A DNA stretch of 33,751 nucleotides from Planctomycetota bacterium (lineage in GTDB: Bacteria > Planctomycetota > Phycisphaerae > Phycisphaerales > SM1A02), in contig JAAERN010000069.1 of assembly GCA_024230295.1 (NCBI GenBank), forward strand, positions 1 through 33,751. The letters run 5' to 3'. A program made the position numbers and the translations under genes. The notes beneath the pieces are model-generated. The model was not told the origin of the DNA. It saw nothing but the letters and a program-made list of their open reading frames with translations, and did no database searches. Shown here in pieces: positions 1-33,751 of this stretch (position 1 is its first letter; each line of letters starts with the position of its first letter).

Positions 1-49
1 CGCACGGATCACACCCGTGAGGTCACAGGTTCGAGTCCTGTATGGCCCA
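1..49 (+). tRNA. tRNA-Val (anticodon CAC), 3' part only
   Basis: The window opens inside a tRNA. Anticodon stem CACGG (3-7) pairs with CCGTG (15-19) around a 7-base loop whose middle bases 10-12 are CAC, reading the valine codon GUG. A 5-base variable loop follows, then the T arm ACAGG/TTCGAGT/CCTGT (25-41), the acceptor 3' strand ATGGCCC (42-48) and the discriminator A (49). The bases after it are TTG, so the CCA end is not encoded and must be added by nucleotidyltransferase. The D arm and 5' acceptor strand lie outside the window. Confidence 0.93.
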
Positions 50-82
50 TTGAACAAGCCGCCCTTCGGGCGGCTTGTTCAA
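50..82 (+). terminator. Strong hairpin right after the tRNA
   Basis: A perfect 15-bp inverted repeat (50-64 with 68-82) with a TTC loop starts one base after the tRNA. No T-run follows, so it is not a canonical intrinsic terminator. It may act as a terminator or as a 3' processing or stability hairpin of the tRNA precursor. Confidence 0.55.
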
Positions 83-94
83 TAGAGCAGGCTT

Positions 95-155
95 CGAGAC
101 GATCAGTTCAGGGGATCAGGTGCCGCCTCGGTACCTGACCCCCTGAGCGGTCTCG
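95..155. other. Long imperfect stem-loop between tRNA and flippase gene
   Basis: CGAGAC (95-100) pairs with GTCTCG (150-155). After an internal loop, TCAGGGG (108-114) pairs with CCCCTGA (140-146), then one A.C mismatch, then TCAGGT (116-121) with ACCTGA (133-138). That gives 19 pairs. It sits about 115 bases before the flippase start. No T-run follows and no known riboswitch signature was recognised. The rest of 83-270 shows nothing else. Confidence 0.45.
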
Positions 156-270
156 GCGTGAGCAAAGTGAAGGTCCGCCTAGGGGCCGTCCCACACCCCG
201 CTGCACGCTGCGCCTACCATGGCGATCCACGTGGGGAGCAATATGCTCCGCAATGTGAACAGAGAACCGG

Positions 271-1869
271 ATGCCGACTGAAGCAAAACGAGGGATCATC
301 AGGGTCGGCAGCAACTATGTGCGGCTGTTGGCGACGCTGGGGTGCGGAATTGCGCTGGTTCCGTTGCTCTCGTCCTGGCTGGGAGCTCAGGCGCTTGGCT
401 TGTTCTTTCTGCTGCTTTCGCAGGCGGGCCTCGCCTCGCTGTTTCGGGACATTGTGCAGACCAGTCTGACGCGAGAATTGGCATCTTCGTGGCATGCCGA
501 CGGCGACTTCCGCCCGACGGCCGCCGCTGCGAACGTCGTGAGCCTCGCTGCAGGTGGCATCACGGTGCTCACGTTCGCCATCATGATTCTCGTGCTTCCG
601 CTGCTGCAGGTTCCCGCGGAGTTCCTGTGGGCTGCTCGGTGGATTCTCGTCTTTGAGGGTGTATTCACGCTGTTTTTCTGCATCACCGCTTCTGCAACCA
701 GCATGTTTATCGTTCGCGAAGAATTCGTTCTGCAGAACATCTTCATCCTCGGGCGCCGCTCGGACTTTTTGATCTCTGTCTTGGTGTTTGGGGCGATTTG
801 GCCCACGTTGGATCCTGGCTGGGGCATGTTGTACCTCTCGGCAGGCGCGGTCGCCATACGGACATTAGTTGTCTTGATTTCGATTGTCGTGATGTGGATC
901 CGCGAGCCCGATCTGTTGGCGCCGCCGTGGACGGCGAAGCGCGAACAGGTCCGCAAGATCACGAGTACGTTCGGATGGAACTCGGGCGTCACGCTTGCTA
1001 CGAACATGCATGATCGAGCGGGAACCTTCATCATCAACTACTGGTTCGGCCTCCTTGGCAATGCGGTCTTCGGACTCGCCATGCGACTGGTGTCTTATGT
1101 TCGGCAGTTCACGATCGGAATGACGGCCGGTGTCGAGGCTGTTGGCGCCAGGCTCTCGTCCGACGAGGGAAATGTCGACTCGCTACAGCGAATGCTTCGG
1201 ACATTGACCCGCATGCACGGACTCATGGCATGGCCGGCGGTCATTGTTACGTTCCTGCTCGCGGAAGATCTACTTCGGCTCTGGATCGGTCGATCGATTG
1301 AGAACGCCGAGGATTACATTGACATGGCTGCGATGCTTGTCCGCATCATGGTGCTCGGGCTGGCCGCCCGCGCAATCTCTGATGGCTGGGTTTTTCTGCT
1401 CTATGGCGCTGGCTTCATCAACAAGTACGCCAAGACCCTGTTCGTGGGAGGCATCGTCAGCCCGATTCTCGCTATTGCGTTTGTGATGCTGATGCCCGAT
1501 CTGGGTGATCGGGTCGTGGTGTGGAACGCGATCTCGGGACCGAGTTGGGCGATTGCGATCTGTTTCTTCGTCTTCCACGGCATTCTGCTTCCGCTGCGAG
1601 GTGCCGCCATCCTCAATATCTCGCCGATGAATTTCTTTGGCCCGCTTTTTTCTCCGTTGCTCGTTGCGCTGCTGGCAGCGCCAATCTTGTTCGTTCCAAC
1701 GTGGATTGCCGGAACCGGGACATGGACGATTTGGAACCTTGTGATCGGTGTCGGTAGTTATGCCATCGCGTACGGCGGCATCGGCGGCATGTTGCTGCTT
1801 TCGGCGGATGAGCGGCGGCGTCTGATCGGTGCCATATCGCCGTTTGGATCGAGCAAGCAAGCCGAGTGA
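271..1869 (+). CDS. Polytopic membrane protein, probable polysaccharide flippase
   Basis: A 532-residue protein built almost entirely of hydrophobic helices, about 12 to 14 by eye, with short charged loops. This matches the length and look of the Wzx/MVF-type oligosaccharide flippase family, which moves lipid-linked sugars or similar lipids across the inner membrane. Regions supporting this are the N-terminal GIIRVGSNYVRLLATLG with GIALVPLLSSWLGAQALG and an internal Gly/Ala-rich helix near AVFGLAMRLVSYVRQF. The start at 271 is an ATG with no strong ribosome binding site nearby. No glycosyltransferase or polymerase genes are adjacent, so the substrate cannot be inferred. It could instead be another member of the MOP (MATE-like) exporter superfamily. 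The stop lies 23 bases before upp, so the two may share a transcript. Confidence 0.72.
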   Translation: MPTEAKRGIIRVGSNYVRLLATLGCGIALVPLLSSWLGAQALGLFFLLLSQAGLASLFRDIVQTSLTRELASSWHADGDFRPTAAAANVVSLAAGGITVLTFAIMILVLPLLQVPAEFLWAARWILVFEGVFTLFFCITASATSMFIVREEFVLQNIFILGRRSDFLISVLVFGAIWPTLDPGWGMLYLSAGAVAIRTLVVLISIVVMWIREPDLLAPPWTAKREQVRKITSTFGWNSGVTLATNMHDRAGTFIINYWFGLLGNAVFGLAMRLVSYVRQFTIGMTAGVEAVGARLSSDEGNVDSLQRMLRTLTRMHGLMAWPAVIVTFLLAEDLLRLWIGRSIENAEDYIDMAAMLVRIMVLGLAARAISDGWVFLLYGAGFINKYAKTLFVGGIVSPILAIAFVMLMPDLGDRVVVWNAISGPSWAIAICFFVFHGILLPLRGAAILNISPMNFFGPLFSPLLVALLAAPILFVPTWIAGTGTWTIWNLVIGVGSYAIAYGGIGGMLLLSADERRRLIGAISPFGSSKQAE

Positions 1870-1892
1870 CGCCATGAAGGTATCTTGATCGC

Positions 1893-2534
1893 ATGCCTCA
1901 CCCGGAACATCCAAATCTTCAAGTACTCGACCATCCGTTGATCCAAGACAAACTGGCTCGGATTCGCGACGAGGCGACGCCGCCTGGTTTCTTCCGCGCG
2001 CTGGTGTCCGAAGTCGCGGGTCTCATGGTCTTTCAGGTGAGTCGTGATCTTGCATTGCAAAAAGAACTCGTCCAGTCTCCGCTTGAGAAAACCGAAGTGT
2101 TTCGGCTGGCGACGCCGGTGACGATCGTGCCTATTCTCCGCGCTGGCATTGGTCTTGCCGATGGCATCGCCTCACTTATGCCCGAGGCGAGGATCGGCCA
2201 CATCGGTCTCTATCGTGATGAGGATTCGCTGGAGCCAGTCAGTTATTACTGCAAACTTCCCAAGGACATCGCGGATGGACCGGTGTTTCTCGTTGACCCG
2301 ATGCTGGCAACCGGTGGTTCTGCCGTTGCTGCAGTCAAGGTCCTGAAAGAGCACGGGTGTTCCGACATCAGACTCATCTGTCTGGTAACTGCGCCGGAGG
2401 GTGTTCGCGCCGTGAGTAAGGCTGCGCCCGACGTGCCCATTTCAACCGCTGCACTTGATCGCCAACTCAATGAACTCGGCTACATCCTTCCCGGTCTTGG
2501 AGATGCAGGCGATCGGATGTTTGGGACTCGCTAA
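1893..2534 (+). CDS. upp: Uracil phosphoribosyltransferase
   Basis: Converts uracil and PRPP to UMP and pyrophosphate in cytoplasmic pyrimidine salvage. The 213-residue length is usual for the family. Visible motifs: VPILRAGIGLADG at about 79-91, the PRPP-binding loop VDPMLATGGSA at about 134-144, LICLVTAPEGV in the next strand, and the C-terminal uracil-binding end LNELGYILPGLGDAGDRMFGT. The ATG at 1893 follows a weak AAGG about 13 bases upstream and begins the usual N-terminus (HPNLQVLDHPLIQDKL). It follows the flippase gene by 23 bases and may be cotranscribed with it, although the functions are unrelated. All key motifs are intact. Confidence 0.96.
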   Translation: MPHPEHPNLQVLDHPLIQDKLARIRDEATPPGFFRALVSEVAGLMVFQVSRDLALQKELVQSPLEKTEVFRLATPVTIVPILRAGIGLADGIASLMPEARIGHIGLYRDEDSLEPVSYYCKLPKDIADGPVFLVDPMLATGGSAVAAVKVLKEHGCSDIRLICLVTAPEGVRAVSKAAPDVPISTAALDRQLNELGYILPGLGDAGDRMFGTR

Positions 2535-2586
2535 GCAGCATCTGGCGGGGCTCTTTCAAATCTCAGTGAGAATGTGACGATGTTGT

Positions 2587-2615
2587 TTGACTCGTTTGGA
2601 GGCTTGTGGTTTAAT
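2587..2615 (+). promoter_or_regulatory. Sigma-70-type promoter for the Cys-rich dockerin gene
   Basis: TTGACT (2587-2592) and TTTAAT (2610-2615) are separated by exactly 17 bases, each matching five of six consensus positions. Transcription would start near 2622, about 37 bases before the ATG at 2659. Confidence 0.65.
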
Positions 2616-2658
2616 TGGATGCCAATCTTGTGGACGGGAAACAAGAGGAGAAGACATC

Positions 2659-3324
2659 ATGAAGATGTTGCTTCTAGGCGTGATTACAAGTTTGTTTTTT
2701 GTGGCGGGGGCGCATGCTGGAAATGATGCCGAGGGCGCATGTTGTCTTGAGAATTCGGACGGACACTGGTTCTGTATTCAGACCAACTCGGATCACTGTG
2801 AACACGAGGGTGGAGCTTGGCACGGCAGTGGGAGCGAGTGCGCAGGGGAACAGTGTCCGCAGGACATGATTGGCGCCTGCTGCATGCTCGGCGGTTGCCT
2901 TCCTTCTGGACAATCTTCGTGCGAGGGGTTCTTCGGAGTCTGGTTCGGCCCCGGATCGACGTGTGACATGGTGTCATGCTCAGATGAGTCGGGTGCATGT
3001 TGTATTACAACGCCCAACGGTGAAGTGATATGTGTGGAACTGGGCGAATGGGAGTGTGGCGAGGAAGGTGGCGAGTGGCTCGGCCCAGATACATTGTGTG
3101 ACGATGCCGCATGCAGCAAACCGATGATGGGCGCGTGCTGTATCAACGGCGGCTGCCTCATGCTGTCTGCTGACGATTGTGACATGGTTCACGGCATCCG
3201 GCACGAGATACCGTGTGATCAGGTCGAGTGCCCGGCATATTGCCCTGGCGATGTGAATGGCGATGGCGTCGTCGACGTGAACGACATTCTGATCGTGCTC
3301 TCTGACTGGGGGCCCTGCAACTGA
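2659..3324 (+). CDS. Secreted Cys-rich repeat protein with dockerin-like tail
   Basis: A 221-residue secreted protein. The ATG at 2659 follows GAGGAG (2645-2650) and opens a clear signal peptide (MKMLLLGVITSLFFVAGAHA, cleavage before GND). An in-frame upstream start at 2587 would overlap the promoter and lacks the signal. The mature part carries four repeats of about 40-45 residues beginning GACC, each with further cysteines and a GG.W.G..C pattern, probably a disulfide-stabilised fold. The C-terminus GDVNGDGVVDVNDILIVL plus DWGPC is one half of a type-I-dockerin-like calcium-binding motif, common in Phycisphaerae exported proteins. The biochemical role is unknown. One GACC-type unit recurs in the M6 protease at 18415-21324. 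It has its own promoter and terminator. Confidence 0.85.
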   Translation: MKMLLLGVITSLFFVAGAHAGNDAEGACCLENSDGHWFCIQTNSDHCEHEGGAWHGSGSECAGEQCPQDMIGACCMLGGCLPSGQSSCEGFFGVWFGPGSTCDMVSCSDESGACCITTPNGEVICVELGEWECGEEGGEWLGPDTLCDDAACSKPMMGACCINGGCLMLSADDCDMVHGIRHEIPCDQVECPAYCPGDVNGDGVVDVNDILIVLSDWGPCN

Positions 3325-3355
3325 TTGATCCGAGTATTATGGGAGAGGAGAATGC

Positions 3356-3391
3356 CGGCCAGTCCCTAAGGGGCTGGCCGTCTCTTGTTTT
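3356..3391 (+). terminator. Intrinsic terminator, probably bidirectional
   Basis: An 11-bp stem (3356-3366 with 3370-3380, one T.G pair) with a TAA loop is followed by a T-rich stretch ending in TTTT (3388-3391). It lies between the dockerin gene and the convergent methyltransferase gene that ends at 3402. Confidence 0.8.
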
Positions 3392-3401
3392 GCAAGGTGG
3401 T

Positions 3402-5150
3402 TCAGTGACGTCGGTGCAGCCACCACGCGAGGATCGACTCTGATACGTCTACGCCAAGCCCGAATGCTTCATGCATCAATCTCGCGGACTCACACAGGCT
3501 GGTATTGCGGGATGCGTCGTTACCGGCGTGGGTCGCGGCAGTGAATGCAGTTGCCGCGCGGTGCCAGAGTTCTTGGTGGGGCGGCGCCGGCAGCGCCAAA
3601 ACATCTCGGGCCGCGAGTTTGATCGCCGAGGGGCTGCGGGCCGTTCCGAGGTGTCGATGCATGGCGATCAGCGAGACGAGCGGGCAAGCCAGCAAGGCTG
3701 CGACTTCCGAGAGTCGCTCTGCCGTCACGCTGATGATCGGGACGCTTGGAAGCCACTGCCCGTCTATATCAAGAACCGGCTCGAGAATGCGGGTCTGTGT
3801 TGGGAGCAGCACCTTCGGGACGAGTCGAGACGCCGCCCAGTCCTGCATGGACGGTTCAAGCGAGGAAAGCGTGACACCTGGACGGTGCCAGGATTGCTTG
3901 TGAAGCCGCATCGCTCGCTCACCCCACAGGCATTGGGCCACATCGAGTCCGCCGGTCGTGACGACCGGGGCGACCTCAGGGGGAATCGGATCTGGCGTTT
4001 CGACGAGTGCTGGAAGTAATCCGTAATACTGATCGCGGAAGTCGGCGGTGGCGTGGGCGATGCCTCCGAGCGTTCCGAGTTGTTCAAACGGCGGTAGATC
4101 CGGCACGCCAAAGGCGGGCGAGGCGAGTGTGGCCCATGAGTGACCGATGCCGGGGCGCGGCGATGGTGTGTACTCGGTGGTGGGAAGGCCACCGAACCGG
4201 CGAACTGGCGCAGGATCTCCGCTCGATCGTTTGTGAATGCCAATGGCACAGACGTGTACCTGCGCGTCAAAGATGCGGGCATTGGTGGACCATCCGAATG
4301 TCGGCTGGCAGTTCTTGAGCATCGTGTCGCGGATGGATTGGGTGTCTCGGGCGGCGAGCACGCTGAGCGGTTGGACGAGTGTCATGCGGCCGCCGCTGCG
4401 CAGTGATTTGCCTGCCAGCAGCAAAAAGATGGAGGCGATGTCGGCGTAGGGGCCGATCGGAGCTCCGGCGAGGATTGCGGCGCGTCGGCGAAGCGTCTCG
4501 GCATCCGTCCGGCGCCGAAGCGGCGTGCCGAAGGGCGGATTGCCCACGATGATGTCGGCGCTATGCGCAGGCAACGCATCGTCGTGGAACGCGTCGATGG
4601 TATGAATGCCGATTGCTGCTTCAGGAGCGTCTCCTGCGAGCGACGAGATGCGACCTCTGAGCCATGCAGTCGCGAGTGGATCTGGATCGAATCCGGTGAG
4701 TTGCGGTCCGATGCATCGCCACGCCGCGGATTCAGAACCGCCAACGCGGTGGCGGTGCAACGCTGCAAGCCGGGCACCTGCGGCCAAGAGAAACCGCCCG
4801 GAGCCGCATGCCGGGTCGAGCACAGTTGGCATGTCGCAGGCACCGCCTGCCAGCCACGGATCAAGCGTGTGATCCAGAATAAACGCGACCAGTTCGGTGG
4901 GTGTATAGAAAGCTCCGGCGCGGCGGCGGGCCTTGGCAGGCACGGCATCGGTGGTGGCGAAGTGGCTACTGAGGATTGGGAGCAGCGGTTCCAGATCGTC
5001 GGAGTCCGCGGCCTGCTTATGCAGCAGGGCGGCTGCGCAGGCAATCCTTGCCATGGGTGCCGCGGCGGACCCGACAGCCGCGTCAATACGCTCCAGAAAC
5101 TCAATTACCTCAAGGGTCATGCTGGTCACGATAGAGAGAATTGCGGGCAT
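3402..5150 (-). CDS. N6-adenine-type DNA methyltransferase, solitary
   Basis: A 582-residue DNA methyltransferase of the N6-adenine class. Motif order is X (GAFYTPTELVAFIL, 79-92), then the SAM-binding motif I (DPACGSGRFL, 112-121), then the catalytic motif IV NPPF (204-207). This order is typical of gamma-class enzymes such as HsdM or Type IIG methylase domains. The C-terminal 300 residues would hold target recognition (TRD) and contain motifs such as LVPKVLLPTQTRILEP. No PD-(D/E)xK-like or helicase partner is visible in or beside the gene, so restriction activity is not supported. It may be an orphan regulatory or protective methylase. The start at 5150 is the first ATG; a second in-frame ATG at 5117 is possible, and neither has a strong ribosome binding site. 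Confidence 0.85.
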   Translation of the reverse strand: MPAILSIVTSMTLEVIEFLERIDAAVGSAAAPMARIACAAALLHKQAADSDDLEPLLPILSSHFATTDAVPAKARRRAGAFYTPTELVAFILDHTLDPWLAGGACDMPTVLDPACGSGRFLLAAGARLAALHRHRVGGSESAAWRCIGPQLTGFDPDPLATAWLRGRISSLAGDAPEAAIGIHTIDAFHDDALPAHSADIIVGNPPFGTPLRRRTDAETLRRRAAILAGAPIGPYADIASIFLLLAGKSLRSGGRMTLVQPLSVLAARDTQSIRDTMLKNCQPTFGWSTNARIFDAQVHVCAIGIHKRSSGDPAPVRRFGGLPTTEYTPSPRPGIGHSWATLASPAFGVPDLPPFEQLGTLGGIAHATADFRDQYYGLLPALVETPDPIPPEVAPVVTTGGLDVAQCLWGERAMRLHKQSWHRPGVTLSSLEPSMQDWAASRLVPKVLLPTQTRILEPVLDIDGQWLPSVPIISVTAERLSEVAALLACPLVSLIAMHRHLGTARSPSAIKLAARDVLALPAPPHQELWHRAATAFTAATHAGNDASRNTSLCESARLMHEAFGLGVDVSESILAWWLHRRH

Positions 5151-5297
5151 TCACCGATGTGGGGCTCCAATTTACTTTGTATCGAGGACCAAACGGCTCG
5201 CGGCGGCGTTGTGGAACCGAATAGTTTCGCCGCTATGTGGTGTGGTCGGTACTATCCCCATTCAGTTCCGTAACGCCTTATAAAAAGGAGCGCATCC

Positions 5298-5843
5298 ATG
5301 ATGCTTCAAACACTTTTTGCGTGTTGTGTTGTTTCTGCGGTGGCCGTTGGATGCAATTCGTCCGGCCCAAAGCCTGCAACTGCAGGGCAGCGTCTGGACA
5401 GCTCCAATTCGGCGTCCATCGCACTTGCAGGATTTGAGCGAGACTCCAATTCGGGCAAGTTCTTCGACTCCGCATACGCCTACGCGGTATTTCCGAAGAT
5501 TACGAAGGGCGCTGTCGGCGTTGGTGTCGCGAGTGGGTCCGGTGAGGTGTATCGCGGAGGTGAACTTGTTGGGTATGCCAAGGCGACAAGCGTCACCATC
5601 GGTGCGCAAATTGGCGGCCAGACATTTTCGGAGATCATCTTCTTCGAGAATCGGTTTGCTTTCGACAAGTTCACGAACAACCAGTTCGTCGGACAGGCCT
5701 CTGCCGGCGCCGTTGCCGGCGAAAATGGAGGTCTTGACATGGCCAATTACAGCCATGGCGTTGTCATTTTCACACGAAACAACAAAGGATTGATCGTGGC
5801 GGCCGATGTTGGAGGCCAGAAGTTTGAATATGAGGCGAAGTAG
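5298..5843 (+). CDS. YSC84/SYLF-domain lipoprotein
   Basis: A 181-residue protein of the SYLF (YSC84-like) family, a lipid- and actin-associated fold in eukaryotes; bacterial members are small envelope proteins of unclear role. The ATG at 5298 has an excellent AAGGAG site (5285-5290). The N-terminus is a lipoprotein signal ending in the lipobox AVGC, so Cys19 is the likely lipidation site. The SYLF core is seen as AYAYAVFPKITKGAVGVGVA near 53-72, then GYAKATSVTIGAQIGGQTFSE, and ends with GLIVAADVGGQKFEYE. The length fits single-domain bacterial members. It is divergent from the methyltransferase and followed by the large RNA candidate. Confidence 0.88.
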   Translation: MMLQTLFACCVVSAVAVGCNSSGPKPATAGQRLDSSNSASIALAGFERDSNSGKFFDSAYAYAVFPKITKGAVGVGVASGSGEVYRGGELVGYAKATSVTIGAQIGGQTFSEIIFFENRFAFDKFTNNQFVGQASAGAVAGENGGLDMANYSHGVVIFTRNNKGLIVAADVGGQKFEYEAK

Positions 5844-5897
5844 TCACAATTCGTAGGTGCTGTGTGTCAGGCACTTGCGACACCTTCCACCGTTTGT

Positions 5898-5967
5898 CCC
5901 CGGTTTCTCCCCGGTTTCATCCACCGACTTCGCTGGACTTGCGGCGCAGAGCTGCGCGACGTATTAC
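5898..5967 (+). promoter_or_regulatory. Candidate promoter region of the large RNA
   Basis: CCCCGGTTTC occurs twice at an 11-base period (5898-5907 and 5909-5918), one helical turn apart, as activator sites often are. Downstream, TTGCGG (5939-5944) and TATTAC (5962-5967) sit 17 bases apart and resemble -35 and -10 boxes at three and four of six matches. The spacer contains the inverted repeat GCGCAG-AG-CTGCGC (5944-5957), possible operator DNA. Transcription would start near 5974, a few bases before the first paired base of the RNA's closing helix. Confidence 0.45.
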
Positions 5968-5973
5968 TGCGTG

Positions 5974-7002
5974 CGTTGTCGCTGGCTGCTCGGTCGAGGC
6001 CGGGCTGGCGAAAGGCTCTTTGAAAAGCGGAGAAGTACGTGTCGGACAGCGAGAAAAGCCTCCGATCCGAAAGCAGCTGAGAGACCGAAAGGTCACGAAG
6101 CAACGTTCCATGGTTTCCCGACATTCCAGGAACGGCCGACGGAACACATCGGAACGCACCCAAGTTTCTCGCAGTCGCATTCGGCCCGGCGCCACACAAC
6201 GATCGTGGCAACGGGACTGCAGTACCGAATGGTGTCTGGAAGGCCGTGAACGGAACCGTGTTTCGATACGGGGAAGCACACGAAACCACCAGAAACGGAT
6301 CGACGCCTCAAACAAGCGAACAAGGAAAGCCTTCGGGCACCGAGTTCGTGACGCGACGATCGCGACAAGTCCAATAACCTCAGCCATGGAAATACCAGGC
6401 CGTGTCCTGCACGGAATGGACATGGAAGTGGAATGAGGAGTTCGAGGGCAGCATGGCTGCCCGGGCCGGCGGTTCCGGCGGCCCGAGCAATTGATGCTGT
6501 GGACCACCTCACGCGACCAAGTCGAGCAATCAGTTTATGACCCACACCGGGCGTGGGATCGGCGGAGAACATTCGTGTTCAAAGTCAAAGTTGATAGAAG
6601 TCTTGCCAAGACCGCGAGGAGGCTAGCACTGCTCGTGCATGGGATCCATGGTTCCGACGGGAACCACGGGAGATCCGAATGCCATGCACAGAAAGTAGCG
6701 CAGCTCGAAAGGAGTGGAGCGTAAATGCCACAAACGCTCACCGCGAGGCAACGCGGCGAGGACGCTGCCACTTAACGGAAACCGACACGCCCGATGTGCA
6801 CCGGGTAAGGTAGGGTCGCCTACCGAGATCACCGCGAGCGCCGATCATCGCCTACGCCGAAAGGCAACAGGAAGATGAACCGGTCCAGCTCAGCCCGGCC
6901 GAGCAGCCAGCGACTGCCTCAAGTGTGTGGGGGGACCCCCGCACTTGGGGGAGGAGAGAAGAAGCGAGGACGAGTCCAACGACTCGTCCTCGCGTTTTTT
7001 TT
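5974..7002 (+). ncRNA. Large structured non-coding RNA, about 1.03 kb, family not recognised
   Basis: No frame here encodes a plausible protein; the longest open frame is Arg-rich and lacks any domain. The RNA signs are strong. The 5' segment 5978-5992 pairs perfectly with 6900-6914 (15 bp) and 5999-6007 with 6891-6899 (9 bp), with one 6-base bulge, closing a domain of about 935 bases. Inside are many local hairpins: GACC-GAAA-GGTC (6083-6094), GCC-TTCG-GGC (6329-6338), CCATG/CATGG enclosing CCGTG/CACGG (6384-6425), GGGCAGC/GCTGCCC (6446-6462), CCCAC/GTGGG (6541-6557), GAACA-TTCG-TGTTC (6567-6580), a three-tier hairpin (6635-6689), GGTAGG-GTCG-CCTACC (6809-6824) and GCC-GAAA-GGC (6856-6865). 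A hairpin at 6920-6947 and a terminator follow. I found none of the RNase P, tmRNA or SRP RNA signatures. The 5' end is inferred from the promoter guess. Confidence 0.82.
6964..7002 (+). terminator. Intrinsic terminator of the large RNA
   Basis: A perfect 12-bp stem (6964-6975 with 6982-6993), a 6-base loop CCAACG, then G and eight T residues (6995-7002). On the minus strand the stem is followed by TTCTTCTCTCC, so it may also stop transcription of the gene at 7033-7401. Confidence 0.95.
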
Positions 7003-7032
7003 GCAATCTTGGAATTCGTTCCCGCTGCTGAA

Positions 7033-7401
7033 TCAACCTGCGCGTGCGCCATCGAGTGGTAGCGAAGGTGGAATGTCTTCTTCAGTCGGGACCATGATCT
7101 CCATGGTGTTGATCCAGGCCTTCGGAATCTTCTGCACGCTTCCGATCTGATCTGGCCCGCGGGAGTCGGTCAAGGCAATGAACTGCTCACACTCGTGAAT
7201 GAGCAGGCCGACCGTATGGACCTCGGCGAGCGGTCGAAGCGCAAACTCCACCATGTCCTCTGGATCCTCCCAGCCAGGCCCTCCACGGGCCTCGGCATCG
7301 ACCCAGCGAACTGACACGACCGGCCACGTGCGGGCGAGTGCCCGATCGGCGTCGCCGGAGTGGGTCGGCTGCGATTCGTTGGTCGGTCTGACCTGCGGCA
7401 T
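7033..7401 (-). CDS. Hypothetical 122-residue protein, phage-like in appearance
   Basis: A 122-residue soluble, acidic protein. The start is the ATG at 7401, chosen because GGAGG stands 7 bases before it; a longer frame upstream runs antisense to the ankyrin gene. The core VVSVRWVDAEA near residue 28, then TVGLLIHECEQFIALTDS, then VQKIPKAWINTMEIM resembles the pattern 'W.DA...GWL..E.dd.I.la......IPk.wI' that I associate with small uncharacterised phage proteins. That resemblance is from memory, not a search. No function can be assigned. It faces the large RNA gene tail-to-tail, 30 bases beyond its terminator. Confidence 0.7.
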   Translation of the reverse strand: MPQVRPTNESQPTHSGDADRALARTWPVVSVRWVDAEARGGPGWEDPEDMVEFALRPLAEVHTVGLLIHECEQFIALTDSRGPDQIGSVQKIPKAWINTMEIMVPTEEDIPPSLPLDGARAG

Positions 7402-7506
7402 AGGAATACCTCCAGCCTGACAATGCCTGTCGGGTCTCGATCTTTTCGGAGCATGAAGTAGACTGACAGTTCGGAGTGTGTCCAAGAGCCGTCCAGGAGC
7501 GCAGGC

Positions 7507-8691
7507 GTGCAAAAAAGCCTTATTTTTCAGTCTTTCATGGTCGTTCTTGGTCTGCTCGGATTCATCAGAGGCGCCGGGGGCGAGCCGATGTCCAGTCCCG
7601 AGGTCCCCTTGCTGACCAGCGGCTCTGCGGTCGTGGTCAGTCAGCCCGCCGAGGCGGGCGTGCCGCCGGTTATTCGCGCCGCCGCCACTGGCGACCTTGC
7701 CGAACTGCAGCAGCTTTTGAGGGGTGGGGAGGATGCCAATACGGTGTTCCCCGGCGTGCAGGGCGGCCTTGGAGTTTGCCCCCTCGGCGTTGCAGCATCT
7801 ACCGGGAATACAGGTTCGGTGGCGGCGCTGTTGGCTGCCGGAGCCGATGTTAATGGTCCGAACGGGACGCTCGCGCCCTTGGCGGAGGCGGCGCTTGGGT
7901 GCCACCAGGCGGTAGCCCGCATCCTTCTCGCCCACGGTGCATCAGTGAATGTTGCTCGCGGCTCATCCCAGATGACACCGCTCCTCGCCGCTTGCCAAGG
8001 GGCATGCCCATCAATCGCCTCGATACTGCTTCAGCACGGCGCCAATCCTCACGCCGAAACCAGCCGAGGCATCACACCGCTGATGGCTGCGGCTTGGTGG
8101 GGTTCTGCCGGATGTCTCCGCGTATTGCTTGATCGCGATCCGGATCTACTTGCAACCGATCATAATGGACACGACGGTGTGTACTTCGCTGCGCTTCGCG
8201 ATCATCCGGACTGTCTCAAACTACTCCTTGATGCAGGCGCCAATGTCGATCGAATAACCATCCATGGCTGGTCGGCGCTCATGGCTGCTGCGCGAAGTGG
8301 ATGTGAGCCGTGCGTTCGTTCGCTAATCCGGCACCATGCCGACGTCGGTGAAACCACACCGGCAGGTTGGACAGCCCTGCGTGAGGCCGTTGACCATTGC
8401 CACGCCGGTATTGCGAGATTGTTGATTCAAGCCAATGCGTCTGTGGGACGAAACGGCCTGCGATGGCCTGCGCTAGAAACAACGGTCCGAAACATTTGCC
8501 CTGAAGTCATGAAAGCTCTGCTGGAATCTGTTGCCGCTGGACACGATCTTCGTAAGCACGTCGATGCTGCAGCCGAGCAGGTTCGGGCAAGGCTCAAGTC
8601 GACTGATTTGCCAGAGGCGGTGAAATCCAGACTCCAGATGTGCCGTGACCTGCTGGAGCAAGCCAGAGAGCGGTTTGAGGAGGAGGCCTGA
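7507..8691 (+). CDS. Secreted or membrane-anchored ankyrin-repeat protein
   Basis: A 394-residue protein with about eight ankyrin repeats between roughly residues 55 and 330, recognisable by units such as GANPHAETSRGITPLMAAAWW and GANVDRITIHGWSALMAAARS. These fold as a protein-binding solenoid; the ligand is unknown. The GTG start at 7507 has AGGAG (7493-7497) at good spacing; an ATG at 7537 is the alternative. The N-terminus has a hydrophobic stretch (FMVVLGLLGFIRGAG) that could be a signal peptide or anchor. The C-terminal 60 residues are charged and helical. The stop is followed after three bases by the STAS gene, implying translational coupling and a shared role. Confidence 0.88.
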   Translation: MQKSLIFQSFMVVLGLLGFIRGAGGEPMSSPEVPLLTSGSAVVVSQPAEAGVPPVIRAAATGDLAELQQLLRGGEDANTVFPGVQGGLGVCPLGVAASTGNTGSVAALLAAGADVNGPNGTLAPLAEAALGCHQAVARILLAHGASVNVARGSSQMTPLLAACQGACPSIASILLQHGANPHAETSRGITPLMAAAWWGSAGCLRVLLDRDPDLLATDHNGHDGVYFAALRDHPDCLKLLLDAGANVDRITIHGWSALMAAARSGCEPCVRSLIRHHADVGETTPAGWTALREAVDHCHAGIARLLIQANASVGRNGLRWPALETTVRNICPEVMKALLESVAAGHDLRKHVDAAAEQVRARLKSTDLPEAVKSRLQMCRDLLEQARERFEEEA

Positions 8692-8694
8692 CCG

Positions 8695-9048
8695 ATGGAG
8701 TTCATCCCCCGTGAGATTGACGGCAACATCTTGGTTATTGGGGCCGATGGCGGTCTCGACGGGACCAATGCCCACCGCTTTACCGAGGATGTACTGACAA
8801 TCGTCGAGGGTGGAATCAGTCGTTTGATTATCGACTGCGAGCGGTTGACACATGTATCTAGCGTGGGACTTGGTGCGTTGATCCGTATTCGTGGCCGAGC
8901 GGCGAAGGTGGGTGGCGATGTCAAACTCTGCAACGTCAGCGGGGGCCCGATGCAAGTTCTCCGCGCAAGCCGTCTTGACCGTGTTTTTGGCGTTTATGCC
9001 GATCTGAATCAGGCACGATTGGCGTTTCAGGATTCCGAGGGCAGTTGA
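8695..9048 (+). CDS. STAS-domain anti-sigma-factor antagonist
   Basis: A 117-residue single-domain STAS protein of the SpoIIAA/RsbV type. Family members bind an anti-sigma kinase and are switched off by phosphorylation of a conserved serine. The strand-loop-helix bearing that serine is seen as LTHVSSVGLGALIRIRGRA at about 60-78. The fold continues with GGDVKLCNVSG and ends with MQVLRASRLDRVFGVY. The length is normal. It begins three bases after the ankyrin gene, so the ankyrin protein is probably its functional partner. No anti-sigma kinase or sigma factor gene is present in the window. A degraded copy of its C-terminal part lies at 10742-10834. Confidence 0.9.
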   Translation: MEFIPREIDGNILVIGADGGLDGTNAHRFTEDVLTIVEGGISRLIIDCERLTHVSSVGLGALIRIRGRAAKVGGDVKLCNVSGGPMQVLRASRLDRVFGVYADLNQARLAFQDSEGS

Positions 9049-9132
9049 TCGTGCACCACATCCACTGCCGACGATGGCATAGTTTCAGAGTTGATGCCCA
9101 TCTGAGGTCACTACCGCGGTAGCCTCTCAGCC

Positions 9133-10566
9133 ATGGTGATCAGTTCCGTCCTGATGATCGCGTCGGCATTCCTCGGTCAGATACAGCCAGTCGCTGCCGC
9201 CGATGATCGCGTTCCGAACATCGTCATTGTGTTCGTGGATGACATGGGATGGGGGGATCTTCCATCTCAAGGCGCAGTGGGCTGGTCGATGCCTCATCTT
9301 GAGCGACTTGGGCAGAGCGGTACTCGCTTCACACATTTCACCGTAGCCCAGCCTGTGTGTTCGGCTTCGCGGTGTGCGCTGCTGACTGGGTGCTGGCCGA
9401 ACCGTCTCGGTATACATGGAGCACTGGGGCCGTGGAGCAAGGTTGGTCTGCACGAGGACGAGATTACGCTCGCTGAACTGGCGAAGTCGCAAGGATATGC
9501 CACTGCGATCTTCGGCAAGTGGCATCTTGGATATCAGCCCGAGTTCCTTCCGACGCGACATGGATTCGATGAGTTCTTCGGTATCCCGTACTCCAATGAC
9601 ATGTGGCCGGGACATCCAGAGCGTCCGAAGGATTGGCCTCCACTGCCGCTCATCGAAGGTGAGAAGACGGTCGATCGTATCGATGAGCTCAGTGAACAGG
9701 ATCCGTTGACACAGCGATTCACAGAGCGTGCGGTGGCGTTTGTCGAGCAGCACGCCGACACACCATTCCTTTTGTATCTCGCGCATCCACAGCCGCACGT
9801 GCCACTTGCGTGCAGCCCTGCATGGAAGGGGACAAGCGACCGCGGTTTGTACGGCGATGTGATGCAGGAGATCGATTGGAGCGTCGGTGAAGTGTTAGCT
9901 GCGATTGATCGCGTCGGCGTGCGCGACGACACGATCGTTATTTTCTCGAGTGATAACGGACCGTGGCTCTCATACGGCGATCACGCAGGGGGGACCGCCG
10001 GCCTGCGAGAGGGAAAGGGAACGACGTTCGAGGGCGGCCTTCGGGTGCCGTGCATCATTCGCTGGCCGGGACATGTTCCCGCGGGACATGTCGAGGACGC
10101 TCCTTGGGGGAGCATCGATCTTTTTCCGACTCTGGCTGCCGCAATGAGGGCACCGCTGTCACGACCCGTCGATGGTTGGGACATGACGGACTTGGTCACA
10201 GGCAGGACGGGTGTGGGGCGAGATGCATTGCTCTACTACTACCGAACAAATGAATTGCAGGCCATTCGGAGTGGAAAGTGGAAACTCCACCTTCCGCACG
10301 GCTATCGATCACTTGAGGGTCGAGCAGGTGGGGCGGAGGGAGTACCGACACAGTACACCTACGGTATTCGGCAGGAATTGGCTCTGTACGACCTCGATGC
10401 AGACCCGGCCGAGACCACGGATGTGAAGGCGGCGCATCCCGAGGTCCTTGAACAGATGCTCTCCGTTGCGGAGTCTGCCAGACGTGATCTTGGCGACGCG
10501 ATTGAGAGGCGCGATGGGTCGGGGCGCCGCGAACCTGGGCGCGTCGAGGTTAATCCAGAACCTTGA
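9133..10566 (+). CDS. Secreted sulfatase (formylglycine type)
   Basis: A 477-residue arylsulfatase-family enzyme that hydrolyses sulfate esters, probably of marine polysaccharides. The N-terminus is a signal peptide (MVISSVLMIASAFLGQ..AAA). The metal-binding start of the fold is IVIVFVDDMGWGD (DD at 36-37). The active-site cysteine is Cys76 in CSASR (76-80), the motif converted to formylglycine by a maturase not encoded here. Further family marks are GKWHLG near 137 and FSSDNGPW near 278. Length and motifs are complete. No strong ribosome binding site precedes the ATG; a perfect palindrome CTACCGCGGTAG (9112-9123) does. The final codons overlap the antisense of a GNAT gene relic, so the C-terminus may have been remodelled. 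Substrate not predictable. Confidence 0.92.
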   Translation: MVISSVLMIASAFLGQIQPVAAADDRVPNIVIVFVDDMGWGDLPSQGAVGWSMPHLERLGQSGTRFTHFTVAQPVCSASRCALLTGCWPNRLGIHGALGPWSKVGLHEDEITLAELAKSQGYATAIFGKWHLGYQPEFLPTRHGFDEFFGIPYSNDMWPGHPERPKDWPPLPLIEGEKTVDRIDELSEQDPLTQRFTERAVAFVEQHADTPFLLYLAHPQPHVPLACSPAWKGTSDRGLYGDVMQEIDWSVGEVLAAIDRVGVRDDTIVIFSSDNGPWLSYGDHAGGTAGLREGKGTTFEGGLRVPCIIRWPGHVPAGHVEDAPWGSIDLFPTLAAAMRAPLSRPVDGWDMTDLVTGRTGVGRDALLYYYRTNELQAIRSGKWKLHLPHGYRSLEGRAGGAEGVPTQYTYGIRQELALYDLDADPAETTDVKAAHPEVLEQMLSVAESARRDLGDAIERRDGSGRREPGRVEVNPEP

Positions 10567-10738
10567 TGAGTTGCAGGCAGGGATTGCCTTCTCTCCAGAG
10601 TGTCTTGAACTCGGTCAGCGGCGGAAATCCCATCGATTCATATCACCGCCGAGTTTTGGCGTTCTTGCGACGAGATGAGAGCGTTTTGACTTGAAGAAAT
10701 CTCGCGCCAATGCGCTACGCATGGTTCTCGGAGGCCTC
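10550..10738 (-). pseudogene. Degraded GNAT acetyltransferase tail
   Basis: Reading the minus strand from 10738 gives EASENHA, a TAG stop, RIGARFLQVKTLSSRR, a TGA stop in place of the W of HWY, then YESMGFPPLTEFKTLW and NPCLQLIKVLD with a natural stop at 10550-10552. This matches the C-terminal part of the intact acetyltransferase at 16943-17431 (ASEAHLRRIGTRFLQVKTL ... YEAMGFTPLTEFLTLW ... NPCLQLIKVLDES) almost residue for residue. Two in-frame stops and the missing N-terminal half show it is a relic. Its end overlaps the last codons of the sulfatase gene on the other strand. Confidence 0.88.
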
Positions 10739-10741
10739 AAG

Positions 10742-10834
10742 GAGGCGCGGCCGATGCAAGTCCTTCAAGCGAGCCGTCTTGACCGCCTATTCGGCATGTA
10801 TTCCGATCCCAATCAGGCCCGTCTGGCATTTTAA
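10742..10834 (+). pseudogene. STAS-domain gene relic (C-terminal 30 residues)
   Basis: The plus strand reads RPMQVLQASRLDRLFGMY, then SDPNQARLAF and a TAA stop at 10832-10834. The intact STAS protein at 8695-9048 ends PMQVLRASRLDRVFGVY then ADLNQARLAF plus a short tail. Identity is high, but the first three quarters of the gene are missing. The fragment abuts the truncated end of the GNAT relic at about 10739-10741, so two truncated genes meet at one junction. The rest of 10835-10858 shows nothing. Confidence 0.88.
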
Positions 10835-10858
10835 ATGCCTAGTAGCAACAGATTCATT

Positions 10859-10938
10859 GCCCCTCAAGGGGCGATAACGTACTCCCGCCGATTTAAGTGG
10901 TACGAGCCTTCGGCCGAATCCGATACGCTCGATTCGGC
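10859..10938 (+). promoter_or_regulatory. Two hairpins in the leader of the HExxH dockerin gene
   Basis: GCCCC-TCAA-GGGGC (about 10859-10872) is followed by GCCGAATC (10913-10920) paired with GATTCGGC (10931-10938). The first could end an upstream transcript and the second lies in the probable 5' leader, 30 bases before the start codon. No clear -35/-10 pair was found. Confidence 0.35.
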
Positions 10939-10968
10939 TTCCAGATAAGGGAGCGAGAGGAGTATTTC

Positions 10969-13900
10969 ATGATGTCACTACGCCGACTGTTGATGGCTGC
11001 CGCTTGCGGAGCCTTGTTCCTGAACCCGGACGTGTACGGCCATGGTCGGATTCACCGGATCGATGACGTGCTTGCAGGGACCGATTTGTGTGTCATCGCC
11101 ATTCCGACGGGGCATCAAGCCACGATCGATGGCCGAAATGCCGGAACACGGGAACTGTGCGACGTCATGCAGGTCATCTCGCCCGTGCTCTCGCGCGGCG
11201 CAACTCTGGATGAGGGTGATGAACTCATGATGTACCGGGCGCAGATTCAGGGCGACATGATTCAGTCTGCCGGCCACGTTCCCGCACTGGAGATCGGCCG
11301 CCCATATCTGCTGCTGCTCCAAGAACGTGATCAGGTTGCGGGCAGTTGGGATATCGTCGCGGGGGGTCAGGGGGCCTTTCGATTGGTGTCCGATGAAGGC
11401 GGATCAGGCGAGATCTATCCGATGCGATTTGATCGGCGGGGGATCACCGGACTCGGTGAGAATGGCATGCTTGAACTTACCCCAAATCTCGATGCAGTTG
11501 TTGATGGCTTGGCGATTCCGGCAGGCGATCTTGATGCGCTGATGTCGCCGTCACCTATCGCGACCGGCGAAGGCGCTGTGTCGGCTACCACACGCACTCC
11601 ATGGCTCGGGGGTGGCATTCTCTCATTGAACGACCTGATTCGAATGCTGTCAGAGATCGATCAAGGAGATGCATCCGCATTGTCAATGCACGATCACGGC
11701 GTTGACGGACCGATTCCTTCCCTCGAAGCGGGCGCCATGTCCGATCGTGGTGGCGTCGTTGATCTGTGTGTGTGCAATCGGTGGGAACTCACCTTGCTCA
11801 TTGATGCGCTACCGGAGGACTTCTGGGCCTTCGGCAAGGACATGCACAGTATGTGGACCTACAACCAGTTCATGGACATTTACCGGTACTACATCGATCC
11901 CGGATGGGCCGGTGGCAACGGGGATAACGAGTTCGGTGGATTCACGTCCAACGCCAATATGCAGGATCAATACAACGGATACTCGTGGGGAACGGACACA
12001 CTTGGCGTCACTCAGTTCTGGATCCCGTCAGGTTGCGACTGCTGCTGGTTCGTAGAGACCGATGTCCACTACAACCCACGATTCTCTTGGCAGGACGATA
12101 TTGACGATACGCTCCACCTCTTTGACAGCGATGATCGAGCGCTGTATCGACCGGTGCTTGCGCACGAACTCGGACATACATGGGGATACCAGAGTGAAGG
12201 GTCCACCGGATCGGCGTGTCCCGAGACGTACAACTACGATCGGCACTCGGTGATGCACGCCTACTACGACGACGTTATCGAGACAGGCAAGGGTCTTCAC
12301 TTGGCCGATGCGATGTTGATCCGCGCGGGCTATTCCGATCAGACGTCAATTCAAGCCCTGATCGACGTTGGTTGCGAGTCGTACTACGTCGACTCCACGG
12401 GGCAGCTTGCTCCGAGTTACTTCTACCCGGTCTGTCCTGATGCAGATGAAGTCGTGACGCTCTACGACGTTGTCATGGAGAACATGACGCGCGGGTGGAA
12501 CTTGCACGATGTCGAGTTGCGGATCTATCTCTCGAAGAACAACCACACGATTACAGAGAGCGATCGTCTCGTTGCCACATGGACCTGGTCCGATCTCTCA
12601 AGCGAAACATGGTGGCAAGGTGATCTGTCGTTTGTTTGGCCGAACGATCTCGATCCCGACATCTACTACATCGGGCTCATGATGTACCTCCCCCAGGATG
12701 AGTACACACAGGTCGACTTCTATTCGAGCAACAATACGACGTGGATGGAGATTCCATGTCCGGGCAATCCGACTCCTGATGTGCCTACATGCGGCACGCC
12801 AACGATCGTCGACATCATCCCGTGGGACTTCTACACGGATGTCATCTGGATTCCGAACCCGTTCTGGCTCGACGACAACGACCCGCCGATGGAACTCTGC
12901 TGCTCGCCGGGTGGCATGTTCTACGGGCCGGACCTGTGGTATGAAGTCACGCCAATCGCGAACGGCATGCTCAACATCACCCTCGATGGAGATGCCGCCT
13001 CGGATGTCATCGCCCTCTATGAGGCTGATGCCGCCTGCAGTGGTGAATCGCCGATTGCGTGCACGTGTGAGACTGGGAGCAGCGGTGGGGGCAATCCCGC
13101 CTTCGGCGGGCAAGGCGAGTACGTGTCGCTGCAGGCGCCGGTTTCGGCGGACAAGCGCTATCTCATTCGGGTCGGAAGCCTGACCGGTGAGCCGGGTGGT
13201 GGATACCTCAACATCGGCTATCGGCTCGAGGGTATTCCCGGCGACTCGGTGGCGTTGGCCTTGCCGATTAGCGGCATTATCTATGGCTCGCTGTATGACA
13301 ACACCTACCAGTCCGGCCCGGAGGGTGCGTGCAGCCCCAACAAGCCTGTGGCCGAGTGGTACACATGGGTCTCGCCGGCGAACGGTACGGCGTGGGCGAG
13401 CACATGCGATATGTCGACATCATTCGACACCGCCATCGCAATCTTCAAGGCGGATGACTGTCCGGATTGCTCGCCAATTGCCTGCAACGAGAACGCAGAT
13501 CCGCCGTGCGGCGAGGTGGGCGCTTCCTACGTGACATGGGAAGTTGGCCGTGATCAGAAGTACCTCATTCGAGTGGCAGGCGGGAATGGTGACGGAGACT
13601 TCGTACTTCGAGCAGGCGTCCACGCGGCGCAGCCCGACAACGACTCGTGCAGCGGTATGGCAGTCGTCTCCGAAGGAGTGACTCCTTTCAGTACGCTTGG
13701 CGCGACCGAGGATGCTGTTTCAGGGTGCGCTGGAGACAAGACCAATGGCGTCTGGTTTAAGTACGCGCCAGTCTATGAGGGATTCGTGACGGTTTCGACG
13801 TGTGAGGATGACGGTGGCCGAGCGGACTACGACTCGGTGGTCATGGCTGTTCAACAGGATCAGTGTGATGAAGTGCTTCGTTGTGGCTCAGCCTGCGGCG

Positions 13901-14199
13901 AACACGGTTCACGATTCTCGATGTGGGTACGACCGGACAGTTATCCGCTACTCGTCGGTGGCGCGCCGTTGATGGATGGATCCGAGTCAGGCCGCGGTGA
14001 TCTGGCGATCTCGCTCGACGTGAGATGTATTGGTGACATCGACGGAAGCGGCGATGTAGGCATCGACGATCTATTGCTGCTGATCGGCGGCTGGGAAGGA
14101 GTCGATCCGCTGCTGGACTTCAGTAATGATGGCACGGTCGGGATCGATGATCTGCTGGCGATGCTGGACCACTTTGGCTGCACATCGAACGGTCTTTGA
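10969..14199 (+). CDS. Large secreted zincin-like protein with dockerin-like tail
   Basis: A 1076-residue secreted protein. The ATG at 10969 follows GAGAGGAG and opens a signal peptide (MMSLRRLLMAAACGALFL). Around residues 270-480 lies a metalloprotease-like domain with HELGH at 399-403 followed by TWG, then SVMHAYYDD about 25 residues on, resembling a Met-turn. The usual third metzincin histidine is not obvious, so activity is uncertain. Residues about 620-1000 hold at least three repeats of a Cys-rich beta module with W/DTAIAIF-like and YLIRV-like strands, probably surface or substrate binding. The C-terminus has both halves of a dockerin-like motif (GDIDGSGDVGIDDLLLLIGGW and DFSNDGTVGIDDLLAMLDHFG). 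Alone in its transcription unit as far as visible. Confidence 0.85.
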   Translation: MMSLRRLLMAAACGALFLNPDVYGHGRIHRIDDVLAGTDLCVIAIPTGHQATIDGRNAGTRELCDVMQVISPVLSRGATLDEGDELMMYRAQIQGDMIQSAGHVPALEIGRPYLLLLQERDQVAGSWDIVAGGQGAFRLVSDEGGSGEIYPMRFDRRGITGLGENGMLELTPNLDAVVDGLAIPAGDLDALMSPSPIATGEGAVSATTRTPWLGGGILSLNDLIRMLSEIDQGDASALSMHDHGVDGPIPSLEAGAMSDRGGVVDLCVCNRWELTLLIDALPEDFWAFGKDMHSMWTYNQFMDIYRYYIDPGWAGGNGDNEFGGFTSNANMQDQYNGYSWGTDTLGVTQFWIPSGCDCCWFVETDVHYNPRFSWQDDIDDTLHLFDSDDRALYRPVLAHELGHTWGYQSEGSTGSACPETYNYDRHSVMHAYYDDVIETGKGLHLADAMLIRAGYSDQTSIQALIDVGCESYYVDSTGQLAPSYFYPVCPDADEVVTLYDVVMENMTRGWNLHDVELRIYLSKNNHTITESDRLVATWTWSDLSSETWWQGDLSFVWPNDLDPDIYYIGLMMYLPQDEYTQVDFYSSNNTTWMEIPCPGNPTPDVPTCGTPTIVDIIPWDFYTDVIWIPNPFWLDDNDPPMELCCSPGGMFYGPDLWYEVTPIANGMLNITLDGDAASDVIALYEADAACSGESPIACTCETGSSGGGNPAFGGQGEYVSLQAPVSADKRYLIRVGSLTGEPGGGYLNIGYRLEGIPGDSVALALPISGIIYGSLYDNTYQSGPEGACSPNKPVAEWYTWVSPANGTAWASTCDMSTSFDTAIAIFKADDCPDCSPIACNENADPPCGEVGASYVTWEVGRDQKYLIRVAGGNGDGDFVLRAGVHAAQPDNDSCSGMAVVSEGVTPFSTLGATEDAVSGCAGDKTNGVWFKYAPVYEGFVTVSTCEDDGGRADYDSVVMAVQQDQCDEVLRCGSACGEHGSRFSMWVRPDSYPLLVGGAPLMDGSESGRGDLAISLDVRCIGDIDGSGDVGIDDLLLLIGGWEGVDPLLDFSNDGTVGIDDLLAMLDHFGCTSNGL

Positions 14200-14342
14200 T
14201 CGCACGATCTTAAGCAACAGTCCGACCGATCTCCGGACACCCATCCGATTCTCCTCGCACGGCGGATCTGGTGGGTGTCTGCGATTGAGGGGGTGTGCTG
14301 ACTCGCCAATAAACAGGTATAGCGGGGGCCATTCATGGAGTA

Positions 14343-14362
14343 GGGCGAACCGGTGTTCGCCC
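14343..14362 (+). promoter_or_regulatory. Hairpin just upstream of a ribosome binding site
   Basis: GGGCGAAC-CGGT-GTTCGCCC is a perfect 8-bp stem directly before GAGAGGAG (14363-14370) and the ATG at 14379. It could influence translation. Between 14200 and 14342 I see no gene. Confidence 0.4.
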
Positions 14363-14378
14363 GAGAGGAGTTCGATCC

Positions 14379-14635
14379 ATGAGGAAGTGTCTGCTCGCAG
14401 CAGCAACGCTGGCTGGAATTACGGACTTCGGATGATGGCGGAAGCATGGCATCCCACTCTCACAAGTGACATCAAGCATCCTGGAGACATCAATGGCGAT
14501 GGCGCTGTGTCAACGGCCGACCCGCTTGCGATTTTCTCTGCATGGGGAGAATGCGGCGAGTACCCCGAGGATGTGACCGGAGACGAAGTCGTTGGCACGG
14601 ATGACATTCTGCTCATTCTTTCTTACTGGACGTGA
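14379..14635 (+). pseudogene. Decayed secreted dockerin gene (frameshifted, internally deleted)
   Basis: The ATG at 14379 has a good GAGAGGAG site and begins a signal peptide, MRKCLLAAATLAGITDFG, which hits a stop at 14433-14435. In the next frame an ATG at 14432, overlapping that stop as ATGA, starts a 67-residue stretch. It is dockerin-like throughout its second half (HPGDINGDGAVSTADPLAIF ... VTGDEVVGTDDILLIL). The simplest reading is a secreted protein that lost its middle and its frame, leaving signal and tail. Alternatives are a translationally coupled leader peptide plus a small dockerin protein, or a sequencing frameshift. The ATGA overlap is intact. Confidence 0.65.
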
Positions 14636-14830
14636 CTCATGCGATGTTTCCTCAAGCGATCTCGGTGGCGTGTGTCGACGCCCGAATGAGAACTGAATTC
14701 GCGTGTGTCGTGAGCCGCCCAAGATTCGTGTTGGCCCGAGTCTTGTGATCTGCCACGCTACTTGAGCGGTGCGGTTTCGATGTATCTGCGTGAGCATGCA
14801 TTTGGAATGCTGCGGCACTCAGGACGAACT

Positions 14831-16717
14831 TCACTCGGCTGTGTCGACCTTTGCGAGTGGCCTGCCAGGAGTTTCCTTTCTAGTAGACACGCCTGGCTCC
14901 GACGTCTCACGGTCAATTGCAACCTGAACGAACGACGTTGTGTGGATCGACTGCGTCCCTTCGATGCTTCGCATGGGGATTGAACTTTTCGGTGGCGCCG
15001 TGTACCGATGGATTTTGCGAAACATCAGTCGGATGGCCCACCCAAGGGTGCGGCGAATGTTCTGGGTGTTGCCGAGCATTCCGAATATCTGCGCAGCAGC
15101 AGGTTTGTCGCCCACCTTGGTCTTCTTTGTGAGTGCCATGAGCAGCCACCAAGGATTATAGAAGTAGCAATAACTTATAAGGATGTTGAGTTGCTTCGTC
15201 CACGGACGCTTGGCATGCGAGGCGATCACATAGTTGCCGTCGTGCATGTACGGATCTACTCGTCTGCCGCCGACACGCTCGAATACCTGTTTAGAAGTGA
15301 ACGTTTCGTGATACAGCTTGCTGCCTGGTGACGGAACGATCATCAGAACCTGCAGAGATACGGCGCCGGCTTTGCGAAGGAGTTTGACTTGGTTGAGCAG
15401 ACCGTAGTGGCTGCCTCGCGTATAGAGGGGCTGTGAGTCGTGGTGCATCATCATCGGCATCGGGCAGATGCCAGCGTCGCGGAGCTTTTGAAATGCCTCG
15501 GTGGTCTTGTCGACACTCTGCCCCTTCTTGACGAGCGTTGCGGTCAGATCCTCAACGCCGATCCAAAGGGCTCTGCACCCAGCCTCTCGCATGAGCGGAA
15601 GGTGTTCCTTCATTTTGATCGTGTCGTGAATTGTGACTTCTGTAGCCCAGCGAACTCTGGATCCGAGCCGCGATCCTCCAGTCTCCGTTCTGGCGATGGT
15701 CTCAGCGATCTGCAGAGCGCGATCATGGTTGTTGAAGAAGTTGTCGTCCGTTCCAAAGAAGTGGCGGTGACCGAACTCCGTATTGATGCGGTGCATTTCA
15801 TCTGCAATCCGCTCCGGGCTCTTGGCCCGATTGTGCCTTTGGTTGTAGGCAGGGATCGGGCAGTACGGGCAAGCGAACTTGCAGCCAAACGTCATGACGA
15901 GTGAGCTGATTGGCGAGTACTTGCGTACTCGTTCGGGTGGCAGTGGATGGGATCCGAGCCCAATTGCGCGGCTTGGTGGTTCGAGGATTTTGTATCCAAG
16001 AACTGGATGTGGCAACTCGTCAAGATCACTCAAGAGTCTCTGGACACCAGTGTCGATCAACTGTTCTGCAACGCCATCCTGCCTTCCGAGTGGATACACA
16101 AGGCCTGGAATCTCATTCAGATCGCCAGCGTCGCGTGCTCGAACAAAGGCAGATCGCATTGACTCGCCTTGGCTACGCGTTGAAAGAATGACTTCCAACA
16201 GGCTGAGGAAGACGAACTCCTCGCCAGTTACAGCGATGTCAGGACCTGCAGCATCATTTGGATCGTTGCTGAATACTTTGAAGGGCTCATACAAAGCGTG
16301 CGATCCGCCAACAATGATGAGCGGGCGATCGTTTGGATCTATTCGTCGTGCATCACGAACCAAGGCTTTGCATGCGGCCTCGTGCATTCCCATGGATGAA
16401 ACCATGAAGAGGTCTGGAATACGCCCATCGAGCCGCATATGTGATGGACGGAAGCGTCGGTTCCACTGCTGAAGGACCAGCCGTGTCTTCTCAAAACCAG
16501 TATCGACCATTGCCGAACCGATTGCCCGAATGCCAGCGGGTGCCATTCGTGTGTCTGTAAAGATGAATGGGAGCATCCGAGTTCGATGATCGAAGGCGCA
16601 GGCCACCACAGTAGTAAGGTCTTGGCGGCGACTCATGGCTCTGAGGCGATGGCGGAGGGCCGTCATGGCTCCTGGCGTAATGAGTTGGTCGCCAGGAGGA
16701 CGCCGTAGAAGTTCCAA
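14831..16717 (-). CDS. B12-binding-type radical SAM protein
   Basis: A 628-residue protein. Residues about 40-180 look like a cobalamin-binding Rossmann-type domain (PDLFMVSSMGMHEA, LIIVGGSHALYEPF, DIAVTGEEFVFLSLLE). Residues about 270-500 are a radical SAM core with the iron-sulfur motif CKFACPYC, cysteines 279, 283 and 286. The C-terminal 120 residues are family-specific and contain a hydrophobic helical region. B12-dependent radical SAM enzymes methylate or rearrange unactivated carbons in lipids, pigments and natural products. The substrate here is unknown and no pathway genes adjoin. The start at 16717 is a TTG with GGAG about 10 bases before it; the ATG at 16666 is a real alternative but its AGGAG is very close. 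The flanking stretch 16718-16942 holds nothing I recognise. Confidence 0.85.
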   Translation of the reverse strand: MELLRRPPGDQLITPGAMTALRHRLRAMSRRQDLTTVVACAFDHRTRMLPFIFTDTRMAPAGIRAIGSAMVDTGFEKTRLVLQQWNRRFRPSHMRLDGRIPDLFMVSSMGMHEAACKALVRDARRIDPNDRPLIIVGGSHALYEPFKVFSNDPNDAAGPDIAVTGEEFVFLSLLEVILSTRSQGESMRSAFVRARDAGDLNEIPGLVYPLGRQDGVAEQLIDTGVQRLLSDLDELPHPVLGYKILEPPSRAIGLGSHPLPPERVRKYSPISSLVMTFGCKFACPYCPIPAYNQRHNRAKSPERIADEMHRINTEFGHRHFFGTDDNFFNNHDRALQIAETIARTETGGSRLGSRVRWATEVTIHDTIKMKEHLPLMREAGCRALWIGVEDLTATLVKKGQSVDKTTEAFQKLRDAGICPMPMMMHHDSQPLYTRGSHYGLLNQVKLLRKAGAVSLQVLMIVPSPGSKLYHETFTSKQVFERVGGRRVDPYMHDGNYVIASHAKRPWTKQLNILISYCYFYNPWWLLMALTKKTKVGDKPAAAQIFGMLGNTQNIRRTLGWAIRLMFRKIHRYTAPPKSSIPMRSIEGTQSIHTTSFVQVAIDRETSEPGVSTRKETPGRPLAKVDTAE

Positions 16718-16942
16718 GTGCTGTTGCTCCGAAGGAACGCCACAAAGGAGAACCTATGGATCATGGTATGGGAGATTGGCACACAGGGTGTGGGTGGAGT
16801 GTTCGCAAAGGATTGAATTATGACGGGTGGTGGAGGATCCGTGAGGGGGCTCTTTTTGCCTATTGAGGCGCCCGGCAATGTGATGGCGGACTTCTGTTCT
16901 CCACGCTTGATCCCACTCCAATCAGTGGCGAACCGAGGTGAG

Positions 16943-17431
16943 TCAACTTTCGTCTAGGACCTTGATCAACTGAAGGCATGGATTGTCTTTGTCCCAGAGT
17001 GTCAGAAACTCCGTGAGTGGCGTGAAGCCCATCGCCTCATACCAATGGCGTGTTCGTTCGTAGCGTTCACACGCTTGTCGTGGAGAGAGTGTCTTGACCT
17101 GCAGAAACCTCGTGCCGATACGTCGCAGATGCGCCTCGGACGCATCAAGCAGTGCTTTCCCGATTCCTTTTCGGTGCCATTCGGGCCGGACGCACAGCAC
17201 ATGCAACTCCGCCGACAATGGGAAGTGCTGCTCGATCGTCATGAAGCCAACTGCCTGATCGCCTCGCATCGCCAAGACTGTTGGCATGTTTTTGATGACC
17301 TCGACGTAGCTGACAATCGACTTTTCGATACCGAACCAGTCTGGAGCGCTTCGGAGAATCGGCTCGCATATCGCAGCCATTCCTGTGGCGGGCGGATGAA
17401 TGATGATTTCTTCAGGGAGGGGTGATGCCAT
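16943..17431 (-). CDS. GNAT family N-acetyltransferase
   Basis: A 162-residue single-domain GNAT enzyme transferring an acetyl group from acetyl-CoA to an amine. The acetyl-CoA-binding motif A is VLCVRPEWHRKGIGKALL near 83-100, with the R..G.G.A pattern. The second half has the YEAMGF motif typical of the family at about 134-139. The substrate is unknown. The start is the ATG at 17431 with no clear ribosome binding site. That codon overlaps the start of the divergent permease gene. A broken copy of its C-terminal part is found at 10550-10738. Confidence 0.92.
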   Translation of the reverse strand: MASPLPEEIIIHPPATGMAAICEPILRSAPDWFGIEKSIVSYVEVIKNMPTVLAMRGDQAVGFMTIEQHFPLSAELHVLCVRPEWHRKGIGKALLDASEAHLRRIGTRFLQVKTLSPRQACERYERTRHWYEAMGFTPLTEFLTLWDKDNPCLQLIKVLDES

Positions 17432-18390
17432 GCGCTGGAGTGTATTCTCTACTTCCCTTGAAAGGTCACCCCGAGCAAACCAGAGATCATGCAGCCGCCG
17501 GAGTCGCGATGGCGATCGGCGCTTATGGTTGGTGGGCGATCGTCACGCCGCTGTATTACCGCGTCATTGACGAAGTGCCAATCGGGGAACTACTTGCTTG
17601 GCGGGTGGTGTCTGGATTGCCCGCCTTGTGGGTGCTGCTTTGGATGGTGCGGCGTATGCCCGAATTCTGGGCGGCGCTGCGGCAGCCGCGGGTGCTCTTG
17701 CTCCTCGCCGCATCGGCAGTGTTTATTGCGATCAACTGGGTGGTCTTTGTGTGGGCCGTTATCGACAACAGGCTCAGCGAAGCAAGTCTTGGGTACTACA
17801 TCAACCCCCTGCTGTCGGTGGCGCTCGGGATGGTGGTGCTTGGCGAGCGGCTGCGAAGGATGCAGTGGGTTGCCATTACGCTGGCAGCGAGCGGTGTTGC
17901 TGTGCTCGCGTGGAAACTCGGCGGCCTGCCCTGGATTTCACTCACGCTTGCTGGTTCGTTCGGACTCTATGGACTGACTCGGAAGCAAGTGAATGTCGGG
18001 CCAGCAGCAGGGCTGGCTGTTGAGATGCTGCTCTTGCTGCCGTTCATGGTGGGCCTGTTGTGGTTCGACCACGTTCGATACGGCAACACCGTTCTCGCCG
18101 GGCCATGGTGGGTCTCATTGCTATTGCTGCTAGGCGGCGTTGTGACGATTGTCCCACTGGTGTTGTTTTCGGGTTGCGTCAGGCGGCTGCGGCTTTCATC
18201 GGTGGGCGTGCTCCAGTACATCTCGCCCACGGGGCAACTGCTGCTTGCGGTTCTTGTGTTTGGCGAACCATTCGGCCCGGAACGCGGCGCCGCGTTCGTG
18301 CTTATCTGGTCGGCTGTGATCATCTATTCGATCGACTCGGTTCGCCGGTCAAGACGCCCCGAGTCGATCGAAGTTCCAGGTGAGATGTAG
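17425..18390 (+). CDS. rarD: RarD/EamA-family permease
   Basis: A 321-residue inner-membrane protein with ten predicted helices in two EamA halves, matching the RarD subfamily of drug/metabolite transporters. Supporting segments: AYGWWAIVTPLYYRVIDEVP at the first helix, LLAWRVVSGL, NWVVFVWAVIDNRLSEASLG, YYINPLLSVALGMVVLGERL and, near the C-terminus, LQYISPTGQLLLAVLVFGEPF. The physiological substrate of the family is poorly known. I chose the ATG at 17425 because GGGAGGGG lies just upstream. Its first about 28 residues precede the usual RarD start, so the ATG at 17509 is possible. The gene is divergent from, and overlaps by a few bases, the acetyltransferase gene. Confidence 0.88.
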   Translation: MPCAGVYSLLPLKGHPEQTRDHAAAGVAMAIGAYGWWAIVTPLYYRVIDEVPIGELLAWRVVSGLPALWVLLWMVRRMPEFWAALRQPRVLLLLAASAVFIAINWVVFVWAVIDNRLSEASLGYYINPLLSVALGMVVLGERLRRMQWVAITLAASGVAVLAWKLGGLPWISLTLAGSFGLYGLTRKQVNVGPAAGLAVEMLLLLPFMVGLLWFDHVRYGNTVLAGPWWVSLLLLLGGVVTIVPLVLFSGCVRRLRLSSVGVLQYISPTGQLLLAVLVFGEPFGPERGAAFVLIWSAVIIYSIDSVRRSRRPESIEVPGEM

Positions 18391-18414
18391 CGATCCAGGC
18401 AAGACCCGTTTCGG

Positions 18415-21324
18415 TCAGGGATCGCAGTCACCTCCATCGTTGCCATACCGATCACAGTTCAGGAAGATAGGTACGCCGTTCCATAAGTAGGTGCCGTCGT
18501 CACAGTACCCGTCGCCGACCCAATCGCCTGGGCAGCAGTTCCCGTTGCAATCAGCGATTTCACCGGGTTCGCAGGCTTCGCAGTCGCCTTCGTCCCACTG
18601 GTACTGCTCGCAGTTGAAGTAGATCGGAACACCGTTGTACTCGTAGGATCCGTCGTCACACGTTCCATCGCCAAGCCACACGCGGGGGGCGCATGAGCCG
18701 AAGCAATCGTAGATGACCAGATCCCCACATCCGCCCGTGTCCGGACAATCGCCCCAATTCCCGAGCGTTGTCAGCATGTCATCGATATCGACATCACCGT
18801 CGCCATCGTGGTCGACGTGGTCGCAGTTGGTGCACTCGCCCCAGTAGGCCAGCAGGTAGAGAAGGTCATCGATATTGACGAAACCGTCGTTGTTGCTGTC
18901 TCCGATGCACTCACACTCATCCGGAACGCCATTGCCGTTGGTATCCGCGACGATGCCGAATGCGATTTCACATCCATCTGGCTTTCCATTTTCGTTGCAG
19001 TCCGATTCACACACGTGGGCACCAAATGCGAACACGCCGCCCATAAGCGTCATGCAATCATTCTCGGTGACGCCCCCAATGCAGTCTCCAGTGTCAAGGC
19101 AGCATGTTCCGATTGCAGGCATCTGCGTTGCGAGTAGATTCAGTGCCTCCTGAACAGCACCCCGGAACTGGGTGCTGTTTGGACCGGCAGGTATGATCGA
19201 TCCGCCGCTGTAGAGGCCCATCTCGGATCCTTGCTCGAAGAGCATAGAAGGATCCCAGCCAGATCCCTCTCCCGAGCCGCCGGAGAGCGTTGGTCCTTCC
19301 CATTCAGCGTTGAGCGTGAAGACCCGCGGGGCCTCATGCAGAACGGTTGGGGTTGCCAGTTCTCCGAGTACCAGCAGACGCCCCGCAGCCTGGCCTGGCC
19401 CGGGCGGATAGTCCTCGGAGTCTGAATCGTGGAAGGACGCATCGGTCATGACGAAGATGACGGGCGCCCTCGCGGCGTCCCATGAGATCGGCTGTGGTTC
19501 AATCTCTCCGAGGCTGGTGAATGCCTGGTCGCCGTCGAGGTCCAGCCCCAGTCCGGTCATGGCTTGATAGACAGCTTCATACTGAGATTCGGGCAGATCG
19601 TTGCCGCCGTCCGCCTCGAGATCACCAAGGATGCTCAGGACCGATGGTTCGTCTGACGTCAGATTGAGGTCGAGTTTCCAAGCCCAATCCGACGGATCTC
19701 CCACCGGTGACATCGGGAAGTCTCTGAAAGTGCCGATGCCGAAACGTGGGTTAGGGAATTTTGCCTGAATGTCATCGATGACCGATGGCATCTGGCCAAG
19801 CATGATCGGGAGATCGTCGGCGTAACTACCCGAAGTGTCGAAGATGAAAAGGACGTCGAGTGGCCTCGCCTCTGTGATCGGGAGCGGATCGACCGAGGCA
19901 TCGTAAAACATGGGATCCCCACAGGCGACAAAGTCGTCAATCGTTGGCCCGAATGCGGCCTGTGAATAGGGGCGTGAGTTTGGCGTTGAGTCGATCGAGA
20001 AGATGGACGAGGCAGCGGTGTCGTTCCAGAAGTCCCCTGCGTCACCGCGGTTCAACTTGGCTTCAAGATCGCAGCGGCCATCGGCCTGCTCTGGAACGAG
20101 ATAGGAGTGTGTTGCCCCCCCGGTGCAGAATTGATCATCATTCCACGCCGTGCCGACAGATGGGTCGACGTGCCAGATGAGCAATCCGCATCCGGTGAGA
20201 TTCTGGTCGAAGCCGATCGGCTGCCGGTTCTCAATCAGGAAGTACTCGACGCCTGCGGGATCGTGAACAATTTTGTAGGCGTCTGGCTGAGTTCCAATGG
20301 CGCGAATTGGTTCGTCGATGTAATCGCCGATCATGAGCGTCGGCTCGACCCATCCCAACTCTGCGCGGCACCACACCGAAATGTGGGCCGGAGAAGACGG
20401 GCTGTTCCAGTTTCCGGTACCCATGAGGCAGTGCCATCCGGTTCCAGCTTCGGAGTCAGCCCGGTCGTAGAGGTCGGGGAGGCCCAAAGCATGCCCGAAC
20501 TCGTGCGCGAAAACGCCCATTTCAATGAGATTGCCTGCAGAATTTTGCGCAGGCATGATGGTGTAGTCATTGATCATGATCTTTCCACCGCCCGTAGCGT
20601 CGTCATCGGTCGCCAGCATGCCGCCGCCTGAGGCATTGGCGTAGGTCCACCGGTGCGACCAGATGTTGGTGTTGGGCCCGGCTGTACCGTTTTCGCCGCC
20701 AAACTCCGGGTGAACGAGTCCAAGAAGATCGACGATACCATCATCATCACCGGAGTTCGGCACGCCATCGGGTCCGTCGTTGTCATAGATGCTGAAGTCA
20801 ATGGCGGAATCGACCGTGGCAAGGGCATCGGTGATGTACTTCTTCATCAGGTTGCCGCTTAGGCCATTGACGGCCCCTTCGTAGACGGTGTCGTTCGAAG
20901 GCAGGTTTCCGCCATTGACGAATCTACCGTCAAATGTGAAGGCGCCATATGACACTTCGGTCCAGTACTCAGCAAGTGTTCCGGTGGGCCAAGGGCCGTC
21001 AAAGATTTCGGTCTGCAGGTTGGCGACCGTGTTGGCTGGGATGTTGACGTTGGCAAAGCCGTTGACAATGACAGGGAGCTGAAGAACGCCGGAGACGCCG
21101 CGCGGTCCTGCGCGGAGTCCTGCTCTTGCGAGTTTTGCTTCGAGTGCCTTTCCTCGCCATGCACCGGGTGTCTCAACGGACACCTGGCTTCGGCGGAGAT
21201 GCTCAACGACGTGGTCGGGCAGCGTGCCTCCGTGCGAGCAACTCGTCGTCGCTGGTGCGGGTGTTGTCAGTGATGCCATCAGTATTCCCGTGATGGCGGC
21301 CGTGGTAGTTCGAATAGTCGTCAT
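18415..21324 (-). CDS. M6-type secreted metalloprotease with vWA-like, dockerin and Notch-repeat-like modules
   Basis: A 969-residue secreted protein. The ATG at 21324 follows GAAGGAAG and opens a signal peptide. The peptidase is of the M6 (immune inhibitor A) type: HEFGH at 274-278 with downstream GLPDLYD supplying Asp284, the family's third zinc ligand. Around 490 starts a von Willebrand A-like domain (RPLDVLFIFDTSGSYADD, with the DTSGS metal-site motif). After about 740 comes a Cys-rich GTCC unit like those of the protein at 2659-3324, then a dockerin-like pair (GDSNNDGFVNIDDLLYLLAY and DGDGDVDIDDMLTTLGNWG). Two tandem Cys/Asp-rich repeats of about 45 residues end the protein (GDG.CDDG.Y...NC..Y..D.GDC), resembling Lin-12/Notch repeats. 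Unusually, the dockerin pair is internal. It is convergent with rarD. Confidence 0.9.
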   Translation of the reverse strand: MTTIRTTTAAITGILMASLTTPAPATTSCSHGGTLPDHVVEHLRRSQVSVETPGAWRGKALEAKLARAGLRAGPRGVSGVLQLPVIVNGFANVNIPANTVANLQTEIFDGPWPTGTLAEYWTEVSYGAFTFDGRFVNGGNLPSNDTVYEGAVNGLSGNLMKKYITDALATVDSAIDFSIYDNDGPDGVPNSGDDDGIVDLLGLVHPEFGGENGTAGPNTNIWSHRWTYANASGGGMLATDDDATGGGKIMINDYTIMPAQNSAGNLIEMGVFAHEFGHALGLPDLYDRADSEAGTGWHCLMGTGNWNSPSSPAHISVWCRAELGWVEPTLMIGDYIDEPIRAIGTQPDAYKIVHDPAGVEYFLIENRQPIGFDQNLTGCGLLIWHVDPSVGTAWNDDQFCTGGATHSYLVPEQADGRCDLEAKLNRGDAGDFWNDTAASSIFSIDSTPNSRPYSQAAFGPTIDDFVACGDPMFYDASVDPLPITEARPLDVLFIFDTSGSYADDLPIMLGQMPSVIDDIQAKFPNPRFGIGTFRDFPMSPVGDPSDWAWKLDLNLTSDEPSVLSILGDLEADGGNDLPESQYEAVYQAMTGLGLDLDGDQAFTSLGEIEPQPISWDAARAPVIFVMTDASFHDSDSEDYPPGPGQAAGRLLVLGELATPTVLHEAPRVFTLNAEWEGPTLSGGSGEGSGWDPSMLFEQGSEMGLYSGGSIIPAGPNSTQFRGAVQEALNLLATQMPAIGTCCLDTGDCIGGVTENDCMTLMGGVFAFGAHVCESDCNENGKPDGCEIAFGIVADTNGNGVPDECECIGDSNNDGFVNIDDLLYLLAYWGECTNCDHVDHDGDGDVDIDDMLTTLGNWGDCPDTGGCGDLVIYDCFGSCAPRVWLGDGTCDDGSYEYNGVPIYFNCEQYQWDEGDCEACEPGEIADCNGNCCPGDWVGDGYCDDGTYLWNGVPIFLNCDRYGNDGGDCDP

Positions 21325-21489
21325 AGTTGATTCTTCCTTCAATGATGCCCCGCTCACCCTATTGGGAGTGGCGATCAGTCCTCGCACGGAATATAGCCCA
21401 TCGTGATCACGCCACGAATGGACAAAGTCAGCGACGTGTGCGAAATTCTTTTCGAGAGATTTCGCAGGCTGTGCTAAGAATGGCTTGCG

Positions 21490-21517
21490 GTCCCCCTCAA
21501 CGGGGATTGAGGGGGAC
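21490..21517. repeat. Perfect 11-bp inverted repeat
   Basis: GTCCCCCTCAA (21490-21500) pairs with TTGAGGGGGAC (21507-21517) around a 6-base loop. No T-run follows on either strand. It lies between two divergent secreted-protein genes and could be a decayed terminator of the relic gene next to it. Confidence 0.5.
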
Positions 21518-21559
21518 TGGCGTGATCTTGGTTGGAATTCTCAGTGGGATTCATACCTC

Positions 21560-21625
21560 GACTGCAATAGCCCGACCGATCTGGACGGAAGTGGCTCCGT
21601 CGATATTTTGATCCTGTTTGCTCGT
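21560..21625 (+). pseudogene. Dockerin-motif relic
   Basis: The plus strand reads DCNSPTDLDGSGSVDILILF, then AR. Intact neighbours read D.NGDG.VGTDDLLVILA, so the relic keeps the calcium loop but has lost about three residues between V and LILF. No start codon, signal peptide or stop in a sensible place accompanies it. The rest of 21388-21822 has no other gene. Confidence 0.55.
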
Positions 21626-21831
21626 CTAGAGGTACGAAACAGGACTGATCCGGGACAATTGCTCTCACTGGAGTTTGAGTGTGGGTCACGAAGCTCGCCC
21701 CATAACACTGCGCGAGAACCTCAAGCGCCGCGACGGGGGATGCTTGGAATAATTATGCGGATTCCGGGATGGACCTTCGCTTGAGAGGGTAGGGGGAGCG
21801 ATACTTAATCTCAGACGGAGAGGTGAGTGTG

Positions 21832-23019
21832 ATGTATGCAATGATTCTGATCGTGGCAGCTGCGGCGCCGCAGTTTGAAATCGTCGAAATCGGGACCTTC
21901 GGAACCGGGCCATGTGGTGCGCACGATATCAGTGAGGTGAACACCGCCTGCGGGCAGGGCACTGCGCCAAATGGTCTTTCGCAACACGCGTTCTATTGGG
22001 ACGGCAGCGTGATGCACAACATCGTGCCACTCAATGCGCCGAACGGTGGCAACACATGGGGCTTCGCGATGAACAGCCACGGGCATGTCGTTGGCTACTC
22101 GACGGCCGCGAGTGGGAACACGTACCATCCCTACGTATGGACATCTGAAGATGGCACCTCCGACCTCGGAGTACCCACATGGGCGGCGGGGAACTATGGG
22201 CAGGCATTGGATATCAACGACAGCGGAACCGTCGCAGGATTGGTTGGGACAGTGCCGTACAACATTCGTGGATGTATTTGGATCGACGGTGAAATGCGAC
22301 AGGTGGAGCCGTTCGGGGGAACCGAGTCGCAGTGTTCTGCCGTGAACGAGTTGAACGACGTCGTTGGATTTGCCCGGCTCGAGTCTGGAAAGATGCGCGG
22401 CTTCGTCGTTCCGAACGGCAACGTCGACGCCATTATCGAACTGGAAGCCCCTGAGGGTGGTGGTGCACGAGCCACCGACATCAATGAACAGCGCGTTGTG
22501 TGCGGCTGGGGCGCCAACGAGGACGGTACGTACCACGCGCTCAAGTGGTCGCTCGAAAACGGCATGGAGTATCTCGGTGAGCCGGAAGGCTGGCAGGCTT
22601 TTGCTTACGACATCAACGAGTCGGGCTGGGTTGTCGGCAAGGCGTGGGGGCCTTCATCACTTGCCGGAATTGCGTATTACGGCTGTGCTTGGATTGACGG
22701 TGAGTTTGTGCTGCTCAATGACCTCGTCATCAACAATGAGGGGGGCGCGGAGTTCCGAATCGCCCGCGGCGTCAATGAAAATGGATGGATTGCGACGTCG
22801 ATGGCATGGGATGATCAAGACAACCTCGCGGCTGTTCTCCGACCGGTGAGCGGAACGCCCGGGGATGTCAACGGTGATGGTGTTGTTGGTACGGATGACC
22901 TCTTGACGGTCATCTCAATGTGGGGGCCATGTGAGCCACCATGCAGCGCCGATTTGAACGGCGACGGGCAGGTCGGAACCGATGACCTTCTGGTGATCTT
23001 GGCGAACTGGACCAGTTGA
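21832..23019 (+). CDS. HAF-repeat secreted protein with dockerin-like tail
   Basis: A 395-residue protein. The ATG at 21832 follows GGAGAGG at 21817-21823; the GTG at 21823 is an alternative. The N-terminus (MYAMILIVAAAAPQ) is a short signal-like stretch. The body consists of repeats of the 'HAF' type seen in extracellular proteins, recognisable by recurring INDSGTVAGLVG, INEQRVVCGWG and INESGWVVGKAWG, each followed by a W.-rich strand. They probably form a beta-propeller. The C-terminus has both dockerin-like halves (GDVNGDGVVGTDDLLTVISM and DLNGDGQVGTDDLLVILANW). Function of the family is unknown; surface display or binding is an inference. It ends 23 bases before a strong terminator. Confidence 0.85.
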   Translation: MYAMILIVAAAAPQFEIVEIGTFGTGPCGAHDISEVNTACGQGTAPNGLSQHAFYWDGSVMHNIVPLNAPNGGNTWGFAMNSHGHVVGYSTAASGNTYHPYVWTSEDGTSDLGVPTWAAGNYGQALDINDSGTVAGLVGTVPYNIRGCIWIDGEMRQVEPFGGTESQCSAVNELNDVVGFARLESGKMRGFVVPNGNVDAIIELEAPEGGGARATDINEQRVVCGWGANEDGTYHALKWSLENGMEYLGEPEGWQAFAYDINESGWVVGKAWGPSSLAGIAYYGCAWIDGEFVLLNDLVINNEGGAEFRIARGVNENGWIATSMAWDDQDNLAAVLRPVSGTPGDVNGDGVVGTDDLLTVISMWGPCEPPCSADLNGDGQVGTDDLLVILANWTS

Positions 23020-23042
23020 ATATTGTTGCCGAATCAAACACT

Positions 23043-23076
23043 AAGAGTGGCGGCGAGTCGCCTCGCCGCCACTCTT
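23043..23076. terminator. Bidirectional intrinsic terminator
   Basis: A perfect 15-bp stem (23043-23057 with 23062-23076) with a TCGC loop lies between two convergent genes. On the plus strand it continues TTGTGATTC and on the minus strand TAGTGTTTGATTC, so T-richness is modest. Confidence 0.8.
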
Positions 23077-23081
23077 GTGAT

Positions 23082-23378
23082 TCAGGCGTTCTGCGGCTGC
23101 TTCGCAGCGGCCTCGTCATAGAGTTTCAGCACAATATTGCCAAAGGCGTGGGCCGGGCCGCCACCCATCAGGACAGCGATGTCCAGTGTCTCGAGCATCT
23201 CCTCCCTAGTCGCGCCGGCACGAACCGCCAGCGGGACATGGTGGTGCAGGCAGTGCTCGCACAGTCGGCTGACAGCGGCCACAACAGCCATCAGTTCCTT
23301 GGTCTTGACGTCGAGGACACCTGGCTCAAGGGATGCCCGGTACATCGATCGAAATGCTTGTTCGGATTCCTGTCTCAT
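23082..23378 (-). CDS. AhpD-like carboxymuconolactone decarboxylase family protein
   Basis: A 98-residue small all-helical protein of the CMD/AhpD superfamily. The redox motif C-E-H-C at about residues 40-43, followed by LHHH, is the AhpD-type CxxC...H site used for peroxide-related thiol chemistry. The following helix is typical (AGATREEMLETLDIAVLMGG). The ATG at 23378 has AGGAGA at good spacing. Role most likely in oxidative-stress protection as a disulfide reductase partner, but members also have other functions. It stands alone, convergent with the HAF-repeat gene and divergent from the thioredoxin-fold gene. Confidence 0.9.
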   Translation of the reverse strand: MRQESEQAFRSMYRASLEPGVLDVKTKELMAVVAAVSRLCEHCLHHHVPLAVRAGATREEMLETLDIAVLMGGGPAHAFGNIVLKLYDEAAAKQPQNA

Positions 23379-23497
23379 ATGGCAATCTCTCCTGTAAAAG
23401 GCTCGGTATAGGCGAGCGATGATAGGCGGAAGAACAGTTTCGCACGCTGACTGAAGGAGTGACTAGACTGATATCGTTTCAGAAGGAATGCAGACGA

Positions 23498-24811
23498 ATG
23501 CGACACATTATCGTGGCTGTGGTTCTCACTTGTTTCGTGCAGGCTGCTGGTGCTCAGGGTAAGGGTGGTCTCGGAAGCGTTGGCTCGGGCACCATTGCCC
23601 CCGACGATCGAGGAATTGTGGACAAGAGTGACGTCCCTGAGGTTCAGACGGTCCTGGATGCCTATGCCGAAGCAATCGGCGGCGAAGCCGCGGTGCGGGG
23701 CTTGAAGGGCCTGACTCGTACGTATTCATGGAAGATGGAAGAGGAGTCCGGGACGCTCCTGAGCAGGGCCGGCAAGAACGGCGCCTTTCGAGTCGACATG
23801 ACCATGGACGGCTCAACCTGGCATGAGAGCCAGAACTCAGACGGCACCAAGACGTGGCTGAAGGATGCCGAGGGTACGTGCTTTCCCGCGGCGGATGCCA
23901 TTGCGATTCTACTTCGCATGGAGCACGACCCCGCAGCGTTGCTTGATATCTCGGACCTCATTCGCGCGATGACCGTATCGGGTGAGGTGATTGTTGCGGG
24001 CGAGCCCAATTGGCGCGTGATCATGGTGCCGAAGATCGGCAAGCCGTGGTATCTGTTTTTCGATATCAACACCGGCTTGCCGTCTCGGTTCGAGTTCGGA
24101 CGCCCCGATGGAGGGGGTCGGCCAATCATGGTCGTGCGAGGGTTCCATGATTGGAAACAGGTTGGCCCGATCAGAGTGCCCCACACAATCCAAGAACGGT
24201 CAGTTGCAGGGAATGTCGAACTGTCCTTGCAGGAAGCCAATATTGATCCGATTCCCGCAAGCACATTTGCCCTGACACCGTGCGCGAAGAAGGCGTTTGC
24301 CGCGCCTGTGGAAGTACTGTCCCCCCCCGATTTGAACGAACTTCCGACGGTAGGGGACTATCACTCAAAACTCATCGCAGCCATTGGTCCGACGCTCGTT
24401 CAGGCCGACGGAACCGAAGTGTCATCCTCCATACTCGCTGACCAACCCGATGTGCTGTTGTATTTCACAGCCAAGTGGTGCGGTCCCTGCCGCAGGTTTA
24501 CTCCCAAACTGGTCAAGTTCTATGAGCAAGTCGCAGGCCGACGCGACTTCATGGTCGTTCTGGTCAGCAGCGATCGGGCGGCCGATCAGATGTACAAGTA
24601 CATGAAGGACTACAAGATCGATTTTCCGGCGATTCCCTTTGATCGCATTGAGAAGAGCGGCATCAAAAAGAAGTGGGGGGCGCGAGGGATTCCCAATCTC
24701 GTCTGGTTAGACGGCGAGGACGAAGTCGTCAGAGGCAGCTATGAGAAGGGGCGATATGTAGGCCCTGCGCAGGTTCTTGGCGCTTTCGGGCGCCATCTCG
24801 GTATTGAATAG
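23498..24811 (+). CDS. Secreted protein with C-terminal thioredoxin-like domain
   Basis: A 437-residue protein starting at the ATG at 23498 (AAGGA upstream), with a signal peptide MRHIIVAVVLTCFVQAAGAQ. Residues about 50-260 resemble a lipoprotein-carrier-like or outer-membrane-sorting-like beta fold (ALTRTYSWKMEEESG-like start, LFFDINTGLPSRFEF). The C-terminal 130 residues are a thioredoxin fold with WCGPC at 327-331. The segments FMVVLVSSDRAADQMYKYMK and PNLVWLD look like nucleoredoxin/tryparedoxin-like members. It probably acts in thiol-disulfide exchange outside the cytoplasm. The partner and the meaning of the fused N-terminal domain are unknown. It ends 10 bases before the next gene and may be cotranscribed with it. 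Confidence 0.85.
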   Translation: MRHIIVAVVLTCFVQAAGAQGKGGLGSVGSGTIAPDDRGIVDKSDVPEVQTVLDAYAEAIGGEAAVRGLKGLTRTYSWKMEEESGTLLSRAGKNGAFRVDMTMDGSTWHESQNSDGTKTWLKDAEGTCFPAADAIAILLRMEHDPAALLDISDLIRAMTVSGEVIVAGEPNWRVIMVPKIGKPWYLFFDINTGLPSRFEFGRPDGGGRPIMVVRGFHDWKQVGPIRVPHTIQERSVAGNVELSLQEANIDPIPASTFALTPCAKKAFAAPVEVLSPPDLNELPTVGDYHSKLIAAIGPTLVQADGTEVSSSILADQPDVLLYFTAKWCGPCRRFTPKLVKFYEQVAGRRDFMVVLVSSDRAADQMYKYMKDYKIDFPAIPFDRIEKSGIKKKWGARGIPNLVWLDGEDEVVRGSYEKGRYVGPAQVLGAFGRHLGIE

Positions 24812-24821
24812 GCCCGATCCG

Positions 24822-25433
24822 ATGTGCCGAGATTATCTCGCTGCTTACCGCAATGCGATCAGGGAACACGGGCCCGGGTTTGCGGCGACATTGTGGGGAA
24901 CTCCGGCAACACAAACCCTGAGATTCGCGGTCATGCAGGACGTGGCTGGCGGTTTTGCAGAAACTTCGGTGCTCGATCTCGGCTGTGGCGACGCCGCCTT
25001 GGCGTTCTGGTTGGACCAAAGCGGGGACCGTCCCAGTGCCTATCTGGGGATCGACGCCATTGAGGATCAGGTTGTTCATGCGCGATCCTGCCTGCCGGAT
25101 TGGGCCGGTGTGCGCGTGGCGGACCTTGTTGACGGGGATCCGCTGCCAGCCGATTTCAACTGGGTCGTCATTTCCGGCACGCTCAATACGATGAACGACC
25201 GGGATGCACATCGTGTACTCGACGCCGCATGGAAGGCCTGCGGTGTTGGTCTCGTATTCAATGTGCTGGCCGAACATCCGCATTCGAAGTGGCGTGATCG
25301 AGATCTCGGCCCGGCGAGGCGGCATGATGTGCATGCACTCATTGCCTGGGCGATGGAACGGACGCCGTTGGTTGTGTGCCGGCAGGAGTATCTTGAAGGG
25401 CACGACGCGACAATCGCCATGCGGCGAGCGTGA
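24822..25433 (+). CDS. Class I SAM-dependent methyltransferase
   Basis: A 203-residue Rossmann-fold methyltransferase. The SAM-binding motif I is VLDLGCGDAALAFWL near 50-64. The acidic loop of the second strand is seen as YLGIDAIEDQVVHAR. FNWVVISGTLN corresponds to motif IV. The ATG at 24822 lies 10 bases after the thioredoxin-fold gene; an in-frame TTG at 24777 would overlap that gene. The substrate is unknown; the small size suggests a metabolite or nucleotide-sized target. It converges with the metallopeptidase gene, with a single base between the two stop codons. Confidence 0.82.
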   Translation: MCRDYLAAYRNAIREHGPGFAATLWGTPATQTLRFAVMQDVAGGFAETSVLDLGCGDAALAFWLDQSGDRPSAYLGIDAIEDQVVHARSCLPDWAGVRVADLVDGDPLPADFNWVVISGTLNTMNDRDAHRVLDAAWKACGVGLVFNVLAEHPHSKWRDRDLGPARRHDVHALIAWAMERTPLVVCRQEYLEGHDATIAMRRA

Positions 25434-25434
25434 G

Positions 25435-25812
25435 TCAGCCGTACCCAAGTTCTTCAAGCGCATTCTCATCGAGTCCGAAGTGATGACCCATTTCATGCAG
25501 CAGAGTGATGCGTATTTCTTCTCGCAAATCTTCGACGCTCGCCGCTGTAGCGAGAATGCCTCGGCGATACAGATGAATGGTTTCCGGAAGAACGCTTCCC
25601 CCCTCGACACTCTGCTCGGTCAGCGGAATGCCCGAGTGCAGTCCGCAGATCCCGTCCGGGGGCACGTCCAGTTCGGCAAGAATCTCATCAGAGGGCTGGT
25701 CTTCCAAAATGACGGGCACGAGTTCAATGATTTGGCGAATCGCGGGTGGTAGGTGTGCCAACACATCCTCAAATGTGGCATCAAAGAGTGTTCGGACGTT
25801 GTCCGCGAGCAT
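25435..25812 (-). CDS. Minimal zincin-like metallopeptidase
   Basis: A 125-residue protein of the small zincin family Pfam PF06262 (TTHA0227-like). The signature is LLHEMGHHFGLDENALEELG near the C-terminus; the His-Glu-x-x-His site binds zinc and the trailing GLDE is characteristic. Its natural substrate is not known. The ATG at 25812 lies five bases after the stop of the DUF2520 gene, so it is the last gene of the feo-led cluster. Length is as usual for the family. Confidence 0.9.
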   Translation of the reverse strand: MLADNVRTLFDATFEDVLAHLPPAIRQIIELVPVILEDQPSDEILAELDVPPDGICGLHSGIPLTEQSVEGGSVLPETIHLYRRGILATAASVEDLREEIRITLLHEMGHHFGLDENALEELGYG

Positions 25813-25817
25813 AAGTG

Positions 25818-26696
25818 TCAAAGGCCCGTGTTTTCGCCCAGGACTTCCGAGATGGACTTGGCTCGCTGCGAGTCGAGCATGCCTCGCTCGATGGCATAAG
25901 GAAGACACAAGGTGACGAGGTCGCGGTAGAGCGGAACGAGTTGCGGTGCGTTGATGGCCAGAACGCGGAGGTGTTCTTCGATCGTTCCGGTATCTCCACG
26001 CACAGCCGGACCCATGACAGCATGTGGTACGCCGAGACGTTCCAGATTGCGGCCTGCCTCCTGAACCATGCGACCCATGGCGCGGGCGCCCGTCTCGCGG
26101 TCGAGATCGAGTTGCCCCCAAAGGTCGACTGCGGAAGCAAGCAACCCGGTCATGAGGCCACCAACCATTGATGCCGAGAGGTGGTAGAGAACTCGGTGTG
26201 AAGCGGGAATAGTCACTGGCTCCAGTCCCAAGTCCTTCGCAAAGTTGGTCAGCCATGCCTGCGCTCGATCAGAGCCATCGATCGCTGCGGTGGCGCCGCG
26301 GAGCGCCTCGTGTCCGCGGCCACCGGTTGCCACAACCATTACCGGGTGGAGTGACCCGGTTTCGGCGCCACGGCCTGCGGCGACGTCGAGCACGGCCAGC
26401 CCTCGCGATCCTGCCGTGTGCACGACAATCTTGCCACGGACGTCGCCTAGTTCGGATGCAACCGGCGCGATGGCATCATCCGGCACACAAAGCATGATGA
26501 CATCCGCCATCTCGGCGGCAGCGGCAGGCGAGTCGGTCAAATGAGCGCCGAGTTCGTTGGCCACATGCCTCGATCGCTCGGGATGGCGGGATGAGAGTGC
26601 TGTGATTCGGTACCCAGACTTGTTGGCGCCCTGTGCGAGTGCTGTGCCCATAGCACCGACGCCGATGACACAAATGGTTGCGGACTGCTCAGTCAT
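25818..26696 (-). CDS. Rossmann-like and DUF2520 domain protein
   Basis: A 292-residue NAD(P)-binding protein. The N-terminal Rossmann motif is ICVIGVGAMGTALAQG at 8-23. The second domain starts at SLHPV near 114 and contains the DUF2520-type segment ASHRVLYHLSASMVGGLMTG and a long helical C-terminus. This two-domain layout resembles ketopantoate reductase and ProC but fits the uncharacterised DUF2520 family better (the SLHP motif). The substrate is unknown. The ATG at 26696 overlaps the end of the small membrane protein gene by 8 bases, indicating operon expression with feoAB. Confidence 0.85.
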   Translation of the reverse strand: MTEQSATICVIGVGAMGTALAQGANKSGYRITALSSRHPERSRHVANELGAHLTDSPAAAAEMADVIMLCVPDDAIAPVASELGDVRGKIVVHTAGSRGLAVLDVAAGRGAETGSLHPVMVVATGGRGHEALRGATAAIDGSDRAQAWLTNFAKDLGLEPVTIPASHRVLYHLSASMVGGLMTGLLASAVDLWGQLDLDRETGARAMGRMVQEAGRNLERLGVPHAVMGPAVRGDTGTIEEHLRVLAINAPQLVPLYRDLVTLCLPYAIERGMLDSQRAKSISEVLGENTGL

Positions 26697-26874
26697 GCCG
26701 CGAGGATCGCCGGGATTGGTCGACTTGTCGACCCTCCAGCGTCAGATTCGCTCGTTTGGAGTGCTTCCGTCCTCGCGGTGAGAGCGTTCGGATGAGAAAG
26801 GGTCGCAGCAACAGCAGAATGGCGCCGAAGCTCGCAATCGTCACCAGCCAGAACTGCCAGTCACCCCAAGGCAC
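26689..26874 (-). CDS. Small membrane protein encoded behind feoB
   Basis: A 61-residue protein with one transmembrane helix (WLVTIASFGAILLLLRPF, about 9-26) followed by a basic, hydrophilic tail. The GTG start at 26874 touches the feoB stop (TGAGTG), a translational-coupling arrangement. Its position is that of FeoB-associated small membrane proteins, but it lacks the cysteines of the FeoB-associated Cys-rich family. A role in assembly or regulation of the FeoB complex is an inference from position only. Confidence 0.7.
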   Translation of the reverse strand: MPWGDWQFWLVTIASFGAILLLLRPFLIRTLSPRGRKHSKRANLTLEGRQVDQSRRSSRHD

Positions 26875-28803
26875 TCAACCGCCGCTCCATGTGACGATGA
26901 GCCATGTGATCCAGGCTGCAAACCAGGCAACTCCGGACATCCAGCCGAACTGAAGCGCAGCCCACTTCCAACCACCGGCCTCGCGGGCCGTGACGGCAAG
27001 TGTGGGCAAGCACTGCATGGCGAGTACGAAGAAGACGAGCAAACTTGCTGCGCTTGCTGCGGTGAACATGGGCTGCCCGTCATCTCGGCGGGCGGTCGCG
27101 ATGCGTTTGAGTACCTGTGGATCGTCTGTGTCGTCTCCGCCAGCGACGAGCACCGCCATCGTTGAGACGAAGACTTCGCGGGCAGCAAAGGATGTCATGA
27201 CGCCGACGCTGAGTTGCCAATCCCACCCCAGTGGCTCAAAGATTGGTTGGACTCCCTGTCCGATTCGTCCCGCAAATGACCATGCCATGGGGTTGATCGG
27301 TGCCGCATCATCCTGAGCTACGATCGACGTATCGGTATTGGTGGCTTGAACCGGCTCTGGAGGCTTGGGGTACGTGCTCAGCCACCAAAGCACGATCACC
27401 ATGCCGAGAATCACTGTTCCTGCTTTGCGAATGAACAGCCAGCCTCGATCCCAGCAGGTCAGGATCGCCGAGCGAAGCGACGGCCATTGGTATGCCGGAA
27501 GTTCGAGCACCATTGGCCTCGCTGCGCCTTTGATGAGCGTTCTTCTTGCGAGCAACGCCGAAAGCAGGGCTGCCATGATGGCCAGGACGTAGGCGCCGAC
27601 GAAGACAAGCCCGGCAAGAACGGGCTGTTCTGCAAAGAGGATCCCAATGAGCAGCACATACACGGGGAGCCTCGCCGCACACGAGAGAAACGGCGCGACG
27701 AGAATGACCGCAAGTCGGTCTCGGCGATCCGGGACCAGGCGGGCGGACATGATTGCTGGGATGGCGCAGGCATGGGCTGAGAGCATTGGTACGAAGGCCT
27801 GTCCCGGTAGGCCAAACTTTCTCAGTACGCGGTCCATGACAAATGCGGCGCGGGCGAGGTAGCCGGTGTCCTCGAGCAGTGAAATGAGAAAGAAGAGGAT
27901 GAGGATTTGTGGAAGGAAGACGACCGTGCCGGCGAGTCCACCGACGATGCCGTCAACGATGAGATCCTTCACAGCGCCATCTGGCAGGACTGCGGCGAGC
28001 CAGCCCCCGACATGCCCGAAGATCAATTCGATGAGGTCCATCGGAATGCCCGCGAACTCAAAGATGGTCCAGAACACGCCGCCCATGACGGCTAGGAAGA
28101 TCACAATTCCGAGGAGCGGATGCGTAAACGCGGCGTCAAGCCTGTCGCCGAATCGATCCTGGTCGGCCGGAGGCGGAGTCGGGATGCTCTCGCGAATCAC
28201 ACCGTCGACCCAATCGCTGGTCCCGGAGGGATCTGTAGAGTCCGGAAGTGTTGCGGTCGACTCTTTGGCGCGGCTGAATGTGGCGCGAAGTTCATCGACA
28301 CCCTGCCTGCTCCGCGCCGACGTGGGAATGACTTCGCAGCCGAGCCATGAGGCGAGTTTGGACGGATCGATCTGAAGTCCGCGTCGTTGTGCGACGTCGA
28401 TCATGTTGAGCGCCGCGACGCATGGCATCCCGCTCGAGAGCACCTGGACGGCGAGATGAAGGCTGCGAGCAAGGTTGGCCGCGTCGAGCACGATCACCAG
28501 AACGTCGGGGGTGAAGGTTGCCCCTCGGTGGCCCCCAAGGCAATCTCGCACCGCCTCGGCTTCGGGTTGATTGAGGTCGAGGCCCCACGTACCCGGGAGG
28601 TCGATGACGCGGGCATCCGAACATGTCCCGGTGCGAGCATCGACCGTGGTCCCTGGAATATTGGCGGTCTGGGACCGCAGACCGCACAGGGCGTTGAACA
28701 GCGTCGTCTTGCCGACGTTCGGTTGGCCGACAAGCGCTACAACTGGGCGAGCCATGTTGGCGGGGTTGTGGTCCGCGTCACCGCAGCTCTTCGAGCGTTC
28801 CAT
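26875..28803 (-). CDS. feoB: Ferrous iron transport protein B
   Basis: A 642-residue GTP-driven Fe(II) transporter of the inner membrane. The cytoplasmic G domain has P-loop GQPNVGKT (26-33), switch region NIPGTTVDARTG, G3 DLPGTW near 69-74 and G4 as NMID near 136-139. After residue about 210 follow the Gate and Core membrane domains. Typical segments are PILGIVIFLAV-like, LPQILILFFLISLLEDTGYLARAAFVMDR-like (seen in parts), and FAAREVFVSTMAVL. It is shorter than E. coli FeoB (773) but near the size of compact FeoBs. The ATG at 28803 lies six bases after feoA; the ATG at 28755 also fits. Regulation is probably through the palindrome upstream of feoA. Confidence 0.95.
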   Translation of the reverse strand: MERSKSCGDADHNPANMARPVVALVGQPNVGKTTLFNALCGLRSQTANIPGTTVDARTGTCSDARVIDLPGTWGLDLNQPEAEAVRDCLGGHRGATFTPDVLVIVLDAANLARSLHLAVQVLSSGMPCVAALNMIDVAQRRGLQIDPSKLASWLGCEVIPTSARSRQGVDELRATFSRAKESTATLPDSTDPSGTSDWVDGVIRESIPTPPPADQDRFGDRLDAAFTHPLLGIVIFLAVMGGVFWTIFEFAGIPMDLIELIFGHVGGWLAAVLPDGAVKDLIVDGIVGGLAGTVVFLPQILILFFLISLLEDTGYLARAAFVMDRVLRKFGLPGQAFVPMLSAHACAIPAIMSARLVPDRRDRLAVILVAPFLSCAARLPVYVLLIGILFAEQPVLAGLVFVGAYVLAIMAALLSALLARRTLIKGAARPMVLELPAYQWPSLRSAILTCWDRGWLFIRKAGTVILGMVIVLWWLSTYPKPPEPVQATNTDTSIVAQDDAAPINPMAWSFAGRIGQGVQPIFEPLGWDWQLSVGVMTSFAAREVFVSTMAVLVAGGDDTDDPQVLKRIATARRDDGQPMFTAASAASLLVFFVLAMQCLPTLAVTAREAGGWKWAALQFGWMSGVAWFAAWITWLIVTWSGG

Positions 28804-28809
28804 GGTGTG

Positions 28810-29028
28810 TCAGGCGGTCACCGCGACTTCGATGGTGGGCGTGAGAACCGTCGAGAGGCCGACTCGAGCGTGTCCGGCGCTGACGATGCAGGGCTCGACG
28901 CGGCGAACTGTGATGACCGCGCCCTCGCGAAGGCCCATGGCCCGCAGTAGGGCGGCGTCGTCGCCGGATGTGCCTGTGATCGTCGCGGTCGCCCCAAGGC
29001 CCAGCGTGTCAAGCGTTGTCGTAGTCAC
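28810..29028 (-). CDS. feoA: Ferrous iron transport protein A
   Basis: A 72-residue FeoA-type SH3-like cytoplasmic protein that assists FeoB. Recognisable are LLRAMGLREGAVITVRRVEP near 29-48 and the closing strand GLSTVLTPTIEVAV. The GTG at 29028 is preceded by AGGAG at seven bases, better than the upstream TTG at 29061, which lies inside the leader palindrome. It heads the operon feoA-feoB-small membrane protein-DUF2520-zincin. Confidence 0.9.
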   Translation of the reverse strand: MTTTTLDTLGLGATATITGTSGDDAALLRAMGLREGAVITVRRVEPCIVSAGHARVGLSTVLTPTIEVAVTA

Positions 29029-29039
29029 GAGCGTTCTCC

Positions 29040-29094
29040 TGCTGAGACTGAATCTCAGCAAGAGAAGAATACCGTCTTGTCAGCATTTCAGCAA
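29040..29094 (-). promoter_or_regulatory. feo promoter and leader palindrome
   Basis: On the minus strand TTGCTG (29094-29089) and TATTCT (29071-29066) stand 17 bases apart, a plausible promoter. Just downstream, TGCTGAGA (29040-29047) and TCTCAGCA (29053-29060) form a perfect inverted repeat with a 5-base spacer. It covers the expected transcription start and reaches the ribosome binding site. It could be an operator for an iron-dependent repressor or a leader hairpin masking translation. It does not match the classical Fur box. Confidence 0.6.
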
Positions 29095-29110
29095 GGCCCG
29101 GGATGTGTGA

Positions 29111-29686
29111 TCAGCGTCTTCGTCGCCGGCGACCAATGGCGGCAAACCCAAGCAGGGCGATGCCAGCCGGGGCCGGGATCGGCAGATACTCGATAATCAG
29201 TTTCCCGCCCAGATATTGGCCTGCAGGCTCGCCCGAGCCATCAACCCATGTGGAGCCTGTGAGCAGGTACACCTTGGCGTTGTGGGCAAAGAGGTTATCA
29301 ATTTCGGTGTCGAGCGTGCCACTGACGGGGCCGAATACGCCCCCTTCATTGGCATTGGGGAAGGGTTGGACGATGATTGGCTCAACCGATCCGTCTGGAT
29401 GGGCAGCTTGAAAGCCAAAGTATGCTTCGCTGCCCCAATTGGGAACGCCGGTGTTGTTGGCCGTTTCAATAACGATGTCTACCCAGCGCAGGGCCATGAC
29501 CTGAGAGTCCCAGCCAATTTCCAACTCGACTTCGATCGCTGGAGGGCCACCCATGTATTCGACACCGGTCATGTCGTAAATGACCTGTTCGTAGTCCCCG
29601 GTGGTGTCACCAGCCTGAACCGATCCTGCGATAACCGCCGCCGTTGAGACAGCAATCAAACTCTGAAATGACAGCACTGGGACCAT
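29111..29686 (-). CDS. PEP-CTERM-like exported protein
   Basis: A 191-residue exported protein. The ATG at 29686 follows GGAG at good spacing; a GTG four codons earlier is possible. The signal peptide is followed by a beta-rich body (IEVELEIGWDSQVMALRWVD and similar), no known domain. The C-terminus IPAPAGIALLGFAAIGRRRRRR-like (a proline motif, one hydrophobic helix, then six arginines) is the PEP-CTERM sorting signal, cut and processed by an exosortase that is not in the window. Function of the body is unknown. Confidence 0.85.
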   Translation of the reverse strand: MVPVLSFQSLIAVSTAAVIAGSVQAGDTTGDYEQVIYDMTGVEYMGGPPAIEVELEIGWDSQVMALRWVDIVIETANNTGVPNWGSEAYFGFQAAHPDGSVEPIIVQPFPNANEGGVFGPVSGTLDTEIDNLFAHNAKVYLLTGSTWVDGSGEPAGQYLGGKLIIEYLPIPAPAGIALLGFAAIGRRRRRR

Positions 29687-29804
29687 TCTCTTCTCCACCT
29701 GACTAGCCTACAGGCCCTAAAGCGGGATGCAAGCACGGAATAGGCTCTTTTTAGGTATCTGTAGGGTCGAGCAGACTTCGGGGGCCTGCTCATTGCGAAC
29801 AACA

Positions 29805-29833
29805 ACGCGGCCCTCTTCAAGAGAGAGCCGCGT
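29805..29833 (-). terminator. Terminator of the 71-residue protein gene
   Basis: ACGCGGC (29805-29811) pairs with GCCGCGT (29827-29833), with a further CTCT/AGAG pairing inside. On the minus strand the stem is followed by TGTTGTTCG, moderately T-rich. Confidence 0.6.
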
Positions 29834-29868
29834 CGCATCCGGGGGAGGGGGTCGAAGTCACGCTGTGG

Positions 29869-30084
29869 TCAGCGGAGTCCAAGCGCCTCAGTGATGGCTC
29901 GGGCTGCCTCGCCGGGGGTCCAGCCGTAGTCCCACAACTCTTGAAGGTCGTGGCTGCCGGTGCCGGTGGCGAGCAGAATCTCGCCTCGGGCGAGGTCGTA
30001 CTGAGACTCGGCCCGCCGGAGCAGGCGACCAAGGCGGGAATGCCAGGTCTCCCAAGTCCAGTCGTGCGGTGTTCGAGTCTTCAT
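29869..30084 (-). CDS. Hypothetical 71-residue protein
   Basis: A small soluble protein starting at the ATG at 30084, which has AGGAG at good spacing. The sequence is rich in Trp and charged residues (HDWTWETWHSRLGRLLRRAE) and ends DYGWTPGEAARAITEALGLR, likely two or three helices. No cysteine, signal peptide or known domain is visible. The ribosome binding site and following terminator make it a real gene despite its size. Function unknown. Confidence 0.75.
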   Translation of the reverse strand: MKTRTPHDWTWETWHSRLGRLLRRAESQYDLARGEILLATGTGSHDLQELWDYGWTPGEAARAITEALGLR

Positions 30085-30220
30085 GATGATGCTCCTGGGT
30101 GGTGGGGCGTCGCTCGACGCCTTCCATACCCTCCTACGCACCAGACAGGCCCAAGGTGTGTCCGAGAACTGTTTTTCTCGCAAATTCCTTTGAATAGAAC
30201 CCGCGATTGGCCTGGAGCGT

Positions 30221-30256
30221 AAACACAACAAGTGTTTTCCCAACACTGTCATGACA
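30221..30256. promoter_or_regulatory. Two small palindromes at the start of the YcjF-like gene
   Basis: AAACAC (30221-30226) and GTGTTT (30232-30237) form an inverted repeat with a 5-base spacer, and TGTCATGACA (30247-30256) is a perfect 10-base palindrome. They lie in the divergent region 30085-30250 and may be operator sites. No confident promoter was seen in that region. Confidence 0.35.
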
Positions 30257-31170
30257 AGACATCGGAGGCCAGCACCATCACCCGGATTCGCCTGATTCCC
30301 CATCCCGGATGGCTCCTTGTAGCCGCTATGACCGCGTTAATAGCTGTCATCGTGGCAGCCGAAGTCGTTCTCGAGATTCAATCGCTATCTGCCATGGCTC
30401 CTGTGTGGGGCTGGCTCGTTGGTGGGTGCGCGGTCGTGGTGGCATTGCTGGCGCTCCTACTGATCTGGCGAGAATTCTCGGGATGGCTCGCTGTCCGTAG
30501 GGTGGACCGCCTCCGAACACTGCTGACAACTGCCAACGCCTCGCCGAACCATGTCGCCGCCGCAGTGCTGCATTGGTCGGCGGCATTGCCATCGTCAAAG
30601 GCTGTGCACGCGTTTCGCGTGGCTGCTTCAACGGAGATGGAATCAGCGTCGCTTCGTGAGCATCTCGATGTACTGCTTGCCGCAATCGACAGCGACGTCG
30701 ACCGGCTCATACGGCACGAAGCTGCGCGGACGGGGGTTCTTGTGGCGCTCTCGGGAATACCGATGCTCGATGCCATCTTGTGTGTCTGGCGGAGCCTTCG
30801 GCTCATGCGACAGGTTGCAGGCGCATACGGTGCTCGCCCTGGTTTCTTCGGAACGCTTCGCCTACTGCGGATGATTCTTGTGCACGCTGTTGCGATCGAC
30901 GTGACGCAGCATGCAGCCGAGGCGGTTTCAAATCGAATCGGCGGAGTGGCAGCTGCTGGAGGTCAAGGTCTCGTCGCTGCAACACTCGCCGCGAGACTCG
31001 GGCTCTGGAGCCAGAACGTCTGCCGCCCAATGCCAATTCCGCGTCGGACAGTCGTTGGGTTTGCTGCATCTTCCGCAGCCGACGAGGTTGCACTGCGGGT
31101 GCGGCAAACCGTGCAGCGAGCGGCTCGAACCGTCAAGGCGACTTTTCAAACACCATCGCAGGCGAACTGA
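30232..31170 (+). CDS. YcjF/DUF697-type membrane protein
   Basis: A 312-residue protein with two N-terminal transmembrane helices (LLVAAMTALIAVIVAAEVVL and VGGCAVVVALLALLLIW, about 28-80), a cytoplasmic helical stretch, and a DUF697-like C-terminal half. That half has a further hydrophobic region near SGIPMLDAILCVWRSLRLMR and the hallmark segment TLAARLGLWSQNVCRPMP. This matches the YcjF/UPF0283 family (TIGR01620), usually paired with the GTPase YcjX, which is not present here. The start is uncertain: the GTG at 30232 has GGAG rather far upstream and lies inside a palindrome; the next in-frame ATG at 30328 would shorten the first helix. Confidence 0.75.
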   Translation: MFSQHCHDKTSEASTITRIRLIPHPGWLLVAAMTALIAVIVAAEVVLEIQSLSAMAPVWGWLVGGCAVVVALLALLLIWREFSGWLAVRRVDRLRTLLTTANASPNHVAAAVLHWSAALPSSKAVHAFRVAASTEMESASLREHLDVLLAAIDSDVDRLIRHEAARTGVLVALSGIPMLDAILCVWRSLRLMRQVAGAYGARPGFFGTLRLLRMILVHAVAIDVTQHAAEAVSNRIGGVAAAGGQGLVAATLAARLGLWSQNVCRPMPIPRRTVVGFAASSAADEVALRVRQTVQRAARTVKATFQTPSQAN

Positions 31171-31430
31171 ACAATCGGGTTCGTTTCCACCAGTTCGACT
31201 CGGTCTCGCGCTCGGCAAGACTTGTGAATTCATAGTGATCGAGATGCCGGCGGATCGAAGTCGGCCTCTGTGCCGCGTACGGCTGCCATTCGGTTTGATG
31301 TCGTGGATGGTGGGCTTGAACTCAGCCTCCATGGCCATCTGGCAATTCTGTCGAGGGTGGACCACCCTTGCAGGCGTTTCCGCATTGTGTGCAGGACTCG
31401 CAGCCACTCATGGTGCAAGAGAATGCGAAA
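31171..31430. other. Intergenic stretch with no convincing gene
   Basis: Between the YcjF-like gene and the convergent dockerin gene no ribosome binding site supports a gene. The only noteworthy item is a 29-codon minus-strand frame (31322-31411) with the cluster CESCTQCGNAC near its start, but no Shine-Dalgarno site. Confidence 0.5.
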
Positions 31431-31458
31431 GCCCGCCCCGACGGATGTCGGGGCGGGC
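31431..31458 (-). terminator. Terminator of the choice-of-anchor-B gene
   Basis: A perfect 12-bp stem (31431-31442 with 31447-31458) and GGAT loop. On the minus strand it is followed by TTTCGCATTCTCTT. It ends the transcript of the gene at 31484-33688. Confidence 0.85.
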
Positions 31459-31483
31459 TCTGATTGAGTCACAAGAGGATGTG

Positions 31484-33688
31484 TCAGCAGTCGATGCCGA
31501 AGGCACCCAGCACGATCAGAATGTCGTCAACCGTGTATTCGGTGCCGAATCCGGCGATGACGCGGAGGATGTCTTCAACGTCCACGACTCCGTTGCCGTC
31601 GATATCGCCGACGCACATTTCACAGTCGATCGATGTGATTCGGACACCATCAAGTCCCGCCTCGACGACCGAGCCATCGCCCACATCACTGGCCTCGAAG
31701 GAGACACGGAACTGGCTGCTCGGATCGATGCCGGCAATCGAGCCGATGTCGAACTGAACGACGTACCAGCCGCCCGAAGACTCCGGACCGCTCGGCCCGA
31801 CCTGCTCCAACATCGTCCACGAACTTCCGCCATCATCCGAAACCCTGACGGTGAAGATGTCTTCGTTGGGCGCGGCGCCATAGTCGTTGGAGTACCAGCG
31901 GTGGTATTCGAGGATCGAATCTGTCGATGAGGCATCTAGAATCGGTGAGATGAGCGTGGTGGTTCCGCCGTCAACGTCACTGTTTCCTGAGACGTTGTCC
32001 GTGACGAAGCACTGGCCGCTGCCGTCGTTGTCGGTTGGTGGATCGCCACGCGAACCGCCACCGGCGGGTGTGCCTCTGCCCCATTGGCCGTCGGTGCAGT
32101 TGTTGTCGACCGACCATCCCAGATCTGTTTCGAAGGAGTCTTCGAACGTCGTCAGGATATCGTTGGCAGACATGATCGAATCGGATACCGGCGTGGTACT
32201 GAATCCATCGGTCGCCATGACGGTGGCTTCGAAGTCAACGATGTTGCTGCATTCGGTGGCGCCGAAGGTTGCCCTGAGGATCGCAGGATTCCCGGGCGTC
32301 TCTATGCTCATTGAAGACTCGCTCCATCCCGATCCGTCGTCCCATCGGAGTACGGAACCATCAATGTCCAACTCGCCCCCAGAGGCCAGTGTTGCCTGAA
32401 TGCGAAAACTGTCACCGCCCGCCGGATTGAGCATCTCGGGTATGGCGTCGATGACGGTGGCGACTACGGTTGGCTCTTCAATGCTCCAGACGAACAGGCC
32501 GCGTTCAAGGTCTGAACCGATGACCGTGCCACTCGGGAAGAGTGGATAGTTGCTCCAGAGGCCATTGAACTGGGCTGCGTCACTGTCTGGATAGGTGTCG
32601 AACCACGCTATCTGCTCGGGGTTCAGCCGATCGCTGATGTCGAAGATACGAAGGCCACTGCGGTAGTTGGCTTGATACATCGTGTCACCCCTGATGTACA
32701 GGTTGTGGTCGATGGAGATCGAGCCTGTGGTGCACGTGCCGACTTGTATGGGATTCGAGAGGTTGCTGACATTGAGAATCCGAGTCGTTGTGGTTGTCCC
32801 GGTGTACTGCTCATCCAACTCGTCGTTCAGATAGAAATACTGATAGTCCTCGGTAAGCCAGCCCTGATGCGAGTAGTTGTTGTTGCTGTGCTGCATCTCG
32901 GAGATGACAAAGATATTGCTCTTGTCGGTGACATCGACGATCGACAGGCCAGTCTCGTTCCAGCCGCCGTTGAATCCGGCGCAGCAGAATGCGATCTCGC
33001 GTCCCTCGTATTGGGAGCCGGGTGGGTAGGTGACGATCTGTACGTCGTGGACGTACTTGGTTATCCACGAGCCGACGTATGGCGGGTTCGTTGGATTTGC
33101 GTTGAGGTCATAGATACGGAGACCATTGTCGCCACCACCGCTTCGGTAGAGGTAGCCGCTGTCTGTGTTGATAGCGACATTGTGTGTCGCGCTCGTTCCT
33201 CCGGTGTCGACTGTGTTGACGAGCGTGACGACACCGAGATCGATGTTCGCCATGCTGACGACCTGAATACCGCTGCCGCCTTCGCTCACGATGTAGGCGT
33301 AGACGCCATAGGTCTTCATGTCGCGCCACAGGCTGTTCGGGCCGGAGATCTTCTCGACGATGACCGGTGCTCCCGGATCGGAGATATCGACGAAGCTGGT
33401 GCCGTCGGAGTCGCCGATGATGGCGTACTCCTTGCCCGACGGGGAGACGTAGCCCCAGCAGTCGTTCCCGGTATCGGCGCCACCGAGGTCCTCAAGCGAG
33501 AGCCACGACTGAAGCGTGATATCGCCATAGGAGTCGTAGAGTCCGCGGATTTCCTCGCCGCTGCTTCGTTGCCACCCAGTACCGCGATACGGACCAAAGC
33601 GGTCGTTGACCTTGGGGTCGTCGGTATGCGCAAACGCGAGCCCGACCACCGAAGCGGCCAAGGTCCCTGCAAGACAGATACGCAGCAT
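31484..33688 (-). CDS. Choice-of-anchor-B (LVIVD-type) secreted protein with dockerin-like tail
   Basis: A 734-residue secreted protein starting at the ATG at 33688, which follows GAGAGGAG, with a signal peptide MLRICLAGTLAASVVGLAFA. Residues about 30-410 match the choice-of-anchor-B family: repeated 'SFVDISDPGAPVIV', 'GLRIYDLNA', 'GLSIVDVTD', 'RILNVSNLSNPIQVG' and 'GLRIFDISDRLNPEQIAWF' units, which are LVIVD propeller blades. A second part (about 530-690) is a jelly-roll-like beta module (SFETDLGWSVDNNCTDGQWG-like start). The end has a dockerin-like half GDIDGNGVVDVEDILRVIAG and a second half whose calcium loop is degenerate. Family proteins are exported and anchored by varied C-terminal signals; here the dockerin-like tail takes that place. 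Confidence 0.9.
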   Translation of the reverse strand: MLRICLAGTLAASVVGLAFAHTDDPKVNDRFGPYRGTGWQRSSGEEIRGLYDSYGDITLQSWLSLEDLGGADTGNDCWGYVSPSGKEYAIIGDSDGTSFVDISDPGAPVIVEKISGPNSLWRDMKTYGVYAYIVSEGGSGIQVVSMANIDLGVVTLVNTVDTGGTSATHNVAINTDSGYLYRSGGGDNGLRIYDLNANPTNPPYVGSWITKYVHDVQIVTYPPGSQYEGREIAFCCAGFNGGWNETGLSIVDVTDKSNIFVISEMQHSNNNYSHQGWLTEDYQYFYLNDELDEQYTGTTTTTRILNVSNLSNPIQVGTCTTGSISIDHNLYIRGDTMYQANYRSGLRIFDISDRLNPEQIAWFDTYPDSDAAQFNGLWSNYPLFPSGTVIGSDLERGLFVWSIEEPTVVATVIDAIPEMLNPAGGDSFRIQATLASGGELDIDGSVLRWDDGSGWSESSMSIETPGNPAILRATFGATECSNIVDFEATVMATDGFSTTPVSDSIMSANDILTTFEDSFETDLGWSVDNNCTDGQWGRGTPAGGGSRGDPPTDNDGSGQCFVTDNVSGNSDVDGGTTTLISPILDASSTDSILEYHRWYSNDYGAAPNEDIFTVRVSDDGGSSWTMLEQVGPSGPESSGGWYVVQFDIGSIAGIDPSSQFRVSFEASDVGDGSVVEAGLDGVRITSIDCEMCVGDIDGNGVVDVEDILRVIAGFGTEYTVDDILIVLGAFGIDC

Positions 33689-33751
33689 AAATACTCCTCT
33701 CAGGCCCCTCGCCACGGGTCACAGTACATGCGCCATAGATCACGCGCCATA

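Follow-up and report, generated by a model that had tools for sequence, protein, structure and literature searches.

The intergenic gap of 1.19 kb between a SYLF/YSC84-like lipoprotein gene (ysc84) and a convergent gene encoding a 122-aa protein raises the question of what this planctomycete genome carries there. The gap lies within a stretch of 33,751 nucleotides that was analysed as a whole and is referred to here as the window. A sequence-only reading had suggested a large structured RNA of about 1 kb at this place. According to the comparative analysis, the gap almost certainly contains a structured RNA gene. Judging from sequence comparison, its best overall explanation, which we consider rather probable, would be a stand-alone gene for a structured RNA of about 1 kb that belongs to a new class and acts in trans as a folded scaffold. 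The gene is present in one copy in the window's genome, and its length is about 1.03 kb here and 0.86–1.2 kb among the full-length homologues. The consensus structure contains 156 G-U cells versus 42 A-C cells, which indicates that the plus strand is the RNA. The features of the locus are given in Table 1.

Table 1. Features of the RNA gene and of its flanks, in window coordinates
Feature	Position	Strand	Remarks
SYLF/YSC84-like lipoprotein gene (ysc84)	5298–5843		PF04366 and NF049970 matches, both below cut-offs
Four phased boxes	5886–5925	+	TCCACC 5886, TCCCCG 5897, TCCCCG 5908, TCCACC 5920; 11–12 bp apart
Sigma70-like promoter	5939–5967	+	-35 TTGCGG 5939–5944, 17-bp spacer, -10 TATTAC 5962–5967
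RNA gene	5974–7000	+	Homologues, covariation, non-coding; ends inferred from promoter and terminator
Closing helix, 29 pairs (helix 1)	5977–6008 / 6885–6915	+	97.1% of cells paired, six homologues
GNRA tetraloop	6010–6013	+	GAAA/GCAA/GUAA across six homologues
Second long-range helix	6038–6045 / 6782–6789 (CGUGUCGG/CCGACACG)	+	48/48 cells paired
GNRA tetraloop	6087–6090	+	GAAA/GCAA, lost in G008; stem (helix 9) with 3/4 pairs double-changed
Length-variable arm	6240–6290	+	Insertions: large in G002 and in G004, smaller in G006 and in G008 (alignment A5)
Conserved core with nine helices, aligned in nine homologues (model R3)	6440–6622	+	96.2% of cells paired
Hairpin CCCG-(N1-2 GUGCAC)-CGGG, palindromic apical loop	6790–6805	+	Candidate kissing/dimer site, role inferred
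Hairpin GGYRRG/CYYRCC, in most conserved block	6809–6824	+	36/36 cells paired, 3/6 pairs double-changed
GAAA tetraloop	6859–6862	+	ACAA in G008
Intrinsic terminator	6964–7002	+	13-bp stem 6964–6993, T-run 6995–7002 (eight T)
122-aa protein gene, convergent	7033–7401	-	Without Pfam or NCBIfam match

The RNAalifold consensus of the six full-length homologues from the genus comprised 316 pairs with 92.4% of cells paired, a percentage that leans towards the consensus, which was derived from the same alignment on which it was counted. Double changes were found in 108 of the 316 pairs, compared with a shuffled mean of 45.5, and none of 500 shuffles was as high; these shuffles ignore relatedness, and with seven of the nine homologue genomes belonging to one genus the cell counts overstate the number of independent events. 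When the partners were moved by 1–3 columns, 35–41% of cells were paired and 17–30 pairs were double-changed. The double changes relative to these slid controls are a firmer measure than the paired-cell percentages. The core was aligned in all nine homologues, including those of two other genera, and 21 of its 51 pairs were double-changed (0/500 shuffles). The stretch 6050–6430 appeared by eye to be the most variable. One pairing proposed by RNAalifold, CCGGGU/GCCCGG in alignment A2, was rejected since its 5' partner strand was missing from the sub-alignment; model R2 still includes it.

The two ends of the RNA are joined by the closing helix. In its outer 15 pairs, 117 of 120 cells were paired across eight homologues, a value reached by none of 2000 shuffles, and double changes were observed in G006, G028, and G029. 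The longest uninterrupted stem whose ends are separated by 600 nt or more (G-U allowed) was 19 bp, versus a mean of 10.6 and a maximum of 15, reached once, in 200 dinucleotide shuffles; the earlier opinion that such a helix is very unlikely to arise by chance is borne out by this comparison. The helix had been described as 24 bp long. Its arms at 5978–5992/6900–6914 and 5999–6007/6891–6899 are indeed perfect reverse complements, but this length is slightly generous for the family because 5985/6907 is unpaired in six of the eight full-length homologues. The second long-range helix, which joins the 5' and 3' domains, contains one double-changed pair, in G001; in G028 and G029, a U-A to C-G change was noted by eye, and the eighth pair is broken. 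Overall, covariation, proposed from the outset as a check of the structure, was strong for the closing helix and for most of the hairpins.

Of the 20 apical loops in the consensus fold, three are of the GNRA type. The loops of the GAAA and UUCG kinds reported before can thus be retained in part: the GNRA-type loops were found, but UUCG is not conserved, occurring at 6332–6335 in three of six homologues and at 6572–6575 in two of six. GNRA loops engaged in tertiary contacts often switch among GNRA variants, as the loop at 6010–6013 does. In the hairpin at 6790–6805, GUGCAC and both stem strands are invariant in nine homologues, and the hairpin therefore lacks covariation support. Its pair probability was at least 0.48 in six of eight full-length folds and about 0 in G008 and G028; in the window's own genome (G000), the lowest-energy fold pairs this site otherwise.

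The RNA would be transcribed from promoter-like elements of its own. The -35 tetranucleotide TTGC was present in all eight full-length homologues, 36–41 nt upstream of the helix start on which the sequences were aligned, and the -10 element TAT(T/C)A(C/A) in all six from the genus, being less clear in G028 and G029; a strict TTGACA/TATAAT sigma70 scan did not list the promoter. Upstream, degenerate TCCAC-type boxes were found in the eight full-length homologues, two other genera included, at matching distances from the -35 element (to within 1 nt), as read without a shuffle control and after the rows of G001 and G004 had been placed by hand on the correct TTGC. The boxes lie at about -19, -31, -42/43, and -53/54 from the -35 element, the outermost one missing in G029. 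The boxes follow one another at one helical turn, which points to activators lined up along a single DNA face. In G000, the only site matched by a two-box plus TTG pattern was the RNA promoter. The three-box plus TTG pattern was matched in 16 of the 181 genomes of the family, and the match was the RNA promoter in only five; two of the remainder were a pair from genus g5, and the other nine included, by eye, several tandem repeats. The same pattern missed the RNA promoters of G000, G008, and G028.

Genus g5 is another genus of the family, and in this pair of genomes a similar TCCAC-box array is followed by some 140 nt of RNA-like sequence (L121, about 1464–1720, G012:C55, array 49445–49489; L120, G136:C45, minus strand). 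A strong terminator was seen in G012; for G136, the reading covered the 5' part of the stretch. Neither stretch had an R3 match or an Rfam match at the cut-off. The sequence may encode a small RNA that shares its regulator with the large one.

At the other end of the gene, the intrinsic terminator noticed earlier was confirmed, its stem and T-run being accompanied by compensatory changes: 98.2% of cells in this helix (helix 48) were paired, and four pairs were double-changed. Separately, a purine-rich Shine-Dalgarno-like segment, GGGGGAGGAGAGAAGAAGC, lies before the terminator at window positions 6947–6965; it is identical in five of the six genus homologues and absent from G028 and G029.

Homologues of the RNA were found in nine of the 181 family genomes, namely in seven of the nine genomes of the genus and in one genome from each of two other genera (G028 and G029). 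A blastn search over 61 genomes found the RNA in its own genome and in six others of the genus, with identities of 72–90% in the longer matches and a patchy match in G008; six additional genomes gave short weak pieces, and those of G028 and G029 proved to be homologues. The 98-column covariance model of the core (R1) matched in eight of the 181 family genomes, newly adding G029, and the nine-sequence model of 182 positions (R3) matched in nine, which represent three of 45 genera. A scan of 400 sampled genomes of the order returned the same nine homologues and none beyond. The class and phylum samples comprised 298 (R1) and 392 genomes, and stricter filters were used in scans of more than 40 genomes. 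Two candidates from these samples were dropped: G476 (phylum, R3, 29.6 bits), which lies inside a long open frame, has no R2 match, and was taken as chance, and G261 (class, R1, 27.7 bits), for which R2 lists nothing at the locus.

An exact pattern run over the genome_contigs collection gave 15 stretches, eight of which were confirmed by the models; seven of these are titled Phycisphaerales and one Planctomycetota, from isolates such as Arabian9_MAG and ALOHA_ZT. The other seven (L054, L057, L058, L060, L062, L066, and L068) scored at most 15.6 bits with R1 or R2 and were dropped as unconfirmed. Matches with three mismatches outside the nine homologues resembled background, as the reversed-pattern control gave no fewer in a rough count. 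In the window itself, the reverse strand of a core hairpin (6449–6499, minus strand) had a weak R1 score of 27.7 bits; the hairpin is near-palindromic, and the match was therefore not counted as a second gene. Based on these searches, the RNA class would so far be confined to one family of Phycisphaerales.

Within the genus, the seven carriers have the RNA at one syntenic locus, in the order upp, methylase (minus strand), ysc84, RNA, 122-aa gene (minus strand), ankyrin, STAS, and sulfatase, as far as the fetched stretches reach. Exceptions are G004, which is devoid of ysc84, and G001, which has 3.7 kb between the STAS and sulfatase genes; the locus in G003 is cut by a contig end. In G028 and G029 the RNA occurs in other neighbourhoods, and no neighbour shared with the genus loci was seen; these remote homologues nevertheless keep the core, the closing helix, and the promoter boxes. 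As for the neighbouring genes, the 122-aa protein is 70–92% identical in the eight other genomes of the genus. The adenine methylase-like protein (3402–5150, minus strand) matched N6_Mtase above the cut-off and fell far under the cut-offs of the BREX and MADS methylase models; its gene is present in all five of the other genus loci whose sequence extends to this point.

Natural empty sites were found in two genomes of the genus, G005 (G005:C239, L097) and G007 (G007:C32, L096). Both keep ysc84 and the 122-aa, ankyrin, and STAS genes without the RNA, and the distance from ysc84 to the 122-aa gene is about 0.07 and 0.33 kb, respectively, by tblastn ends. No RNA remnant was detected in either genome; these are 93% and 86% complete, and a copy elsewhere in them is possible. 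Trees of the flanking proteins placed G005 with G003 and G006 (support 97–98), apart from G007. The two absences thus represent at least two events, most simply two losses. If the RNA has been lost in these genomes, it is non-essential.

Comparison with Rfam 15 (4227 families) at gathering scores gave a single match in the window, a tRNA fragment at 1–49, where the window starts inside a tRNA gene and includes its 3' portion. Up to E 10, eight matches were obtained for 5800–7050, all below the cut-off, the best with 19.8 bits versus 88.4 required; up to E 0.5, the eight homologue loci gave one match, with 27.6 bits versus 100. The comparison, suggested earlier as a check, thus yielded no family at the cut-off in the stretch or in the homologue loci, in accord with the view that signatures of GOLLD, ROOL, OLE, RNase P, and tmRNA are lacking. 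The only RNase P RNA of type A (RF00010) in the genome is a full-length gene elsewhere (G000:C92, 267.7 bits). ARAGORN found no tmRNA and no complete tRNA gene in the window, and Rfam had no tmRNA match there. The Rhodopirellula-1 motif of Proteobacteria and Planctomycetes is listed with no Rfam number (PMC2864571). Among the matches listed from the open-licence PMC literature there was no paper on such an RNA. Very probably, then, the RNA belongs to no known family in the searched collections. The earlier suggestion of a new class gains from the Rfam results, the lack of codon-like substitution, and the covariation; by sequence and fold, the RNA would be a new host-encoded class with its own phased promoter.

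The following mechanism can be proposed. A sigma70-type RNA polymerase would produce one transcript of about 1.03 kb, aided by an activator that occupies the upstream boxes in phase. In the folded transcript, two or more long-range helices together with GNRA contacts would hold a single closed domain. This folded RNA would serve in trans as an accessory scaffold, made of RNA alone or including protein, and would not act by pairing with mRNA. Conceivably, two or more copies associate via the palindromic GUGCAC loop. Action in trans is suggested by the different neighbours in G028 and G029, by the RNA without ysc84 in G004, and by the neighbours without the RNA in G005 and G007. By analogy, we lean towards the trans-acting folded scaffold, while homo-oligomerization is put forward tentatively. 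The most far-reaching version is rather speculative: a new giant-RNA class that self-assembles via the invariant palindromic loop, is switched on by a helically phased activator array retained across genera, and forms a dispensable RNA nanostructure encoded by the host and not by a phage.

The strongest alternative is a regulatory or sequestering ribonucleoprotein, in which the RNA would bind a protein or ribosomal factor and the fold would be a presentation frame that forms no homo-oligomers. 6S RNA and OLE are regarded as working mainly in such a way, by binding a protein or ribosomal factor. The covariation and the promoter evidence fit this alternative equally well, and several segments are conserved within the genus: the apical loops GGUUCC and UGCCA in all six homologues, and CGACGG and the purine-rich segment GGAGGAGAGAAGAAGC near the 3' end in five of six. 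However, neither the GGUUCC loop nor the purine segment is kept in G028 and G029, and no protein neighbour common to the genera was seen. We regard it as unlikely.

A ribozyme or a remnant of a mobile element (group I or II intron, retroelement, or phage-borne RNA) inserted beside ysc84 would account for the patchy presence, the empty sites, and the other neighbourhoods in other genera. Nevertheless, no intron, retron, or other Rfam family matched the RNA of the window or the eight homologue loci. Searches of the window RNA by blastn against 50,697 phage records and 72,556 plasmids had no match, and two patterns run over viral contigs gave zero and three stretches, none confirmed by the models. 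Within the genus, moreover, the RNA occupies one syntenic locus, and its two absences do not form one clade, which fits repeated loss. Such an origin therefore appears improbable.

Even less credible is a cis-acting leader, 3' UTR, or antisense RNA of ysc84 or of the convergent 122-aa gene. Of the seven genus loci that carry the RNA, five have ysc84 directly upstream, as this explanation would expect; against it stand the promoter-like elements and terminator of the RNA itself and the same differences in neighbours that speak for action in trans.

Finally, protein coding and artefacts of assembly or sequence can both be practically dismissed: open frames of up to 187 codons occur within the stretch, but the mismatches between G000 and G001 hit the codon positions evenly (37/30/32, versus 25/18/78 in ysc84), the majority of gap lengths in the RNA alignment are not multiples of three and so break the frame, and the RNA is carried by assemblies of several separate surveys. 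Coding is thus not supported by the flat codon-position pattern and the frame-breaking gaps, in agreement with the earlier statement that the gap holds no plausible protein, and the codon-like substitution that was to be looked for in the homologues was not seen.

The folded scaffold acting in trans is best viewed next to the large ornate RNAs. To our knowledge, few bacterial RNA classes are so large and elaborate, and we know of no earlier large ornate RNA from planctomycetes. Extensive covarying structure over several hundred nucleotides and a stand-alone gene, by which such RNAs are recognised, were both found here. Of the phage- or prophage-borne setting, often near tRNA islands, that characterises GOLLD and ROOL, these searches gave no sign: the RNA had no phage or plasmid blastn match, and the window has no tRNA beyond the fragment at its start. 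The likeness to GOLLD, ROOL, and OLE is one of analogy, given that the RNA matches none of the Rfam family models and lies at a fixed locus on the chromosome in the genus, not in a phage. RNase P RNA (RF00010) is likewise a large structured bacterial RNA and is encoded by a separate gene in the same genome. The locus demonstrates that intergenic sequence of an uncultured planctomycete can hold a kilobase RNA missing from Rfam, and its covariation-supported fold is ready for probing and cryo-EM.

In the extracts of the work considered here, many GOLLD RNAs are described as longer than 800 nt, with an elaborate fold, a less conserved 5' region, and a function that is unknown (PMC12286853). The RNA studied here is also very large and elaborately folded, with a variable region at 6050–6430. 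Unlike GOLLD, it has no Rfam or phage match and keeps to one chromosomal locus in the genus, and the window contains no complete tRNA gene. ROOL, as presented there, is large, stands alone, contains a variable linker, and is non-essential for one host (PMC12286853); its solved form has 659 nt. The length-variable arm at 6240–6290 recalls this linker, and the two natural absences recall its dispensability; unlike ROOL, the RNA is longer than the solved form and has no Rfam, phage, or plasmid match. In the dimer of OLE, also a large RNA, the contacts include a palindromic loop (PMC12286853), for which GUGCAC would be the candidate counterpart here, in an RNA that differs from OLE in lacking an Rfam match. 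As far as these extracts go, the recently solved GOLLD, ROOL, and OLE are homo-oligomers whose copies are bridged by symmetric kissing loops, some of them highly conserved, and the commonness of nanocages among large natural RNAs is left open (PMC12286853). A host-encoded class that is present in some members of one genus and absent from others makes this question directly testable. By analogy, if the RNA works at all, its mode of action would most resemble that of the large ornate RNAs in general.
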